This document shows positions 1-64,000 of a stretch of 64,000 nucleotides of DNA, piece after piece (within the stretch, counting starts at the first letter, position 1; each line of letters starts with the position of its first letter). Where the stretch lies: positions 372,001 through 436,000 of the forward strand of contig NZ_JASJOU010000003.1 in the NCBI RefSeq assembly GCF_030068605.1. The letters run 5' to 3'. The notes under the pieces are model-generated. The model made no database searches. It saw nothing but the letters and a program-made list of their open reading frames with translations, and was not told the DNA's origin. The stretch comes from Xanthocytophaga agilis (GTDB lineage: Bacteria; Bacteroidota; Bacteroidia; Cytophagales; 172606-1). The translations under genes were made by a program, and so were the position numbers.

Positions 1-2010
1 TTCTGGCAGTTCATCTATAGTAAACTCTATCAGCTTTCCAGTATTCTCTTTTTCCTCTTTCAGAGGCATCCATACTTTTGTAATCAATTCATTCAGATTC
101 ACTTGCTGGTATCCCTCTTCCAATCTTCCAACTCTGGAATATTCAAGTAAATCATTGATCAGCGTCTGCATGCGTTCAACAGCCATTTGCATACGCTGTA
201 TATACAGTTGGCCATTTCCTTGCAATAGTGTACTGTATTCCTTTACTAAGAGGCTACTAAACGATTTAACCTTTCGTAATGGTTCCTGTAAATCATGAGA
301 AGCTACATAGGCAAAATTTTCCAGTTCAGTATTTGACCGTGTTAATTCCAGATTAGTTTGTTCAATTTGTTGCTGTTGCTGTGTTAAAGCTGTTATGTCC
401 TGGTAAGTAAACAAGATCCCATCTCCCTGTTTAACAATACTACCATCAAACCATCCTTTTATGCCATGTGCATCATACAAAAAAGTCTTTCGCTCGATTT
501 TGCCTGTCTCTACAACAGAGACAAACAGATCAAAAAAACCATTTACCTTATTCTCAGGATAATGAGTTAGCCATGACTGTCTCATTAATTCTTCCTCTGT
601 TTTTCCAGTTATCAGGCTGTTGGCAGGATTTGATAATTCATGAACAAAGTCTATAATCTTTCCGGATTTATCTCTGAGAGCTTTATATAAAACAATACAA
701 ACCGGCGAGTTATTAATTACACTTTCAAACAAAGCAGATTGATGCTCCAACGCTTGCTGGATCTGTTTCAAATCATTGATTATTGTAAAAGATGACAACA
801 AATGATGATCGTCCAGATACGCAACCTGTCCTTCCAGCCAGTTTCGGTAGCCGTCAAATTCATAGAAATCTTCAAAACGTTCAGATTCCTTTGTTATAAG
901 CACCCGCTGATAAGCCAACCAGAACTGTGAATTCTTTACCTCAGGAAATAACTGCAACATGCTTTTTCCTATCAATTCACTTTCAGCAAGTCTGGTTTGC
1001 TCCTGTAAAGTTTGACTGACATAGACATATAATAAATCAGAGATCTGTTTTTCTTCATCATACACTATCTTTAGCACACACATACTGGTGGGAGTATTCC
1101 GAAAGATGTTTTCCAGGGCCCAGGCCTGTTGCTCAATTTGTATATCTTTCTGCTTTTCCTGAGTAATGTCATGTAGCAGACATATTACTTTTCTTTCTTC
1201 AGAGCTAATGCTCCATTCTCCTGCCAGAATTTTTTCTTCTCCATCTCTGGTTATGACACGTTGCTCAAAAGGACTGAAGTCTTGAGTAGTTTTATAATGT
1301 TCTATCATCAGCTTCGTTTTCTGAACATCCTCTGCTGACAAATGAGACAGATACAAATCAGGTGTGCAAGGATTATGACCAAATGTTTCAGGTGTATAAC
1401 CCAGCAAAAACATTATCCCCTCAGACCATACTACCTCATTTGTATCCAGATCCCACTCGAGACTTCCATAGTGAAAATTATGCTCTACACGTTGAAACAA
1501 CTTTTCTTGCTGACGTAATCTCTTAACTGTATTATCTTCCTGTTGTCTGCTTGTTACCTGTGAGGTTATATCTTCTATCAGACAAACCCAGGTTGGAGTA
1601 CTATGTATATGACTAATTTCCCCTTTGATAGAAATCCATTTCTGTTTTCCGTCAAAAGTCAGAATTCTGACCTCTAAAGGTATCCAGGCAGATAATTGTT
1701 TTGCTTCCGACAAGCAACTAATGACTCTTTCCTTATCCAGTGGATGCAAATGCTCTGTAAAAAATGAGATATCTTTATAATTAGAACCAAATGTCTCTGG
1801 CCCATATCCGAATAAATGTATCAATCCATCAGACCAAACCATCTGCTCTGTTTCCACTATCCACTGCCAGCTTCCAAAACCAAATAAGGATTCTGTTTGG
1901 ATTGTTAGTGAGGTTACAACATCAGATGAAACAGTAAATAATGGATTTGTTTTCTCAATAGATTTTTTCTCTGAAGTATTTAAGGGATTTATATCTGAAG
2001 GGATGCTCAT
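1..2010 (-). CDS. multi-PAS sensor histidine kinase, C-terminus beyond window
   Basis: Read on the minus strand from the ATG at 2008-2010, the frame stays open for 670 codons to the window edge. Four PAS-like segments are visible (roughly residues 35-150, 185-290, 300-400 and 425-530), the first two with the FGYGPETFG / LGYTPETFG pattern of PAS sensors. A HisKA dimerisation domain follows, with H-box VASHDLQEPLRK; the phospho-accepting His is about residue 572. The HATPase domain should lie left of position 1. There is no signal peptide or membrane segment, so it is probably a cytoplasmic hybrid-free kinase of the phytochrome-like HisKA class. The signal and partner regulator are unknown. It is divergent from the sigma factor at 2460. 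Confidence 0.88.
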   Translation of the reverse strand, partial: MSIPSDINPLNTSEKKSIEKTNPLFTVSSDVVTSLTIQTESLFGFGSWQWIVETEQMVWSDGLIHLFGYGPETFGSNYKDISFFTEHLHPLDKERVISCLSEAKQLSAWIPLEVRILTFDGKQKWISIKGEISHIHSTPTWVCLIEDITSQVTSRQQEDNTVKRLRQQEKLFQRVEHNFHYGSLEWDLDTNEVVWSEGIMFLLGYTPETFGHNPCTPDLYLSHLSAEDVQKTKLMIEHYKTTQDFSPFEQRVITRDGEEKILAGEWSISSEERKVICLLHDITQEKQKDIQIEQQAWALENIFRNTPTSMCVLKIVYDEEKQISDLLYVYVSQTLQEQTRLAESELIGKSMLQLFPEVKNSQFWLAYQRVLITKESERFEDFYEFDGYRNWLEGQVAYLDDHHLLSSFTIINDLKQIQQALEHQSALFESVINNSPVCIVLYKALRDKSGKIIDFVHELSNPANSLITGKTEEELMRQSWLTHYPENKVNGFFDLFVSVVETGKIERKTFLYDAHGIKGWFDGSIVKQGDGILFTYQDITALTQQQQQIEQTNLELTRSNTELENFAYVASHDLQEPLRKVKSFSSLLVKEYSTLLQGNGQLYIQRMQMAVERMQTLINDLLEYSRVGRLEEGYQQVNLNELITKVWMPLKEEKENTGKLIEFTIDELPE

Positions 2011-2459
2011 AATAATGAATATTAATCTTCTACCTTGACAGAAGAATACAAAATAGATCTCAGACTGTATTACTGATAAAGCAAATTCTCAACCTATGGA
2101 TAAATTGGGTACTATTTGGGTGTAAAATGTTAGCTTGTAAAAGTAAAAAGTGTAATTCAATAATGGAACAAATTCTATACCACTTTCAGCGGCTCTTACT
2201 TGTATTTCCCTGAAATATTGGTTCATTATATGTTATATCACATCTATGACTTTATCAGTTTAAACACCATATGTAGAGATAAATCCCCACAAGCTAACCA
2301 CTTATAGAACGAGTAAAAAAATAAAAGATTATAGGACTAAGTTTGCAATACTACTCAAAATCTAACCTGATTAATTCAGCTAAATACAGCTGGATTAGTA
2401 GCATTAGATTTCTGATACTTTTTTTTCTTCATCTTTGCAGAATATTGAAGTTGACAGAG
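2011..2459. other. intergenic region between divergent kinase and sigma genes
   Basis: About 450 bases between two divergent genes. It must hold both promoters, but no convincing TTTG/TAnnTTTG pair was found; the nearest is a CATCTTTG-like box just before 2460. An in-frame TTG at 2343 would extend the sigma factor by 39 residues of hydrophobic, unconserved-looking sequence, which I treat as untranslated leader. No RNA gene or repeat was seen. Confidence 0.4.
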
Positions 2460-3029
2460 ATGAAAAAAGTGAATTCTGATGCCGTAGAAACTTTATTTAA
2501 ACAATACCATAAGGAGTTGTGTCGCTGGGCCTATACATTTGTGAGAGATAAAGAACAGGCTCAGGATATTGTACAGGAAGTGTTCTTAAAGTTATGGAAC
2601 AACCGTGAAGAGTTGGAATGGGGAGAACAACTTAGAAGTTATCTCTATAAATCAACTACACATGTTTCCTTAAATCATTTGGAAAGACTCCAAAAAAAAC
2701 ACACTATTCATCAACATATCCAGCAAAGCAATAACTTTGTAAGCAATGACACTACAGACAGTGTGTTATTTAATGAACTTCATGAAAAAGTGCAGCAGGC
2801 AATAGCTAATCTTCCACCTAAATGCAAAGTCATTTATTTGCTATCAAGACAAGAAGGCCTTAAGTATCAGCAGATCGCCGAACAACTTGACCTATCAGTC
2901 AAAACAGTTGAAAATCAAATGGGCATAGCACTGGAAAAACTCCGAATCAGTCTCAAACCTTATTTGAGCAAGGAATTTCTCATAAGTCTACTACTTTTGA
3001 TTGTCAGTTGGATAACAGAAAAAGTATGA
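2460..3029 (+). CDS. ECF-subfamily RNA polymerase sigma-70 factor
   Basis: 189 residues. Sigma region 2 is shown by FKQYHKELCRWAYTFV and QDIVQEVFLKLW. Sigma region 4, with a helix-turn-helix, is shown by LPPKCKVIYLLSRQEGLKYQQIAEQL and the SVKTVENQMGIAL recognition helix. The ATG at 2460 is preferred over an upstream TTG (2343) because family members start with a few residues before region 2. The last about 20 residues form a hydrophobic stretch (FLISLLLLIVSWI), a tail that recurs in Bacteroidota FecI-like factors and may tether the protein to the membrane. The FecR-like gene at 3151 follows and is its presumed anti-sigma partner. No TonB receptor follows, so the regulon is unknown. Confidence 0.9.
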   Translation: MKKVNSDAVETLFKQYHKELCRWAYTFVRDKEQAQDIVQEVFLKLWNNREELEWGEQLRSYLYKSTTHVSLNHLERLQKKHTIHQHIQQSNNFVSNDTTDSVLFNELHEKVQQAIANLPPKCKVIYLLSRQEGLKYQQIAEQLDLSVKTVENQMGIALEKLRISLKPYLSKEFLISLLLLIVSWITEKV

Positions 3030-3150
3030 CAGCATATACTATTGACTATCAACCCTCTAAAAAAAATAAATATTTTTTTCACTTTTCTTTAGGGGTAAAT
3101 CTCTTTTCAACTGTTTTACTCATACAATCAGCAAAACATTTATTCTGACT

Positions 3151-4290
3151 ATGGCAAATACCATGTGGCAAATACTCGCAAAGTACCTGACCAACGAGCC
3201 ATTGACAGACCAGGAAAAGGTAGCATATAAAACAACAGAGAAGGATCCGGAACATCAGGAAACGTTAAAAGACGTTCAAACTATATGGGAATTGTCAGGA
3301 ACATCCGCTGAAGAAATAGATTGGGAAACAGGTAAACAATGGGATACTTTTCAATCAAAGCTGCAGGATGAAACAAAAGTTATTGAATTAAGGCCTTGGT
3401 ATAAACAATATTACTGGCAAACAGCTGCAGCAATAGTAATTATTCTAGCTGTTGGTTATGGTGTAAAAAACAGATTTTTAACTGAAAGCACCACTATTTC
3501 ATCAACTACAGGAGCCTTTATCACCAATAAATCTGTTCAGATTGATGTTCAAACTTATCAATCTACCGACTCTGTGAAAGAGATTCGTTTGCCTGATGGT
3601 AGTCAAATATGGTTGAATAAATATAGTACAATAAGTTATAGTTCAGATTTTGGAAGAAATAATCGAAGGATTACACTATCTGGTGAAGGATTCTTTGTGA
3701 TAGAAAAAGATAAGACAAAACCATTTATCATTCAGGCAGGTGGGACTGAAACGAAAGTATTGGGAACATCTTTTGACCTGAAAGCATACACGGATGATAA
3801 AAATATCGAACTTACTGTCGTAACGGGCAAAGTCGAATTTAGTGATACAAAGAATGATTCACAAAAAGCCATTCTACTACCTAAGCAGAAAGCCACTTTC
3901 AAAAAGCAGGAAAGAATAATTAAGCAATCCACAGTAGCTAGTATGAGCTTTTTACAGTGGACAGAGTCAAACAATGCAACTTATCTGCATGAGATCCGTT
4001 CACCAAAGCAGTTTATTGTAAACACATTCTCTTGGAAAAAAAATGGTCTTAACCAAACAGTTGTAGAAGGAACTTTAACGAATCGAGCTTCTATCGCTTC
4101 TTATAAGGACATAGAACTTATCTACAGAATTTATACAAAGAAAGGAACCGAAAAACCAACAAAAGTTTTTATTATACCTAAACACCTAATCCCAGGTCAA
4201 ACCATTAATTATAAATATAATCTCGGTAATATGTTTGGTACCACTGCCCGTGTTACAGTGGAGGTTAAAAATGCAGGGATTATACATTAA
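3151..4290 (+). CDS. FecR-family anti-sigma factor with atypical C-terminal domain
   Basis: 379 residues. The layout is a cytoplasmic N-terminus (about 1-85), one membrane segment (WQTAAAIVIILAVGYGV, about 90-107), then a periplasmic FecR beta domain (about 140-245) with LPDGSQIWLNKYSTISY, GEGFFVIEKDKTKPFII and VLGTSFDLKAY. Most Bacteroidota FecR proteins end in a DUF4974/secretin-like domain. This one ends instead in about 100 residues with VVEGTLTNRASIASYKDIEL and a later PGQTINYKYNL, which resembles an FxLYD-type immunoglobulin-like domain. The family role is to hold the partner sigma factor (2460) until a periplasmic signal arrives. The different tail suggests a different partner; this is inference. 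Confidence 0.85.
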   Translation: MANTMWQILAKYLTNEPLTDQEKVAYKTTEKDPEHQETLKDVQTIWELSGTSAEEIDWETGKQWDTFQSKLQDETKVIELRPWYKQYYWQTAAAIVIILAVGYGVKNRFLTESTTISSTTGAFITNKSVQIDVQTYQSTDSVKEIRLPDGSQIWLNKYSTISYSSDFGRNNRRITLSGEGFFVIEKDKTKPFIIQAGGTETKVLGTSFDLKAYTDDKNIELTVVTGKVEFSDTKNDSQKAILLPKQKATFKKQERIIKQSTVASMSFLQWTESNNATYLHEIRSPKQFIVNTFSWKKNGLNQTVVEGTLTNRASIASYKDIELIYRIYTKKGTEKPTKVFIIPKHLIPGQTINYKYNLGNMFGTTARVTVEVKNAGIIH

Positions 4291-4347
4291 AATCTCATTG
4301 ATAAAGAAAAGATATATAATTGATTGAATACGAAAAAACAACCAGCT

Positions 4348-4554
4348 ATGTTTACTTATTTGACAAAAGCGCTCTTAATTGTAGCCATTACTATTGTTTC
4401 TCTTACTTCTTGCATTGTGGAAAAACGCACTACTGTAGTACAACAATCTAAGCCTGCAAAAGCAAAACCAATGCCTCCGGGACAAGCGAAGAAGGCCGCG
4501 GGTAGTCAGTCTGCAAAATCGTTTGCCCCAGGCCAGCAAAAGAAAAAACACTGA
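4348..4554 (+). CDS. small lipoprotein with PPGQAKK motif
   Basis: 68 residues from ATG 4348; a TTG at 4324 would add eight. The N-terminus is a lipoprotein signal peptide with lipobox SLTSC, so the mature protein is anchored through that Cys. The mature part is short, basic and low in complexity, with MPPGQAKK and a second FAPGQQKKK block. Small Bacteroidota lipoproteins with PPGQAKK...SAKxxAPGQ are often labelled 'quinol oxidase subunit 4' in databases, a name the sequence does not support. It lies 57 bases after the FecR-like gene and may be co-transcribed with it. Its role is unknown. Confidence 0.7.
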   Translation: MFTYLTKALLIVAITIVSLTSCIVEKRTTVVQQSKPAKAKPMPPGQAKKAAGSQSAKSFAPGQQKKKH

Positions 4555-4583
4555 TTTCCAAGACAAGATATATACTTACTTCC

Positions 4584-4630
4584 TGCTGTTTGAACTCAGA
4601 TATACTCTCTGATTCAAACAGCATTTTTTT
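4584..4630 (+). terminator. rho-independent terminator
   Basis: An 11-bp inverted repeat (arms 4584-4594 and 4613-4623) has a further 5-bp inner stem and is followed directly by seven T at 4624-4630. It ends the sigma/FecR/lipoprotein unit. Confidence 0.8.
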
Positions 4631-4913
4631 GTTATATTCCACCTTCAGTTCTTTTTAGCAACTATTTTCACCCTAAATAATCTTTTTTTTAGTGGTAAGA
4701 AGAGTGTGATTAGTTTCTTCTAAATAAAGTCAATAGTTCTTCCTTCCTATAGTGTCAGGACAAGCGTATTTGCAGAACTGAAAATAGTATTTGCCCCTAC
4801 ATTAGTACCCACAATTGATCTATAAAATCTACAGGTACGATTTTTTCCATGCTAGTGTCTATATGGTTAGATAATAGTAATATGTAACTTTTTTATTTTT
4901 ACAGACCAGACAG
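4631..4913. other. leader region of the Mla-type operon
   Basis: Part of the 359-base gap from 4555; the first part holds the terminator at 4584-4630. The rest is AT-rich and should carry the promoter of the transport operon starting at 4914. No certain promoter box, RNA gene or repeat was recognised. Confidence 0.35.
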
Positions 4914-5726
4914 ATGCATACCGATGCCCCTAAAGAAGGCTTAGAAAAAGCCAACAAATATGTAATCTCACGCAAACTGGATCAGATCTTTATCGATCTG
5001 GCAGAAATTTATCGTTTTGTCGTTCGTTTTTTCCAGGAGGTATTTCTACCACCTTACGAATGGCAGGAGGTTATCAATCAATGTTTTCAGGTTGGAGTCC
5101 GTTCTCTGCCATTAATTTCTCTTACCGGATTTATCATTGGTATTGTATTTACCAATCAATCCCGCCCTTCTCTTGCAGACTTAGGAGCAACAGCGCTTCT
5201 GCCGGCACTGATTGCTGTAGCCATAGTACGTGCCCTTGCGCCTTTAGTAACCGCATTGATTGCAGCAGGACGAGTAGGTTCTAATATCGGAGCAGAACTT
5301 GGATCAATGAAGGTAACAGAGCAGATTGATGCAATGGAAGTATCCGCAGTTAATCCTTTCAAGTTTCTGGTTGTATCGCGGGTATTGGCTACCACATTTA
5401 TGATCCCTACTCTAACCATGTATACTATGCTTGTAGCACTCATGGGAGGATATCTAAACATCCACGCCAATGAGCTAACCAGTTTTAAGAGTTATATCAA
5501 TCAGGTATTTGAAGCGATTACCTTTCTTGACATTTTCTCATCAGTCATTAAAGCATTTGTATTTGGATTCACAATAGGCATAGTAGGCTGTTATAAAGGA
5601 TATAATTCCTCAAAAGGTACAGAAGGTGTAGGAAAAGCTGCCAATTCATCTGTTGTGACATCTATGTTTCTGGTGTTCATTGAGGAACTACTGATATTGC
5701 AGATAGTGAATGCCTTACGTGGATAA
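4914..5726 (+). CDS. mlaE: MlaE/YrbE-family ABC transporter permease
   Basis: 270 residues, five to six predicted membrane segments. It carries the MlaE-family core: GVRSLPLISLTGFIIGIVF, ALAPLVTALIAAGRVGSNIG and ELGSMKVTEQIDAM, the conserved loop of this permease family. MlaE forms the inner-membrane channel of systems that move phospholipids between inner and outer membranes. The ATPase (5741) and MCE substrate-binding protein (6518) follow within 15 bases each, giving the usual permease-ATPase-MCE order. MlaB and MlaC homologues are not adjacent, as is common in Bacteroidota. Confidence 0.93.
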   Translation: MHTDAPKEGLEKANKYVISRKLDQIFIDLAEIYRFVVRFFQEVFLPPYEWQEVINQCFQVGVRSLPLISLTGFIIGIVFTNQSRPSLADLGATALLPALIAVAIVRALAPLVTALIAAGRVGSNIGAELGSMKVTEQIDAMEVSAVNPFKFLVVSRVLATTFMIPTLTMYTMLVALMGGYLNIHANELTSFKSYINQVFEAITFLDIFSSVIKAFVFGFTIGIVGCYKGYNSSKGTEGVGKAANSSVVTSMFLVFIEELLILQIVNALRG

Positions 5727-5740
5727 GATATATAATAACT

Positions 5741-6511
5741 ATGAAAGAGAACACTAAAATAGATACCACTCATAAAGTCATTACAATCCGGGGCTTGAAG
5801 AAATCCTTTGGAGAACTGGACGTTCTTAAAGGCGTAGATATGGATTTATATCAGGGCGAAAACCTGGTAGTATTAGGACGGTCAGGAACGGGAAAATCTG
5901 TTTTAATTAAAATCATTGCAGGATTGCTACCACCAGATGAAGGATCTGTCAATGTACTCAATCATGAAATTACTGGCATAAAGGAAAAAGAGATGGATGC
6001 ACTGCGTTTAAAGATTGGATTTTCTTTTCAGAATAGTGCCTTATATGATAGTATGACAGTTCGTGAAAACCTGGAATTTCCGTTAAGGCGCCATGAAAAA
6101 GGGTTGAGTGAAAACGAAATTAATCAACGTGTAGAAGAACTCCTGGAAGATGTAGGATTATCTCAAACAATTAATCAAATGCCATCCCAGCTATCAGGCG
6201 GTCAGCGTAAACGCATAGGGATAGCCCGAACACTGATTCTGAAACCTGAAATTATGCTATATGACGAACCTACAGCGGGTCTTGATCCCATCACCAGTAT
6301 GGATATCAACAACCTGATCAATGAGGTTCAGCAAAAATTCAATACATCTTCTATTATCATTACACATGATCTTACCTGTGCGAAAATCACAGGTGACCGA
6401 ATTGTTATGCTGCTTGATGGACAATTTCAGCGCCAAGGCACATTTGATGAAGTATTTACAACAGAAGATGAACGGGTGAAAGCTTTTTATGACTATAACT
6501 TTACAGATTAA
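5741..6511 (+). CDS. mlaF: MlaF-like ABC transporter ATP-binding protein
   Basis: 256 residues with a complete ABC ATPase core: Walker A GRSGTGKS (46-53), Q-loop FSFQNSALYDSMTV, signature LSGGQRKR (151-158), Walker B IMLYDEPTAGLD (171-182) and switch His in IIITHDL. The FQNSALYDSMTV stretch is typical of the Mla/Ttg2 lipid-transport ATPases. It would power the permease at 4914 from the cytoplasmic side. The start is 14 bases after the permease stop, so one transcript is expected. Confidence 0.94.
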   Translation: MKENTKIDTTHKVITIRGLKKSFGELDVLKGVDMDLYQGENLVVLGRSGTGKSVLIKIIAGLLPPDEGSVNVLNHEITGIKEKEMDALRLKIGFSFQNSALYDSMTVRENLEFPLRRHEKGLSENEINQRVEELLEDVGLSQTINQMPSQLSGGQRKRIGIARTLILKPEIMLYDEPTAGLDPITSMDINNLINEVQQKFNTSSIIITHDLTCAKITGDRIVMLLDGQFQRQGTFDEVFTTEDERVKAFYDYNFTD

Positions 6512-6517
6512 CTAACT

Positions 6518-7504
6518 ATGGGAACAGCAGAAAACAATAAACGATCTGTGGTAGTAGGAGGCTTCGTGCTCCTGGCTATCATTATATTGGTTGCAGGAAT
6601 TTTTATTCTGGGAGGCAAACAGAAACGGTTTGAAAAAACCCTCGAAGTACAAGCAGTATTTGACAATATAGCCGGTCTGAAAGCTGGAAACAATGTCTGG
6701 TTTTCAGGGGTAAAAATTGGTACTGTAAAATCCCTGAAACTATACGGTACGTCTCAGGTTGAGGTGACACTTAAGATAGAAGAAGATGTACAAAAGTACA
6801 TTCACAAAGATTCAAAGGCACGACTTGGCTCAGAAAGTCTAATCGGCAATAAAATTGTTGAAATCTATGGAGGAACTCCACAGGCACCTGTAGTAGAAGA
6901 AGGAGACAGACTACAGATTGAACAAGCCCTTAGTACAGATGACATAATGGAAACCTTGCAGGAGAACAATAAAAACCTGTTGGCAATCACCACAGATTTC
7001 AAGAAGTTGAGTAACGACCTTACAAATGGAAAGGGTACGGTGGGTGCATTGTTATCAGATTCTACTCTGGCTAACCGATTTCAGAGCATTGTTTCAAACT
7101 TGCAGCAAGTATCTGCAACAACCAGTCAGGCATCTGCTTCTTTGTCACAGTTTACACATAAACTAAATAACAAAGACGGTCTTGTTAATCAACTACTTAC
7201 AGACACTGTTGTCTTTAATCAATTAAAGGGATCTGTTAACCAGCTTCAGACTACAGCATCTTCGGCATCTGCTATAAGTGGTAACCTTGAAAAAGCAAGT
7301 GATAACCTTAACCGCAATAACAATGCACTGGGGATGTTATTAAATGATGAGCAGTTTGCCACACAGTTGAAGGGCACTATTCAGAATGTAGAAACCAGTA
7401 CGAAGAAACTGGATGAAAGCATGGATGCATTGCGGTATAGTTTCTTTTTGAAAGGAGCATTTAAGAAAAAAGCCAAAGCAGATGCAAAACAACAAACTCA
7501 ATAG
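6518..7504 (+). CDS. mlaD: MlaD-family MCE-domain lipid-binding protein
   Basis: 328 residues. One N-terminal membrane anchor (VVGGFVLLAIIILVAGIFIL, about 11-30) precedes the MCE domain (about 38-120), seen as VQAVFDNIAGLKAGNNVWFSG and the later GSESLIGNKIVEI. The C-terminal half is Ser/Thr/Gln/Asn-rich and probably helical or coiled coil, as in longer MCE proteins. MCE domains form hexameric rings that carry lipid across the periplasm. It starts 6 bases after the ATPase stop and ends the operon at the terminator 7540-7584. Confidence 0.92.
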   Translation: MGTAENNKRSVVVGGFVLLAIIILVAGIFILGGKQKRFEKTLEVQAVFDNIAGLKAGNNVWFSGVKIGTVKSLKLYGTSQVEVTLKIEEDVQKYIHKDSKARLGSESLIGNKIVEIYGGTPQAPVVEEGDRLQIEQALSTDDIMETLQENNKNLLAITTDFKKLSNDLTNGKGTVGALLSDSTLANRFQSIVSNLQQVSATTSQASASLSQFTHKLNNKDGLVNQLLTDTVVFNQLKGSVNQLQTTASSASAISGNLEKASDNLNRNNNALGMLLNDEQFATQLKGTIQNVETSTKKLDESMDALRYSFFLKGAFKKKAKADAKQQTQ

Positions 7505-7539
7505 CGTTCTAAGCTGATTTAAAATACATCTTAATGCGT

Positions 7540-7584
7540 ATCCCCTGATAAGACTGAAAAATGAGTCTTATCAGGGGATATTTT
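7540..7584 (+). terminator. rho-independent terminator after the Mla operon
   Basis: A perfect 16-bp inverted repeat (arms 7540-7555 and 7564-7579) has an 8-base loop and is followed by a T-rich tract. Confidence 0.88.
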
Positions 7585-7667
7585 TATACGATCTGATGCC
7601 TGTATTTACAATTCGTAGTATAAATCTGACATCCTGCATGCAAATTCATCAGTTGGCAGAGGCTGTG

Positions 7668-7699
7668 TTTGAGCTATCTATCGCAAGAGCATACATTTG
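7668..7699 (+). promoter_or_regulatory. Bacteroidota-type promoter for the lipoprotein at 7745
   Basis: TTTG at 7668-7671 and TACATTTG at 7692-7699 are separated by 20 bases. This fits the primary-sigma consensus of Bacteroidota (TTTG, 19-21 bases, TAnnTTTG). Transcription would begin near 7706, leaving a leader of about 40 bases before ATG 7745. Confidence 0.7.
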
Positions 7700-7744
7700 T
7701 AACATACTAATAATCAAAGATTTTCAACTACAAACAACTACACT

Positions 7745-8233
7745 ATGAAAACTTTAGTAACAAATGTACGCCTAACTGTATTGGCTTTAACTCTATTAGG
7801 AAGTCTGGCTGCCTGTAAAAAACATGATCCAGATCCTGTGAAAAATAATGATCCTATTTTTGTTGGCAAACACTGGAAAATGTCAGCAATTACGACTAAC
7901 CCTATTATTGATTTTGATGGAGATGGAACAGCAGATCCTGACTTGCTACCATTCTTTCCAACCTGTGTGACGGACAATATTGTTACATTTAAAGAAGGTG
8001 GTAAAATAGAAAGTGAAGAAGGTGAAGCATGTCCTGATGAAACTCCAATTACAGGTACTGGTACATGGTCATATAATGAAAATACCAAAATTTTTACTCT
8101 TACAGATGGAACAGCAGCAGGAACACAAAATTATGAAATAGTTGAAATGTCTGCTACTACATTAAAATGGAAGGTAGAGATTGAAGAAGAAGGACAGTCG
8201 TTAGATATGATAATGGAATGGAAAGCACAATAA
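7745..8233 (+). CDS. lipocalin-like lipoprotein
   Basis: 162 residues. The signal peptide ends in lipobox SLAAC, so the protein is predicted to be lipid-anchored. The mature part begins PIFVGKHWKMSAITTNP and later has GTGTWSYNENTKIFTLTD. This is the 'W-x-x-T ... G-T-W-x-Y' pattern of small Bacteroidota lipocalin-like domains. An acidic FDGDGTADPD segment resembles a calcium-binding loop. It has its own promoter (7668-7699) and shares a bidirectional terminator with the convergent gene at 8273. The ligand is unknown. Confidence 0.8.
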   Translation: MKTLVTNVRLTVLALTLLGSLAACKKHDPDPVKNNDPIFVGKHWKMSAITTNPIIDFDGDGTADPDLLPFFPTCVTDNIVTFKEGGKIESEEGEACPDETPITGTGTWSYNENTKIFTLTDGTAAGTQNYEIVEMSATTLKWKVEIEEEGQSLDMIMEWKAQ

Positions 8234-8235
8234 TA

Positions 8236-8269
8236 AAAACCCCTGAAGTGTAATTCCTTCAGGGGTTTT
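8236..8269. terminator. bidirectional terminator
   Basis: A perfect 13-bp inverted repeat (arms 8236-8248 and 8257-8269) has an 8-base loop, A-rich on its left flank and T-rich on its right, between convergent genes ending at 8233 and 8273. Confidence 0.88.
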
Positions 8270-8272
8270 GCT

Positions 8273-10345
8273 TTATCGTAATAAAGAAACCCATCCTTTG
8301 TACCTTCGGGTAGTATAATAAATCAGAAAATAATAACTTCCTGTTGGAAACTGAGCACCTTCCCATTTAAAATTCCGGTCGTGGCTGGTAAATATTAATC
8401 TTCCCCATCTGTTATACATCTCTATTCGATCAAACCTCTCTTTACAGTTGTCTTTTGGCAGATTCTTGGTACTATCTTCATTATTTGACATCTCAAAGTA
8501 AGGATTCCATTCATCTCCATTTGGAGTAAATACATTGGCAGGTAGAAAATAAGAATGATCTACTACAGAATCCTGTACAACAATGGTCACAGTTGTGGTA
8601 TCAAACTTATTTTTACAGTTTGCATTCTGCGTAAAGAAGTCAATGATAAATGTATTGTCCTTCATCATATCCAGAACACGACAATCAGGTGTCCAGGAAA
8701 AAGGAACGGTAACACTATCTATCCCTGTTTTTCCATTTTCAAACTGCATTCCCACTGCACTCATATCAAATCCTCTTCCTGCTGCATTTACAGCAATAGT
8801 TCCATCTCCGGTATTAGTAGCGATAACAGTAAACTGTAACAGCTGATTCACAAATATGCTCGCTTGATTGCCGGGTAGAGTTGTCACTACAATAGGCGGA
8901 TCCTGAATCAATGGCTCAAAGTTAAAATTTACAATGAGGGTATCAGATAATCCACCTCCACAACCATCATCTCTGACTACAAGCTTTATTTGTAAAGGTT
9001 GGTTAGTTTCTGCTGCTGCACATTTCTCAAAACATAGATTAGCCCATACTGTATCACTATCCTGATATATAATTCCGGATGTAGGTGATAGCGAAACCAG
9101 GCTGGAAGAAAAGTTTACAGCCTCCAGAGTCAGAGCCAATGTCGAACTACCAAATTTAGTCCCGGATATTTTGTCTGTAAGAGCAACTTTAAAACAAAGG
9201 CTATCAGTCTTGCTAACCTCTATTGAGCCCATATTAGCTACATATGTACGGGTTTTATTATCCTTTACATTTACTACTGGAGCATTATTTACAGGACATT
9301 CTATTACCCGAATCTGAAAATCTCTCTGAACCGCACCTATCTGTATACCATTACGATATTCTTTACATAAAACTGCAAACGCATACAATCCTAATTTATC
9401 AGCTGTAAATGTTATAATTCCAGACTGCCCTCCAACAGATAAAGGCACAGGGCCTGGTGTACTCTTTTCCAGACTGTAACCTGTTGCCCACGTAATAAGT
9501 GGATAAGGAGCCGAATGATTACGCGGGTCAGGATCTATATATTGATTGCCAAACCGATCCTGTACAACAGGATCAGCAGGATATGGACAATTATCCGGGC
9601 AAATGCAATTTCGACCACTACAAGCATCTGAATAACCTTTATAAGGAGTAACCAATGTGTATACTAATGAATCTCCATCTGCATCAGTAGCACTAAAATC
9701 AAAATAGAATGGAGAATTAATACAGGCATAGTCACCCGTAATCACACCAAATTCAGGAGAATTATTGATAAAAGATTGTGTATTCTGTCTGACAGCAGGA
9801 AACTCCATATAAAATGCATTTCCTACTTCACTTGGGGTATAAATATTAGATATATTGGCATTGCGGCAACAACGCTCCCACACTACATAATACCCTTCAG
9901 AATCGTTGTAGGTATCACCAGAGAGTGTAATTTCTGTATAATACCATAACCGGCTATTTTTTACCAAACTATACATTTCACAACTGGGATTGTTGTAGGT
10001 AAGAAGACTCTGACTTTTATATAAACCCAGATCTACATTCCGCATAAACTGATTATCCCTTTTGCGAAATATAGTAGCCCGAATATAATCCTGCTTTAAT
10101 TCAGGACTAGCAGCACTAATCTCATCATAATAGAGATTCAGACCCAGTTCATATTTAGTATCCGTTTTATGAATCAGATAAAACTCTCCTCCAACAATAT
10201 GAGAAGCAAAAGAAGGACTGGTAGTAAGTCCCCACAGGAACAGTAAAATACACCATCTTAGGTATTGATTAAGGTTAGAAGGGATTATAGAATGTACGAC
10301 CTGTGACATGACAGGTCGTACAGATACAGTACTACTCATATACAA
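8273..10345 (-). CDS. secreted surface protein with type IX secretion (gliding-motility) C-terminal domain
   Basis: 690 residues. A signal peptide (WCILLFLWGLTTSPSFA) is followed by SHIVGGEFYLIHK, the usual mature start of a large Cytophagales surface-protein family. The middle is beta-rich, cysteine-containing and adhesin-like, with cadherin-like DADGDSLVYTL. The last about 90 residues (PANVFTPNGDEWN ... MYNRWGRLIF ... FPTGSYYFLI) are the CHU-type C-terminal domain that directs export by the type IX system and attachment to the cell surface. ATGs at 10345, 10339 and 10309 are possible; the third lies in the loop of a strong palindrome (10293-10322). The binding target is unknown. Confidence 0.87.
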   Translation of the reverse strand: MYMSSTVSVRPVMSQVVHSIIPSNLNQYLRWCILLFLWGLTTSPSFASHIVGGEFYLIHKTDTKYELGLNLYYDEISAASPELKQDYIRATIFRKRDNQFMRNVDLGLYKSQSLLTYNNPSCEMYSLVKNSRLWYYTEITLSGDTYNDSEGYYVVWERCCRNANISNIYTPSEVGNAFYMEFPAVRQNTQSFINNSPEFGVITGDYACINSPFYFDFSATDADGDSLVYTLVTPYKGYSDACSGRNCICPDNCPYPADPVVQDRFGNQYIDPDPRNHSAPYPLITWATGYSLEKSTPGPVPLSVGGQSGIITFTADKLGLYAFAVLCKEYRNGIQIGAVQRDFQIRVIECPVNNAPVVNVKDNKTRTYVANMGSIEVSKTDSLCFKVALTDKISGTKFGSSTLALTLEAVNFSSSLVSLSPTSGIIYQDSDTVWANLCFEKCAAAETNQPLQIKLVVRDDGCGGGLSDTLIVNFNFEPLIQDPPIVVTTLPGNQASIFVNQLLQFTVIATNTGDGTIAVNAAGRGFDMSAVGMQFENGKTGIDSVTVPFSWTPDCRVLDMMKDNTFIIDFFTQNANCKNKFDTTTVTIVVQDSVVDHSYFLPANVFTPNGDEWNPYFEMSNNEDSTKNLPKDNCKERFDRIEMYNRWGRLIFTSHDRNFKWEGAQFPTGSYYFLIYYTTRRYKGWVSLLR
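10293..10322. repeat. 12-bp perfect palindrome over the 5' end of the surface-protein gene
   Basis: Arms 10293-10304 and 10311-10322 are perfectly complementary around a 6-base loop. The loop contains an in-frame ATG (10307-10309) of the gene at 8273-10345. It could be an operator or an mRNA hairpin that hides or presents a start codon. Confidence 0.6.
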
Positions 10346-10497
10346 TGCTTAGTATTTAGGTTGATAAGCTATTTCTTGCCCTATCTGAAGTGATAAGAGC
10401 AATGTATATGTACTGTTTATTAATTGGTGTGGCGCTCTGTCAACTATCAGTAATAGCCAAACAAAAGCGTAGTAAAGATAAAAAAATGGCAAAGTAT

Positions 10498-10528
10498 GCT
10501 AACAGCACTCTTACACGGTGCTGTTAGC
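10498..10528 (-). terminator. probable terminator after the S41 peptidase gene
   Basis: A perfect 11-bp inverted repeat (arms 10498-10508 and 10518-10528) lies 8 bases past the stop of the leftward gene at 10536. A T-run appears on the minus strand only about 10 bases past the stem, so it is a less typical terminator. Confidence 0.55.
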
Positions 10529-10535
10529 AGGAAAG

Positions 10536-12008
10536 TTATTTAAAAGGTAATACAGGTATTTTCTCAGTGGTAATCATTTCATTAATACCACCTAACTTCT
10601 CGTTTTTGGTATTCAGATTTAATTGCTTCAACTTTTCAGAAGAGACGCGGGCAGATTGCCGGGTAGTTGAGCCTCCAGTGAGATAGGATATAGCAGTATT
10701 AAAACAAGCTTCGTTCGGATTACCCCAATCTTTGGAATAATCGTCTACTGAACTTATATTGGCAGTCATACCATCAAAATAATCGCTTTCATTGTTTGCA
10801 TTTACTGTTTTAAAAGCAATTGGAAAAACATAGTAATTCTGTGTTACATCTGTCTTACTCATCTCTATCAGAATTCCTGGAAATCCTACAGGTTTACCAT
10901 AGGTAGTTGAGCCAACTAATGTTACATCCACATAGGGTTTCAAATTATTAATAAGCAACTCACTGGCGGAAGCAGTTTCTTCGGATGTAATGAAGACAAT
11001 ACGCGTCAGATTAAAATTGGCGGACTTTGTATCAAAATTGATATCTGTTGTATATCCAGCCTTTTTAAACTCGGATGTCAGTAATGCATTATATTTATAA
11101 CTATACATAGCTTTTCCTTTTGCACTGGCAGGTGCTACCAGATTCGCAAAATATTCAGATACAGATGTATATCCCCCACCATTGTATCTCAGATCAATAA
11201 CCAGATCTGTAATTCCTGTTGATTTCAGATCACTAATAGCAGCTTCCAGTTCAGCTTCCGTATCTGCTCCATCATTGTCTCCCAAAAAGCTACTTAAGGC
11301 AATGTATCCAATCTTCAAACCTCCAGCACTAATTACTGTATCTTTTTGAACAAAATTAGCTTTATACGATGCTTTGGTTAATGTCAGTGTTTTTTCTGTT
11401 CCTTCATTTGTTTTAAAAACAAATGTGGAAGTACTATTACTATTCAATGAATTGTAAAAAGCTTCTTCATTTGCCAGTGTTGCCTGGACACCGTTTACAC
11501 TCAAAATCTGCCAACCCCGTTGTACACCTGCCAATCCTATAGGAGAATTTTTATACACATATACGACTCTCTGATCAGTAGAAGAGATATATCCCCTTCT
11601 GAATCCAAAGCCAGCATTGCTTCCAGATGAAGTATTTTCCCAGTCTGTCTGCGATGAGGCAAAACTATATCGGTCAAGATGCTTACCAGAAGTTCCCACA
11701 TCACTATAAGAACGGATACCTGCAGAGCTACTCATGATACTATCTACATTTGCAAAAGATTGGGGTTTAAATGTAGTCTCAGAACTTCTGATCAAATCTC
11801 CGTTGGTAACAGACCACTTTGCATAATCAGGAAGCTTTTCATTCCATAAATAATAGACCAGAGAATAATAATAGGCACTATCTCTCACATCAACAGTATC
11901 TGGTGTAACTGCCTCATTATCTTTCTTACAAGACACAAATACTGTTGAGAGGAGCAAAAGAAAAAGAACTGTGTTCAAACATTGAATTTTCAAAGATTGT
12001 TTTTTCAT
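10536..12008 (-). CDS. S41-family (C-terminal processing) serine peptidase lipoprotein
   Basis: 490 residues from ATG 12008, chosen because it gives a clean lipoprotein signal (MKKQSLKIQ ... STVFVSCKK); an upstream ATG at 12050 would add 14 residues. A PDZ-like domain (about 125-205) contains SPIGLAGVQRGWQILSVNG. The S41 peptidase core follows, with ITDLVIDLRYNGGG, the nucleophile region ITSEETASASELLIN (Ser in SASE) and the general-base Lys in TTYGKPVG. Members cleave proteins near the C-terminus in the periplasm or at the surface. The substrate is unknown, and neighbours give no clear pathway. Confidence 0.9.
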   Translation of the reverse strand: MKKQSLKIQCLNTVLFLLLLSTVFVSCKKDNEAVTPDTVDVRDSAYYYSLVYYLWNEKLPDYAKWSVTNGDLIRSSETTFKPQSFANVDSIMSSSAGIRSYSDVGTSGKHLDRYSFASSQTDWENTSSGSNAGFGFRRGYISSTDQRVVYVYKNSPIGLAGVQRGWQILSVNGVQATLANEEAFYNSLNSNSTSTFVFKTNEGTEKTLTLTKASYKANFVQKDTVISAGGLKIGYIALSSFLGDNDGADTEAELEAAISDLKSTGITDLVIDLRYNGGGYTSVSEYFANLVAPASAKGKAMYSYKYNALLTSEFKKAGYTTDINFDTKSANFNLTRIVFITSEETASASELLINNLKPYVDVTLVGSTTYGKPVGFPGILIEMSKTDVTQNYYVFPIAFKTVNANNESDYFDGMTANISSVDDYSKDWGNPNEACFNTAISYLTGGSTTRQSARVSSEKLKQLNLNTKNEKLGGINEMITTEKIPVLPFK

Positions 12009-12294
12009 ACATTTTAAATTGAGTTCTGTACTGCCTTTAATTAAAATCACTTATCCTGAGGCACATAAAATTTTTATTCCCTACAATCAGCATCACCGAA
12101 AAAAGCGTAACCTTAGTCCGGTGAACTGTTGCAGGTGCTTGTATTTAACTAAACTACTCAAAGAGTCACTAAAAAGATTTTACTACTGTCTCAAAAATCT
12201 GAACGCCAACTCAGTAGTATTATCTTTGAGACAAAGAACCTTGGCATTACTACTACATTCAAATAAATTTTTGTCCAAAATAAACTACCTAACA

Positions 12295-12501
12295 CTACTT
12301 TTTCTTATTTAAATTCTCTCTATGTAATACACTATCCCGTATTTCATACAGTGAATGTATCTGATGTGGAGATATATGAGAAGGTTCACGTACAAATTTC
12401 ATATCACATACATAATGGTCATACCTAACCATTGCACTTATCAAACTAAAAAGCAATAAAAGAAAAGTTTCACCTATACTTTTTGGTACAATATGCTTCA
12501 T
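12295..12501 (-). CDS. possible small membrane or secreted peptide
   Basis: A 68-codon frame starts 38 bases after the stop of the lipoprotein gene at 12540 on the same strand. The N-terminus MKHIVPKSIGETFLLLLFS looks like a signal peptide or anchor; the rest (His-, Arg- and Lys-containing) is not recognised. It could be a real downstream cistron or a chance frame; coding evidence is weak. Confidence 0.3.
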   Translation of the reverse strand: MKHIVPKSIGETFLLLLFSLISAMVRYDHYVCDMKFVREPSHISPHQIHSLYEIRDSVLHRENLNKKK

Positions 12502-12539
12502 ATTAGAGAAATTTAGAAGAGATAACGATAGTATAATTC

Positions 12540-13430
12540 CTACATGGCGGACTTATATTTTTTGGCAGCTTCATTTACTGTAATTGTATACAGTGTATCA
12601 CATACTCCATTACCATAATCAGTTACTGAGTTTGTACCATTGCTGATTGTTTCTACATACCCACTTACAGGTCTGTCAATATTCTGACAACTCTTTGTAT
12701 ATATAATCTCTTTCGGTATGGTTGTCATAAAAGCCGTCCCTATACGGGAAATACCGGTAAGCGAGCCTGAGATTATCCAGTGATCATCGTCTTTGTGTTC
12801 AGAGGGATGATACGTATACGTCAATGCACCATTCCATGAGGTTGAAGTTCCATCGCTATAGATTAATCTGACATCTTCTGAAGTGAAAGTAGTTATTTTA
12901 TCAACAGATTGAGATACAAGCGTCCCGCTAAGACTTGTATTGTCGTTCTTAAAGTTCTCAAATGAAATAGACGCTAAACAAGAAACAGATGGAGATTTGC
13001 CGTTTATGTCACTATCAATAATTGTAATAAAGAATGTATCAATAAGCTTTCCTTTAGGTGTCTTTAGAGAATCTGCGCAGGCAGAACCATCTCCATAGTC
13101 CATTGTGATAGTTCCTGAATACGTAAGTGTATCACCATTATGACTAATATTGGTATAGTTGCTGGTCATAACAGGGTTACATTCTGTTATATATGTTGTA
13201 TGTTGATTTGTAGAGTTATTCGATTTCAGTAAGCCCTCTGTTAGCAACCCTTTCTGTGTGATATCAAGTACATCTTTTACAATAGCCAATAACTGGACAT
13301 TTTCAATGGCAATTGTTTGCGCATCTGCTATTTCCTGTGAGGTTATAGTATGTTGTCTGTTACATGCCAGAATCCAGATTAATACAAAACAACCTGAAAT
13401 CGCCGACAATCGAACACAAACCGATTTCAT
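12540..13430 (-). CDS. hypothetical lipoprotein
   Basis: 296 residues from ATG 13430 (an earlier ATG at 13442 would add four). The lipobox WILAC predicts a lipid-anchored protein. The body is beta-rich with two related motifs, TITMDYGDGSACADS and SVTDYGNGVCDTLYTITVN, which suggests an internal duplication with paired Cys. The DYGxGxxC pattern occurs in uncharacterised Cytophagales lipoproteins, often with ITxDFG...G repeats. It lies downstream of the sigma/FecR/STN cluster on the same strand with a 121-base gap and may be part of it. The function is unknown. Confidence 0.65.
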   Translation of the reverse strand: MKSVCVRLSAISGCFVLIWILACNRQHTITSQEIADAQTIAIENVQLLAIVKDVLDITQKGLLTEGLLKSNNSTNQHTTYITECNPVMTSNYTNISHNGDTLTYSGTITMDYGDGSACADSLKTPKGKLIDTFFITIIDSDINGKSPSVSCLASISFENFKNDNTSLSGTLVSQSVDKITTFTSEDVRLIYSDGTSTSWNGALTYTYHPSEHKDDDHWIISGSLTGISRIGTAFMTTIPKEIIYTKSCQNIDRPVSGYVETISNGTNSVTDYGNGVCDTLYTITVNEAAKKYKSAM

Positions 13431-13551
13431 ATCTCTAGACACTTAATGATACATTCACTTCATTAAACATCTATAAGACATCCAATCAAAAATCAACTAC
13501 TATTCTTCTTTGTATAATAAACCAGTAACAGCTAAAAAAATGTAGATGGAA

Positions 13552-15162
13552 TTATCTGCGTCTGGAGAAGTCAAAAGTATAATAGGCACTAATCTGAAGG
13601 CTAAGCCACAGCTTTGTCTTCCGGGTTTGCAACATTTCTCTTCCTCCTTCTCTAAAATCGTTTGGATTTCCTACCCAAACCGATTGTACATCACCTATTT
13701 TTTTTGAAAGCACTCTATTGGGAGAAAGTTCGTTTGGAAAGAAGGGATCAATTTCATTTATAGCCGCATACTTACTAGCCTCACGACCTTCTTTTTTGTA
13801 TCGTGTTGTTAACCAATGAAATACAGTACTTACTTCTATCTCTGCATTTCGTATTATTTGTCTACGAACTGATAAGTTCAAGCGGTGATACCAATTAGTT
13901 AACTCAACATCTGTATAGTAGTAAGGGGGGATATAGGGATTTGTATAAGAATAAATATTTTTGATCTTTACATACTCTTCTCTTTTATGTAATCTGGCAC
14001 TTGTCCATTCTCCCCCTACTGACCATTTGGATGTATTCCCTAAAGGAAATAATCCACCTATGCCTATTCCATAACGTGTCATCCCATTGTTCAAAAACCC
14101 CACATTGAATACCCCAAATATGGAACGCAAACCAACCTGTAGTTCTGCAGCAAAGTTGGTTACATCATTCAAATAGAGTCCTGTTACCCCTACACCCACT
14201 ATAAAATCACTACCATCTATTCCCCACTCAAAGGGTCTTTTATAGCGTTTAACACGAGTAGATACTTTTTTATCAGTAGTAGATTTATTTGCATTCCTTT
14301 TTATGGAATTAGATTTTGCCAGGCTATCTGTTTGTAGAGAATCTTGTGTTACAGAATCAATGCCCATGCGCCCTCCAAATAAGAACAACTCAATGTCATC
14401 ACCATGTGCAAATCTTTTAGTAGAGGTATGTGGCTTATAGTTATATATTCTGGAAGGTGTTACGATACGCCGTAGTGGTTGATGATTTCTAAAAAGAAAG
14501 AGAGCCAGAACAGAGTCAGCCTCATCTTTGATTGTATCTTCTGTTGACAGGCCAGAATCTCTGGAAGAATTTGGCATTTCCAATACAAGTAATGTATCCG
14601 TAGTTACAGTATCAGAGAGAGTAAGAAGAGTATCTGATAAAAGTATACTATCTGACACTGAAATAAGTTGTGTATCAACAGGTATTGTAGCAATGTGTGT
14701 AATCTCCTTTATGACTGGCCTTGCAGTATCAGGATTCAGTTTCTCAGTAGGTGATTTCTTTGCAATAGTAGGTGAACTTACAGTCTTTTTGGTTTGTGCT
14801 TTTGCGACAGTGATAGGAGTACCAGCTTTCTTCTTCAGAATGACATGCTTCCCCTGCTTCTTATATAATAATCCTATCTGATCGCATACCCGAGTCAATA
14901 CATCATCTACCGGTTCATTTTTTACTGAAAAAGAAACAGTCTGTTTCGCGTTTACAAAGTGTAGACTATAAACAAAAAAAACGCCAGCTTGTTGGGCTAG
15001 GCGTTGAAGAGCCTGTTCTACAGGAATTTTTTCACAGGTCATTGTTATTCTCTTTCCAGAAGATGGATTTTGTGCATATACAGACAGGCTTACACATCCT
15101 ATAAGACATACCAAGACTCCTGCTTTAATAAGGACACATACCTCCTTCCAGACTAAACTCAT
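13552..15162 (-). CDS. STN-domain protein with predicted outer-membrane beta-structure
   Basis: 536 residues from ATG 15162, which lies inside the end of the FecR-like gene (38-base overlap, different frame). A signal peptide ending near SVYAQ precedes a secretin/TonB short N-terminal domain (about 40-95: ITMTCEKIPVEQALQRLAQQ and VSFSVKNEPVDDVLTRV). A long Ser/Thr/Asp-rich linker follows (about 100-310). The C-terminal about 210 residues alternate polar and aromatic residues (GVGVTGLYLND, GIGIGGLFPLG) and may form a small barrel. In TonB receptors the STN domain touches FecR; here the receptor barrel and plug are missing. I infer that it is a receptor-like sensor for the FecR at 15125. Confidence 0.72.
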   Translation of the reverse strand: MSLVWKEVCVLIKAGVLVCLIGCVSLSVYAQNPSSGKRITMTCEKIPVEQALQRLAQQAGVFFVYSLHFVNAKQTVSFSVKNEPVDDVLTRVCDQIGLLYKKQGKHVILKKKAGTPITVAKAQTKKTVSSPTIAKKSPTEKLNPDTARPVIKEITHIATIPVDTQLISVSDSILLSDTLLTLSDTVTTDTLLVLEMPNSSRDSGLSTEDTIKDEADSVLALFLFRNHQPLRRIVTPSRIYNYKPHTSTKRFAHGDDIELFLFGGRMGIDSVTQDSLQTDSLAKSNSIKRNANKSTTDKKVSTRVKRYKRPFEWGIDGSDFIVGVGVTGLYLNDVTNFAAELQVGLRSIFGVFNVGFLNNGMTRYGIGIGGLFPLGNTSKWSVGGEWTSARLHKREEYVKIKNIYSYTNPYIPPYYYTDVELTNWYHRLNLSVRRQIIRNAEIEVSTVFHWLTTRYKKEGREASKYAAINEIDPFFPNELSPNRVLSKKIGDVQSVWVGNPNDFREGGREMLQTRKTKLWLSLQISAYYTFDFSRRR

Positions 15163-16192
15163 TCGGGCCAACTTTAACAATTTCTAAATTAATATTATTG
15201 TTGCTATAGTACTCTTTCAATGTACCAAGTACTTCATCAAGAGAACTATTATCAAATATTGAAGAGAACTTACAGTCCGCTAAATTATTATTTTTTAATG
15301 AGATTTTGCATGCATACATTTTTTCAATATCAGAAATGACCATTTTCAGAGGAGTTTCCTTAAACTCAAGCATATGAGTAGCGTATCCTAATGCATTTGT
15401 GTTTACGACAGATGTAACGTCAATGGTACGAGAATTTTTCTGCCATGTACCTGTCTGCCCTTTAATGAGGTATACACTGGTATCAGCAGCCGAAAACTGT
15501 ACTTTCCCGGAAGTCACGCTGATTACAACAGCATTACCGGTTGCATCTACATTGAATGCCGTACCTACTACTTTAATCTCTGCTTTGTCTGTATGAATAA
15601 TAAAAGGTTTTTCTTTATTAGGTGTTACCTGAAAATACGCTTCACCTGTTAACTCAACTTCTCGTGTATCTCCTTCAAAATCTTTGGTGTAGGTTAAAGT
15701 ACTATGTGCACTCAAAACCACATGTGAGTTATCAGGTAATCGCTGTTCCAATATCTTGGTATCTTGTGAAGATACAGAAGCCATTTCTCTGGTCCGAGGC
15801 TTCCCGCCTATCCAATAAAAGATGGCCCCAATTCCCAAGACAATAAGTACAGAAGCAGCCACTCTTAAAAACCAGTTACTATTTACTGTTTTTTGTACCT
15901 CAGACGTAAGCGTTCTCTCATTACTTTTTTCTGAAATGTCAGCAGAAATATCATCAGACTGGTCCAGCAATGTATATAATACCTTCCAGTCCTGGTCTAT
16001 ATCTGGCATTACAAAATTTCTTTCAGGGCGGGCGGATTGCCATGCCGCCCTCATCTGTTGAAAATAAAGCTGATTTTCAAGCGAGTTCTCTTGCCAGTCA
16101 TCAATTGCGATAGCTTCCATAGGATCTGCTTCTCCTGCTAAATACCTGGCAATCAACTCATCTGTCACAACTATGTTAGGTTCATTTTCCAC
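15125..16192 (-). CDS. FecR-family anti-sigma factor
   Basis: 355 residues. An N-terminal cytoplasmic segment (ELIARYLAGEADPMEAIAID) precedes one membrane helix (WFLRVAASVLIVLGIGAIFYWI). The FecR domain has RLPDNSHVVLSAHSTLTY, GEAYFQVTPNKEKPFIIHT and VVGTAFNVDA, and the protein ends in a DUF4974 domain (LEFKETPLKMVISDIEKMY ... LDEVLGTLKEYY). This is the standard layout, unlike the FecR at 3151. Its 3' end overlaps the start of the STN gene by 38 bases, so the two products are probably translationally coupled. The sigma factor at 16424 is the presumed partner. Confidence 0.92.
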   Translation of the reverse strand: MENEPNIVVTDELIARYLAGEADPMEAIAIDDWQENSLENQLYFQQMRAAWQSARPERNFVMPDIDQDWKVLYTLLDQSDDISADISEKSNERTLTSEVQKTVNSNWFLRVAASVLIVLGIGAIFYWIGGKPRTREMASVSSQDTKILEQRLPDNSHVVLSAHSTLTYTKDFEGDTREVELTGEAYFQVTPNKEKPFIIHTDKAEIKVVGTAFNVDATGNAVVISVTSGKVQFSAADTSVYLIKGQTGTWQKNSRTIDVTSVVNTNALGYATHMLEFKETPLKMVISDIEKMYACKISLKNNNLADCKFSSIFDNSSLDEVLGTLKEYYSNNNINLEIVKVGPNEFSLEGGMCPY

Positions 16193-16423
16193 TGCAACTA
16201 TCGTTTTAAAGCGTAAAGTATAGTCAATAGGCTCTTATAAATGGGTTAAATAAAAAATATCAATAGGTTTGTTTAAGAATATATAACAGATTTTACTAAG
16301 AATCGTTAATTATATATCCAACACACAGATTGATGATCTTGTAAATGCTTCATCTTATACTGTTATTTGATTATAAATAGCTTGGTATATTAAAACAGTA
16401 ATCTTGAATAGCTTCTACAAAGA

Positions 16424-16996
16424 TTAATCTGTATCTGTCAGTTGTGTTCGTAATACTTTCAAGGCTTTGCTGACCTGATTAGCCACAGTCTGTACAGAAA
16501 TATTTAATTTTTGTGCTATGTCAGCATAACTCATTTCCTCAAAGCGACTTAGCTTAAAAATAATGCGGCACTGTTCTGGCAAGTCATCAATAGCTTTCAT
16601 CACCTTTTTCTCTGTCTCATTTGCAAACACCTCTGGTTGTTTTACTTCCAGACGACCATCACCAATACTTTGACGTATGTATTTCGTTTTAATAGATTCA
16701 TGCTTGATACGATTAAGGCAAGTGTTGTGGACAGCTCTATACAAATAGGCTTTTAATGTAAGTGTAATAATTAAATCTTCTCTCCTTTCCCATATCTTCA
16801 GAAACATGGATTGTACAATATCTCTGGCTTCATCTGTATCCTTAACAATAGTAAAGGCATACTCACAAAGAGTTCTGTAATACTGCTTAAACACAATCTC
16901 AAAAGACTGTTTGTCGCCTTTTCGAATTGCCTCAATAAGGTGCTGATCTGATACGCTCACAAATAATGGTTGGTATGGAGTCTCCAATAGATTCAA
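16424..16996 (-). CDS. ECF-subfamily RNA polymerase sigma-70 factor
   Basis: 190 residues. Region 2: FKQYYRTLCEYAFTIVKD and RDIVQSMFLKIWERRE. Region 4: LPEQCRIIFKLSRFEEMSYA and a recognition helix with ISVQTVANQVSKALKVL. It belongs to the FecI-like Bacteroidota group and, unlike the factor at 2460, has no hydrophobic tail. The FecR-like gene follows after 231 bases. The order sigma, FecR, STN protein indicates a cell-surface signalling unit; the genes controlled cannot be read from the sequence. Confidence 0.92.
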   Translation of the reverse strand: MNLLETPYQPLFVSVSDQHLIEAIRKGDKQSFEIVFKQYYRTLCEYAFTIVKDTDEARDIVQSMFLKIWERREDLIITLTLKAYLYRAVHNTCLNRIKHESIKTKYIRQSIGDGRLEVKQPEVFANETEKKVMKAIDDLPEQCRIIFKLSRFEEMSYADIAQKLNISVQTVANQVSKALKVLRTQLTDTD

Positions 16997-17230
16997 AGTA
17001 TCAGCATTTGATTTCTATACCTGTATGACATTCTATTCAGACCTTACTACTACTTAGCACAAATATTATTTCTGTTTAGAAAGAAATACGAGAAATCAAA
17101 AGCACTACTTCAGATTAAAATATAAAATAATAAAGCAAAACTATACTTATACTCACACAACTCTATTAGTTAAATATAGCAGATAATTGATTATGCTAAA
17201 TAACTTCAATCATCTTTTCATGTAAGCCTC

Positions 17231-17284
17231 AAAAAAAAACTACGAATAGCATATCCTTTTTATAAAAGTATACTATTCGTAGTT
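17231..17284 (-). terminator. rho-independent terminator after the Kelch gene
   Basis: A 12-bp inverted repeat (arms 17238-17249 and 17273-17284) is followed on the minus strand by a run of T (complement of 17231-17239). It lies 31 bases past the stop of the leftward gene at 17316. Confidence 0.88.
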
Positions 17285-17315
17285 CTTTATATTTACTTAG
17301 CTTTAGAAAGCCTGA

Positions 17316-18383
17316 TTACTCATCAGCGCAATCAACTTTTACCACATCTGGTGTAAATTGCCACATATCATCCAAAGCAGAACCTGAACTTGTAGAAGAA
17401 GCACCTGTCATGATATATCCTTTGTTGTCATAGGAGAATGATAACGGGAAAGAACGTGCACTACCACAATCATCAGAGAGCTTTTGTTTCTGATTCCAAA
17501 CATCAGCAGTTGGTTCATATTCCCAGATATCTCCTAACTGAGTACTACCACTTAAGCCCATGAAGATATAAGCCTTGTTATTTATTACAAATGCTCCAGC
17601 CTGACTACGAGCAGTAACGTCACTTTCATCAGTTAACTGATCTTTCTTAGTCCATGTATCTTGTTCCGGATCATATTCGTAAATATTTTTCTGAAGCACA
17701 CCATTGTTGTTACCAAAACCTACATATCCTTTTCCATTCAAGGTAAATGCTGTAGCACCATATCTTTTAGATCCTCCAAATGCACGTATCGCTGTCCATT
17801 TATCCTTCGAAGGCTCATATTTATAAAAGTCCTGAAGGTAGTTATCATTTACACCAGTACCTACATACGCAATATCATTTATAACAAAAGCAACTGCATA
17901 TTGACGAGCATCTCCTAAAAATTCAGAGCTTAACTTTGTCCACGTGTCATTGGTAGGATCATACTTATAGAAATCTTTTAGATAATCAGTCTCAGTATCA
18001 TTATTATAACCCAGACCAACATATCCAAATCCACCTGCAGAGAATGCAACTGCACCACTTCTTGGAACACCAGGAAAAGAAGCAATATTTTTCCAATTGC
18101 CATTGGCAGCATCATATACATTGAAATTAGTCAATCGATCTCCTTCTTTATCAATCCCTAATCCTGAGTATACCTTATCTCCAATCACAAAAGATACAGC
18201 ACTATAACGGGCAACTCCAAAATAACCTGATTCAATCTGATACCAGTTTCCATCGGCAGGATCAGTACTATCCCCACCACAACTACTCAAAATAAAGGTA
18301 GAAACAAATAAAACTAAACTAAAGGCTATCTTTCTTGTAAAACCAGCCTCACCAGCTACTAATAGATTTCTTTTATGGTTCAT
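17316..18383 (-). CDS. Kelch-repeat lipoprotein
   Basis: 355 residues from ATG 18383, chosen because MNHKRNL starts the charged part of the signal peptide; lipobox ILSSC. About six repeats of roughly 48 residues follow, each with an R-Y/S-x-A-V/A-F core, a G-Y-V-G-x-G turn and a Y-D/E-P...D-x-W-T end (for example AFTLNGKGYVGFG). This indicates a six-bladed Kelch beta-propeller. No galactose-oxidase copper site was seen. It probably sits at the surface as a binding protein. It lies 63 bases after the DUF4270 gene (18447) and is probably co-transcribed with it. Confidence 0.88.
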   Translation of the reverse strand: MNHKRNLLVAGEAGFTRKIAFSLVLFVSTFILSSCGGDSTDPADGNWYQIESGYFGVARYSAVSFVIGDKVYSGLGIDKEGDRLTNFNVYDAANGNWKNIASFPGVPRSGAVAFSAGGFGYVGLGYNNDTETDYLKDFYKYDPTNDTWTKLSSEFLGDARQYAVAFVINDIAYVGTGVNDNYLQDFYKYEPSKDKWTAIRAFGGSKRYGATAFTLNGKGYVGFGNNNGVLQKNIYEYDPEQDTWTKKDQLTDESDVTARSQAGAFVINNKAYIFMGLSGSTQLGDIWEYEPTADVWNQKQKLSDDCGSARSFPLSFSYDNKGYIMTGASSTSSGSALDDMWQFTPDVVKVDCADE

Positions 18384-18446
18384 AAGGTTTATATGATAAT
18401 TAATAAAATACAATTTTTATTATTGTGATCCTTTATTTGCAAGGAC

Positions 18447-19775
18447 TTATTTGGAAACCATTGTAACAAACACAGTCAGCTTCATTGGTTTATTTGCAGA
18501 TTTCTGGCTGCCAAATACTAGTCTGTCTACACCCAGTGAAGTAGAATAAGGCATAATTAATAACCCATTCCATTCCGATCCGGTACTTTTCAGAATAGAG
18601 TTTACATATTCGTGTAATTCGAAGGAATAGGCTTTATCAGTTGTTGTATAGTCTGTTGTGTAACTTACTACCTGTTGAGTTGTACTATAGCTGGTATACA
18701 AAGGAGATAAAGCTTTATTTTTTGTAGAGGCATAATACATAGTCAACTGAGAAGGCAACGGAAGATTAGAAGGGTTGGCTCCTGAAGCTGGCTTTACAGT
18801 TAAAATAGCCTGATTCAAACTAGCATATCCTACATTCTGCAATTGCTGAATACTAGGAAAATCAATACGAGTAGCAAAACCTAAACTTTGTTGCAGATAT
18901 AACTCCTCATTTGTCTCAGCAGAGGAAATGATATCTCCTTGCTTTTGAAGATTTGCCAGCTTTCCAGGGCGATTGAGTGCCTGTATCTGATTAAACTTCA
19001 ATGTAGAACTTAATGGAAATGTCTGTATAGCTTCTGTTACACTTTGTTCACTGTTGGTATGATAATACAACTTTAACATAGTACTATCGGACTTAAATCC
19101 CAATACGGCGGCATTATCATTAGCACCATTTAGTAAGGCTAATCCATGTAAAATAATCTGAAAGTCATCCTGATCCTGTAACTTGTCTGCCTTAGCAGCA
19201 TTAAATAGTGCCAAGCCCAAATCATCAGACATCCGGATTGTCAGATTTTTACCTAACCTGGGTCTGGCTTTAAATCGTTTATTACCTAATGATTCAGATA
19301 AAACTGGGACAGAACTGGTATTATAGTAGGTTCTCTCATCGTCCAAATCACTTTGCAGACCATGCAAAGAGATTGTTTGAGATTGTGTTGTATCTCCATA
19401 CCAGTACTCATAACTGGTAGAAAACACTAAGGAATCATACTCTATCTTATTGTTGTCGTCTGTCAACTTAAAAGAACTGGTATGGCTAAGTTCAAAATAG
19501 GGTATAGCCTGCACTGTACCTAACTTAGGGTCAGTATATCTTCCAGCTAATAATCGACCATTTCCACCTGTAGTAATAGAATCAAGAAAAACAGTTGAAG
19601 CTCTTACTGTAAATGTATCCAGCACCTGGATCTCTACATTCTGATCTTTATCAGCAAGCTTGATCCCCACACTATCATCTCCTTTCTCACAGGCACTTAG
19701 TCCCACAACTACCAAAGAGATCAGACACAAAAAATACAGCCAGTGGTACTTGTTAAAATTGTTTTTGTTAGTCAT
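18447..19775 (-). CDS. DUF4270-family lipoprotein
   Basis: 442 residues from the second of two adjacent ATGs (19775/19778). Lipobox GLSAC. The segment after the signal (DSVGIKL ... VLDTFTVRASTVFLDSI ... LLAGRYTDPKLGTVQAIPYFEL) is the characteristic start of DUF4270 proteins in Bacteroidota. The rest is beta-rich. Family members are often next to surface or glycan-related genes, but no biochemical role is established. It is paired here with the Kelch lipoprotein, which suggests a shared surface role. Confidence 0.85.
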   Translation of the reverse strand: MTNKNNFNKYHWLYFLCLISLVVVGLSACEKGDDSVGIKLADKDQNVEIQVLDTFTVRASTVFLDSITTGGNGRLLAGRYTDPKLGTVQAIPYFELSHTSSFKLTDDNNKIEYDSLVFSTSYEYWYGDTTQSQTISLHGLQSDLDDERTYYNTSSVPVLSESLGNKRFKARPRLGKNLTIRMSDDLGLALFNAAKADKLQDQDDFQIILHGLALLNGANDNAAVLGFKSDSTMLKLYYHTNSEQSVTEAIQTFPLSSTLKFNQIQALNRPGKLANLQKQGDIISSAETNEELYLQQSLGFATRIDFPSIQQLQNVGYASLNQAILTVKPASGANPSNLPLPSQLTMYYASTKNKALSPLYTSYSTTQQVVSYTTDYTTTDKAYSFELHEYVNSILKSTGSEWNGLLIMPYSTSLGVDRLVFGSQKSANKPMKLTVFVTMVSK

Positions 19776-20069
19776 CAATAATAATCCCTATTATGCCGAA
19801 AATAGTTGTACTTTACAAAACATGAGCTAAACCTTCAGGAGGAGGAGTTTTGATTTGCCCCATGAAGATACAGATCTGATGCCCATTTCACTTATTTAAA
19901 ACAGAGTGTACTCCAAAATATTGTGCAAATATGCAAAGACAAATCAGAAGACTCGCAAAAATAGAGATAGAAATATAAAAAGCAAAGCAGTATCGTATTC
20001 CCAACTGTTAAATGATGTTAAATGATGAATATCCCGGATCACAAAGCTCTTCTATCAGGAAGTGTCGGC

Positions 20070-20783
20070 TTATTCAATTTTACTGAGATTTATTTTCGAA
20101 AGAAAGGCTTCACTATAGTGTTCACTGATAGGAATAAATACCTCTCCTAGCTTAATTTTCTGATTACGAATACAATCTATTTTATCAAGCGCCACTATGT
20201 AGGAACGATGTACACGAACAAATTGTGAAACAGGCAGATTCTCTTCCAGTGATTTCATTGTCATTCGGGTAACCACAGGTCGGGATTGCCCTGCCAGATA
20301 GATTTTAAGATAATCTTTCAGGCCTTCAACATACATAATCTCAGACATCTTGATTTTTACAAGAGAATAATCTGCATGTACAAAGAAATAGTCGTTTTCT
20401 ACAGCTGGCTTTATTTCCTGTTTTCGCAGGGAAAACAATTCATAAGCTTTGTTAGTAGCTTTCAGAAAACGTTCAAAAGCCACAGGTTTTAACAAATAAT
20501 CGACCACATCCAGATTAAATCCTTCCAGTGCATATTGATCATAAGCAGTAATGAAAATGACCATAGGTGAATAGGACAGGCCTTGCAACAACTGTACACC
20601 TGTAATCCCAGGCATTTGAATATCTAAAAACATCAGATCAACCTGTTCATTACGCAATGCATCCATAGCCTCAAATGCATTTTTACATCTTTTCACAAGC
20701 TTCAGATAAGGTATCTGCTGAATATTATCTACCAGCAAATCCAAAGCAAGACTTTCATCATCTACAGCAATGCAGTTCATCAT
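20070..20783 (-). CDS. LytTR-family response regulator
   Basis: 237 residues. An N-terminal receiver domain has the acidic pair in IAVDDES and the phospho-acceptor Asp in LMFLDIQMPG (Asp54), plus conserved FITAYDQYALEGF and Lys in YLLKPVAF. The C-terminal LytTR DNA-binding domain (about 135-235) shows IMYVEGLKDYLKIYL and FVRVHRSYIVALDKI. The sensor kinase gene at 20854 lies upstream on the same strand, 71 bases away. It closely resembles the regulator at 27875. Confidence 0.93.
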   Translation of the reverse strand: MMNCIAVDDESLALDLLVDNIQQIPYLKLVKRCKNAFEAMDALRNEQVDLMFLDIQMPGITGVQLLQGLSYSPMVIFITAYDQYALEGFNLDVVDYLLKPVAFERFLKATNKAYELFSLRKQEIKPAVENDYFFVHADYSLVKIKMSEIMYVEGLKDYLKIYLAGQSRPVVTRMTMKSLEENLPVSQFVRVHRSYIVALDKIDCIRNQKIKLGEVFIPISEHYSEAFLSKINLSKIE

Positions 20784-20853
20784 AAAGTTTTTTATAGCGT
20801 TCTGGCTTGACCAAAAATTGTATATAGTTGAGATATCCTACAACATGAAGTAT

Positions 20854-21945
20854 CTATAAAGTACTTTTTTTCAGACTTAGTACTCTATCATGTTTAAAAT
20901 CAAGTTCTAATATAACCTGATAGATTGTGTCCTGTTGAATAACTTCAAGAGAATGTGCATCTGGGTATAGCAAATCCAGCCTTCTTTTTACATTAGCTAA
21001 CCCTATCCCTGAAGCTCTGTCCTTTTTTTCCTGAAATAGCTGATTAACTTTATTTTTTATAGTAAAGATCAACCTTTTTTCATTTGCTTCTAAGGTAAGC
21101 TCAATAATTGGTTGCTCAATCATCCCTACCCCATGTTTAAAAGCATTTTCGACAAAAGGTATCAACAACATAGGTTCTATAGATTGTGACGCCATAGGGT
21201 GGACTATTTCAAAAATTATTTTGACATCATCCCCAAACCGAAGTTTTTGTAAATCAATGTAACTCTGCAGGTATTGTACTTCTTTATCCAGGCTTACCTG
21301 AGTATCAGCCGACTCATACAACATATATCGCATCAGTTCAGACAATTTAATAATAACAGGTTCAACTAATTCCGATTTCTTGCGGGCCAGAGCTGCTAGG
21401 CTATTTAAGACATTAAACATAAAATGCGGACTCACCTGTGACCGCAAGAACGACAACTCTGATTTGAGTCTTTCCGTTTCCTGTTCTTTTCTGTTTTGTT
21501 CCATAACCAGGTTATCAGAAACAATCCGGAAACTGGTACTAAACGCCCACGTAAAAAACAAAGGAAAGAGATTGCCTATATGAAAAGGCCTTTTAAAGCC
21601 TCCCCGTACAGGATTATGCAGATGAAACAGATATTCACGAATAGAATGATTGATAATCAGTGCCACAAACACTACACCCAACACGAGAAATATATACCAG
21701 ACAATCCCTTTCTTACGCAATATCTTCGGAATCAAATAGTAGGCATTGATATAGAAAAAGGGAATATCCAACAAATTAAATATCAGGAAATAATAGTCAG
21801 GTAATGATGGGGGTCGCGGGCCAGGATTTGGAGGAGGATGATTTCTAAAGACCAGCGGCGTTGCCAGAAATAAAACCCAGAAGCATACGTGAAGTATAAC
21901 AAAAAGAGTAGAAGAAAGAACCGATTTAGACCGAATAGACACCAT
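20854..21945 (-). CDS. LytS-like sensor histidine kinase
   Basis: 363 residues from ATG 21945 (ATG 21969 would add eight). Four membrane helices occupy about residues 10-130, followed by a short linker. The His_kinase domain has H-box LRSQVSPHFMFNVLNSLAAL, and the HATPase has N-box PFVENAFKHGVGM and G-box ASGIGLANVKRRLDLLYP. No separate extracytoplasmic sensor domain is present, so the membrane helices probably sense the signal. It pairs with the LytTR regulator at 20070. Confidence 0.93.
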   Translation of the reverse strand: MVSIRSKSVLSSTLFVILHVCFWVLFLATPLVFRNHPPPNPGPRPPSLPDYYFLIFNLLDIPFFYINAYYLIPKILRKKGIVWYIFLVLGVVFVALIINHSIREYLFHLHNPVRGGFKRPFHIGNLFPLFFTWAFSTSFRIVSDNLVMEQNRKEQETERLKSELSFLRSQVSPHFMFNVLNSLAALARKKSELVEPVIIKLSELMRYMLYESADTQVSLDKEVQYLQSYIDLQKLRFGDDVKIIFEIVHPMASQSIEPMLLIPFVENAFKHGVGMIEQPIIELTLEANEKRLIFTIKNKVNQLFQEKKDRASGIGLANVKRRLDLLYPDAHSLEVIQQDTIYQVILELDFKHDRVLSLKKSTL

Positions 21946-22140
21946 GCAAAATCTTAAAAACCCACACAAGTTTAGTGATAATACTCAGGTATTTATCCGA
22001 AAATAGAAAGAAAGGTAAAATATGTAGACTAACGTATCAAATGTAGCTATAAGTAAAATGATTTACAGGATCTCAGTAAACCATTTTACTTATATGTATA
22101 CCCGATTATATTACTTATCAGTTATATTCACTTGTATATG

Positions 22141-22596
22141 TCAAGGCAGTTTGATTTTTTGCCTTTCTCCCTTTACCCAATCTACTATTGTTTTTATTTG
22201 TGTTTCATGGAGTTTGGCATCCTTGTGCAATAAAGTATAAGAGGATATAGGCATATGGCCTTCTTCTACTTCCTCTGCTATTTCTTCCAACTTGTGATCC
22301 ATTCTTTTGGGTTCGTACTGAGCAAAGTCTGAAAAATTCAGTTCTCTCTTTCCTTCATCCACATGATGACTCAACCACAAACCAATAGGATTTATGTTTG
22401 CATACCAGGGATATTCCGTATGATTAGAATGACAATCAAAACAGGCTGTTTTTAATAGTCCGGCAACTTCCGGAGTTACCTGAACATAGTGAGTGTAATC
22501 TTTTTCAGATTCAGCAGACCCTAAATTTCGTTCCGGGCGGATAAACTGGATTAGAACCAAAATGGCAACAACAATAAGTAAGATCTTTTTCTTCAT
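22141..22596 (-). CDS. haem-binding domain (c-type) membrane-anchored protein
   Basis: 151 residues. An N-terminal hydrophobic anchor (KILLIVVAILVLIQFI) places the rest in the periplasm. A single CxxCH haem c site, CFDCHSN (Cys52, Cys55, His56), is followed by EYPWYANINPIGLWLSHHVD, which is typical of the Haem_bd family. A Met in EEGHMPISSY may be the distal ligand. Family members are thought to take part in electron transfer or haem sensing. It lies next to YceI and the LytS/LytTR pair on the same strand. Confidence 0.88.
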   Translation of the reverse strand: MKKKILLIVVAILVLIQFIRPERNLGSAESEKDYTHYVQVTPEVAGLLKTACFDCHSNHTEYPWYANINPIGLWLSHHVDEGKRELNFSDFAQYEPKRMDHKLEEIAEEVEEGHMPISSYTLLHKDAKLHETQIKTIVDWVKGERQKIKLP

Positions 22597-22786
22597 ACAT
22601 TTACTTGACTGAAAATCATAAGGTATAACTATACCTGTAAGAGAAGAGTGGGGAAATAATTACTATGAAAATAAACCAAGGCTTGTATCTTTTACTATTA
22701 TCCTGTAAAACGGTGTATTAGTACTATATGCAGCATAAGGTTGCTTCAATAAGAAGACAACCCTATACTTATTGAATTTTGATCCA

Positions 22787-23350
22787 TTACTTATTGATCT
22801 CAATATTTGCTACAATATTTACTTCATCGCTAATTACAGCGGCAGGTGCAGAACCAAGATTGAAATCAGATCGTTTGATAGTTCCCAGAGCTTTAAATCC
22901 AGCGATAGTTTTCTTGTTCATAGGATGTGTAGTAGTGCCATTGAGTGTTACATCCAGAACAACCGGTTTGGTTACACCATGTAGTGTCAGATCCCCAGCC
23001 AGTTTGTATTTTTTTCCTTCTGCTTTTTTAATAGAAGTACTTTTAAAAGTAAGAGTTGGATATTTGGCAGCATCAAAAAACTTATCACTTTTTAAGTCTT
23101 TATCGCGGTTATCATTATCTGTATCTATACTATTCACATCCGCAGTCAATTCCACTACAGCATCGGAAAAATCGTCTTTAGAAGAAGTAACTTTGAGATC
23201 AAAATTTTTAAATGAGCCATCTACTTCCGAAACCATCATATGGGTAACATTAAACCCTAATTTTGCATGAGCTTTATCCAAAGTCCAGGTCTGACCGAAA
23301 GTAACAATGGTACTACTCATGAGAGCAATGGTAAAAATGATTTTTTTCAT
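22787..23350 (-). CDS. YceI-family periplasmic lipid-binding protein
   Basis: 187 residues. A signal peptide ends in VTFGQ. The YceI lipocalin-like barrel is shown by TWTLDKAHAKLGFNVTHMM, KSDKFFDAAKYPTLTFKST and LAGDLTLHGVTKPVVLDV, all family signatures. Members bind isoprenoid or other amphiphilic lipids in the periplasm. It lies between the haem-binding protein and the outer-membrane receptor on the same strand, but with long gaps, so it is probably a separate transcript. Confidence 0.95.
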   Translation of the reverse strand: MKKIIFTIALMSSTIVTFGQTWTLDKAHAKLGFNVTHMMVSEVDGSFKNFDLKVTSSKDDFSDAVVELTADVNSIDTDNDNRDKDLKSDKFFDAAKYPTLTFKSTSIKKAEGKKYKLAGDLTLHGVTKPVVLDVTLNGTTTHPMNKKTIAGFKALGTIKRSDFNLGSAPAAVISDEVNIVANIEINK

Positions 23351-23600
23351 GATTTAACACAGATTAGGTGATACAGATAAAAACAAATTTTACACTCCTC
23401 ATATTTATTTTCTGCTCTATGTGTCAGCAACTAATGGGAAACTAGTCGCTAAACTTTGTATTGGACAAGGTAAACAAAAATATAAATATTCACACAATCA
23501 GATGGTATTATTCTAATTCTTCTTGAACACTTGTAGCTATTGCTGAGGAAACGGAAAAAAAAGTAGTCAGGCTGGAGAAAATCTGGTTTTTAGAAATAAA

Positions 23601-23630
23601 AAAAGACCTGACTGTATGTCAGGCCTTTTT
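23601..23630 (-). terminator. rho-independent terminator after the receptor gene
   Basis: A 12-bp stem with one mismatch (arms 23601-23612 and 23618-23629) lies just past the stop at 23635. A T-run on the minus strand comes from the A-run before 23605. Confidence 0.82.
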
Positions 23631-23634
23631 CTAG

Positions 23635-26457
23635 TTAACTATCTTTTTTGGTTGGAGCAATGATTTCTTTATCCTGAATACTTTTTGCATTTTGTTCAGG
23701 AGCAGGTTTATCTGCGGGTTGTCCTTCCAATATTTCCGAATGAAGTTGCTTTTTGAATGGCTGGATGCTTCCGGAACTATCCTTTATCGTTGAATCTTTT
23801 TTGAAAGAATCTCTCTTGAATTGTGTACTGTCCCGTTTAACTCCATCCTTTTGTCCCGGATATTGACCGCCTGGTCTCTGTCCTCCCTGCTGAGGTGCTC
23901 CTTGTCCTGGAGGACGGCCTTGCCCCTGCATTTGCTGACGGCCTCCCTGACCTTGTCCTTCGCCTCCTCCCATACCTCCACCACCATTGTCACCACCTTC
24001 TTTCATATCATCATTATTAATAGATTTTCTCCGTCTTGGTGCTGAATCAAAACTCATCTTACCAATACGATAGCTGAAGGTGATTTTAAAGTTCATGTTA
24101 TGCATCTCGTTCACACTACGTTGTGTAAGAATAGGAGAGTTCAATTCTGTACGAATACGCATAGCTGTTGTGAAGAAGTTTTCAGCACCAAATCCAATAC
24201 TGCCTTTTTTGTTCTTAAATTCTTTGCGAATTCCTAAGCTATAAATTCCAAATCCCCCCTGTATCCCTTGTAGTTGTACCTGACGGCCTCTATAGAAGGA
24301 GAATGCCTGTATACCCCAACCGTTCTTAATAGTGTAGTTTCCAAAGAAACGGAAGTTATACACCCAACCTTCATTGCTCGCCCGATAAATAGGGTTTGGA
24401 TTATTATTATCCAATACTGAATAATACACATCTGTTCCACCGTTCAGAGATAGTTTATTGGAAAGATTAATGTTGACAAATAAGTTTACTCCATAAGAGT
24501 TCTCACTTCCAATATTCTGATATGTAGTACGAATTCCAGTGAGAGAATCTGTAGGATTGACAAACAAATCCCGTACACTTTGTATCGCATCATTGGTATT
24601 TCTAACAAAAGCAGCAAAATTCAAAGATGTAGTCTTGATAGTAGTATTATAACCTACTTCAAAGTTATTAGTATATTCCGGTTGTAATCTTGGGTTACCT
24701 TCTGTTATATTCAGCTGGTTAGTTCGTTGAATATTAGGGTTTAGAAACTGAATAGAAGGACGTTGAATCCTACGGTTATATGAGAATTTGATCATATTTC
24801 CTTTTTTCAGTTTCTTGGAAATATTCAGGCTAGGTACTAATACTCCATAAGATGGAATATCTATATCTGCCTCGTCCTGCAAATATGCATGGATTGTAGT
24901 ATATTCATAACGCCCTCCCACTTTGAAACTATAATTATTTTGTGTACTAAAGGTATAAGAAGCATATCCTGAAGTAACATTCTGATTATATGTCAGATTA
25001 TTGGAATAGACATCATCTGTTATAAGTTGAAATGACCCACCTTCCAATGCTTTAAATGTTTGAAAATCGCTGGTTACTTGCCGCATTATATTCTTTGCAC
25101 CCATTTCTAACATTTGATTCTTTGCAATCGGATTTTGATAGTCCAGTTGTAGTGTCACCTCCTGGTTATGGCTATCATTTATATTTTTCTGAGAAGCAGT
25201 ATCTACTGTTTGTGAAATACTTAGAAAATCGTTAGTGCGATTATTACGGCTATACAATGCAAGAATACTCAATTCTTTCTGAGGCTTTTCAAACAAATGA
25301 GTATACGTTAAATTTAAATCTATCGTTCCTGACAGATCTTTCACCTTTACGTCACTTACATTACTTGTTGGTGGAGTACTCAGATCATATCTGGTAGATA
25401 ATGTTGTTAAATCATCCTGATAGGATGTATTATTTCTAACGCCATATTGCACAGAGGCAGATAGAAGATTATATTTATTAATATCATAGTCCCATCCCAG
25501 TGTATAACGGCCAAACATACCATTGTTACGGGTATTTGCTTTTTGCGTATTTAAACCAGTCTTAGTTTCCTGGCTGTTTTCATATTTTCCATTCACATTA
25601 TAGTTACCACGACCAAACCCACCCAGAGAAAAGCCCATCTTACCTTTACGGTAGCTTCCATTCAGACCCAGGTTTGCTCCTCTTAATCCTGCACTACCAT
25701 CTATATTCAGAGACATCCCCTGCATATTGTTCTTTTTGGTAATGATATTGATGATACCGCCAGAACCTTCCGCATCGTATTTGGCAGAAGGAGACGTAAT
25801 TACTTCAACAGACTTAATCTGATCAGCAGGGATTTGTTTCAATGCATCGGCTATACTTCCTGCTGTGATAGTAGATGGTTTGTTGTTTATTAACACTCTG
25901 ATATTCTGGCTTCCACGCATAGAAACGTTTCCATCCATATCTACTGACAACATAGGTACGCGTCTCAATACATCTGTTGCATCTCCCCCTTTGGCAGTTG
26001 CATCATTTTCTGCGTTATACACTGTGCGGTCTACTTTTTCTTCAATCAGGTTACGTTGTCCTACAATCTCTACCTCCTGTAACTTCTGTGTTTGAGAAGA
26101 CAGATAAATCTGTCCCATATTCACATCAGAGCTTTTATCTGTTATGGCAGGCAGTTTAATTTCCACTGTGTTGTATCCAATAAAACTAATCTGTAAAGCA
26201 AAGTTTCCTTCAGATACTTTGGCCAATGTAAACTTTCCTTTATCATCGCAGACAGCTCCATCTACAGGCTTTTTAGTGGCCGGATTGATCAGTGCTACAG
26301 TAGCGAAAGGAACCGGTTCTTTGGTAGTCGAATCAATGACAGTACCTGTAATACGTACACTACCGCGAGGTGCAGATGCTGTTACTTGAGTTTGGGCCCA
26401 AACAGCGGGGGTCCCCATCGTTAAAAGTGTTAAGATTAACACTAAAATTTTATACAT
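23635..26457 (-). CDS. TonB-dependent-receptor-like outer-membrane beta-barrel protein
   Basis: 940 residues from ATG 26457, which gives a clean signal peptide ending TPAVWAQ; in-frame ATGs at 26484 and 26505 are possible. A carboxypeptidase-like regulatory domain (about 35-115: ITGTVIDSTTKEPVPFATVAL) precedes a plug (about 125-245: LRRVPMLSVDMDGNVSMRGS, SAKYDAEGSGGIINIITKK) and a barrel (about 250-807) ending KITFSYRIGKMSF. This matches the 'outer membrane beta-barrel family' group that lacks a partner SusD. An unusual Gly/Gln-rich then Lys/Asp/Ser-rich tail of about 130 residues follows. It is divergent from the LytS/LytTR pair at 26841. Confidence 0.9.
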   Translation of the reverse strand: MYKILVLILTLLTMGTPAVWAQTQVTASAPRGSVRITGTVIDSTTKEPVPFATVALINPATKKPVDGAVCDDKGKFTLAKVSEGNFALQISFIGYNTVEIKLPAITDKSSDVNMGQIYLSSQTQKLQEVEIVGQRNLIEEKVDRTVYNAENDATAKGGDATDVLRRVPMLSVDMDGNVSMRGSQNIRVLINNKPSTITAGSIADALKQIPADQIKSVEVITSPSAKYDAEGSGGIINIITKKNNMQGMSLNIDGSAGLRGANLGLNGSYRKGKMGFSLGGFGRGNYNVNGKYENSQETKTGLNTQKANTRNNGMFGRYTLGWDYDINKYNLLSASVQYGVRNNTSYQDDLTTLSTRYDLSTPPTSNVSDVKVKDLSGTIDLNLTYTHLFEKPQKELSILALYSRNNRTNDFLSISQTVDTASQKNINDSHNQEVTLQLDYQNPIAKNQMLEMGAKNIMRQVTSDFQTFKALEGGSFQLITDDVYSNNLTYNQNVTSGYASYTFSTQNNYSFKVGGRYEYTTIHAYLQDEADIDIPSYGVLVPSLNISKKLKKGNMIKFSYNRRIQRPSIQFLNPNIQRTNQLNITEGNPRLQPEYTNNFEVGYNTTIKTTSLNFAAFVRNTNDAIQSVRDLFVNPTDSLTGIRTTYQNIGSENSYGVNLFVNINLSNKLSLNGGTDVYYSVLDNNNPNPIYRASNEGWVYNFRFFGNYTIKNGWGIQAFSFYRGRQVQLQGIQGGFGIYSLGIRKEFKNKKGSIGFGAENFFTTAMRIRTELNSPILTQRSVNEMHNMNFKITFSYRIGKMSFDSAPRRRKSINNDDMKEGGDNGGGGMGGGEGQGQGGRQQMQGQGRPPGQGAPQQGGQRPGGQYPGQKDGVKRDSTQFKRDSFKKDSTIKDSSGSIQPFKKQLHSEILEGQPADKPAPEQNAKSIQDKEIIAPTKKDS

Positions 26458-26840
26458 AGTATTATTGGTTTGAAAATACTTCATATCAGCTAGAGATTCA
26501 CTCATCGTTCTGTCAGAATAAACACAAAGAAATACACAATGTTAAGACAGGAGAAACCTCATTAGACTATCAGTTTGTTATACTCTACCGTTCGGCCAAT
26601 TATTCGACAAACTAGTCTGACGAGAAAACTACGGCGATTATCGATCAAAAATGTCTGATTGTATAATAATGGCACAGATTAAGGATGAACGGTAAAGATG
26701 ACTTAGTTAATTCGCACTTTTTCACGTTATTTGAGTAAGGTGCTTTACCGCTACAACCATACTTTTCAGCTAACGTATACATTGTCCTTACTATCATTGA
26801 GTATCTATCTGATATCTTACAGATAGAATTGCCTGGGTCT
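26458..26840. other. intergenic region between divergent receptor and sensor kinase
   Basis: Up to 383 bases separate the receptor gene and the kinase at 26841, and both promoters must lie here. It is AT-rich; no clear promoter pair, RNA gene or perfect inverted repeat was recognised. A LytTR-type direct repeat may be present but cannot be assigned by eye. Confidence 0.35.
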
Positions 26841-27878
26841 ATGCAATCATTGAATCAACACAAACGTGTCCTCTTAATGCACTTATCATTCTGGTGCATG
26901 TATCTTTCATTTTTTAGTTATCAGCTTAGCTTTTACCAGAAAGACAATATTAACTGGCCACGATTCCTGACCATTGTAGCCATACAACTGATATTTACGT
27001 CTATTCCAGCCTATATAAACTATTTCTTTTTTCTTCCGAGGTTTCTGGAGCAAAAAAAAGCAGGAAAGTATTTGCTGGGATTTTTGTTGCCGTTTGCCTT
27101 ATTATATATCATCAGGATGTATACAGAACGTTATTTGCTGGACGGATTCACCCACAAATATGAGTATCTGTATGGTCCCCGGTTCATAATCCAGACTATT
27201 GTAGTCACGCTTTTTATTACTGTTTTTGTGGCTATGCTGCGTTTTGCCATTGAGTGGTTTGAACTGGACTCCAAAAAGAAATCTATTGAAAATGAGAAAT
27301 TATCCGCAGAATTACGCTTTTTAAAAGCCCAGATTAATCCTCACTTTCTCTTTAATACACTCAATAACCTCTATTATCTTGCTTTTACTCAATCTCCTAA
27401 TACAACAGAAGTCATTGCCAAACTCTCACAGATGATGCGCTACATGATCTACGATTCCAATCACCCGCGTGTGATGTTAAGTAAAGAGATTGAGTATATG
27501 GAGAATTATATTAGTCTGGAGAAACTCAGATTGAACAATCAGATTCCTATTCATTTTGAAGTGCATGGTACCACCGGACATGTACTGATTGTGCCCTTGA
27601 TTCTGATTACATTTCTGGAAAATGCATTTAAACATGGTGTCAGTAATAATAACCCTGAGGCCTGGATCAATGTAAAACTGGAACTTCAGGGTACAGAATG
27701 CGTTTATATTGTAGAGAACAGTAAATTACCTGACAAAACGCTGAAGCCAGAGAAATCCGGGATAGGCCTGCAAAACGTCCAGCGACGATTAGACCTTAGC
27801 TATCCGGAAAATTACAGTCTGAAAATAACAGACACATCTGATCGCTACCGGATTGAACTTAAACTGAATGCTGCATGA
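26841..27878 (+). CDS. LytS-like sensor histidine kinase
   Basis: 345 residues from ATG 26841 (a TTG at 26829 would add four). Four membrane helices lie within about residues 8-135. The kinase part has H-box LKAQINPHFLFNTLNNLYYL, N-box TFLENAFKHGVSNN and G-box SGIGLQNVQRRLDLSYP. It overlaps the response regulator by 4 bases (ATGA), so the pair is translationally coupled. It is a paralogue of the kinase at 20854. Its position divergent from the receptor gene suggests that it may control it; this is inference. Confidence 0.93.
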   Translation: MQSLNQHKRVLLMHLSFWCMYLSFFSYQLSFYQKDNINWPRFLTIVAIQLIFTSIPAYINYFFFLPRFLEQKKAGKYLLGFLLPFALLYIIRMYTERYLLDGFTHKYEYLYGPRFIIQTIVVTLFITVFVAMLRFAIEWFELDSKKKSIENEKLSAELRFLKAQINPHFLFNTLNNLYYLAFTQSPNTTEVIAKLSQMMRYMIYDSNHPRVMLSKEIEYMENYISLEKLRLNNQIPIHFEVHGTTGHVLIVPLILITFLENAFKHGVSNNNPEAWINVKLELQGTECVYIVENSKLPDKTLKPEKSGIGLQNVQRRLDLSYPENYSLKITDTSDRYRIELKLNAA

Positions 27879-28618
27879 ACCTGACTTGTGTTATAGTTGA
27901 AGATGAACCCCTGGCTCGCAATCTCCTGACTCAATATATTCATAAGGTTTCGTATCTTACACTGGTACATACCTGCTCCAATCCTATGGAAGCACTTGAA
28001 TTTCTGAGAGATAATAAGGTAGACATATTATTTCTGGATATTCAGATGCCTGAAATAACAGGCATTTCTCTTCTGAAAATTCTGCAAGTAAAGCCCTTGG
28101 TGATTCTCACTACTGCCTATTCTGAATATGCATTGGAAGGATACGAACTGGATGTGGCAGATTATCTTCTTAAGCCCATCACCTTTGAACGTTTTCTGAA
28201 AGCAGCAGAAAAAGCGGCGGGTCGTCTTACAACACCTAGTCAACAACAGCAGACAGAAACTTTACCTGATAAGCCATCTTCTGAACCTGCTTCGCCTTTT
28301 ATATTTGTAAAAGATGGGACAAAGCTGGTCAAAATCCGTCTACAAGATATTTTATATGTAGAAGGGTTAAAAGATTATGTAACCATCCACACCCATCATC
28401 AGAAAGTTGTGAGCCTGCAAAGGCTAAAGTCACTGGAAGAGCAGCTTCCACAGGATCGTTTTCTTCGTGTACACCACTCATACATTGTAGCACTGGAAGG
28501 AATTGACGCAATTATGAAAGAGAAAGTTCAGATTGGCAACGCCCTCATTCCTATTGGCGACACCTACCGGAAATCATTTAAAGAGTTTATTGAACGTAAT
28601 CATTTGCAGTCAGATTAG
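27875..28618 (+). CDS. LytTR-family response regulator
   Basis: 247 residues. The receiver domain has acidic VEDEP, phospho-acceptor Asp55 in LFLDIQMPE, TTAYSEYALEGYE and Lys in YLLKPITFERFLK. A Gln/Pro/Ser linker (about 120-145) leads to the LytTR DNA-binding domain, with ILYVEGLKDYVTIHTH and RFLRVHHSYIVALEGI. Its start overlaps the kinase stop. It differs from the paralogue at 20070 mainly by the longer linker. Confidence 0.94.
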   Translation: MNLTCVIVEDEPLARNLLTQYIHKVSYLTLVHTCSNPMEALEFLRDNKVDILFLDIQMPEITGISLLKILQVKPLVILTTAYSEYALEGYELDVADYLLKPITFERFLKAAEKAAGRLTTPSQQQQTETLPDKPSSEPASPFIFVKDGTKLVKIRLQDILYVEGLKDYVTIHTHHQKVVSLQRLKSLEEQLPQDRFLRVHHSYIVALEGIDAIMKEKVQIGNALIPIGDTYRKSFKEFIERNHLQSD

Positions 28619-28751
28619 CGAACTTCAAAACCGCTGAAATGCACTCGAAATTGCCATAATAAAACTCCTGTAATACCAAATAGATAGGCTTTTTTTCGTA
28701 TCTTGAGGGAAATTAAATCAGTATTTATTTCCTTACAGCTATAGTCTATTT

Positions 28752-29396
28752 ATGTCCAGATACCATACAAATTCAACCGCTATTCGTAAAAACAGATCAG
28801 AATATTATCGTTTGAGAGCCTATGAAGCACGTCTCAATGAACAACTGCACCATATGCTCAAACGTATCAAAGCGATCCAGGAAGATGAAGAAAGATCTCT
28901 TACCAATAAAAAGCTTCTCACCTATTTACTAGCTCAGGCAACCCTGCAAAAAGCCGAACTGGAGGCCCAACCCGATTCCAAAGAACACAATAAGCAACTC
29001 AAAAAAGCAGAAAAAGAGTTTAAAGAAGTCGATGCCAGGTATAAACGCAATGAGTATCATCTGGCTGTGTTGGAGAAAAAGAAGGACAAAGACAATGCAG
29101 CGAAATATATTTTGAAGGAAAACAAACGGGATCAGGTTTCCATCCGTATCCAGATTGCCTATGATACCTGGATGCAACTGGAACAGGCTCAGCAACAAAT
29201 CAATCTGAAGTTAAGTAAAGAAGCTCAATCCATTACAGAATCAGTTACAGATAATACAACTCTTGCTTCAGCGTTAACTTCTGTTTTACAGTCCTCTTCA
29301 CACAATGAAGAACTAATAAAGTATTGGCTTATTCGGGCAGTTGCCATCCAGCGTGTTCTTCTAGCATCCCGATATACCGCTTTCCGAAAAAGGTAA
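28752..29396 (+). CDS. hypothetical coiled-coil protein
   Basis: 214 residues, very rich in Lys, Glu, Gln and Ala, with no signal peptide or membrane segment. Long stretches such as QATLQKAELEAQ and LKKAEKEFKEVDARYKR predict an antiparallel coiled coil or helical bundle over about residues 15-165. The C-terminal about 45 residues look globular-helical. No family is recognised. It is the first gene of the rightward run that includes the HSP90-like ATPase at 29587 (190 bases later). A structural or adaptor role is possible but unproven. Confidence 0.7.
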   Translation: MSRYHTNSTAIRKNRSEYYRLRAYEARLNEQLHHMLKRIKAIQEDEERSLTNKKLLTYLLAQATLQKAELEAQPDSKEHNKQLKKAEKEFKEVDARYKRNEYHLAVLEKKKDKDNAAKYILKENKRDQVSIRIQIAYDTWMQLEQAQQQINLKLSKEAQSITESVTDNTTLASALTSVLQSSSHNEELIKYWLIRAVAIQRVLLASRYTAFRKR

Positions 29397-29465
29397 ACCT
29401 ACAACTATCCTATTTATTACACAGCCTCTATGATTCACGTGGTTACCAACCTACCATGTAGGGTA

Positions 29466-29495
29466 TTTATTTGCCTAATAGAACCTGTATGTTTG
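29466..29495 (+). promoter_or_regulatory. possible promoter for the HSP90-like gene
   Basis: TATGTTTG at 29488-29495 matches the TAnnTTTG box of Bacteroidota promoters. The upstream element is weak (TTTA at 29466-29469, 18 bases away). If used, transcription starts near 29502, about 85 bases before ATG 29587. Confidence 0.4.
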
Positions 29496-29586
29496 TAACA
29501 TTTCAGAGAGTGATGCGTATTTTGCATGTCTCAGATATACTAACACTATAATTACATTCAGTAAACTTTTCTGCCACACGCTTATT

Positions 29587-31359
29587 ATGGAAAACTCTAT
29601 TTTTCAGGTCAATTTATCTGGAATCTTAAAAGTATTATCTGACAGCTTATACAGTAGCTGGGAGGTATTTATCCGGGAATTATTACAGAATGCCAATGAT
29701 GCTATTACTGCCCGAAGCCTGAAAGAAAGTTTTAAGCCAGTTATTGAAATCGACTTTTTTGAAACAGGTACATCCAGAGTGTTGCAGATCAAAGACAATG
29801 GTATTGGTCTTACAGCAGACGAGATGACAGAGTTTCTGTCTAAAATCGGCTCCAGCTCTAAAAGAAACACATCCGATATGTTTGATCGTGAACAACAGTC
29901 GTTTATTGGTCAGTTTGGTATTGGGCTTCTCTCCTGCTTCATGGTCTCTGAAAAAATCGAAGTAGAAAGCACAGCATGGAATAGTACCTCAACTATGCGC
30001 TGGATTGGCAATACCGATGGCACCTATGCAATAGAACCAACAGATTATAACGGATATACAGGCACTAAAGTACGCCTGGCAATCAAGAAAGACATCGCAC
30101 TTACGTCTGACAAGCTAACCTTTCTACTTCATAAGTACGGAGATTATCTACCTGTACCTATAAAATATTCATACAATGCCGGCTCTGAGATTACTTTTCA
30201 AAAGGAATTTCCATGGCTTACCCGTTCTACGGGTAGTGAAGCGCTCATGCTAGGTAACCGTGTATTTGGAGAAAGGTTTTCTCATTATTTTCCTATTCAG
30301 GATAGCAAAGGACAAACACAGGGTTTAGCGTATGTCCTGCCTCATCGCACACATACAACCAGTGTCAGCAAACATGTACTGTACGTCAAACGCATGTTTA
30401 TTTCTGACTCTTGTGGAGACATCTTACCTGATTGGGCCTTTTTTGTACGGGCAATTCTCAATTCAGATAACTTAAGCACGACAGCGTCCCGTGAAGATAT
30501 TTACCATAACGAAATACTTGAGGAAGTACGTGAATCGTTGGGTATCAGTATTAAGAAGTATCTAAAGAGATTAGGCGATTCAGATCCGGAAGCTATGCAG
30601 GAAATTATCGTTACCCATGCGCAGGCATTGAAGTCACTGGCATTGGAAGATGATGATTTCTTTGCTTTTATCAAAAACTGGTTCATATTTCCGACCACAC
30701 AAGGTGATCTTTCCCTAAAACAGATCCAGCAACAATCCAGCTCTATTCTTTTTGTTTCTGATCTGGACGAATTCCGGCAGATTGCTCCTATTGCCAGAGC
30801 CAACAACCAGCTGGTAATTAACGCAGGATATATTTATGATACCCCAATTCTTTTAAAGTTACAGGAGCGGGATCATACAGGAAAGACTCGCCAGATCAAT
30901 CCGGAATACTTTGGCAATATTCTCAACGACATTGATATTGAGATCTACGATCTTATACGTAAACGCATTGATGTGCTTCAAGCTATTCTGATTGAGTTTG
31001 ATGTAGAACTGGACATTAAAGCATTTTCACCGGAGCATGTTCCAGCCATGTTACATATGTCACAGGATGCCATTCAGAAAAGAGATTTTAAGAGCATCCG
31101 TGACGAATCAGATAGTTTATGGGCTGGTGTTTCAGATGCCATACTTGACTTTGACCCGGGATTTCGGGCTAAATTATTTCTGAACTATAAAAATGAAATC
31201 GTAAAGAAGCTTTTGTATACGGAAGCCTCAAAGAAAATAGATCCTTATATACAAATGCTGTATTTCAATGCCCTGATGATGGGTCATTATCCATTGTCCG
31301 GCAAAGAACTGGATCGTATGAATGAAAACATCATGATACTACTTAACACCAATCTATAA
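29587..31359 (+). CDS. HSP90-family ATPase (non-canonical HtpG homologue)
   Basis: 590 residues, somewhat shorter than HtpG. The GHKL ATP site is intact: N-box FIRELLQNANDAI (Glu and Asn for Mg and catalysis), G1 box IKDNGIGLTADEM, and lid/G2 box GQFGIGLLSCFM. The middle domain keeps LYVKRMFISDSC and the catalytic-loop Arg region LSTTASREDIYHN. The N-terminus FQVNLSGILKVLSDSLYSS differs from true HtpG and resembles a separate bacterial 'HSP90 family protein' group. HSP90 proteins are ATP-driven clamps that remodel clients. A helical-repeat gene follows after 3 bases, suggesting a dedicated partner or co-chaperone. Confidence 0.9.
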   Translation: MENSIFQVNLSGILKVLSDSLYSSWEVFIRELLQNANDAITARSLKESFKPVIEIDFFETGTSRVLQIKDNGIGLTADEMTEFLSKIGSSSKRNTSDMFDREQQSFIGQFGIGLLSCFMVSEKIEVESTAWNSTSTMRWIGNTDGTYAIEPTDYNGYTGTKVRLAIKKDIALTSDKLTFLLHKYGDYLPVPIKYSYNAGSEITFQKEFPWLTRSTGSEALMLGNRVFGERFSHYFPIQDSKGQTQGLAYVLPHRTHTTSVSKHVLYVKRMFISDSCGDILPDWAFFVRAILNSDNLSTTASREDIYHNEILEEVRESLGISIKKYLKRLGDSDPEAMQEIIVTHAQALKSLALEDDDFFAFIKNWFIFPTTQGDLSLKQIQQQSSSILFVSDLDEFRQIAPIARANNQLVINAGYIYDTPILLKLQERDHTGKTRQINPEYFGNILNDIDIEIYDLIRKRIDVLQAILIEFDVELDIKAFSPEHVPAMLHMSQDAIQKRDFKSIRDESDSLWAGVSDAILDFDPGFRAKLFLNYKNEIVKKLLYTEASKKIDPYIQMLYFNALMMGHYPLSGKELDRMNENIMILLNTNL

Positions 31360-31362
31360 ATA

Positions 31363-32463
31363 ATGAGTTACTCACTGGAAACTCTTGAGGAAGTACAAGA
31401 GGTAGTTGATATTCTGTCCTATGGTAAAGAGTCTGAAGAAAATGAAAAAATTCTTCAGAAATGCATTCAAAAAGCACAGTTCTTCAAAGACAAAGATCTT
31501 GAATTTGAGGCTCGTATTGCTTATATCAGACAAGTAACCTGGTTACACAAACCAGATAAAACCATAGCTATTTTTCCGTGGTTGCTAAAACGAATGGATG
31601 AAGGTCACAACAAGAATCATCAGTATTCTGTTTTATGGATGTATAAGTGGGTCATTATAAAGCTGCCATGTTATGCGTCTGTCTCCTTACAGCAAATAGA
31701 AGACTTGCAACAGGATATGGAAAGGCGTTTTCTGGACTATGGTACAGGCACACGCATAATAGATTACTTCCGGATGATTGTCTATGCTCATCTCGGGAAC
31801 CTTTCCAAAGCACAGGAGCACCTGAAAAACTATCTTCAGGATACCAGCAGCTGTCTGCTGGATGATTGTGACGCCTGTCAACCAAACAATGTGCTGGATA
31901 TCTATTTGAGTTTACGGGATTATCCTGCATTCCTGCATACGGCTCAACCATTGTTAAATGGTACCAAAAAGTGTAAGGAAGTACCTGATTATACCTATTC
32001 CAAAACTGCAATGGTAAATTTGCTATCTGGCAATACAGAGGTAGCAAAAGATCATGCTATTCTGGCCCGAAAGAAAATTCCGCTTACCAGTGCAGTACTG
32101 AAAGAAATGGGGTATCTACTGACATACTATGCACTCACAGAAGACTTCATAAAAGGTCGGGCGGTCATTGAAAAACAAATTGGATTTTGCACTAATACCC
32201 AACCTGAAGCCTATCGCTATCAATTTCTTTTGGGCTTTCTTCTTTTTATGAAAGCCTTACAGAAAGCAGGCAAAAAAACGATCAAGCTTAAAGTGCCAAT
32301 TGCAGATGTACAGCCAATCGAAGAAGATACGTATGAAGTAGCCTCCCTGATCACATGGATTGAAGGACAATGTCAGCAGATTGTGCAAAAGCTGGATCAA
32401 CGCAATGGAAATACATTTTATTCAGAAGATATGACCTATTATCTTTCTCTTATTCAGAACTGA
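31363..32463 (+). CDS. helical-repeat (TPR-like) protein paired with the HSP90 homologue
   Basis: 366 residues, cytoplasmic and almost entirely helical. Repeating pairs of helices such as FRMIVYAHLGNLSKAQEHLK, MVNLLSGNTEVAKDHAI and LLTYYALTEDFIKGRAVIE match the A/G/Y spacing of TPR-like solenoids. A Cys-rich turn (CLLDDCDACQ, about residue 165) may bind metal or form a structural loop. Only 3 bases separate it from the HSP90-like gene, so it is co-transcribed. TPR proteins often dock on HSP90 C-termini, but the usual MEEVD tail is absent here, so any contact would differ. Confidence 0.75.
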   Translation: MSYSLETLEEVQEVVDILSYGKESEENEKILQKCIQKAQFFKDKDLEFEARIAYIRQVTWLHKPDKTIAIFPWLLKRMDEGHNKNHQYSVLWMYKWVIIKLPCYASVSLQQIEDLQQDMERRFLDYGTGTRIIDYFRMIVYAHLGNLSKAQEHLKNYLQDTSSCLLDDCDACQPNNVLDIYLSLRDYPAFLHTAQPLLNGTKKCKEVPDYTYSKTAMVNLLSGNTEVAKDHAILARKKIPLTSAVLKEMGYLLTYYALTEDFIKGRAVIEKQIGFCTNTQPEAYRYQFLLGFLLFMKALQKAGKKTIKLKVPIADVQPIEEDTYEVASLITWIEGQCQQIVQKLDQRNGNTFYSEDMTYYLSLIQN

Positions 32464-32473
32464 TACAGTACTT

Positions 32474-32519
32474 TTTTCAGAAACAGATAAATATTCTTAT
32501 CTTTATCTGTTTCTGAAAA
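32474..32519. repeat. 18-bp perfect inverted repeat between cistrons
   Basis: Arms 32474-32491 and 32502-32519 are perfectly complementary with a 10-base loop. The repeat starts 11 bases after the stop of the helical-repeat gene. There is no T-run after the stem, so it is not a typical terminator; an RNA-processing, stabilising or attenuator element is possible. Confidence 0.6.
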
Positions 32520-32545
32520 GATCATCGTCTTTATACCCTATCACT

Positions 32546-33139
32546 ATGAATACGAAATTTATTCTGGCAGGTATCTTTACTTTTATCTGTATATTTTCCA
32601 ATGGGCAAACCAAACTTATTGCCCATAAAAGCCATAGTGGTAGCGTCGAAACTTTCGGAACTGCTCTGAAGAATGATTTCTTTGATCTGGAAAGCTCCAA
32701 CTTTGGGGAGGTCCCTTACCATAAACGCCCTAAACATATCCTTGACAGTGTGGTGTTTGTTTCAGATACGATTACAGTGTTAGTCTGCAGTAATAAATCT
32801 AATAGCCCTGGCAATCAGTCTGAAAAGTATGCCATTACTCTTAGCAATCACCCTATTGTATCCAAAAAACATTCCAAAAAGAAGATAAAGACCTTCCTTC
32901 AGGAAGAGTATAACTTTCAGAATTCTCTTGATTCAGTCCCATTTATAGAATACAAAGAATCAACTACCAAGTTGCCCAAAAACAAAAAGAAAGAAGGCTC
33001 TTTTTCTTTGATACCTCAAAACACAAATCATCCTCCTCTTGATAGCTCAAAGCTACTACTTGTTGGCTTGGTTGGTGTACTTGCTATACTTACAGCATTT
33101 ATATCTTTAAAGTGGAAGCAGCTTATATTCTGGAACTGA
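32546..33139 (+). CDS. hypothetical exported protein with C-terminal membrane anchor
   Basis: 197 residues. A signal peptide (FILAGIFTFICIFSNGQ) and one C-terminal membrane helix (LLLVGLVGVLAILTAFISL, about 170-188) leave about 145 residues in the periplasm and a short basic tail in the cytoplasm. The periplasmic part is Lys/Ser-rich and not recognised. It lies between the HSP90/helical-repeat pair and the DoxX-like gene on the same strand. Function unknown. Confidence 0.6.
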   Translation: MNTKFILAGIFTFICIFSNGQTKLIAHKSHSGSVETFGTALKNDFFDLESSNFGEVPYHKRPKHILDSVVFVSDTITVLVCSNKSNSPGNQSEKYAITLSNHPIVSKKHSKKKIKTFLQEEYNFQNSLDSVPFIEYKESTTKLPKNKKKEGSFSLIPQNTNHPPLDSSKLLLVGLVGVLAILTAFISLKWKQLIFWN

Positions 33140-33180
33140 TAGCCAATCTTTTTATAGCAGCCTACTACTATTAACTCTCA

Positions 33181-34398
33181 ATGAGTCTGAGTCATTATCT
33201 ACAGACAGGAATTTATCTTTTCGCATTTCTGTGTGTTCTATTTATTCCATTTCCTTTTATCTTCTTCCCTTTTCAGGAAAAGTATACCCAATTTCTTTTT
33301 GGAGGCTTGATTCAAGTCATTGCGCCAATAGCGGGTATTGAGAAAATTCATTCTGGAATTTCTTCTGACTCAACCTCATTATATTTCCTGCTTCTGCTCT
33401 TACTTATCCTATCAGGAGGTCTGTCTTTTTTGTTTGAAGCATCCAAAAGATGGAGAGTTCATAGAGGAGCTATATTCATTCTGTTGCGAAAAGTTTTTTC
33501 TTACTATCTGGCCTTGCAGCTTTTGAAATATGGAGTAGATAAAATTTTTAAAGCACAGTTTTATCTGCCAGAACCCAATATTCTCTATACCCCTTTCGGC
33601 CAGTTAAGTAAGGATATTTTATACTGGAGCACAATAGGCACCTCGTATCTATACAATGTAATTACAGGTTGTGTTGAGGTCTTGGCAGCTTTATTACTGC
33701 TCTTTCAGAGAACGCGCGTAGTAGGTTTGCTCCTCTCGATTGGAGTCATGATCAATATTGTTACCATCAATATAGGATTTGATATTTCAGTGAAGCTTTA
33801 TTCCTGCTTTCTTTTACTGCTGGCTCTAATTGCCTTGTCTCCGCAAGTCAGTCTACTCTATCAGTTTTTCATTCTGCAGAAACCAGCAGCTTTAACCGTT
33901 GAAGATTCTCCCGTTCTGTTTCCTCATCAGGCTCTTATTCAACGTACACTTAAGCTATTCATTAGTAGCCTCTTTTTTCTGGAAGCCCTTTATCCTTATA
34001 GGCAGAGAAAGACTTTTAATGATGATCTGGTAGCAAGACCATTTTTACACGGAGCCTACCAGGTACAAACCACATCTAGGGATTCTGTTATGCAAAATCC
34101 TTTCTCTTCCATAAAACGCTTTTTTATTCATCGCAATGGATACATTATTTTTCAGGATCAGGCTGACCAGATGAAAGATTTCAAATTACAGATTGACAGC
34201 GCATCTCATGTATTTGTATTGACAGATTATACCATGCACCAAACTCAGATCAGGTATGAGTATAACAAACGGGATAGTCTGTTAATCCTTCATTATAAGA
34301 TTCAGGATAAACTCTATATCATTCAGGGGAAGGCACTAAACTGGAAAAGCTTACCTGCACTCAAAGATGAAATACACTGGACGATAGAAAGTAACTGA
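33181..34398 (+). CDS. DoxX-like integral membrane protein
   Basis: 405 residues. About seven hydrophobic helices span residues 1-270; the segment LALQLLKYGVDKIFKAQFY and PFGQLSKDILYWSTIGTSY resembles Bacteroidota DoxX-like proteins. The C-terminal about 130 residues (from about 275) are soluble and beta-rich, with YIIFQDQADQMKDFKLQID, an added domain not typical of short DoxX proteins. The substrate is unknown. It begins 41 bases after the anchored protein gene and ends at a terminator, closing this rightward run. Confidence 0.72.
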   Translation: MSLSHYLQTGIYLFAFLCVLFIPFPFIFFPFQEKYTQFLFGGLIQVIAPIAGIEKIHSGISSDSTSLYFLLLLLLILSGGLSFLFEASKRWRVHRGAIFILLRKVFSYYLALQLLKYGVDKIFKAQFYLPEPNILYTPFGQLSKDILYWSTIGTSYLYNVITGCVEVLAALLLLFQRTRVVGLLLSIGVMINIVTINIGFDISVKLYSCFLLLLALIALSPQVSLLYQFFILQKPAALTVEDSPVLFPHQALIQRTLKLFISSLFFLEALYPYRQRKTFNDDLVARPFLHGAYQVQTTSRDSVMQNPFSSIKRFFIHRNGYIIFQDQADQMKDFKLQIDSASHVFVLTDYTMHQTQIRYEYNKRDSLLILHYKIQDKLYIIQGKALNWKSLPALKDEIHWTIESN

Positions 34399-34447
34399 TC
34401 CATTGTATAGTCTCTTCTGAGAACAAACAATGGATCAGATATTTTTA
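34395..34447 (+). terminator. rho-independent terminator
   Basis: A perfect 12-bp inverted repeat (arms 34395-34406 and 34427-34438) overlaps the stop codon of the DoxX-like gene and is followed by a T-run (34442-34446). Confidence 0.8.
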
Positions 34448-34456
34448 GGTTAATGC

Positions 34457-34582
34457 TTAGTGATCAATAATACCTGCTTCAAATTCACATACCTCTTTTA
34501 GTATTTCAAGTGCCGCTTTTATACCACTACATTCATAGTGTTCACATACAATTACATGTTCCATTCTCAGTAATTCCGCTAC
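34457..34582 (-). pseudogene. beta-carbonic anhydrase relic
   Basis: Read on the minus strand, a 41-codon open stretch bounded by an upstream TAG and the stop at 34457-34459 contains MEHVIVCEHYECSGIKAAL. This matches the zinc-site region of beta-carbonic anhydrases (V-x-H-I-I-V-C-G-H-Y-x-C-G-G-V-K-A-A), including the His and Cys zinc ligands. The upstream part with the first Cys-x-Asp-x-Arg motif and the downstream helices are missing. It follows the bestrophin gene in the same direction. I read it as a decayed or deleted gene; a short functional peptide is much less likely. Confidence 0.5.
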
Positions 34583-34644
34583 CTACCTTGGTTATTATCT
34601 AGTGGACGTTGAATGGTTTATAACATAAAGGGTCTGAGACTTTG

Positions 34645-35577
34645 TTAGAATACCTTGGTATATAAATCAGTAGTTGCTGGCTGAGTTACTGGAGCAGACT
34701 GGTCGACAGATAGTATCTCAAAAACATTGGTTGTAATTGTTTTTGCAATATCTCCTGTGGGCAAGTCATTACAATCCAGTCCAAATGGCTCCTCTATCTC
34801 TGCCGCCATTATTTCAATACCGATAAATGTAAAGAAAATAAACGTGACCAGCGGAATAGTAAAATACCCAAAGTCCTGAATCAGACCAAAAGGAAGCATA
34901 ACCGAATAGCCCAGAATCAGTAATTTGATGTATACACTGTATGAAAACGGAATAGGTGTTTTCTTGATCCGTTCACAAGCACCTGCCACATCCATAAATA
35001 CCTGCATATGTGGTTTGAAATTGATCATATCTGCGTCCCCAAGAGCACCACTCCGGTAAACAACCTGCACCTTCTGGTGAATCAATGAGGCTATGTGATT
35101 GGGAATATGTTTTTTGGTTTGATACGAAGCCTGATCTTCTGGTGTAAAATGGATTAGTTCACTCCATATCACCCCTTTCCGCAGATGTTCTTTCAATGAA
35201 ATGGCAAAATTGGAAATCAGAATAGCCAGCTCTTTTCGGCTTTGCATATCTTCTTTTGGAAAAGTAGCATGAATCATGATAGCCAGGTTACGGCTATTAT
35301 TTACCAGTGTTCCCCACAGCCGGCGTCCTTCATACCAGCGGTCATAGGCACTATTGGTCCTGAATACCATCAATACACTGAGTACAATACCTAATAGCGA
35401 AAAGATAGTGGATGGGATGGTAAACTCTTTAGGCCATACTTCAATAAAAAGAACACAAAAAACACTTGTAAAAGCTGCAACACCAGCAGCACCCCGTAGA
35501 ATGCGTCGCATGGTCCAGCTACGTGTTAAATGGGAAATGTCACGCCAAAAGTTTTGGTTTGTTTCGTAAATGATCAT
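34645..35577 (-). CDS. bestrophin-family anion channel
   Basis: 310 residues. Family signatures are visible: TMRRILRGAAGVAAFTSVF (first membrane helix), GIVLSVLMVFRTNSAYDRWYEGRRLWG, the strongly conserved bestrophin/UPF0187 block, SRNLAIMI, and near the end IGIEIMAAEIEEPFGLDCNDLP. Bacterial members form pentameric channels for ions; some are linked to bicarbonate or chloride passage. Here it interrupts two rightward gene blocks on the opposite strand, followed by what looks like a carbonic anhydrase remnant. This may point to an ancestral bicarbonate-handling pair. Confidence 0.93.
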   Translation of the reverse strand: MIIYETNQNFWRDISHLTRSWTMRRILRGAAGVAAFTSVFCVLFIEVWPKEFTIPSTIFSLLGIVLSVLMVFRTNSAYDRWYEGRRLWGTLVNNSRNLAIMIHATFPKEDMQSRKELAILISNFAISLKEHLRKGVIWSELIHFTPEDQASYQTKKHIPNHIASLIHQKVQVVYRSGALGDADMINFKPHMQVFMDVAGACERIKKTPIPFSYSVYIKLLILGYSVMLPFGLIQDFGYFTIPLVTFIFFTFIGIEIMAAEIEEPFGLDCNDLPTGDIAKTITTNVFEILSVDQSAPVTQPATTDLYTKVF

Positions 35578-35882
35578 GAGGCTACGATAATGGATAAAAG
35601 AAAAAGCACTAGTTGCGGCTACGGGTAATTTATTCCGAAAATTTTATTCGTCCAACTATCAGGCTCCCAAATCTTTTTCGTTGCTTTATATCTTCTCAGA
35701 AGTAGTGTTTCTCTGTTACATCTTACAAAGGTTTTATTTCAGAAGCCATTATCTCCTTTTCCTAAACAAATCCTATTATTTTTGTATATTAAGGACATCA
35801 CACCATACAAGTAGCAAAGCTGATATATTTTTAACTTTCTTAAGACGTTGTCAGACTAACTGCTATTAGTGACTATGAATTT
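35578..35882. other. intergenic region upstream of the ternary-system operon
   Basis: 305 bases between divergent genes. It must carry the operon promoter for the gene at 35883. TATTTTTG at 35777-35784 fits a TAnnTTTG box, but no TTTG was found at the right distance upstream. No RNA gene or repeat was recognised. Confidence 0.35.
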
Positions 35883-36539
35883 ATGAAAACAGTAACATTA
35901 ACAGACTTTATTACAGACCTCACCCAACAGGGAAATGTTACTGTAAATGCAACGATAGAGCCTTTTAGTGAAATAGAAAAACAGGAAGCCTGCCAGGTTT
36001 TGGAGCAATACTATGCAACAACACTGGTAGACATACCACATACAGCACCAGCCTTCTTGCCTGAAGCTGCCTTGTGGGGAGCTATGCTTATTTATCGGGC
36101 ATGTCAGTCTATTTTGTTGCGCCATCTTACAGAGAGTCAGGTTAGAACCTATCTCTTACCTTATTCAGGCCCTCCTTCAGCAGAGGCCATCTACTCTATT
36201 GATCTGACATTGCGTTTCCTGCCAGACCTCATGCATTTTGCCAAAGGTCTGTCGCCTGATGATGTACTGGTACAACTTCTGCGAAATACAGCACAATCCT
36301 GGCCGTTTTCTTCTGTAGGAGTTGATATTGAGGAAAATTCAGATCATACTACGTTTATCCGACTACACCCTTCCTTAAAATATACCTATGTGGATCGTAT
36401 CATTCAGAAACGTGATCACAAACGACTCACACATCCTGAATTGTATGATCTGGTAAAGGCGGCATTGGGTATACACGCAGACCGTTTCTGGCCAGAACTC
36501 AAACATGTAACAAAAGATCTGACCCATATTGAATATTAA
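35883..36539 (+). CDS. small component of the MoxR-vWA-beta-propeller system (bpX-like)
   Basis: 218 residues, soluble, no signal peptide. A mostly helical first part (EALWGAMLIYRACQSILLRH-like, about 55-85; LTLRFLPDLMHFAKGLSPDD, about 110-130) precedes a shorter mixed part (SWPFSSVGVDIEE ... DRIIQKRDHKRL). It is the first gene of a tight rightward operon and is followed by the MoxR ATPase after 72 bases. That position is filled by bpX-type accessory proteins in the predicted MoxR-vWA-propeller ternary systems, and its style agrees, but the exact bpX family cannot be assigned without a profile search. Confidence 0.65.
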   Translation: MKTVTLTDFITDLTQQGNVTVNATIEPFSEIEKQEACQVLEQYYATTLVDIPHTAPAFLPEAALWGAMLIYRACQSILLRHLTESQVRTYLLPYSGPPSAEAIYSIDLTLRFLPDLMHFAKGLSPDDVLVQLLRNTAQSWPFSSVGVDIEENSDHTTFIRLHPSLKYTYVDRIIQKRDHKRLTHPELYDLVKAALGIHADRFWPELKHVTKDLTHIEY

Positions 36540-36611
36540 CACAAACAGGGCATTCGTATCTATACAATCCCTGCACTATTTATTCCAAACATTATCATCC
36601 TACAAAACTTC

Positions 36612-37775
36612 ATGGAAACCAGTACAGAAAAAGACCTTCTGCTCATTGATAAACTAAATCAGGTATTACAACACGTTAAGAACACCTTTGTTGGAAAAGA
36701 TAACATTATTGATCTGATGGGAATCTGCCTGGCTGGACGTGAAAACTTATTCTTACTAGGCCCTCCAGGCACGGCAAAAAGCGCCATGGTGCGTGAATTA
36801 GCCAAGCTGCTGGATGGCAAAACATTTGAATATCTCCTTACCCGGTTTACAGAACCTAATGAACTTTTTGGGCCATTTGATATCCGCAAACTTCGGGAAG
36901 GTGATCTGGTAACCAATACAGAAGGGATGCTTCCGGAAGCCTCACTAGTCTTCCTCGATGAGTTATTGAACGCTAACAGTGCCATTCTTAATAGCTTGCT
37001 GATGGCACTGAACGAAAAAATATTTCGTCGGGGACGGGAAACCAAACATTTACCTGCTCTGATGTTTATAGGTGCCAGTAACCATTTACCAGAAGATGAA
37101 GCCTTACAGGCTCTCTTTGACCGTTTTCTGATCCGGGTTCGGTGTGATTATGTAGATCCTAAATTATTAAACGAAGTATTGCTGGCAGGCTGGCAACTGG
37201 AACGTAAATCGGTAGATAATCCTCCCAGAATTACTACTGATGAAGTAGCTCAGCTTCAATATCTGACAGCACAGGTGGACTTACATGAAATTCGTCCTCT
37301 GTATATTGATCTTATACAGAAACTACGAAATGCGGGACTTTCTGTTTCTGATAGACGGGCAGTAAAACTACAGCGGCTTATAGCTGCCAGTGCATTATTG
37401 TGTAAACGCACCAAAGCACAACCATCTGACTTTTGGGTGTTACGTTATATCTGGGACACAGAGGAACAGCAGGAAATTATAGCTGGTATCGTTAATTCTG
37501 TAGTAGAGGCAGATCCTGAAAAATCAGAATCTCATCCTCAGGCACACATCAATGCCATTCCCAATGCGGATGAGTTGTATCAGGAAGTAGTAATATTAAT
37601 GGAAAAGTGGGATAAACCAGAAACCTCGTTACCTGATCGTACAGTAATTAAAGACAGGCTTCGTTATCTGAATGGACGTTGTGAATGGCTTACCAATGAA
37701 GAACAACGAAAATATGTCCAGCAAAAAATGGACGAACTATGGAAAAAGATTCTGCATACCGGGGAAAAAGCATAA
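36612..37775 (+). CDS. MoxR-family AAA+ ATPase
   Basis: 387 residues. The AAA+ core is complete: Walker A GPPGTAKS (50-57), the MoxR/RavA-type RFTEPNELFGPFDI (about 79-92), Walker B SLVFLDE (111-117), sensor 1 IGASN (about 153-157) and arginine-finger region LFDRFLIRV. A helical lid (SDRRAVKLQRLIAASALL) and an extra C-terminal about 50 residues follow. MoxR ATPases act with vWA proteins to remodel or activate targets using ATP. The vWA protein (38536) and propeller proteins downstream complete a ternary system. Confidence 0.95.
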   Translation: METSTEKDLLLIDKLNQVLQHVKNTFVGKDNIIDLMGICLAGRENLFLLGPPGTAKSAMVRELAKLLDGKTFEYLLTRFTEPNELFGPFDIRKLREGDLVTNTEGMLPEASLVFLDELLNANSAILNSLLMALNEKIFRRGRETKHLPALMFIGASNHLPEDEALQALFDRFLIRVRCDYVDPKLLNEVLLAGWQLERKSVDNPPRITTDEVAQLQYLTAQVDLHEIRPLYIDLIQKLRNAGLSVSDRRAVKLQRLIAASALLCKRTKAQPSDFWVLRYIWDTEEQQEIIAGIVNSVVEADPEKSESHPQAHINAIPNADELYQEVVILMEKWDKPETSLPDRTVIKDRLRYLNGRCEWLTNEEQRKYVQQKMDELWKKILHTGEKA

Positions 37776-37829
37776 ACTGATTTTTTGATTCAGCAACAAG
37801 TGCAGATAACAATGCCTATTCGTTAAACT

Positions 37830-38549
37830 ATGAAAGAGCAAATCCTGGTCTTTAACCATACAGATAAACAAACTCTGGGAGCAGTCCGGTGTATTCCCGG
37901 CTTACGCGCAGCAGAAAATGGAGATCACATATGGCTCCGTGGTATAGTTGTAAGTGAGAAGATAGACATACGCATACGGCAACTTCCGGCTTTACATACC
38001 TATTTCCTGGATGAACGAAATCGTTTGTTTCCTGCTGGTGGGGTAACGCCAACAGGTACCTTACCATCTTTATCCTGGCAACCTCTAACTACATTTATTT
38101 CAGTAGAGTTGCCAGTGTCTGTATTACCAGGGAAGTTTCAAAGACCACACATTGCCCAGCTTGTTGCCTCTGGACAGGAGAAACCAGGGGCTGCTCTACT
38201 CGTTTCTTTAGCCACCTGGAAAGCCTATGCTGAAACAGCACCTGAGATTCGCCTTCAACAGGTACGATTTGCCGTCTCAGAAAAAGAGGAGGTATTTATT
38301 ATAGGTGATTTACTACCTTCCATTCCGGGTAAGGAATACTGGAGGCACAATACCTTACTAGTACCCTCCGGATATGATTTTGATCCTCCACTGATAACTG
38401 ATATTATTGAAAAGAAACTTAATCCTCAAAAAGGAAATTTACTTGTATTTCATTCAAGTGACGAGTGGGAACTTATTCCACTATCCTGTTTTGTACCAGC
38501 AACCCGTAGTGCCATCCGATTAACACAAGTATCCCATGAAACTAAATAA
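37830..38549 (+). CDS. bpX-like accessory protein of the ternary system
   Basis: 239 residues, soluble, mixed beta/alpha. Visible features are GDHIWLRGIVVSEKIDIRIR near residue 35, an aromatic LPALHTYFLDERNRLFPAGG segment, PSLSWQPLTTFISVELPVS and a C-terminal helix pair. No catalytic motif is seen. It lies between MoxR and the vWA-propeller gene and overlaps the latter by 14 bases, so the products are made together. Gene position and size fit one of the bpX families of MoxR-vWA-beta-propeller systems; the specific number is not assignable here. Confidence 0.65.
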   Translation: MKEQILVFNHTDKQTLGAVRCIPGLRAAENGDHIWLRGIVVSEKIDIRIRQLPALHTYFLDERNRLFPAGGVTPTGTLPSLSWQPLTTFISVELPVSVLPGKFQRPHIAQLVASGQEKPGAALLVSLATWKAYAETAPEIRLQQVRFAVSEKEEVFIIGDLLPSIPGKEYWRHNTLLVPSGYDFDPPLITDIIEKKLNPQKGNLLVFHSSDEWELIPLSCFVPATRSAIRLTQVSHETK

Positions 38550-40935
38550 CCAGATCATTGCCTTTCAGGATTATTTCTGTCCTCCCCAGCAATATTTCTG
38601 GCACTGGGCAGAGAATGGTCAGATCATGGAGTGGCAAAATGGTACTACGATTTGCTATCGGGAAGATCTGTCAACTATCATGACTGACATACAGTTGCTG
38701 GGGCTACCTCCCTTAGGTTCAATATTGCTTGTACTGGCAGCTTGTCAGGATACCTGGTTTGCCTCAACGGCTAATTTGGAAATGTTGTATGCCGTAAAGA
38801 ATGCCTTACTGGAAAAAGAAAAGCACAATCCTTTACTCAAAGATATTGATCCACTTCTGACAGGAGTAACCAATCTGCTGGACAGAATCAGTGAACTACC
38901 CAAAGAATTTCGCAGTGGCACAGCACGTACACATCTGCTCCAGGTCATCTTTGAAACATCTCAACACAAAACAACCCAACAACAGGCCAAATCACTAATC
39001 AGCGAGTGGGAAAGCGGACGGTTAGATGGGTTAATACTTTTTCAGACAACCAAATCTATCACTTGTCAGCATTTTATTGCAGATCTGAAGAATCTCTATG
39101 CGGTTTCAAAAGTTTATGAGACTACAGATCAGCTCAGACAGAAGCTTCGGACAGGGATATCGACGCTTCCGATGCCACCTGAGGTTCTTCCTCCATTGGA
39201 AGAAACCCGTACTCTACTGGAACAACTGGCAGATGATCCGGAAACAGAAAGTCTGAGCCGGCTTATCAAACGCCTGCTTGCTGTATTGCATATACCTATG
39301 CATTCACAAGATAGCAGTGACCAGCCTGTAGGTGGGGTAGCAGACATTACCAATCGTGGAAATTTTGATCGTCTTCTTTTAAGTGAACTAGCCAATGATG
39401 ATATTGTACTCATGGCCCGTTTAGCCAACAATGAAGCATTATACCTTAGAAGAGAACAACCACCTACACATCAAAATCCTGAGCGGATCATATTACTGGA
39501 TACAACCCTGAAACTATGGGGTACTCCACGTATTTTTGCGATGTCAGCTGCGTTGGCCTGTGTGGTTAATAATAAAGCACATGCTACTATAGAAAGCTTT
39601 GTACTGAAAGGCAAATCCTCTCTACCTATCGACCTAACGACAAAAGAAGGAGTTATAAGTGCGTTGGAGCATCTTGATCCTTCCTTACATTGTGGAGAAG
39701 CATTAACTTCTTTTCTTACTACACAAACCTTTAGTCAGGAAACAGAGAATTTCTTTATTACAACAGAAGAAACACTGAATGATCATACCTTTATAGCTCA
39801 TCTGGCTACCATACGACCATTGCTCAATTTTCTGATTACGGTAAACAGAAGTGGGGAACTTCAGTTTTTTGAGTTGATCGAAGGCAGAATGAAGTTACTA
39901 AGTAAGGCAAAGCTGGATATGGAAGAAATATTATTTCCTTCTGCCAAAAAAACAAAACCAAGAACAAAGCATATATCCTCTGAATTTCCGGCATTCCTTC
40001 AGGAAGAAACCGCACCACTTCTCTATCCCTCTTTAAAAGTAAGAGTATCTCAATCTCATGCGTTTGATGTTGATCCTACAGGATTGTTGTGTGTTACCAC
40101 TGATCAGCGATTGTTATATTGGTCAAAAGAAAAGACAGGAGCTCATGAATTATTAGAGTTTATTGAATCCGGAAGGTATACCTTTGGTCAAGGAGATGGC
40201 AATGTATACATTATGGTAGATAATTCGTCTGGTGTACAACTCTATTCTATCCATGGGAATCAGGTTACCCGTTTTGACTTTTCACATACAATCCAAAAAG
40301 CGGATGAAGTGCTTTTTGATCCAGAAACACTATCCAATTTTTACGTTACATTAGATACCAGCGCGTTTTGTATTAATGCCTTTGATGGAACAATCGTTTA
40401 CCAGAAACCTATGCTGGATGTCATCCAGAAAATAAAAAAGTTAAAAAGTGTAGCAAAAGAACCTTATCTGAAAAATATACATCAAAGCAATCAGTCAGGC
40501 TACCATGTATTAAGTCGTGTACAACAGGTGTATATCTCTGAAGGAAGTTTGTGCGTAGGGAATCACAAACTGGCCAGGCATCAAGTTAACTCTACACTGA
40601 AGTGGGTTGACTTTAAAGGGTATCATCCTGTAGATGAGGGGATAGAAATTAAACCACCAAAGATTTCCAATCCGAATCTGAAGTTTACCAGATATACATG
40701 GCCTGATGGAAGTTCTGTAGTCTTTGATTCGCGGGGCCTCCTTCATTTACAAAGCTCTGATCGTATTATCCCCAATGTGACAATTTTATTGATTATTAAC
40801 CGGCCAGTAGCCTGTTGGTCATCCGATGGGCAATGGTGTGGCAATGTTGAATTTTTACCTGATTCCACAAAAGCTATAAACTCAAATGAGTTTTATATCA
40901 AATACATTCAAACTTTTATTGATACCATTGGATGA
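38536..40935 (+). CDS. vWA and beta-propeller fusion protein of the ternary system
   Basis: 799 residues, no signal peptide. An N-terminal helical region (about 1-290) precedes a von Willebrand A domain starting ERIILLDTTLKLWGTPRIF (about 316-334). Asp322-x-Thr324 stands where the MIDAS metal site begins, but Lys replaces the third Ser/Thr. A beta-propeller (about 500-790) has blade-like repeats such as HAFDVDPTGLLCVTTDQRLL and GDGNVYIMVDNSSGVQLYS. This vWA-propeller fusion is the defining protein of the predicted MoxR-vWA-propeller systems. The stop overlaps the next start by 4 bases (ATGA). Confidence 0.85.
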   Translation: MKLNNQIIAFQDYFCPPQQYFWHWAENGQIMEWQNGTTICYREDLSTIMTDIQLLGLPPLGSILLVLAACQDTWFASTANLEMLYAVKNALLEKEKHNPLLKDIDPLLTGVTNLLDRISELPKEFRSGTARTHLLQVIFETSQHKTTQQQAKSLISEWESGRLDGLILFQTTKSITCQHFIADLKNLYAVSKVYETTDQLRQKLRTGISTLPMPPEVLPPLEETRTLLEQLADDPETESLSRLIKRLLAVLHIPMHSQDSSDQPVGGVADITNRGNFDRLLLSELANDDIVLMARLANNEALYLRREQPPTHQNPERIILLDTTLKLWGTPRIFAMSAALACVVNNKAHATIESFVLKGKSSLPIDLTTKEGVISALEHLDPSLHCGEALTSFLTTQTFSQETENFFITTEETLNDHTFIAHLATIRPLLNFLITVNRSGELQFFELIEGRMKLLSKAKLDMEEILFPSAKKTKPRTKHISSEFPAFLQEETAPLLYPSLKVRVSQSHAFDVDPTGLLCVTTDQRLLYWSKEKTGAHELLEFIESGRYTFGQGDGNVYIMVDNSSGVQLYSIHGNQVTRFDFSHTIQKADEVLFDPETLSNFYVTLDTSAFCINAFDGTIVYQKPMLDVIQKIKKLKSVAKEPYLKNIHQSNQSGYHVLSRVQQVYISEGSLCVGNHKLARHQVNSTLKWVDFKGYHPVDEGIEIKPPKISNPNLKFTRYTWPDGSSVVFDSRGLLHLQSSDRIIPNVTILLIINRPVACWSSDGQWCGNVEFLPDSTKAINSNEFYIKYIQTFIDTIG

Positions 40936-43772
40936 TACTCTCTCTAACCTATAACGAACATAGTCAGTATATACTGGGTGGAGCGTTTGTCCGTGGAACC
41001 ACTCCGGAAGAATGGCTGACAGAAATAAACCATTGGGAGATAGATCCTGATCAACTGGTATGTTTTATCATACCCGAAAGTATACGATCTGTACATCCTG
41101 CGGGACTTTTTGTAGTATTTCGAGGTAATCAATCTGCTAAACTGCCATATATCCGAAATCCTTATGGTGCATTAGCAGAGAAACTGTTTATTCCCATTCA
41201 ATCAAACTTGAGTCCTGCTATCACACCAGAAGAACTTCGTTCATTACTGGTATGGGATTATCAGGTATTTCATCCAGGTATTGGCTTCATTGGCTTTGAA
41301 AAAACAGATCAGATTGATCTGACAGATCTGATAGCCTATTCGTTTCCTATAGAAAAGGAATGGAACTTTGCCCACACCGGTGTCTCAACTTCTCCCCGAT
41401 TGCAACGAATCGGATTGCAGCAAATGCAGTTGGATGAACTTATGCAATCCTTTAAAGAGTCTGTCCAAGAATCTGTAGGAAGTAAGCCTATTCAAGAGTT
41501 GGCACCTTCAGCTCAAACCCCTGTTTCACAAACTACTAGTTTCTTATTAAAGCTCCTCATTGGTATTTTAGGAGTGATTATGGGTATTATTTGGGCGATT
41601 GTAAATGCTATTTTGAGTTTATTCCGCAAACTCTCACAAGCAGATCCGAACCAACCAGCTAAACCATCTTCAACCAAAACACGATCAGGATCAAGTGGAG
41701 CAGGTAGTTCTGGTGGATCAGGAGGTGGTATAGGCGCTTCTATTAGCAAGCTGATAGGAGGTATACAAAACTGGGCATCCGAAAAGCTGGAAGATCTCCA
41801 GAAAAAAAGAGAAAGCGAATTACAACGATTACTGCGGATGTTTGACGAAAATATGGAAGAAGCTTTGAAATATGCTATTCCTCTGGATGGAAACTATCAG
41901 AATAGAGGAATGGCACCTCCATCTTCCACACTTAGTCGCAGAGATACCAACTTCAGTCTCTCTGGTTTAGGCGGAGGTGGTCCTGTAGATGGGTGGAATG
42001 TAGATAACTACTATCAGGATTTACGTAGAAAATACCAGAATGCTGCCAATAAAGAAATAGAAGCTGGTGACTTCAAAAAGGCAGCCTATATCTATGCTCA
42101 TTTATTGGGTGATTACCATAGTGCAGCTAATACCCTTAAACAAGGTAAACACTTTCGTGAAGCGGCTGTTCTGTACAAAGATCATTTGAGAAATACTGCA
42201 GCAGCAGCTGAATGTCTTGAAGAAGGAGGTTTGTTTCATGAAGCCATTGATCTCTATGTAGAAATGAATCGGTTTGAAAAAGCAGGAGATCTGTATACGG
42301 TTCTGGAACAAAAAGATAAAGCAGATCAATTGTATGAACAATGTCTGGAACGATCATTACAGCAGAAAGACTATCTGGATGCCTCCCGACTTGCGCTTCA
42401 TAAGCTGGAATCCCCTCAACGGACAAAACAGATCTTACTGGATGGGTGGCAGGATTCTACTCAGGCTGAAACTTGTCTGCTTCAGTATACAGATCTGGTT
42501 GCCAAAACGGAAAAAGACCAGTGGGGCAAACACATGGAAGGAATCTATCAGCAGACACCTTCTAGTAAAAGAAATAGTTTACTTAATGTACTGACCCAGA
42601 CCTATCCTCAGTATAAGGATCAGGACAGCTCTGACATTTCTAAAAATATAGCTTTTACAATTATTAGTGAACAAGCGTCGGCAGGAAACACAACATCTCT
42701 AAACAAGCTAAAAACATTTGTTCCCAATGACCAATTACTGATTCCGGATACCAACCGATATATCCATCAGATCAGAACACAGCCTGTTATACCCAAACCT
42801 GCACCAACCGTATCCACTGTTCAGAAAGATACATTGGTCTCTACATTCAAACTGGTAAGTGATATTTCCTGGATTCAGGCAATTGCTTATCAGGATCAGT
42901 TTCTGGCCTTTGGTATTAAACAAAATATTCTCTATATCGCCCGCATCAGTTCAGAATTCGATATCGAGTACATTGTATGGAGTACTATTTCCAGTTCTCC
43001 AACCTATTTTAATCTGATTCATGATCCGGCATTTTCAAAATATGTTATCCTTCATACTGATTATACTCTTACTCAGAAACAAAAGGTGCTCTCTACCTCC
43101 ATGCATTTTCGGGATGAAATCAGTGTGTTACATCCGTCATTTCTACCAAATGCCATACATGGGATTTGCTTTAATGAAAGTGGAGAGGTAGTTATACTGC
43201 ATACTGTACATAGCAATGAAGTGCTAAGTACATATTCTATAGATGGAACCTTGTTGTCTACCAACAATACCCATCAGACCGATCAACAACCTCTTGCACT
43301 TATTCAACCGGTAAGAGAAATGATTTACAGAAAGGAGATGTATCATACAGCAGATGGTGAGTCGCTGATCCAGTTGATTCCTGACAGACATTTACGAATT
43401 GATTTAGGTTCACCTATTCGTAAAATGACTGCGACCAATCATCACACTGCCATTCGTTTTATCGTGAGTACAGAAGAAGGTTGTGTACTGATACGACATT
43501 CAATGTGGAAGATGCAGAAATCCAATGAGTTTTTTGCCAGAGGAAAGGACGTTCAGCATCTGTGTTACATTCCGGATAACTTTGTTATAGTAGCAGATTC
43601 ACAAATTGTAGAGGTATATACCATTACTCAGGATAATCCTAAATGCTGCCATACGTTTGAGGTTAAGCAGCCTATTGTCTCCATCTTGCCAGCAGCAAAA
43701 CGCAATCATTTTGTGGTAGTCACAAAGGCTGGAGAGATGCAGGTGCACAAAGCTAGTGCAGAGGATATATAG
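40932..43772 (+). CDS. membrane-anchored helical-repeat and beta-propeller protein (bpX6-like)
   Basis: 946 residues. Order of parts: an N-terminal bpX-like domain (about 1-165, with LLVWDYQVFHPGIGFIGF); one long or two short membrane segments (LLKLLIGILGVIMGIIWAIV, about 206-225); a Gly/Ser-rich linker (about 255-275); an amphipathic helical region; TPR-like repeats (about 360-500: AGDFKKAAYIYAHLLGDYHS, GGLFHEAIDLYVEMNRFEKA, EQKDKADQLYEQCLERSL); and a C-terminal beta-propeller (about 640-946). It is the last gene of the operon and probably holds the complex at the inner membrane. Assignment to bpX6 rests on architecture and context only. Confidence 0.78.
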   Translation: MILSLTYNEHSQYILGGAFVRGTTPEEWLTEINHWEIDPDQLVCFIIPESIRSVHPAGLFVVFRGNQSAKLPYIRNPYGALAEKLFIPIQSNLSPAITPEELRSLLVWDYQVFHPGIGFIGFEKTDQIDLTDLIAYSFPIEKEWNFAHTGVSTSPRLQRIGLQQMQLDELMQSFKESVQESVGSKPIQELAPSAQTPVSQTTSFLLKLLIGILGVIMGIIWAIVNAILSLFRKLSQADPNQPAKPSSTKTRSGSSGAGSSGGSGGGIGASISKLIGGIQNWASEKLEDLQKKRESELQRLLRMFDENMEEALKYAIPLDGNYQNRGMAPPSSTLSRRDTNFSLSGLGGGGPVDGWNVDNYYQDLRRKYQNAANKEIEAGDFKKAAYIYAHLLGDYHSAANTLKQGKHFREAAVLYKDHLRNTAAAAECLEEGGLFHEAIDLYVEMNRFEKAGDLYTVLEQKDKADQLYEQCLERSLQQKDYLDASRLALHKLESPQRTKQILLDGWQDSTQAETCLLQYTDLVAKTEKDQWGKHMEGIYQQTPSSKRNSLLNVLTQTYPQYKDQDSSDISKNIAFTIISEQASAGNTTSLNKLKTFVPNDQLLIPDTNRYIHQIRTQPVIPKPAPTVSTVQKDTLVSTFKLVSDISWIQAIAYQDQFLAFGIKQNILYIARISSEFDIEYIVWSTISSSPTYFNLIHDPAFSKYVILHTDYTLTQKQKVLSTSMHFRDEISVLHPSFLPNAIHGICFNESGEVVILHTVHSNEVLSTYSIDGTLLSTNNTHQTDQQPLALIQPVREMIYRKEMYHTADGESLIQLIPDRHLRIDLGSPIRKMTATNHHTAIRFIVSTEEGCVLIRHSMWKMQKSNEFFARGKDVQHLCYIPDNFVIVADSQIVEVYTITQDNPKCCHTFEVKQPIVSILPAAKRNHFVVVTKAGEMQVHKASAEDI

Positions 43773-43804
43773 TGTTTGCCATCAGCTATATTTGAATAAG
43801 AGTC

Positions 43805-43862
43805 ATCTCCAATTCTTGAAGTATCTGACTTCGTTAGAGAATTGGGGATAGCCTCTTTTTTT
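43805..43862 (+). terminator. rho-independent terminator of the ternary-system operon
   Basis: A 12-bp stem with one G-U pair (arms 43805-43816 and 43838-43849), with a further inner stem, is followed by a T-run at 43855-43862. Confidence 0.82.
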
Positions 43863-43900
43863 AACAGATAGAAAGCAAATCTACTGTCAAAAAATAGCAG

Positions 43901-44758
43901 CTATACAGCTATACTCCCTTTTCTATATTCTGTAGGGGTTATTCCTTTGTTTTTCTTAAAGGTTTTTGTGAGGTGGCTTTCATCCGTAAATCCGAACTCA
44001 TAGGCAATTTCATTTAATCGCATATCACTATGCAGAAGCCTTACCTCAACCAATGAAAGCTTGTAGTTGATAATATATTGCTGCAGATTTTGCCCTGTAT
44101 GCTTTTTAAAGTATTCGCCTATATAGTTGAGAGATATATTAAAGTGAGCAGCAATCGTTTCAGCCTTTAACCTTTCAGAATTGTAAATATTCAGGTGTAT
44201 GTAGTGTAGTATATCCAGCAAAGCTGAATTATTTACCTGGGTTTTATCGGCCACATGCATGGAAATATTGCGAGCTACCACTATAATCAGTGTATTTACC
44301 AACTGCTGTACCAACTCTTGTTGCAATGTGCCCTGATTTACATATTCCTGTATAATAGCAGCAACCAGTGACCGAACCAAGGGTTTGTCAGGTACATTTC
44401 GTATAATACATCCCTGCTGATAGTTATTATTCTGGAAAATGTATTCTAGTTTCTGTATCCAACCATTCAGATTGCTGTGCTGTTCACTGGGTTTTTGTGC
44501 TCTGAAATAGATATTGTTAAAGCGAATGAACAAAAATGTGGTAGTACGTTTCACCTTGGTAAACTGTACCTCAAAAGGCATCAGAAGAAACAGATTGTCA
44601 GCATTATAGTTAAATTTATTCTGATCAATATGATAGATACCTTCTCCTTCTACAATATAGGCAAGTTCGAAAAAAGTATTTTTGTGCATTTTGATAGGGC
44701 ATTCATCCACCCGCACAAACTCAATATCAAATGGCTGAAATAGATTTTGTATCTGCAT
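43901..44758 (-). CDS. AraC-family transcriptional regulator
   Basis: 285 residues. An N-terminal cupin-like ligand domain (ELAYIVEGEGIYHIDQNKF) is followed by two C-terminal helix-turn-helix motifs: AETIAAHFNISLNYIGEYFK and LNEIAYEFGFTDESHLTKTF, with the family's GITPTEYR end. It is divergent from the oxidoreductase gene at 44852 with only 93 bases between the starts, so it very probably regulates that gene. The ligand is unknown. Confidence 0.93.
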   Translation of the reverse strand: MQIQNLFQPFDIEFVRVDECPIKMHKNTFFELAYIVEGEGIYHIDQNKFNYNADNLFLLMPFEVQFTKVKRTTTFLFIRFNNIYFRAQKPSEQHSNLNGWIQKLEYIFQNNNYQQGCIIRNVPDKPLVRSLVAAIIQEYVNQGTLQQELVQQLVNTLIIVVARNISMHVADKTQVNNSALLDILHYIHLNIYNSERLKAETIAAHFNISLNYIGEYFKKHTGQNLQQYIINYKLSLVEVRLLHSDMRLNEIAYEFGFTDESHLTKTFKKNKGITPTEYRKGSIAV

Positions 44759-44851
44759 ACCTATAAAGATACCAGATTAACCTGAATTTTTACAAGACTC
44801 CACACTGCTATTTTCCGGAGATTTGTTTCATGAACATCTAACTATACTATC

Positions 44852-45805
44852 ATGAAAGCAATTACACTAAAAGAAACCGGAGGCATTGAAAAATTGCAGT
44901 TTGCTGAAGTCCCAACTCCAGCTATCAATAAAGATGAAGTTTTAGTACAAGTAAAAGCTATCAGTATCAATCCTGTTGATGCCTTTGTAAGACAACATCA
45001 ACAAGCACTTATTACCTATCTGCAACCTAAACCAGATGAAGACACCTTTATTCTGGGTTGGGATATATCAGGTATTGTGGTAGCAACGGGAGACCAGGTC
45101 ACTCAATTCAAAAAAGGAGATGAGGTTTTTGGAATGGTAAACTTCCCAGGACATGGAAATGCCTATGCTGAATATGTGGCTGCCCCAGCCTCCCATCTGG
45201 CATTGAAGCCACAAACTATCAACCATGCAGAAGCGGCAGCCGCTACATTGGCAGCATTAACCGCCTGGCAAGCACTGATGACTTATGCAAAGGTAAAAAA
45301 AGGTGATAAGGTATTGATCCATGCTGCAGCTGGTGGAGTGGGACATTATGCTGTTCAGATTGCCAAACACTTTGGAGCTTATGTAATCGGAACTGCCTCT
45401 ACTCCTAACAAAGAATTTGTACTAAGTTTGGGAGCAGACGAGTTTATTGACTACACACAGGAAAAGTTTGAAGACCGGGTACAGTATGCTGACGTAGTTA
45501 TTGACTCTATTTATGGGGATCATGTACTACGATCGCTGGACACAGTTAAAAAGGGAGGTAGAGTAATTACGCTTCTTACTTTTTTTGAAGGGTCTATTGC
45601 AGACAAGGCCAAAGCAAAAGAAGTATTTACTCATCGATTGGGAGTTGTATCAAACGGAGATGATATGCAACAGATAGCCACTCTACTTGCATCAGCGGCA
45701 TTGAAATCACACATTTCACACAATTATGCGTTTCAGGAACTCCCCAAAGCTCATCAGCAAATCTCTACAGGAAAAACTCAGGGTAAGATTGTTGTAAGCT
45801 TATAG
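44852..45805 (+). CDS. NAD(P)H-dependent quinone-oxidoreductase-like MDR enzyme
   Basis: 317 residues, medium-chain dehydrogenase/reductase fold. The GroES-like domain has GWDISGIVVATGDQVTQFKK; the Rossmann domain has HAAAGGVGHYAVQIAKHFGA (AxxGGVG cofactor motif, about 155-170). Zinc-ligand motifs of alcohol dehydrogenases are absent, placing it with quinone oxidoreductases and enoyl reductases that reduce reactive carbonyls or quinones. The divergent AraC regulator next door is its likely controller. Confidence 0.92.
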   Translation: MKAITLKETGGIEKLQFAEVPTPAINKDEVLVQVKAISINPVDAFVRQHQQALITYLQPKPDEDTFILGWDISGIVVATGDQVTQFKKGDEVFGMVNFPGHGNAYAEYVAAPASHLALKPQTINHAEAAAATLAALTAWQALMTYAKVKKGDKVLIHAAAGGVGHYAVQIAKHFGAYVIGTASTPNKEFVLSLGADEFIDYTQEKFEDRVQYADVVIDSIYGDHVLRSLDTVKKGGRVITLLTFFEGSIADKAKAKEVFTHRLGVVSNGDDMQQIATLLASAALKSHISHNYAFQELPKAHQQISTGKTQGKIVVSL

Positions 45806-45842
45806 TAGTTTAGGATCTCTCAAATGCTGTAACGCATCTAAC

Positions 45843-45879
45843 AATGAAAAGAGGTGGATAGTATCCACCTCTTTTCATT
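45843..45879. terminator. bidirectional terminator (18-bp near-palindrome)
   Basis: Perfect 18-bp arms (45843-45860 and 45862-45879) around a single central base, A-rich on one side and T-rich on the other, lie between convergent genes ending at 45805 and 45929. Confidence 0.82.
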
Positions 45880-45928
45880 ACTCATTCCAACTAAATACAC
45901 AAGGCATATTTTTCACTTCGTTATGTTT

Positions 45929-47605
45929 CTAGCGTAATGAGACTACTCCTAGGGCAGCTATCTTTTTTGCTTCTGACTCTGATGGTTTCCAGTTAGTACC
46001 AAAATATCCTTCTGCTACTACATTTCGTACAGAGTCTTTGAATAAAATAAAATCCTTAAAATCACCCAGGACACGTTGTGCGGGAGGTAAAAACGGATAT
46101 CCTTCAGGTTTTAGTCCAGTCCACCAGGGCAATCCGGAGTTAACAGCTACATAGTGTTTATCAACTGGAAAAACATAAAATAATCCATGATCTTTGGCAG
46201 CAGTTGCGTTCAACTGCAAGGGTAAACGATCACTATACTTTTCAATCAGCAGATTGGTTTCCTTAGTTCCAAACAAAATCAGATTTGAACTTTCCAAATC
46301 ACTGGGACGAACTTCTTTATCTGATAAGACACGTGGAAAGAACATAATTCTTCCCAAAAATTCACCCCGATAGGTAGACCAGTTTGCTGCCTGTAAAGCG
46401 ATATCCTGTCGTGCTTTCAATTCTTCAGGTGTGGGATTTCCACCAGTACCATATATATAGATATGTCGGGCAGCAAAAGCTTCACTCAACGGACCTTCTT
46501 CACCTTGCTTCTTTGCACTTGCCACAGGTGTAGGCACAACACTCCATTTACCATTTTGCAGTTGCAAAGAGATAAACTCTGATGATAAGGCAGGTACTTT
46601 TATTTTTTTGTCATTAATAGTAATAGCTAATGGCTTGCCAGCTTTTACAAATTTAGGATGACCTGTCAATGTAAGAGTGAAAGCATCCAATGCAGATGTT
46701 TTAATCATCAACTCATTTGGTGCTGTAAACCTAGCATCAATACTAGCCAGTGTTCCCGGAGTAAACTGATCCAGTCGCACCCAATACGCACGATTGTATT
46801 TATACTGTCTGGTAGCAAAACGAACCTGGCCTGGAAAACGATTGCGTTTAAACTGATCAAACCAGCCAAAAATAAACTCATCCTTATATGCTCCAACCCA
46901 GCTATCGTGTTGGACACCCGGAAACTCTTTGTATTCCACTTTTGTACCCAGTTCAGTTAACTTTTTTACCCAGTCACGAGTTCCTGCTACTGGCACTACC
47001 GGATCAGCATCTCCATGAAAGAAATGGACTGGAAAGTTCAGCGCATTCATAGCTAAATCTTGCGTTCCTTTGGGTGGTGCAGGACAAACCGGAGCAATCG
47101 CAGCCCAGATATCCGGACGACTAAGTCCTATCCAAAGTGTTCCTCCTCCTCCCATAGACAAACCTGTAAGATAAACACGGTCTTCATCAATGCTGAATCT
47201 TTTCTTTGCATCTGCCAGAACATCATACACATCATTTTCAGGAATGCCCTGATATCCTGCAGTACCTCTTGCGTAAGGTGATACTACGATATACTCAACA
47301 TCTTTCCATTCCGGAAAAGAAAGGCTTGCTTCTACATCTGTCTCACCAGGCGCATTACTTTTTCCAAATACTCTACGTAATTCAAGACGGTGATTCGATC
47401 CGGCGCCATGTAGCATCACTACCAAAGGATATTTCTTTTGCGGATTGTAATTCTTAGGCAGATACAATCCATAAGGTTGTTCTGTGTCATCCGCATTAGA
47501 GAAGAATGTTAACACCTGAGGGCCAGACGGTAGTGTTTGTGCATATGTACCTCGTATGATTAACAAGCTAAGGATAATAAGAGAAAGCGTACGGCTAGAA
47601 GTCAT
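45929..47605 (-). CDS. secreted alpha/beta-hydrolase (prolyl-oligopeptidase/esterase-like)
   Basis: 558 residues with a signal peptide ending GTYAQ. The hydrolase domain (about 30-260) has oxyanion segment VVMLHGAGSNH, nucleophile Ser150 in GLSMGGGG, an Asp near residues 199-201 in HGDADPVVPV and His233 in PGVQHDSW, a full catalytic triad. A C-terminal beta-rich region of about 300 residues is less clear and may bind substrate. It resembles feruloyl/acetyl-xylan-type esterases and prolyl oligopeptidases. The stop-to-start distance from the carboxylesterase at 47664 is 58 bases, so both are probably in one transcript. Confidence 0.87.
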   Translation of the reverse strand: MTSSRTLSLIILSLLIIRGTYAQTLPSGPQVLTFFSNADDTEQPYGLYLPKNYNPQKKYPLVVMLHGAGSNHRLELRRVFGKSNAPGETDVEASLSFPEWKDVEYIVVSPYARGTAGYQGIPENDVYDVLADAKKRFSIDEDRVYLTGLSMGGGGTLWIGLSRPDIWAAIAPVCPAPPKGTQDLAMNALNFPVHFFHGDADPVVPVAGTRDWVKKLTELGTKVEYKEFPGVQHDSWVGAYKDEFIFGWFDQFKRNRFPGQVRFATRQYKYNRAYWVRLDQFTPGTLASIDARFTAPNELMIKTSALDAFTLTLTGHPKFVKAGKPLAITINDKKIKVPALSSEFISLQLQNGKWSVVPTPVASAKKQGEEGPLSEAFAARHIYIYGTGGNPTPEELKARQDIALQAANWSTYRGEFLGRIMFFPRVLSDKEVRPSDLESSNLILFGTKETNLLIEKYSDRLPLQLNATAAKDHGLFYVFPVDKHYVAVNSGLPWWTGLKPEGYPFLPPAQRVLGDFKDFILFKDSVRNVVAEGYFGTNWKPSESEAKKIAALGVVSLR

Positions 47606-47663
47606 ATACGAATTTATGAATAAAGAATTACGTCTATAAAATATATATCCTGACTAAATTATT

Positions 47664-49217
47664 CTATCTCTGTAAGGAAGTCTGGTACATATCCCAGAAC
47701 TCAAACTGAGTACGGGAAGGCAATTCACGCACTTTGCCTGTGTCAGACAGCTCCATTACTTGTTTGGAATCAGTAGTAAAGGCAGGCCAGATAGGTAACC
47801 CTTTTCCGTTTGGATCACCTGTTGCAGCGAAGTTTACCCAATAAGAGGACATTACATCTTCCAGCTTTCGGTCTGATTCTCTCCATGGACGATCCCATTT
47901 ATGAAGAGTATGTAGGGCATACGAAATTTCAGCAGAATGGAAAGCACCATAAGATATGCCATCAGCCTTATTAGGAGGGACCTGACTGAAATAATAGAGA
48001 AAGGTTTTATTTTTACCTGATTTTGATTGTAGACTGGCCCAGGTGTAGTTTTGCCAGCCAAATACCTGATCTCTTGCAAGTTCAAACTGAGATTGTTTGG
48101 CTTCTTCATCTGTATTCCCAGGATAGGCTTTCAAAAAATCAGTTGTTTTACGGCCGTATTTCTTTTCGGCATCTTCTCTATAAGCCGTAGCACTTAATGG
48201 ATTAGGGGAAGCAAATCCATCGCCGGCATTCCAGCCTGTTAATACTGGTACATCATTTTGTTTACCTGCAGCAAATGTTGTATAAATTGCAGGCAATACA
48301 TAATTATCAATAACAGGCCGAAACATTCCTCCTGCTTTTATAAGTTCTTCTGCTGACCTGGCACGTAGTTCTGCGATGGAAGCAGTTCCCATCTTTTGTG
48401 CCAGCTCTAGTCCATTTTTTTCTCCATCCTCCAACTTTTGCCCAGCAGTATTCCCATTAAACATCCCTCCACTCTCAGCAATTACTCGATGAAATAACCC
48501 TTTAGCCAAAGGAGAAGCCATCAAAGCATTAACACTAAATGCTCCGGCAGATTGTCCCGCTATAGTAACCAGATTGGGATTTCCTCCGAATCCAGCTATG
48601 TTTTCTTTTACCCATCGAAGAGCCGCAATCTGATCTAACAAACCGTAGTTTCCAGATACCTGATGGGCAGATTCTTTGGTAAGTTCTGGATGAGCCAAAA
48701 AGCCTAATACCCCCAAACGATAATTTATTGTAACAAATACAACTCCTTTTCCTGCTATCTCTTCACCATCATAAATAGGAACAGAGCCGGAGCCACTCAC
48801 AAATGCACCTCCATGAATCCATACTATTACTGGCAACTTTTCATTTCCGGATTTAGCGGGAGTCCACACATTCAGATACAGACAATCTTCATTCAAGGGT
48901 TCAGCAGGTGCCAGAAACTCCTGTGTATACATCATAAAAGGAACAGGTTTGGTCTGCATAGCACTTGCAGAAAAAGTATCACACTTGCGGATTCCTTTCC
49001 AGGGTATAACAGGCTGCGGCTCTTTCCATCGTAAATTTCCTACCGGAGGTGCAGCAAAAGGAATACCTTTAAACATGTGTATATATCCCTTCTGATTCTT
49101 TGTCCCTGAAATCTTCCCATCTTTTAGTGTAATAGTTGCTAGTTTAGATGTTTGTCCATATGTAACCAAACTCACAAATATGAAGAGATATAGCAGGTGT
49201 TTTGTACAGATTATCAT
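47664..49217 (-). CDS. secreted type-B carboxylesterase
   Basis: 517 residues with a signal peptide (LLYLFIFVSLVTYGQ). The carboxylesterase signatures are intact: FKGIPFAAPPVGNLRW (about 49-64), EDCLYLNVWTP (110-120), oxyanion hole HGGAF (135-139), GQSAGAFS with nucleophile Ser223, and the C-terminal His in GAFHSAEISYALH. It probably hydrolyses ester bonds of plant- or glycan-linked acyl groups in the periplasm or outside. It leads an esterase pair with 45929 and is divergent from the Nudix regulator at 49444. Confidence 0.94.
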   Translation of the reverse strand: MIICTKHLLYLFIFVSLVTYGQTSKLATITLKDGKISGTKNQKGYIHMFKGIPFAAPPVGNLRWKEPQPVIPWKGIRKCDTFSASAMQTKPVPFMMYTQEFLAPAEPLNEDCLYLNVWTPAKSGNEKLPVIVWIHGGAFVSGSGSVPIYDGEEIAGKGVVFVTINYRLGVLGFLAHPELTKESAHQVSGNYGLLDQIAALRWVKENIAGFGGNPNLVTIAGQSAGAFSVNALMASPLAKGLFHRVIAESGGMFNGNTAGQKLEDGEKNGLELAQKMGTASIAELRARSAEELIKAGGMFRPVIDNYVLPAIYTTFAAGKQNDVPVLTGWNAGDGFASPNPLSATAYREDAEKKYGRKTTDFLKAYPGNTDEEAKQSQFELARDQVFGWQNYTWASLQSKSGKNKTFLYYFSQVPPNKADGISYGAFHSAEISYALHTLHKWDRPWRESDRKLEDVMSSYWVNFAATGDPNGKGLPIWPAFTTDSKQVMELSDTGKVRELPSRTQFEFWDMYQTSLQR

Positions 49218-49443
49218 AGAGAAGGCATTTGTTTATTAGTCGATTCTACCTGTTCATTATTATGAAATTCTATGCTAATTTATAAGGGTTAACAGCCTAT
49301 TTGCAAGATCAATAACGAAACTAACACTGGTACTTTTTTTATATTATCTTGCATTATGTTACAACAACGCAATGACAGGCTTTTTCATATGAAAAACAAA
49401 TACCAAAAGAATTTATTTTCTTTACATATCGATTCCCGATGCT

Positions 49444-50220
49444 ATGAGTGAACAAAAACAATCTCTGATGAATTTGTTAGAAACAGGAGCCACCTACTAT
49501 TTAAGCCATATTTCTCTCGACTGTGTTGTATTTGGATTTCATGAAAACCAGCTCAAAGTACTGCTTCTGAAAATGAAAGATAGAGATAAGTGGGGTTTAC
49601 CGGGTGGATTTGTGCGTAAAGAAGAATCCGTAGAACTAGCAGCAAATCGCGTTCTAAAAGAAAGAACAGGACTAGACAATATCTTCTTACAACAATTTCA
49701 TGTATTCAGCGATCCTGATAGGTCAAATAACAAAGACTTAATTGAGTCAGCAAGGAAAACAGGCATTGAAGTAACAGAGGATAATTGGTTTGCTCAACGG
49801 TTTATAAGTATAGGATTTTATGCACTCGTAGAATTTTCGCAAGTAAAACCTACTGCTGATGCAATCTCCGATGACTGCACCTGGTGGGATTTACAGGAGA
49901 TCAAATCGTTGATGCTGGATCATAACCTGATTTTAAACAAAGCACTCGAAACCCTGCGACTACATTTGAATTATCAACCCATTGGTTATACGCTGCTTCC
50001 TGACAAATTCACCATGCCAGAATTACAGAAGCTCTATGAAACTATTCTGGGCAAAAAGCTAGACAGAAGAAACTTTCAGCGAAAAATAACCGGATATGGC
50101 ATACTCAAACGATGGGAAGAACGTAGAAGTGGTGTAGCACACAAAGCCCCTTATTTTTACAGCTTCGATACAGAAAAATACAAACAAGCTTTGCAAGAAG
50201 GACTTGACGGAGGTTGGTGA
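49444..50220 (+). CDS. Nudix-domain transcriptional regulator (NrtR/AraR-like)
   Basis: 258 residues. An N-terminal Nudix domain (about 18-155) has GLPGGFVRKEESVELAANRV followed by LKERTGL. Compared with the Nudix box, the REU and EE residues are altered (RVL, ER), so metal-dependent hydrolysis is doubtful. The C-terminal part (about 175-255: LLPDKFTMPELQKLYETILG, DRRNFQRKI) is the winged-helix domain of NrtR/AraR regulators, where a Nudix domain senses an ADP-ribose- or sugar-type ligand. It is divergent from the esterase pair and upstream of the sulfatase, so it could control either. Confidence 0.88.
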   Translation: MSEQKQSLMNLLETGATYYLSHISLDCVVFGFHENQLKVLLLKMKDRDKWGLPGGFVRKEESVELAANRVLKERTGLDNIFLQQFHVFSDPDRSNNKDLIESARKTGIEVTEDNWFAQRFISIGFYALVEFSQVKPTADAISDDCTWWDLQEIKSLMLDHNLILNKALETLRLHLNYQPIGYTLLPDKFTMPELQKLYETILGKKLDRRNFQRKITGYGILKRWEERRSGVAHKAPYFYSFDTEKYKQALQEGLDGGW

Positions 50221-50224
50221 GCAC

Positions 50225-50262
50225 AGGATCACACTATTTATCTGAATAAATAATGTGATCCT
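50225..50262. terminator. probable bidirectional terminator
   Basis: A 17-bp inverted repeat with one mismatch (arms about 50225-50241 and 50246-50262) lies between convergent genes ending at 50220 and 50276. T-tracts are short, so efficiency is uncertain. Confidence 0.6.
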
Positions 50263-50275
50263 CCAATGTCTTTAA

Positions 50276-50446
50276 TTATGGATTAGATCTACGAGTAAAG
50301 AGATAAATGACAACACCAATAACTAAGGCTACCAATATAATTCCAGTCCAGAAACCTGCTTTAAAGATTCCTCCAATTACAGAGCAACTGCTCATAAACA
50401 ATACAAAGGCAAACACCCAAACAATATTCCATCCAAACAATTTCAT
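50276..50446 (-). CDS. small lipoprotein-like membrane peptide
   Basis: 56 residues read on the minus strand. The N-terminal MKLFGWNIVWVFAFVLFMSS leads to SSCSVIGGIFKAGFWTGI, a lipobox-like Cys followed by one more membrane helix (IILVALVIGVVIYLF) and a short basic tail. The motif C-x-V-x-G-G-I-F-K-A-G-x-W-T-G is well conserved in tiny Bacteroidota proteins that databases often mislabel as phosphatidate cytidylyltransferase. At 56 residues it cannot be that enzyme. It has its own convergent terminator at 50225. Confidence 0.8.
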   Translation of the reverse strand: MKLFGWNIVWVFAFVLFMSSCSVIGGIFKAGFWTGIILVALVIGVVIYLFTRRSNP

Positions 50447-50910
50447 AAATATATTGAGTTAGAGTAAATGAATTACATGATCAGAATCAATAGGATAAAA
50501 TGTCATGCCAGCAAATGAAAATAGGAAGTTGTTTACTACAACCGAATAAGTAAAACTATCACTAGTTTTCAGAAGAGTTTTAAAATTTGTACCTATTTCA
50601 GTCTAATCCCTGTTATTAATCGTATATAAGATGGATATACGATTAATAACAGGGATTTATTCTTTGTGATTATTGTATACGTTACAGAAAACAAATAAAA
50701 TGCTTGGAATTTTAGTAAAATTCAAAAATATTTGTCTATAGAATTAGTATAGATATTATAAGCTTTGATTTATATACCACCGCTAAATCAGAGACATGAC
50801 TCAGTACAGACAACTCTGTATGTCATTAAAAGCTTTCTGAGTCGAAACATTTATAGCAAGCAACCTCATCTGTAACAAATTCATTTACTTCTTTTTAGAC
50901 CAAACTTTAT
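50447..50910. other. intergenic region with long inverted repeat
   Basis: 464 bases between the small lipoprotein and the sulfatase gene, divergent. Besides the 23-bp inverted repeat at 50605-50657 it is plain AT-rich DNA. No clear promoter pair, tRNA or other RNA gene was recognised. Confidence 0.4.
50605..50657. repeat. 23-bp perfect inverted repeat
   Basis: Arms 50605-50627 and 50635-50657 are perfectly complementary with a 7-base loop. It lies between divergent genes, about 160 bases from one start and about 250 from the other, where no gene end is expected. It could end an unseen small RNA or be a regulatory or mobile repeat. Confidence 0.75.
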
Positions 50911-52347
50911 ATGAGTTCACGAATCATTCTGACCTCTTCTTATACCAGTATAGCTTTGTTTTTCACAGGTATTTTTCTTTCAGTATATAAAGAAAAGCCT
51001 AAAACTAACGTATCAGAAAATGTTGTAAAAGCTGCTCAACCCAATATTGTCCTCATACTGGCAGATGATCTGGGGTATGGAGACATAGGGACTTATGGAG
51101 CTACAGATGTTCGCACTCCACATATTGACCAGTTAGCTACTCAGGGGATTAAATTTACTTCATTCTATACACCTTCACCGGTATGTTCTCCCACACGGGC
51201 AGGTTTGCTTACAGGTCGTTATCCCTGTCGCATGGGGATTGATGGGGTATTTTTCCCAGAAAGTTATACAGGCATTCCAGCTTCGGAGGTTACCATTGCT
51301 GAGGCTCTGAAACAAAAAGGATATTCAACAGGAATAGTTGGAAAATGGCACTTAGGGCATCACCGTCAGTTCTTGCCTTTACAGAATGGCTTTGATTATT
51401 ATTTTGGTATTCCGTATAGCAATGATATGCAGGGAGTAGTATACCTGAGAAACAATGATGTAGCTGAATTTAAAGTTGATCAGCATTTGACAACAAAAAC
51501 GTATACCCAGGAAGCAATTCAATTCATTGAAAAGAATAAATCCAAACCGTTCTTTTTGTATCTGGCTCACAGTATGCCTCATGTGCCTCTATATGCTTCT
51601 ACTGAATTTAGTGGGAAGTCGAAACGAGGTCTGTATGGAGATGTGATTGAAGAACTGGACTGGAGTGTTGGAGAAGTTGTAAAAACTTTGAAGAAAAACA
51701 ATCTGGATCAGAACACGCTGGTAATCTTTACGAGTGACAATGGACCATGGCTAGCTTTTGATACAGATGGAGGTTCGCCCGGTGTTTTACGAGAGGGAAA
51801 GCAAACAACCTTTGAGGGAGGACAACGTGTTCCTTTTGTAGCATATTATCCTTCATTGATCAAAGCCGGACAGGTTAATGATCAGCTTGCCACTATGTTT
51901 GACCTCTTTCCTACCTTTTTAAGCCTGGCCGGCTCACCAGATTATAAGTCATCTAATCCGCTACCACTAGATGGAGAGGACATTACTGCTGTACTGGCAG
52001 GTAAAGCAAATCGCAAAGGGAACGAATTTCTCTATTATTACAATGGTCAGATACAAGCTTACAGAAAAGGAGACTGGAAGATAAAATTTCCTTACAAAGG
52101 AAATAAAGGGATTCAGGGTGTAAGAGATGTAGCCCCACATGATACGCTGCTCTTTAATCTGAAAGAAGATATTGGAGAGAAAGCAGATCAGTTTAAAGCA
52201 CATCCTGAAAAAATAGCCGATTTGCTCAAATCTTTCTCAGAATATAAATCCAAAGTTAGAGCAGTTCCTACCCTTGTCCAGCGAATGCCAGCAGATGACA
52301 GTCATGTGATACGTTATAAACAACGTAAGGGCCTTGCAACAAACTAA
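50911..52347 (+). CDS. arylsulfatase-family sulfatase
   Basis: 478 residues; the N-terminus (SYTSIALFFTGIFLSVY) is a signal peptide or anchor. Metal-binding Asp52/Asp53 lie in ILADDLGYGD. The modification motif CSPTRAGLLTGR carries Cys92, which must be converted to formylglycine. KWHLGHH and TSDNGPW supply further active-site residues. It hydrolyses sulfate esters, probably of polysaccharides, in the periplasm. No anaerobic maturase or formylglycine-generating gene is adjacent. A terminator at 52517 is 170 bases downstream. Confidence 0.93.
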   Translation: MSSRIILTSSYTSIALFFTGIFLSVYKEKPKTNVSENVVKAAQPNIVLILADDLGYGDIGTYGATDVRTPHIDQLATQGIKFTSFYTPSPVCSPTRAGLLTGRYPCRMGIDGVFFPESYTGIPASEVTIAEALKQKGYSTGIVGKWHLGHHRQFLPLQNGFDYYFGIPYSNDMQGVVYLRNNDVAEFKVDQHLTTKTYTQEAIQFIEKNKSKPFFLYLAHSMPHVPLYASTEFSGKSKRGLYGDVIEELDWSVGEVVKTLKKNNLDQNTLVIFTSDNGPWLAFDTDGGSPGVLREGKQTTFEGGQRVPFVAYYPSLIKAGQVNDQLATMFDLFPTFLSLAGSPDYKSSNPLPLDGEDITAVLAGKANRKGNEFLYYYNGQIQAYRKGDWKIKFPYKGNKGIQGVRDVAPHDTLLFNLKEDIGEKADQFKAHPEKIADLLKSFSEYKSKVRAVPTLVQRMPADDSHVIRYKQRKGLATN

Positions 52348-52516
52348 TATATACTTAGTGACTCTCTAACAGATTTGACATAAAACGTTTAGACCAATTA
52401 ACAGGATAAAGCATAATCAAAAAACTGTCTTTTCATCCTTTCATAATTAACTTCAAAATAAAATTATATTGGCAGTAATAGCCTGAGAAAAAAATATGGA
52501 AATCACTAAGTTTAAG

Positions 52517-52544
52517 ACAGGGATGCAACAACATCCCTGTTTTG
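52517..52544 (+). terminator. rho-independent terminator
   Basis: A perfect 9-bp inverted repeat (arms 52517-52525 and 52532-52540) is followed by TTTTG. It is likely the end of the sulfatase transcript although it lies 170 bases past the stop. Confidence 0.65.
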
Positions 52545-52575
52545 CTTATTTCTATGTATTAATTCATTTGTATCA

Positions 52576-53910
52576 ATGCCCAAACCGCTTAATTCACTAT
52601 CTTATCCCTCATTTCGCGAAGCTTTTCTGTTCTGGCTCAAACTTGGCTTTATCAGCTTTGGTGGACCAGTAGGGCAAATCGCCATCATGCATAACTTTGT
52701 TGTAACGCAGAAGAAATGGATTTCAGAAGGCCGATTTTTACATGCACTCAACTACTGTATGTTATTGCCTGGCCCTGAAGCTCAGCAACTGGCAACCTAT
52801 ATTGGCTGGTTGCTTCATGGAACACGGGGTGGACTAGTAGCAGGGATTTTGTTTGTCCTTCCATCTGTCTTTTTTCTGTTAGGACTTAGCATCTTATATG
52901 TTGTCTATGGTACTATCCCTTGGGTTTATGCTCTTTTTTATGGATTGAAGCCTGCAGTAATAGCTATCATAGTAGTTGCCCTTGTTAAAATTGCTCACAA
53001 ATCACTATTAGGACCGTTATATTATGCTATAGCTATTTGCAGCTTTATTTGTATATTTTTTCTTATTATCTCCTTCCCCTATCTCATTCTTATTGCAATA
53101 CTGATAGCATGGATATGCCAGAGATGGTTTCCATATCTCCTGAAGTCTTATCAGGACGAGATTCATCTGGATATAGAAGAGGATCAATATTTGATCAATC
53201 AAAATACAACTCCAACTGTTACTTCTTTTCGCGTTAAGCATTTTTTATCTCAGGCACTAACTGGTATATTCTTATGGGGGTTGCCAATGATTATTCTCTA
53301 TTACACAAGTGAAGATTTTCCTTTCTATTGGCAGATAGCTGTATTTTTTACGAAGGCAGCATTAATCACATTCGGGGGTGCCTATGCTGTACTTCCCTAT
53401 GTAGCACAAATCACAGTTGAACAGTTCCACTGGTTATCTGGTAACCAGATGATTGATGGACTTGCCCTAGGAGAAACAACTCCAGGACCTTTGATCATGG
53501 TTTTATCATTTGTGGGTTTTCTGGCTGGATATAATCATTCTGATGGATCTTTGCTTACAGCTACCAATGGGTTAGTATTAACCACTTATTACACTTTCCT
53601 ACCCTGTTTCTTATTCATACTTATAGGAGCCCCACTAGTAGAAAAAACACGTCAAAATCCCAAAGTCAAATCTATGTTGGCATTGGTCACCGCAGCAGTG
53701 GTAGGTGTCATCTTAAATCTAACTCTCACATTTTCTCAATCTGTCATCTTCCCGGAGGGATTCAAGATCTCAGTTATCAATTGGTTTGCCTTGGGTTGGG
53801 CTATTTTGTCATTTGTAGTATTATCCAAAAAACTATTGGGAATGATTTCCTGGATTGGTATCAGCGCCCTGGCAGGCTTAGTACTTTATCTGAGTGGACT
53901 TATAAGATGA
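52576..53910 (+). CDS. chrA: chromate transporter family (ChrA) membrane protein
   Basis: 444 residues with about 11-12 membrane helices. Both halves carry the CHR signature: FGGPVGQIAIMH and LPGPEAQQLATYIGW in the first, FGGAYAVLPYVAQ and GETTPGPLIMVLSFVGFLAGY in the second. This is the long-chain two-domain form. ChrA exports chromate and may handle related oxyanions such as sulfate. It follows the sulfatase, but with a terminator between them, so a functional link is uncertain. Confidence 0.95.
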   Translation: MPKPLNSLSYPSFREAFLFWLKLGFISFGGPVGQIAIMHNFVVTQKKWISEGRFLHALNYCMLLPGPEAQQLATYIGWLLHGTRGGLVAGILFVLPSVFFLLGLSILYVVYGTIPWVYALFYGLKPAVIAIIVVALVKIAHKSLLGPLYYAIAICSFICIFFLIISFPYLILIAILIAWICQRWFPYLLKSYQDEIHLDIEEDQYLINQNTTPTVTSFRVKHFLSQALTGIFLWGLPMIILYYTSEDFPFYWQIAVFFTKAALITFGGAYAVLPYVAQITVEQFHWLSGNQMIDGLALGETTPGPLIMVLSFVGFLAGYNHSDGSLLTATNGLVLTTYYTFLPCFLFILIGAPLVEKTRQNPKVKSMLALVTAAVVGVILNLTLTFSQSVIFPEGFKISVINWFALGWAILSFVVLSKKLLGMISWIGISALAGLVLYLSGLIR

Positions 53911-53922
53911 TATAATCTATAA

Positions 53923-53963
53923 ATCAAAAACAGCTACCTGATGGACAAGCAGCTGTTTTTGAT
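53923..53963. terminator. bidirectional terminator
   Basis: A perfect 13-bp inverted repeat (arms 53923-53935 and 53951-53963), A-rich on the left and T-rich on the right, lies between convergent genes ending at 53910 and 53976. Confidence 0.88.
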
Positions 53964-53975
53964 TAGAATCTGGTA

Positions 53976-54680
53976 TTATACATCCGTTTCCCGATCCTTA
54001 TTCTTCCATAAACGAAGTTCATCTCCAACTGGACGTTCTATAATACGACTACGTGAACGACGCTGTATAGTTGTGTCACTTTGTGCTGGTTGATCCATGG
54101 TATTATCTGAATCTTCACTGCTATTAATCGTACGGGTTGTGTCTGCAAACGAACCAATTCTATCATCCAGATCACCCCCTACTGGGTCTTGGAATGTTCC
54201 GGTTTTTATACGGTCTTCATTCGCTCTATCTCCATATTGAGTCACAGAATCAGTCACAGTGCCTAGCTGATTTTCAGAACCTGCAGTATCTGTCCGACCG
54301 ATAGTAGTTCCTCCTGTAGTGATGGTATTGGTTACGATAGCCCGTTCATCTACATCTATTGCACCACAATCATCGAGAATATCCGCCACATCTTCAGCCT
54401 GATCTTCAGAAGAAGTATACACAGTTACTATTGATGTATTCTTCGCAACCTCAGAATATTTATAGGCTTCGTCTTTTCCGTTAAACAATGATTTAAAGAA
54501 GTTGCTGACAGTCTCACCGAAACCAGCATTTTCATTTTCACTCCAATCCGAACTACTATTTTGCTCAGATCCATACGAAATATCTATATTATGACGGTCA
54601 AAACCATTTTCAACCAATTCCTCCACGGCATTTTGCGCCTCTGAGGCAGTATCAAAAATGCCAACTACAGTATGTGCCAT
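53976..54680 (-). CDS. general-stress-protein-17M-like protein with short DUF2382-like tail
   Basis: 234 residues, cytoplasmic. The N-terminal about 115 residues (TVVGIFDTASEAQNAVEELV, NTSIVTVYTSSEDQAEDVADIL) match the general stress protein 17M/YflT-like domain. An acidic, Thr/Ser/Asp-rich linker follows. The C-terminal RRSRSRIIERPVGDELRL resembles the start of a DUF2382 motif, but the protein ends about 15 residues later. Related proteins usually carry one or more full DUF2382 repeats, so this copy looks naturally shortened. Its role is probably stress protection; the mechanism is not known. Confidence 0.82.
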   Translation of the reverse strand: MAHTVVGIFDTASEAQNAVEELVENGFDRHNIDISYGSEQNSSSDWSENENAGFGETVSNFFKSLFNGKDEAYKYSEVAKNTSIVTVYTSSEDQAEDVADILDDCGAIDVDERAIVTNTITTGGTTIGRTDTAGSENQLGTVTDSVTQYGDRANEDRIKTGTFQDPVGGDLDDRIGSFADTTRTINSSEDSDNTMDQPAQSDTTIQRRSRSRIIERPVGDELRLWKNKDRETDV

Positions 54681-54938
54681 GTTCTTTAATTTAAGTTTTA
54701 TGTATTCTCAGCATGTAAAAGTATTTTCTTTTACATCTTTGTTGTACAAATAGTATAGAATTACATACCAACTACATAAAACACAGATTATCAAACACTT
54801 AATAAACAAACACAAAATAATATGTCCGAAAGCTTCTACATAGTCAAGGAGATAATTCTACAGCTCCCGTACTAGTTTATATGTCTTAGTTATATTTTAT
54901 GTATTATTGGTTCAAAACAATTTATCTCTATTTTTCCG

Positions 54939-55901
54939 ATGTTTCGCATCTCTATCACTACTCTTCTATTCATCGCCTTATATATTCATAGTTATGGACA
55001 GATTACTGCCTATCAGGTATTTTATGGAGTGACCAATTCGGAACCACAACAAATCATTTTGCGTAAATGGCAACAAAACAATCAGCAAATGTATCTTCTT
55101 CTTAATCCCTATACTCTTGAAACATCTGCCCGACAGTTACCCACCAATACGATTCAGAAAGATTCATGGAATGAGATCGAAAATTTATTTCAGCACACCC
55201 CGTATATAAAAGCCCTTCATCAGGAAAAAGGAAGAGATTCTAATCTCCAGGATGCAGGTATACAACGCACAGATACCACAGAACGTGGATTTAGCCTAAC
55301 GATAGATCTTTGTCCATCTTCCAAGCCTCTTGCCCGTTCATTTTTTGAACAACTCATTACTGCATTTGAACCCGAAGAAAAGCCTATTCCTATCACTATT
55401 ACAATCACAGGTGTATGGATACAAAAACATATGCAGGACTTAGCTTATCTGAAAGATCTTGTGAACAAAGGCGAACTGGATATTACATGGGTTAACCACT
55501 CCTATCATCACTATTATAGTCCTTCCAAACCTCTTCCGGTTAATTTCCTGCTTGCGCCAAATACCAAGATCTCAGATGAAGTGCTCCTAAATGAGCAGTA
55601 TATGCTTGAAAATGGTTTAACCCCTTCCATATTTTTCCGGTTCCCCGGCCTAATCTCTGATAAAGCCATCTTTGATCAGGTACTTGCCTTTGGCTTACTT
55701 CCTATTGGAAGTGATGCATGGCTGGCAAAAAAACAGCAACCCAAACAAGGTAGCCTCGTACTTGTCCATGCCAATGGCAACGAACCTGTGGGGCTGAAAG
55801 ACTTTATACAGATGATTAAACAAAAGTCGAATCTGATCAGAAAGAAAGCATGGCTTATTTATGAACTGCCTATCAGCATAGTAAACTTCGAAGGACGATA
55901 A
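54939..55901 (+). CDS. polysaccharide-deacetylase-like exported protein
   Basis: 320 residues with a signal peptide (LLFIALYIHSYGQ). NodB-type motifs are present in order: TIDLCPSS (catalytic Asp, but Leu instead of the metal-binding second Asp), HSYHH in WVNHSYHHYYSP (H-S-x-x-H, two metal His) and FFRFPGLIS (R-x-P-G). An N-terminal extension of about 120 residues is not recognised. Members remove acetyl groups from glycans with a metal ion; loss of one metal ligand makes activity uncertain. The lipoprotein at 55936 follows after 34 bases. Confidence 0.82.
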   Translation: MFRISITTLLFIALYIHSYGQITAYQVFYGVTNSEPQQIILRKWQQNNQQMYLLLNPYTLETSARQLPTNTIQKDSWNEIENLFQHTPYIKALHQEKGRDSNLQDAGIQRTDTTERGFSLTIDLCPSSKPLARSFFEQLITAFEPEEKPIPITITITGVWIQKHMQDLAYLKDLVNKGELDITWVNHSYHHYYSPSKPLPVNFLLAPNTKISDEVLLNEQYMLENGLTPSIFFRFPGLISDKAIFDQVLAFGLLPIGSDAWLAKKQQPKQGSLVLVHANGNEPVGLKDFIQMIKQKSNLIRKKAWLIYELPISIVNFEGR

Positions 55902-55935
55902 TAATCAATCAATTTTCAAGTTAATATTACCAACA

Positions 55936-56376
55936 ATGAAACTTACGTTTTGTCTTCTGGGAATAGCCTTATCAGGGCTCATAGGCTGTACAAATTCTCA
56001 AACAACCAACACTAATTCAATCAGCAAAGTTGAAATGCATCTTAGTGCTTTTGGAGTAGAATCAGACGACTTTCCTTCAATTGATGTAATCATTGATTTT
56101 CAAAACGATACAAATTCCTGCAAGAAATGGTACTATAATCCAGCATATAAAGACTCTATCTATTCGCTTTCCAGAACTGATATAACAAAAGTACTGGATT
56201 TACTACAGAGTACTGATTTGACGAAATTGAAAGAGGAATACACTGTAGACAAAACTGATCAACCCAGTTCTAAAACTATAATTTATACGAATCAAAGTAC
56301 CTTTACCATAAATGATTATGGGTTGGAAGCAGACCATCCCCTGCAGGCGATTTATAAGATTGTGTATCAATATTAG
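55936..56376 (+). CDS. hypothetical lipoprotein
   Basis: 146 residues. Lipobox GLIGC after a short signal. The mature part has FPSIDVIIDFQNDTNSCKKW and a C-terminal TINDYGLEADHPLQAIYKI, which resembles DUF6438-like small domains, though the match is loose. It lies 34 bases after the deacetylase-like gene and is probably co-transcribed. Its end overlaps the convergent dehydrogenase gene by 4 bases (56373-56376). Function unknown. Confidence 0.7.
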   Translation: MKLTFCLLGIALSGLIGCTNSQTTNTNSISKVEMHLSAFGVESDDFPSIDVIIDFQNDTNSCKKWYYNPAYKDSIYSLSRTDITKVLDLLQSTDLTKLKEEYTVDKTDQPSSKTIIYTNQSTFTINDYGLEADHPLQAIYKIVYQY

Positions 56377-57140
56377 ATAAGTAATCCACCAGAAGCTTCA
56401 ATTCTCTGAGCATTAATCCATTTGGATTCTGGTGTACAGAGAAAGGCGACAATTCCACCAATATCTTCTGCCTGTCCGATACGAGGAATGGCTGTTACAC
56501 TTTTTATGTGTTCCTGCATTTGCACAGAATTCTTTAGCCGTCCTCCACTAAAGTCTGTCGCAATTGCTCCGGGAGCAACTACATTTACATTGATATAACG
56601 AGGTCCTAATTCCTTTGCCAGATATTTGGTAAGCACCTCAATTGCTCCTTTCATACTGGCATAGGTACCTGAACCGGGAAAAGAAACGCGCGTTAAACCC
56701 GTAGAAATATTGACTATACCTCCTTCATCATTCAAAAAAGGAAGTATCTTTTGCGTGAAAAAGAATACACCTTTAAAATGCATATTCATCAGCTCATCAA
56801 AATTTTCCTCTGTTGTATCAGCAAATGAAGGAATGATCAGATTAGCCCCTCCATTATTAATCAGAAAATCCAGCTTCTGTGTATGAAAGACGCTTTCCAG
56901 AATTTCTTTAAGGCTAGTAATGAATGCGGGAAAACTTTTTATATCTCCTACATTTAATTGTAGGGTTGAAGCTTTTTGTCCAAGTTTCTCAATCTCTGCC
57001 ACTACAGCTAAGGCATCTTCTTTTCGGTTATTGTAGGTTAGTATTACATCAATACCTTTCCGGGCAATCTTTATTGCCATGTCTTTTCCCAATCCACGAC
57101 TACCTCCTGTCACCAATGCGATTTTAGTTTTCTGTGTCAT
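56373..57140 (-). CDS. short-chain dehydrogenase/reductase (SDR)
   Basis: 255 residues from ATG 57140 (an upstream ATG at 57227 would add 29 residues without the usual start pattern). The classical SDR motifs are intact: cofactor TGGSRGLG (about 12-19), INNGGA, catalytic Ser in NISTG and Tyr/Lys in TYASMKG (Y-x-x-x-K). The reaction is NAD(P)H-linked oxidation/reduction of a small alcohol or ketone; the substrate is unknown. The AraC regulator at 57242 lies upstream on the same strand, 101 bases from this start, and may control it. Confidence 0.92.
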   Translation of the reverse strand: MTQKTKIALVTGGSRGLGKDMAIKIARKGIDVILTYNNRKEDALAVVAEIEKLGQKASTLQLNVGDIKSFPAFITSLKEILESVFHTQKLDFLINNGGANLIIPSFADTTEENFDELMNMHFKGVFFFTQKILPFLNDEGGIVNISTGLTRVSFPGSGTYASMKGAIEVLTKYLAKELGPRYINVNVVAPGAIATDFSGGRLKNSVQMQEHIKSVTAIPRIGQAEDIGGIVAFLCTPESKWINAQRIEASGGLLI

Positions 57141-57241
57141 ATAGTTTACTATTTGTTTAAATGTATGACACAAAGTTGGCGATAAAAGTAGGTGTGCAGT
57201 TTGCATCAGACAAACCGATATTTGCAAAATTCAAACCTTGG

Positions 57242-58189
57242 TTAATTACGAAAACTTACGGGAGAGAAAGAGGTCTGTTTTCTGAAAAAATTAGAAAAAT
57301 GTGCTACCTCTTCAAAACCCAGGCAATAGGCGATTTCTGAAATGTTCCAGTTAGTCTGACGCAACAACATTTTAGCCTCTTGTGTGATCCGGTTAGTAAT
57401 AATCTCTGTTGTAGTTTTCCCTGTTTGTTCTTTGAGGGCTCTATTAAGGTAGTTTACATGTACAGATAATCGTTCTGCGTAGTCTTTTGCAGTCCGTAAA
57501 CCAATAGTCTGTTTAGGGGATTCAATAGGAAATTGTCGTTCAAGTAATTCTGTAAATAAGGATGAAACTCGCGCAGTTCCATTATGTTTGGTAGTCAATG
57601 CCGTAGCAGGCTGAAGCTTTTGGCCAAAATGGATCAGCTCCAATACATAGTTCCGAAGCAAATCGTATTTATATATATAGTCAGAGGATAGTTCTTCATT
57701 CATTTTCAGAAATACCGCCTCAATCCTATTCATATCTTCATCTGAAAGCGCAAAGACAGGATAGCCTCCTGGTTTAAAAATAGGAAGTTCATCAATAGCT
57801 ACCCCACTCTTGGACTTAATCAGAAAATCTTCTGTAAAAATGCAAAAGTACCCAGATTGCTCCAGATCCTGAGGAAGCCAATGGTAAGGAATCTTTGGAG
57901 TAGCAAATAGCAAAGCACTTTTTTGAATGTCTATAACTTTATCCGCATACTCTGCTCTGTTATGTCCTTTGATGAAGCTTATTTTGTAATAAGCTCTCCT
58001 ATTATAAGGCATTAAGGCCTCACCCGTCTCTTTAAATTTAGTAAAGAAATTTGCTATACTAAATACGTTAAAATGACCTGTTTCTTTTGTGATTCCTTCA
58101 GGCAATAAAGTGTATCGACCCTTTTGTGTTGACTCGGCCAATTCCTTGTAAAAAGTATCAATACTTCTGACTTCCATTTGCTTTATCAT
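57242..58189 (-). CDS. AraC-family transcriptional regulator
   Basis: 315 residues (M5 at 58177 is an alternative start). An N-terminal cupin-like part precedes C-terminal helix-turn-helix motifs: RTAKDYAERLSVHVNYLNRA and WNISEIAYCLGFEEVAHFSN, ending FSPVSFR. This matches the Bacteroidota group of AraC regulators often beside an SDR gene. It lies directly upstream of the SDR at 56373. Confidence 0.92.
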   Translation of the reverse strand: MIKQMEVRSIDTFYKELAESTQKGRYTLLPEGITKETGHFNVFSIANFFTKFKETGEALMPYNRRAYYKISFIKGHNRAEYADKVIDIQKSALLFATPKIPYHWLPQDLEQSGYFCIFTEDFLIKSKSGVAIDELPIFKPGGYPVFALSDEDMNRIEAVFLKMNEELSSDYIYKYDLLRNYVLELIHFGQKLQPATALTTKHNGTARVSSLFTELLERQFPIESPKQTIGLRTAKDYAERLSVHVNYLNRALKEQTGKTTTEIITNRITQEAKMLLRQTNWNISEIAYCLGFEEVAHFSNFFRKQTSFSPVSFRN

Positions 58190-58390
58190 TGCAAAGATTT
58201 ATGCAGTATTTAGAAGGATGAAAGTGAGCCAGTTCTTACAGGCTTTATTTATAAAAATAATCTCTGTAAGATTCATATCCCAAACATTATCAGGAATAAA
58301 GATAGACATTCTCCCGATTTTGTACTAGAGAAAATAGCTCTCCCTGCATGCTTAACAGGTAATTGGAAGAATTAGTGCACTCATTGCGTG

Positions 58391-59236
58391 CTATAACTTT
58401 CTAAATACAGAAGGACGAAGCTGCTGAACAGGCAGATTCATATGGGCCAGTGATTCAGAATGGCCAATGAACAGATACCCACCTTTTACAAGTTTAGAAA
58501 TGAGTTTACTCAATACCATTTCCTGAGTAGGCTTATCAAAATATATTAATACATTACGGCAAAAAATAATATGGAAGTTGCCTAACTTTCTATGATCTTC
58601 CTCCAGAAAATTCAGTTGCTGGAAAGTAACCTTTTCCCGAAGATCAGGTATTATACGAACATCTTGCTGTTCGTGTGATTTATTGCGCAACAGGTATTTT
58701 TTACGTAGGTGAAGAGGAATGTCTGTAATTCTGTCTTCTGTATAAACTGCCCGAATAGCCTTACTAAGGACTTCAGTAGAAAGATCAGTTCCCAGTATAC
58801 GGAATGTGAACGGCACATGATCAACCATATACTCACTCAATGCCATAGCCAGAGAGTAAGGCTCTTCTCCACTGGAACAGCCTGCACTCCAGACATTCAA
58901 TACGTTATGGCTTTGATCAAGTAACTCAGGGAGTACGGTTGACCGAAGGAATTCAAAATGATTGTACTCTCTGAAGAAATCCGTTTTATTGGTAGTGATT
59001 GCATTTACCATATACTGCAGCTCTTCCTGCTTTCCTGCAGCAGTAAATACAAAATCAAAGTAAGTCTTGAAAGAAGATTGACGGGTAATTTTAAGCCGTT
59101 TCTTCAATCTGCTTTCAACCATATTTCTCTTTGCAACAGGCAACTTTATTCCACAGGATTGATAAATGTAAGTGCTGATTCGTTTAAAATCAGCATCAGA
59201 CATTTTAACAGAAGGTTCATCAGTAGCAAACATCAC
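58391..59236 (-). CDS. cheR: CheR chemotaxis protein methyltransferase
   Basis: 281 residues (start at the first of two ATGs, 59236 or 59233). An N-terminal four-helix domain (about 10-85) is followed by the SAM-binding domain with NVWSAGCSSGEEPYSLAMAL (about 115-133), ILGTDLSTEVLSKA, FHIIFCRNVLIYFDK and a C-terminal YLFIGHSESL. It methylates Glu residues of methyl-accepting proteins such as the MCP at 62999. It is the last gene of the operon in view; start and the CheW stop are separated by 2 bases. No CheB methylesterase follows. Confidence 0.95.
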   Translation of the reverse strand: MMFATDEPSVKMSDADFKRISTYIYQSCGIKLPVAKRNMVESRLKKRLKITRQSSFKTYFDFVFTAAGKQEELQYMVNAITTNKTDFFREYNHFEFLRSTVLPELLDQSHNVLNVWSAGCSSGEEPYSLAMALSEYMVDHVPFTFRILGTDLSTEVLSKAIRAVYTEDRITDIPLHLRKKYLLRNKSHEQQDVRIIPDLREKVTFQQLNFLEEDHRKLGNFHIIFCRNVLIYFDKPTQEMVLSKLISKLVKGGYLFIGHSESLAHMNLPVQQLRPSVFRKL

Positions 59237-59238
59237 AT

Positions 59239-59742
59239 TCAGGCACTAGCCACCTCTTCAGAACTATTCAATACGACCAGTTCTTCAGAAGAAAATACTT
59301 TGTCTATATCCAGGAACATAATAAAGTCTTCTCCAACCTTAAAGGTGCCTTTAATAAAGTTGGCATTGTAGCGAACTCCCATAGCAGGCAATGGTTTGAT
59401 CTGCTCCTGTGATGCCTCAAATACTTCTACAACGGAATCTACCAATGCTCCAATTACAATATGCTTTCCGGCCTCTGCATTTTGTGCAATGGTCAATACA
59501 ATAATGCAGCTGTCCTGAGTCTCAGCAACAGGCGTCATGCCAAACTTAACGCGTGTATCAATCACAGGAAGTACGGTTCCTCTTAAATTTGTCACTCCTC
59601 TCATAAATGCAGGAGCATGAGGCACTTTGGTAATTTTACCTACTTCCAACACTTCGTTTACCGTCAATACATTGGCGGCAAATATTTCTTGTCCAAGCTT
59701 AAATGACAAATAGGACTGAATAGATACAGATTCTGTACTCAC
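59239..59742 (-). CDS. cheW: CheW chemotaxis coupling protein
   Basis: 167 residues. The CheW fold is shown by LSFKLGQEIFAANVLTVNEV, VTNLRGTVLPVIDTRVKFGM and IGALVDSVVEVFEAS. It links receptors and the CheA kinase. The spacing to CheA is 12 bases and to CheR 2 bases. The C-terminus extends about 20 residues past the usual end and contains an unconserved VVLNSSEEVASA tail. Confidence 0.95.
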   Translation of the reverse strand: MSTESVSIQSYLSFKLGQEIFAANVLTVNEVLEVGKITKVPHAPAFMRGVTNLRGTVLPVIDTRVKFGMTPVAETQDSCIIVLTIAQNAEAGKHIVIGALVDSVVEVFEASQEQIKPLPAMGVRYNANFIKGTFKVGEDFIMFLDIDKVFSSEELVVLNSSEEVASA

Positions 59743-59754
59743 GTGATTAACTAT

Positions 59755-61872
59755 TTAAATGAAAACTTTATGTAATAGTTGTTTAACAATTTTACCACTG
59801 TCCAGCACCAGAGCTACGGTGCCATCTCCCATAATGGTTGCTCCCAACAAGAGTTCCTGTCCTTTGGATATACCCATAGCTCCCAATGGTTTCAATACCG
59901 ACTGATACTCGCCCACGATCCTGTCTACAATTAAGGCTATTTTCTGACCTTCATAGGTTATAGTAATAATCTGTTCAATAGCAGGAGCCTCTCCACTTAT
60001 AGCAAACTCCTCTCTCAGATAATAGAATGGCACTTGTTCTCCATCTATAATTACAAGATCATTAAATCCTGCATGTATCTCATCATGTCTGATTTCGTAG
60101 CACTTGTCGACAGCAGATAATGGTATAACAAAACAGGTATCATCTGCTTTTACCAGAATACCATCAATGATGGAAAGCGACAAAGGAAGTTTAATAGTCA
60201 TAGTTGTTCCTTTATTCACTTTCGAGTCAATATATATTTCGCCTCTGAGCTCTTCAATTCGCTGCCGGACTACATCCATTCCTACACCCCTACCAGAGAT
60301 TTCACTTACTTTCTGAGCAGTACTGAAACCAGGCAGAAAGATAAGATTGATGGCTTCTTTATCTGTTAATGGAGTAGTCTCATTTAGAATTCCTTTTTCT
60401 ATTGCCTTTTCTCGGATGCGTTTTGGATCTATTCCCTTTCCATCATCTTCAATGACAATTTGTACCATCCCTTCAGAGTAGAAAGCTTTCAGGTGTATTT
60501 TCCCTTGTGCAGACTTTCCATTCCGGATTCGTGTCTCAGCATCTTCAATACCATGATCAATGCTATTGCGAAGCAAATGCAGAATCGGATCACTCAGATT
60601 TTCAATAATACTCTTGTCGACCTCTGTCTCACCTCCTTCTGTGCTAAAAACAATGTTTTTCTGCAGGTCTTTGGAAAGATCTCTTACCAATCGTTGAAAG
60701 CGAGAAAAGATAGTTTCCATTGGTACCAGACATATCTTCAATGAATTATCTCGTAACTGACGCAACAGCTTGTCAAAGTTTTCAGCAATGGATGTTAGTT
60801 CTGCAGAGTTGTTCTTCTCTGCAAACAATGTTAGTCTTGCCTGCATTGTAATCAATTCACTGACTACATTCATCATTTCATCTAGCTTGCGTGATGCAAC
60901 ACGAATACTAGTAAGCGAGTTATTTTTAGAAGAAGCAATCTTAGATAAAGATACTTTAGGTTCATCTTCCACTACTACTTCTTTTTTGGCTTCTGCCTTC
61001 TCTTCTTTACGAGCAGGTTCTTTAGACGCACTGTGCAGATATGCAGTAATACTACCTAATGAAATACCTTCTGTGACAACAGAAAGTTCTTTCATCTTCT
61101 GAATAAACGCATTATCCTGCAACAAAGGCTTATCTGCGATCTTATGAATCTTCAGAGTACAAGCATCTTCGGCAAACAGAAAGACCTCTGCAATCGTACT
61201 TTTTTCCTCAGATGTACTCAAAAAGATATCCCAGGACAAATAACAGCTCTCTTCCTGAATCTGTAATAAGTCAGGAACATTCTTATTACGCAAAAATACT
61301 TTGCACTCTCCCAATGCATACACGTCATCAATCATATACAAAGGATTGACACCTGTTGTAAGGAGATGTCCAGCAGGAATAAACTGTATATAATAGGTAA
61401 CTATTTTCTTTTCATCTAATACAATTTCAGCATCCTCTGCTGAGACAGATATGTCATTTGCTGTTTCGGCTATAGCAGAATGATTACGTTCCAATATATC
61501 AACCTTCCTTTTTATACTAAAAAGCAGGGTCTCATATTTAAGTTTATATTCTTCCGTAGGAAGCTCATTGTTTGTATCTACCAGGATCTTTATAAAATCA
61601 ATCGAGGCAAATGTAAGACTCAGAATTTCCTCTGAAAGAGCAGTTTTCTGCTCTCTGATAAATTCATAAATAGTTTCCAGATCATGTGTAAGGTTACCAA
61701 TCTTATCAAATCCAAACATAGCACTGGTTCCTTTCAGTGTATGCATAATCCGAAATACCTTCTCAATCAGTTTCTGGTTTTCAGGATTTTTTTCAAGCTC
61801 CAGCAGAGCATTTTCCAGATCAGCAACAAATTCTGTTACCTCCTCCAGAAACTTTTCATGTAGTGAATCCAT
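59755..61872 (-). CDS. cheA: CheA chemotaxis histidine kinase
   Basis: 705 residues. An N-terminal Hpt domain has phospho-acceptor His44 in IMHTLKGTSAMFGF. A middle region (about 130-300) may hold CheY/CheB-binding parts. A dimerisation domain follows (about 320-385), then an ATPase domain with N-box HLLRNSIDHGIED, G1 DDGKGID, G2 SGRGVGMDVV, and a C-terminal CheW-like regulatory domain (about 565-700). It phosphorylates the CheY proteins at 61885 and 62265. Gene order and tight spacing place it in one operon with them. Confidence 0.96.
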   Translation of the reverse strand: MDSLHEKFLEEVTEFVADLENALLELEKNPENQKLIEKVFRIMHTLKGTSAMFGFDKIGNLTHDLETIYEFIREQKTALSEEILSLTFASIDFIKILVDTNNELPTEEYKLKYETLLFSIKRKVDILERNHSAIAETANDISVSAEDAEIVLDEKKIVTYYIQFIPAGHLLTTGVNPLYMIDDVYALGECKVFLRNKNVPDLLQIQEESCYLSWDIFLSTSEEKSTIAEVFLFAEDACTLKIHKIADKPLLQDNAFIQKMKELSVVTEGISLGSITAYLHSASKEPARKEEKAEAKKEVVVEDEPKVSLSKIASSKNNSLTSIRVASRKLDEMMNVVSELITMQARLTLFAEKNNSAELTSIAENFDKLLRQLRDNSLKICLVPMETIFSRFQRLVRDLSKDLQKNIVFSTEGGETEVDKSIIENLSDPILHLLRNSIDHGIEDAETRIRNGKSAQGKIHLKAFYSEGMVQIVIEDDGKGIDPKRIREKAIEKGILNETTPLTDKEAINLIFLPGFSTAQKVSEISGRGVGMDVVRQRIEELRGEIYIDSKVNKGTTMTIKLPLSLSIIDGILVKADDTCFVIPLSAVDKCYEIRHDEIHAGFNDLVIIDGEQVPFYYLREEFAISGEAPAIEQIITITYEGQKIALIVDRIVGEYQSVLKPLGAMGISKGQELLLGATIMGDGTVALVLDSGKIVKQLLHKVFI

Positions 61873-61884
61873 ACAAAAGCTGCG

Positions 61885-62244
61885 TTATCTGACTATTTTC
61901 CGTACGTTTGCCAACAATGCCTCTACCTGGAAAGGTTTTTGCATAAAGGAGGTAACTCCTGCTTCTTTTGCCTGCTCCTGTTGATTAGATTTGGTAGTCA
62001 ACAGAATCACCGGCGTAAATTTATATTCTGTATTTGCCCGAATCGCCTTCACTAAGCTAATCCCATCCATGTTAGGCATATTCAAATCTGTGATTACCAG
62101 GTCTATATCACGTCCATCAAAGTGTGTCAGAGCTTCCTGCCCGTCACCACTTTTCAAAACCTGATAGCCTGCCTTTTCAAGAGACTTCTCCAGTATATTC
62201 AATGAACTTTCAAAATCATCTACTATGAGTATAGTTTTTCCCAT
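61885..62244 (-). CDS. CheY-like response regulator
   Basis: 119 residues, a lone receiver domain. Acidic VDDFE, phospho-acceptor Asp53 in ITDLNMPNMD, LLTTKSN (Thr/Lys-side of the switch) and Lys in MQKPFQVE are all present. It is next to CheA (12 bases). Which of the two CheY-like proteins binds the motility machinery and which acts as a phosphate sink cannot be told from sequence. Confidence 0.95.
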   Translation of the reverse strand: MGKTILIVDDFESSLNILEKSLEKAGYQVLKSGDGQEALTHFDGRDIDLVITDLNMPNMDGISLVKAIRANTEYKFTPVILLTTKSNQQEQAKEAGVTSFMQKPFQVEALLANVRKIVR

Positions 62245-62264
62245 GTTATACTAAGGACAGTTAA

Positions 62265-62627
62265 TTATCGTATCAATTTTTTTATAGTTCCAAGGAGTTC
62301 GTCCTTTTGAAAAGGCTTGGCAATTGCTCCAGTAGCCCCAGCCTCTCTGGCTTTTTTCTTTATAGCTTCTGCTTCTGTTGTAAAAAGCACAATAGGAATA
62401 TATTTATAATCTTCTCTTGTACGAACTTCTCGGATAAAAGCAATGCCGTTCATATTAGGCATATTCAGATCCGTGATTATTAAATCTATGTTTGTACCAT
62501 CCAGGTATTTGAGTGCATCTGCACCATCTACCCCAGCTAATACATGATATCCTTCCCCTTGAAGGGTTAACTGAACAAGTGAACGTATACTTCCTGTATC
62601 CTCAACCAGTAGAATTGTTTTTTTCAT
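62265..62627 (-). CDS. CheY-like response regulator
   Basis: 120 residues, a lone receiver domain with VEDTG, phospho-acceptor Asp53 in ITDLNMPNMN, LFTTEAEA and Lys in AKPFQKDE. It is 20 bases upstream of the other receiver gene, with which it shares the IITDLNMPNM core, and so probably arose by duplication. Confidence 0.95.
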   Translation of the reverse strand: MKKTILLVEDTGSIRSLVQLTLQGEGYHVLAGVDGADALKYLDGTNIDLIITDLNMPNMNGIAFIREVRTREDYKYIPIVLFTTEAEAIKKKAREAGATGAIAKPFQKDELLGTIKKLIR

Positions 62628-62667
62628 GTCACACTATATAGTATCTAAAATTACAGGGTTTAATAGA

Positions 62668-62958
62668 TTACAGTGCCAGCCCAGCCCGAACCAATAAAGT
62701 TTGAATATCATCTGATAATGTTATATTCCATTGTATCGCCGGATTCGAGCTTTTGGCAGCCATGATAATCTGAATGACTGATACATCCAATGAATTAACT
62801 TCTGATAGTAGAACAGACAAATGCTTATACTTATCTTGTGCTTCAATTAATGCCTGTTTCACTGTAGTTGCATTTCGTAATGTGAGATTACCACTGATAG
62901 TAAGTTGAGCTACTCCTTCAGCCTGATCATTACAAATAATATCGACACCCTTACTCAT
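62668..62958 (-). CDS. STAS-domain protein in the chemotaxis operon
   Basis: 96 residues. The STAS fold is visible: AEGVAQLTISGNLTLRNATT followed by SEVNSLDVSVIQIIMAAKSS, an anti-sigma-factor-antagonist-like core. The usual phosphorylated Ser position (D-S/T-S/A-G) reads as LDVSV here, so regulation by phosphorylation is uncertain. STAS proteins inside chemotaxis operons are known in other bacteria but their role there is not settled. Confidence 0.85.
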   Translation of the reverse strand: MSKGVDIICNDQAEGVAQLTISGNLTLRNATTVKQALIEAQDKYKHLSVLLSEVNSLDVSVIQIIMAAKSSNPAIQWNITLSDDIQTLLVRAGLAL

Positions 62959-62998
62959 AATCTGTTTAAGTAGGTAGTTGTTTTAAAATAAGAACTTA

Positions 62999-64000
62999 TT
63001 AATATTTTTCATATTCCTCATCCAGATTATCCTCTCCCATATGAATTGTTACCCCTTTTGTTGATGCTTTGGGTACATTGGTAGTGTTTTTTGTCTGAAC
63101 TGGAGTAAAACTAGTACGTATAGATTTATTATTCTTCTCTGTGATTTTCTGAATCTTCTGATAACTATTTTTCTCAATTCTAAAGAAAGCAATGGCCTCC
63201 TTCAGTTGCTCTGCCTGAGCCGATAGCTCTTCGGCACTAGTTGCCATTTCCTCAGAAGAAGCGGCATTCTGTTGAATTACCTGATTAAGCTGCTGTATGG
63301 CCATGCTGATTTGTTCTGCTCCAGAATTCTGCTCTATACTTGCAGCTGATATTTCTTGTACCAGACGAGATGTCTTCTGAATATTAGGAACCAGTTGTTC
63401 CAATATGTTACCTGACATTTCAGCGGTTACAACACTGGCTTTGGAAAGTTCGTCAATTTCCAGTGCTGCCAATTGGCTCCTTTCTGCCAGTTTGCGAACC
63501 TCAGCAGCCACTACTGCAAAGCCTTTTCCATGTTCACCCGCACGAGCTGCCTCTACAGCGGCATTCAACGCAAGCAGATTAGTCTGACGGGATATTTCTC
63601 CAACAATCGTAATCTTCTCAGCAATGGTCTTCATTGATGAAACTGTATTCCCGACCGATTGATTGCCATTATTAATATCATCTGCAGCCTGTAAGGCTAT
63701 TTTTTCAGTTTGCTGTGCATTATCTGTATTCTGATTGATATTGGACGTCATCTGCTCAATAGACGTAGATACTTCTTCAATAGATGCAGCCTGTTCAGTT
63801 GCGCCTTGTGATACTTGTTGTGCAGAAGAGCTCATTTGTAAGCTGGCGGAAGCTATGTTATCAGCTCCTTGCATAATAATACCCATAATATCTCTCAGAC
63901 GCACTACCATCTCATTGAGTGCAGTGTCTAACTCACCTTCTATCTTATGGTTTTGATCTAATGAAAGATCCCCTTCTGACACCCGTTTAGCCAATGAAAC
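62999..64000 (-). CDS. methyl-accepting chemotaxis protein, N-terminus beyond window
   Basis: 334 codons to the window edge; the frame is open to position 64000. It begins inside a HAMP domain ([17 protein letters not shown]). A long coiled-coil signalling domain follows, with hairpin tip [20 protein letters not shown] and [18 protein letters not shown]. Gln/Glu pairs suitable for methylation occur along the coil. The last 50 or so residues are Lys/Asn/Thr-rich with an acidic [10 protein letters not shown] end, lacking the pentapeptide tether that binds CheR in some receptors. The sensing part lies outside the window. Confidence 0.93.

Follow-up and report, generated by a model that had tools for sequence, protein, structure and literature searches.

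What β-propeller MoxR–vWA systems do for the bacteria that carry them is the question raised by a gene cluster in the window, a 64,000-nucleotide stretch of the Xanthocytophaga agilis genome. These systems form subsystem 4 of the ternary systems of Kaur, Burroughs, Iyer and Aravind (2020, eLife 9:e52696); the sections of that paper devoted to them predict a conflict or cell-suicide role by comparative genomics and term them enigmatic because no effector is visible. The open-access papers searched yielded no experimental work on a bpX system. A machine predicted to be antiviral is, yet, near-universal in Chryseobacterium like ordinary core equipment, and lies there beside RNA-repair genes.

Five ORFs, each starting with ATG, run along the + strand from 35883 to 43772 (Table 1). 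Their spacings of 72, 54, -14 and -4 in the ORF list agree exactly with those of an earlier note, made from the sequence alone, which had described five tightly packed rightward genes and proposed a bpX-type ternary system. All five proteins score far over the Pfam cut-offs, in the canonical order bpX4, bpMoxR, bpX2, bpX0...bpX1, bpX3, and the profile search suggested in the note thus supplies the bpX numbers that it had left unassigned (4, 2, 0 plus 1, and 3). The genes are collinear on one strand in 76 of 80 related loci, the other four missing genes only where the contig ends; neither a lack of bpX matches nor a scatter of single homologues, which the note had named as counter-evidence, was found. 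The bpX3 profile is specific, matching none of 14 control genomes, whereas other MoxR genes exceed the bpMoxR cut-off in 12 of the 14, so the identification of the operon rests on the whole gene set. The Xanthocytophaga genome holds one bpX3 gene. The five genes therefore constitute a complete canonical β-propeller-type MoxR–vWA ternary system, an assignment that is fully supported.

Table 1 The five genes of the operon, with positions in the window
Feature	Length	Position	Strand	Pfam match and remarks
bpX4 protein, operon gene 1	218 aa	35883..36539	+	PF19920, E 2.5e-66, 223.7 bits (cut-off 27); upstream of MoxR in relatives
bpMoxR AAA+ ATPase	387 aa	36612..37775	+	PF20030, E 2e-103
bpX2 protein	239 aa	37830..38549	+	PF19918, E 1.4e-72
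vWA-propeller adaptor	799 aa	38536..40935	+	PF19915 (bpX0) and PF19917 (bpX1)
Third component (bpX3 protein)	946 aa	40932..43772	+	PF19919, E 2.2e-47, residues 3-173

The features that Kaur et al. list in their description of subsystem 4 recur here: a Bacteroidota host, a MoxR with the GXXXTAKS P-loop variant, a vWA component with a helical N-terminus, a propeller C-terminal to the vWA and a β-rich C-terminus, and a third component with a globular N-terminus, a membrane segment, TPR-like repeats and a propeller. The two small linked proteins correspond to bpX4 and bpX2, small unique-domain genes within the same operon, and no departure from the definition was seen in the Xanthocytophaga copy. 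The FtsH ternary systems (subsystem 3) share the P-loop variant and a divergent vWA according to their description in that paper, but differ in that no FtsH gene is among the five; a weak match of the bpX2 protein to the FtsH-ternary domain fvmX7 (0.0014) lies below the Pfam cut-off.

The complete MoxR AAA+ ATPase reported in the earlier note was borne out by its profile match and by intact Walker A (GPPGTAKS), Walker B, sensor 1 and arginine finger motifs, whose key residues, including the whole Walker A stretch, are identical in all 90 rows of the alignment, among which are a few duplicate genomes. The adaptor matches bpX0 at residues 36-203 (1.6e-29) and bpX1 at 718-798 (1.2e-24). In its AlphaFold2 model (mean pLDDT 82.7), the helical bpX0 region is followed by an alpha/beta domain (~316-436), a beta-propeller (~505-717) and the bpX1 end. 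Of the vWA-propeller fusion that the note had read here, the propeller and the preceding alpha/beta domain thus stood, whereas no Pfam vWA model matches the protein. Beta-propeller proteins such as BamB head its whole-chain Foldseek list, with no entry named vWA among the best 50 matches. When profiles were compared with ordinary vWA sequences, using single-sequence targets, no signal appeared. Nevertheless, the strand and helix order in the model, an invariant D-x-[S/T] motif and the family definition suggest that the adaptor contains a vWA-like domain. Its metal site is degenerate, with D-x-[S/T]-x-[K/R] instead of DxSxS (D322 in 36 of 36, K/R326 in 35 of 36), and is therefore predicted to make metal-independent contacts.

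A MoxR ATPase with a vWA-type partner is likewise found in RavA-ViaA of Escherichia coli and NorQ-NorD of Paracoccus, raising the alternative that the operon encodes a housekeeping chaperone which, like these pairs, serves the assembly of one specific membrane enzyme or surface complex, without any link to stress or conflict. RavA is indeed the nearest solved protein to bpMoxR (E 2e-43 over residues 11-283) and the closest NCBIfam model (4.7e-52), although its 177.7 bits compare with an equivalog cut-off of 681, and both near-universal presence in one genus and purifying selection (below) agree with a housekeeping role. The adaptor, however, matches no Pfam vWA family and, unlike the partners in these pairs, carries bpX0, a propeller and bpX1; three extra proteins are co-encoded, and NorD, in the published account of its motifs, keeps the DxSxS-T-D metal motif. 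Against a housekeeping role, no client gene is conserved beside the operon across lineages in the flanks compared, and the operon is absent from most Bacteroidota sampled, so that any client must be lineage-specific. We consider a housekeeping chaperone quite improbable.

The third component consists of a bpX3 domain (residues 1-135 in the model), a hydrophobic helix (~204-235), a TPR-like helical solenoid (358-616) and a WD40-like propeller (~630-940). Its model has a mean pLDDT of 83.0 and WD40-type Foldseek matches (best E 4e-9), while a sequence search of solved structures found nothing. This layout fits the membrane-anchored repeat-propeller protein of the earlier note, the anchor being a single predicted hydrophobic stretch (best window, residues 209-227). 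Relatives depart from the description in the corresponding section of Kaur et al., in that the N-terminal domain is not hypervariable (below), the third component is split into two genes in some of them, and a propeller is undetectable in 60 of the 75 third components of sufficient length (one more, L053, was dropped because its contig ends inside the gene). Homotypic propeller-propeller docking was accordingly rejected as a general assembly mode. One of the 15 propeller-bearing proteins, L061, sits in a broken frame.

In the conflict model of Kaur et al., the system is an anti-phage or abortive-infection module: an invader is sensed, the MoxR-vWA pair restructures the complex, and the bpX3 protein, with its membrane-anchored N-terminus as effector, damages the cell membrane. 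Besides the comparative-genomic argument, Table 1 of that paper gives an enrichment in multicellular bacteria (44 of 118 organisms, p 0.0094). As to the accessory distribution expected of defence, the counts point both ways. Few genomes of the phylum carry the system, in a patchy pattern (10 of 395 genomes, the Xanthocytophaga source genome counted), and it is patchy in Flavobacterium as well (bpX3 in 16 of 249 genomes, one copy with stop codons), yet bpX3 occurs in 161 of 173 Chryseobacterium-type genomes, with a single match in 160 of the 161. For comparison, the restriction gene hsdR is over its cut-off in 71 of these 173 genomes, or 106 at a loose threshold. The Xanthocytophaga copy looks horizontally acquired, by an apparent transfer between orders; the operon has the same position in both good Xanthocytophaga genomes, and no bpX3 was found in a third, 72% complete genome. 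Flanks are largely common within Chryseobacterium, within Flavobacterium and within nine Chitinophaga-type loci, and the largely fixed locus in Chryseobacterium argues against a conflict module. So do the defence searches, in which PADLOC gave no match for three of the five proteins and marginal ones to unrelated models for MoxR (0.011) and the adaptor (0.039), and the neighbours tested proved to be ordinary genes rather than a defence island. No hydrophobic span over the threshold was present in the third components of two of five other loci tested (L052 and L064), which also speaks against the conflict model. Extra genes lie between bpX4 and MoxR in 11 listed loci; a variable effector slot was not supported there, as the inserts inspected are of two recurring kinds, one DUF4919-like and the other a membrane protein that matches no Pfam family, and not diverse effectors.

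Sequence divergence bears on the conflict model in both directions. Every component except MoxR diverges faster than most flanking genes compared, in favor of that model, and the most variable stretch is the membrane linker in the Chryseobacterium (34% identity) and Flavobacterium (28%) sets and the C-terminal propeller in the Chitinophagaceae/Mucilaginibacter set (18-24%). A hypervariable bpX3 effector, on the other hand, is not supported. Mean pairwise identity of the bpX3 domain is 69% among 24 Chryseobacterium loci, 67% among 19 Flavobacterium loci and 42% among nine Chitinophagaceae/Mucilaginibacter loci, close to that of bpX4 (72, 71 and 47%) and bpX2 (73, 73 and 44%). Between the two good Xanthocytophaga genomes, dN/dS is 0.05-0.10 for MoxR, bpX2, the adaptor and the bpX3 protein and 0.124 for the bpX3 domain, indicating purifying selection; the adaptor propeller evolves fastest (0.271), the bpX4 value of 0.304 comes from so few changes (dS 0.007) that it is uninformative, and positive selection was not seen in this operon. 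The conflict or cell-suicide role, which the earlier note had also put forward, is a published prediction, and the tests made here weigh somewhat against its simple form: patchiness, fast divergence and apparent transfer favor it, and the near-universal Chryseobacterium distribution, the PADLOC result, ordinary neighbours, purifying selection and a bpX3 domain that is not hypervariable oppose it. We regard it as possible, with a probability clearly short of even.

In Flavobacteriales, the operon has RNA-repair genes as neighbours. They encode RNA ligases, a cyclic-phosphate-processing receiver domain, RNase H-like and RNase T-type nucleases, a metallophosphatase, and SPFH and Ro (TROVE) proteins. 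In all 105 Chryseobacterium cases with both on one contig, the best RNA ligase match follows downstream of the operon, on its strand, at a distance of 6.7-12.5 kb; in Flavobacterium, RNA-repair genes lie upstream in all 11 placeable cases, and 11 of the 16 bpX3-bearing genomes have an RNA ligase, compared with 8 of the 233 that lack bpX3 (Fisher 6e-11). As these statistics are uncorrected for shared ancestry, the linkage may amount to two events. It is not a property of the window itself, where the RNA-repair families gave no HMM match: the RNA ligases of the Xanthocytophaga genome are on contigs C13 and C14 and the operon is on C3, while the cyclic-phosphate domain has only a sub-cut-off match, on C1. 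Nor were these families found in the Chitinophaga, Saprospiraceae, Emticicia and Epilithonimonas flanks, which usually covered only ~4 kb downstream.

We propose that the operon encodes an AAA+ remodelling machine working near the membrane in a regulated response to damage or stress, probably coordinated with RNA repair in Flavobacteriales, rather than accessory phage-triggered killing, and give this reading about an even chance. The gene order is fixed and places an intact MoxR ATPase together with the vWA-propeller adaptor and a protein in which a conserved bpX3 domain is joined to a helical solenoid, in this copy also to a hydrophobic segment and a second propeller. By analogy with characterised MoxR–vWA pairs, including NorQ–NorD, whose published mechanism places a VWA finger inside the hexamer pore and twists a linker, the MoxR hexamer would grip the vWA protein and use ATP to twist or stretch it. 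Anything held by the adaptor and the bpX3-solenoid scaffold at the membrane or close to it would be remodelled as a result, with bpX2 and bpX4 as small dedicated partners. A broader generalization, that β-propeller MoxR-vWA systems are not virus-conflict modules but serve an RNA-damage response as membrane-associated remodelling machines, inherited with and placed beside RNA-repair genes in Flavobacteriales and kept near the membrane by the bpX3-solenoid protein, seems to us rather unlikely as a whole.

For the family, one proposed assembly mode no longer serves as a general rule, since most relatives lack the third-component propeller. A near-universal single copy at a largely fixed place makes Chryseobacterium a better experimental entry than the patchy lineages. 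The present data make the role of β-propeller MoxR-vWA systems testable, with the RNA-repair neighbourhood offering a concrete stress to try.

The ORF listing of the window returned five genes whose positions and spacings agree exactly with those in the earlier note, and each of the five proteins matches a Pfam family defined for MoxR-vWA-beta-propeller ternary systems, which confirms the bpX-type system proposed there and supplies the bpX numbers it had left unassigned: in gene order bpX4, bpMoxR, bpX2, bpX0 and bpX1 on one protein (the adaptor) and bpX3 (the third component). The bpMoxR model is not specific alone, its cut-off being passed by other MoxR genes in 12 of 14 control genomes; bpX3 matched none of the 14 control genomes and one gene in the window's 9.77 Mb genome. 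Among the best 80 of 174 matches, the nearest named relative is Xanthocytophaga flavus (MoxR 99% identical). The same gene set is described for subsystem 4 by Kaur et al. 2020 (PMC7159879), who see no conventional effector in it, propose the third component's variable N-terminal region as a possible one, and suggest association via the two propellers. A search of open-access papers found no experiments on any bpX system. The operon is a classic example of a type of system that is known and uncharacterised; the locus itself is ordinary, and its interest sits in the comparative data around it.

In a scan of relatives with one genome per species, the full set of five genes runs collinearly on a single strand in 76 of 80 loci (the best 80 of 174 matches), and in the remaining four the absent genes fall past the contig end. 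The key MoxR residues (GPPGTAKS, F-x-DE-x-x-NA, GAS N and DRFL) are identical in 90/90 rows, comprising the window and 89 loci, with a few genomes entered more than once. Eleven Chryseobacterium-type loci carry one to three extra genes between bpX4 and MoxR, including a DUF4919-like protein of ~193 aa and a membrane-type protein of ~240 aa without a Pfam match. In Chitinophaga pinensis YS-16 (L061:14303-17098), the bpX3 gene is split into four separate ORFs, reflecting a broken gene or assembly errors.

Features of the third component, bpX4-MoxR inserts (examples among others) and upstream neighbours; L-numbers are operon-bearing loci of relatives
Feature	Location	Basis
β-rich bpX3 domain	third component, residues 1-135	AlphaFold2 model
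Hydrophobic helix	third component, residues 204-235	AlphaFold2 model
Disordered glycine-rich stretch	third component, between hydrophobic helix and solenoid	AlphaFold2 model
Solenoid of short helices	third component, residues 358-616	AlphaFold2 model, mostly >90 pLDDT
WD40-like propeller	third component, after solenoid	Foldseek target TM up to 0.64
bpX4-MoxR insert	L093:7061-9347	
bpX4-MoxR insert	L096:9260-9982	
bpX4-MoxR insert	L107:9398-9976	
bpX4-MoxR insert	L128:922-2237	
LytTR-type two-component pair	window:26829-28618	
HSP90-family protein, PRK14083 type, with the gene for a 366 aa protein after it	window:29587-32463	NCBIfam 7e-172, above cut-off (HSP90-family protein)

AlphaFold2 models built from our own alignments gave a mean pLDDT of 82.7 and pTM of 0.44 for the adaptor, and 83.0 and 0.45 for the third component; given the low pTM, neither model predicts how the domains are arranged. 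The adaptor model runs from a helical domain through a disordered stretch and an α/β domain with vWA-like element order to a propeller that shares its final strands with bpX1. Across 36 adaptor rows chosen from the window and the 80 loci, D322, the first vWA aspartate, is conserved in all and is the sole invariant aspartate within the vWA region; position 324 is S/T in 34, position 326, a serine in the classical motif, is K or R in 35, and residue 410, at the end of a later strand, is variable. As judged from this alignment, the vWA metal site is degenerate. Two Chitinophaga adaptors of ~600 aa (L059:11854-13647 and L060:11830-13638) are missing ~200 N-terminal residues, which correspond to the bpX0 region; their operons are complete in other respects. 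For the third component, part-specific HMMs located the bpX3 domain and solenoid in 76/76 gene-holding loci among the best 80 of 174 (the solenoid partial in L053), and the propeller in 15, with 1 undecidable and 60 missing; the constant core is therefore the bpX3 domain plus solenoid. Loci of the Chryseobacterium type, Epilithonimonas loci and two Flavobacterium loci encode these two parts in separate genes. The hydrophobic segment hints that the third component acts at the membrane in the window's species; no hydrophobic span passed our own threshold in the third components of two of five other loci tested (L052 and L064).

Upstream of the window's operon, 3 bases separate the HSP90-family gene from the gene after it, whose 366 aa product matches no family significantly. 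Six Chitinophaga-type loci carry upstream a response-regulator-like gene and a membrane protein (clusters c36 and c37, by eye; e.g. L062:6364-7140 and L060:7211-8224).

Within a Chryseobacterium-type genus, bpX3 is present in 161/173 genomes, with one match in 160 and two in one (the 12 genomes without it are 3.0-4.3 Mb), against 71/173 for the control hsdR of type I restriction, or 106/173 at a loose threshold. This argues against the simple form of the view of Kaur et al. that the bpX operon is a biological-conflict system, which we consider possible but rather doubtful, as do flanking genes largely common within Chryseobacterium, Flavobacterium and nine Chitinophaga-type loci (not at all loci of these genera) and the same operon position in both good Xanthocytophaga genomes. 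Moreover, dN/dS in Xanthocytophaga is 0.054 for MoxR, 0.071 for bpX2, 0.096 for the adaptor and 0.079 for the bpX3 protein, all inside the range of measured neighbours (0.011-0.278); the bpX4 value of 0.304 rests on almost no changes. The conflict or cell-suicide role that the earlier note gives as predicted fits poorly with a near-universal, largely fixed place in one genus, but finds backing in patchiness elsewhere and fast divergence. Counting the window's own genome, bpX3 occurs in 10/395 genomes of a phylum sample and 2/8 of the window's family; it occurs in 16/249 Flavobacterium genomes and was not found in a third, 72% complete Xanthocytophaga-type genome. All components except MoxR diverge more than most flanks: Chryseobacterium identities are 72% (bpX4), 73% (bpX2), 69% (adaptor), 69% (bpX3 domain) and 92% (MoxR), versus 87-91% in three of four flanking families, the fourth, an exonuclease in 5 loci only, being at 65%. 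A Flavobacterium-type genome holds an apparently decaying copy, in which two in-frame stops interrupt the bpX3 match (G798:C1:1530849-1531337).

In a quick, midpoint-rooted tree of 42 of 81 MoxR rows, the window's MoxR falls in a group of 17 (support 100) with Chitinophagaceae, a Mucilaginibacter and two Saprospiraceae, and the other half holds Emticicia, Pseudarcicella and two Cytophagales bins. This placement suggests, without proving, that the window's operon was acquired from another order. Base composition says little, because the operon's GC is 39-42%, versus a window average near 38%, and an operon-free bin also reaches 41%.

For 20 Chryseobacterium-type genomes, picked from the 161 for their long contigs, the 20 kb downstream of the operon contained a DUF458-type RNase H-like gene (20/20), RNase T-type exonucleases (19/20), a cREC gene (15/20), an Rnl2 RNA ligase (11/20), a metallophosphatase (11/20) and a TROVE (Ro) gene (7/20). 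T4_Rnl2_C was detected in 118/173 genomes, in 117/161 with bpX3 versus 1/12 without (Fisher 1.4e-5, shared ancestry ignored). The best ligase match lay 6.7-12.5 kb downstream of bpX3 on the same strand in 105/105 same-contig cases; 13 genomes (6 with the ligase on another contig, 7 without a bpX3 position) and weaker second matches in 27 genomes were left out. The Flavobacterium ligase is of another family of short RNA ligases (RLIG1 profile 4.9e-8) and lies upstream of the operon; it occurs in 11/16 genomes with bpX3 versus 8/233 without (Fisher 6e-11, shared ancestry ignored), and in 11/11 it shares contig and strand with bpX3 at a distance of at most about 16 kb. None of these RNA-repair families was detected across the 64 kb window or in Chitinophaga, Saprospiraceae, Emticicia and Epilithonimonas flanks (about 9 kb upstream, usually 4 kb downstream), and the RNA ligases of the window's genome are located elsewhere than the operon. 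A few Flavobacterium-type loci (L092 from 16361, L097 from 15974, L044 from 13735) have SWIM zinc-finger and DUF6493-type genes immediately next to the operon, and genes of these kinds are likewise present near the Chryseobacterium operon. RNA-repair gene clusters containing several of these families were reportedly described by Burroughs and Aravind in 2016. That work is cited by Kaur et al. (PMC7159879), in whose available text no tie between propeller systems and RNA repair was found.

Beyond the demonstrated gene set, motifs, fold order and co-conservation, analogy points to a possible mechanism in which MoxR would form a hexamer, a vWA finger or linker would engage its pore, and ATP-driven twisting, as described for NorQ-NorD, would pass force on to a bpX3-solenoid scaffold. 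As to purpose, we lean towards a response to damage or stress, because in one genus the operon is near-universal at a largely fixed place, and because it lies beside RNA-repair genes in two different arrangements. RNA damage is a frequent result of attack by rivals or of phage defence, so stress and conflict roles are not exclusive.
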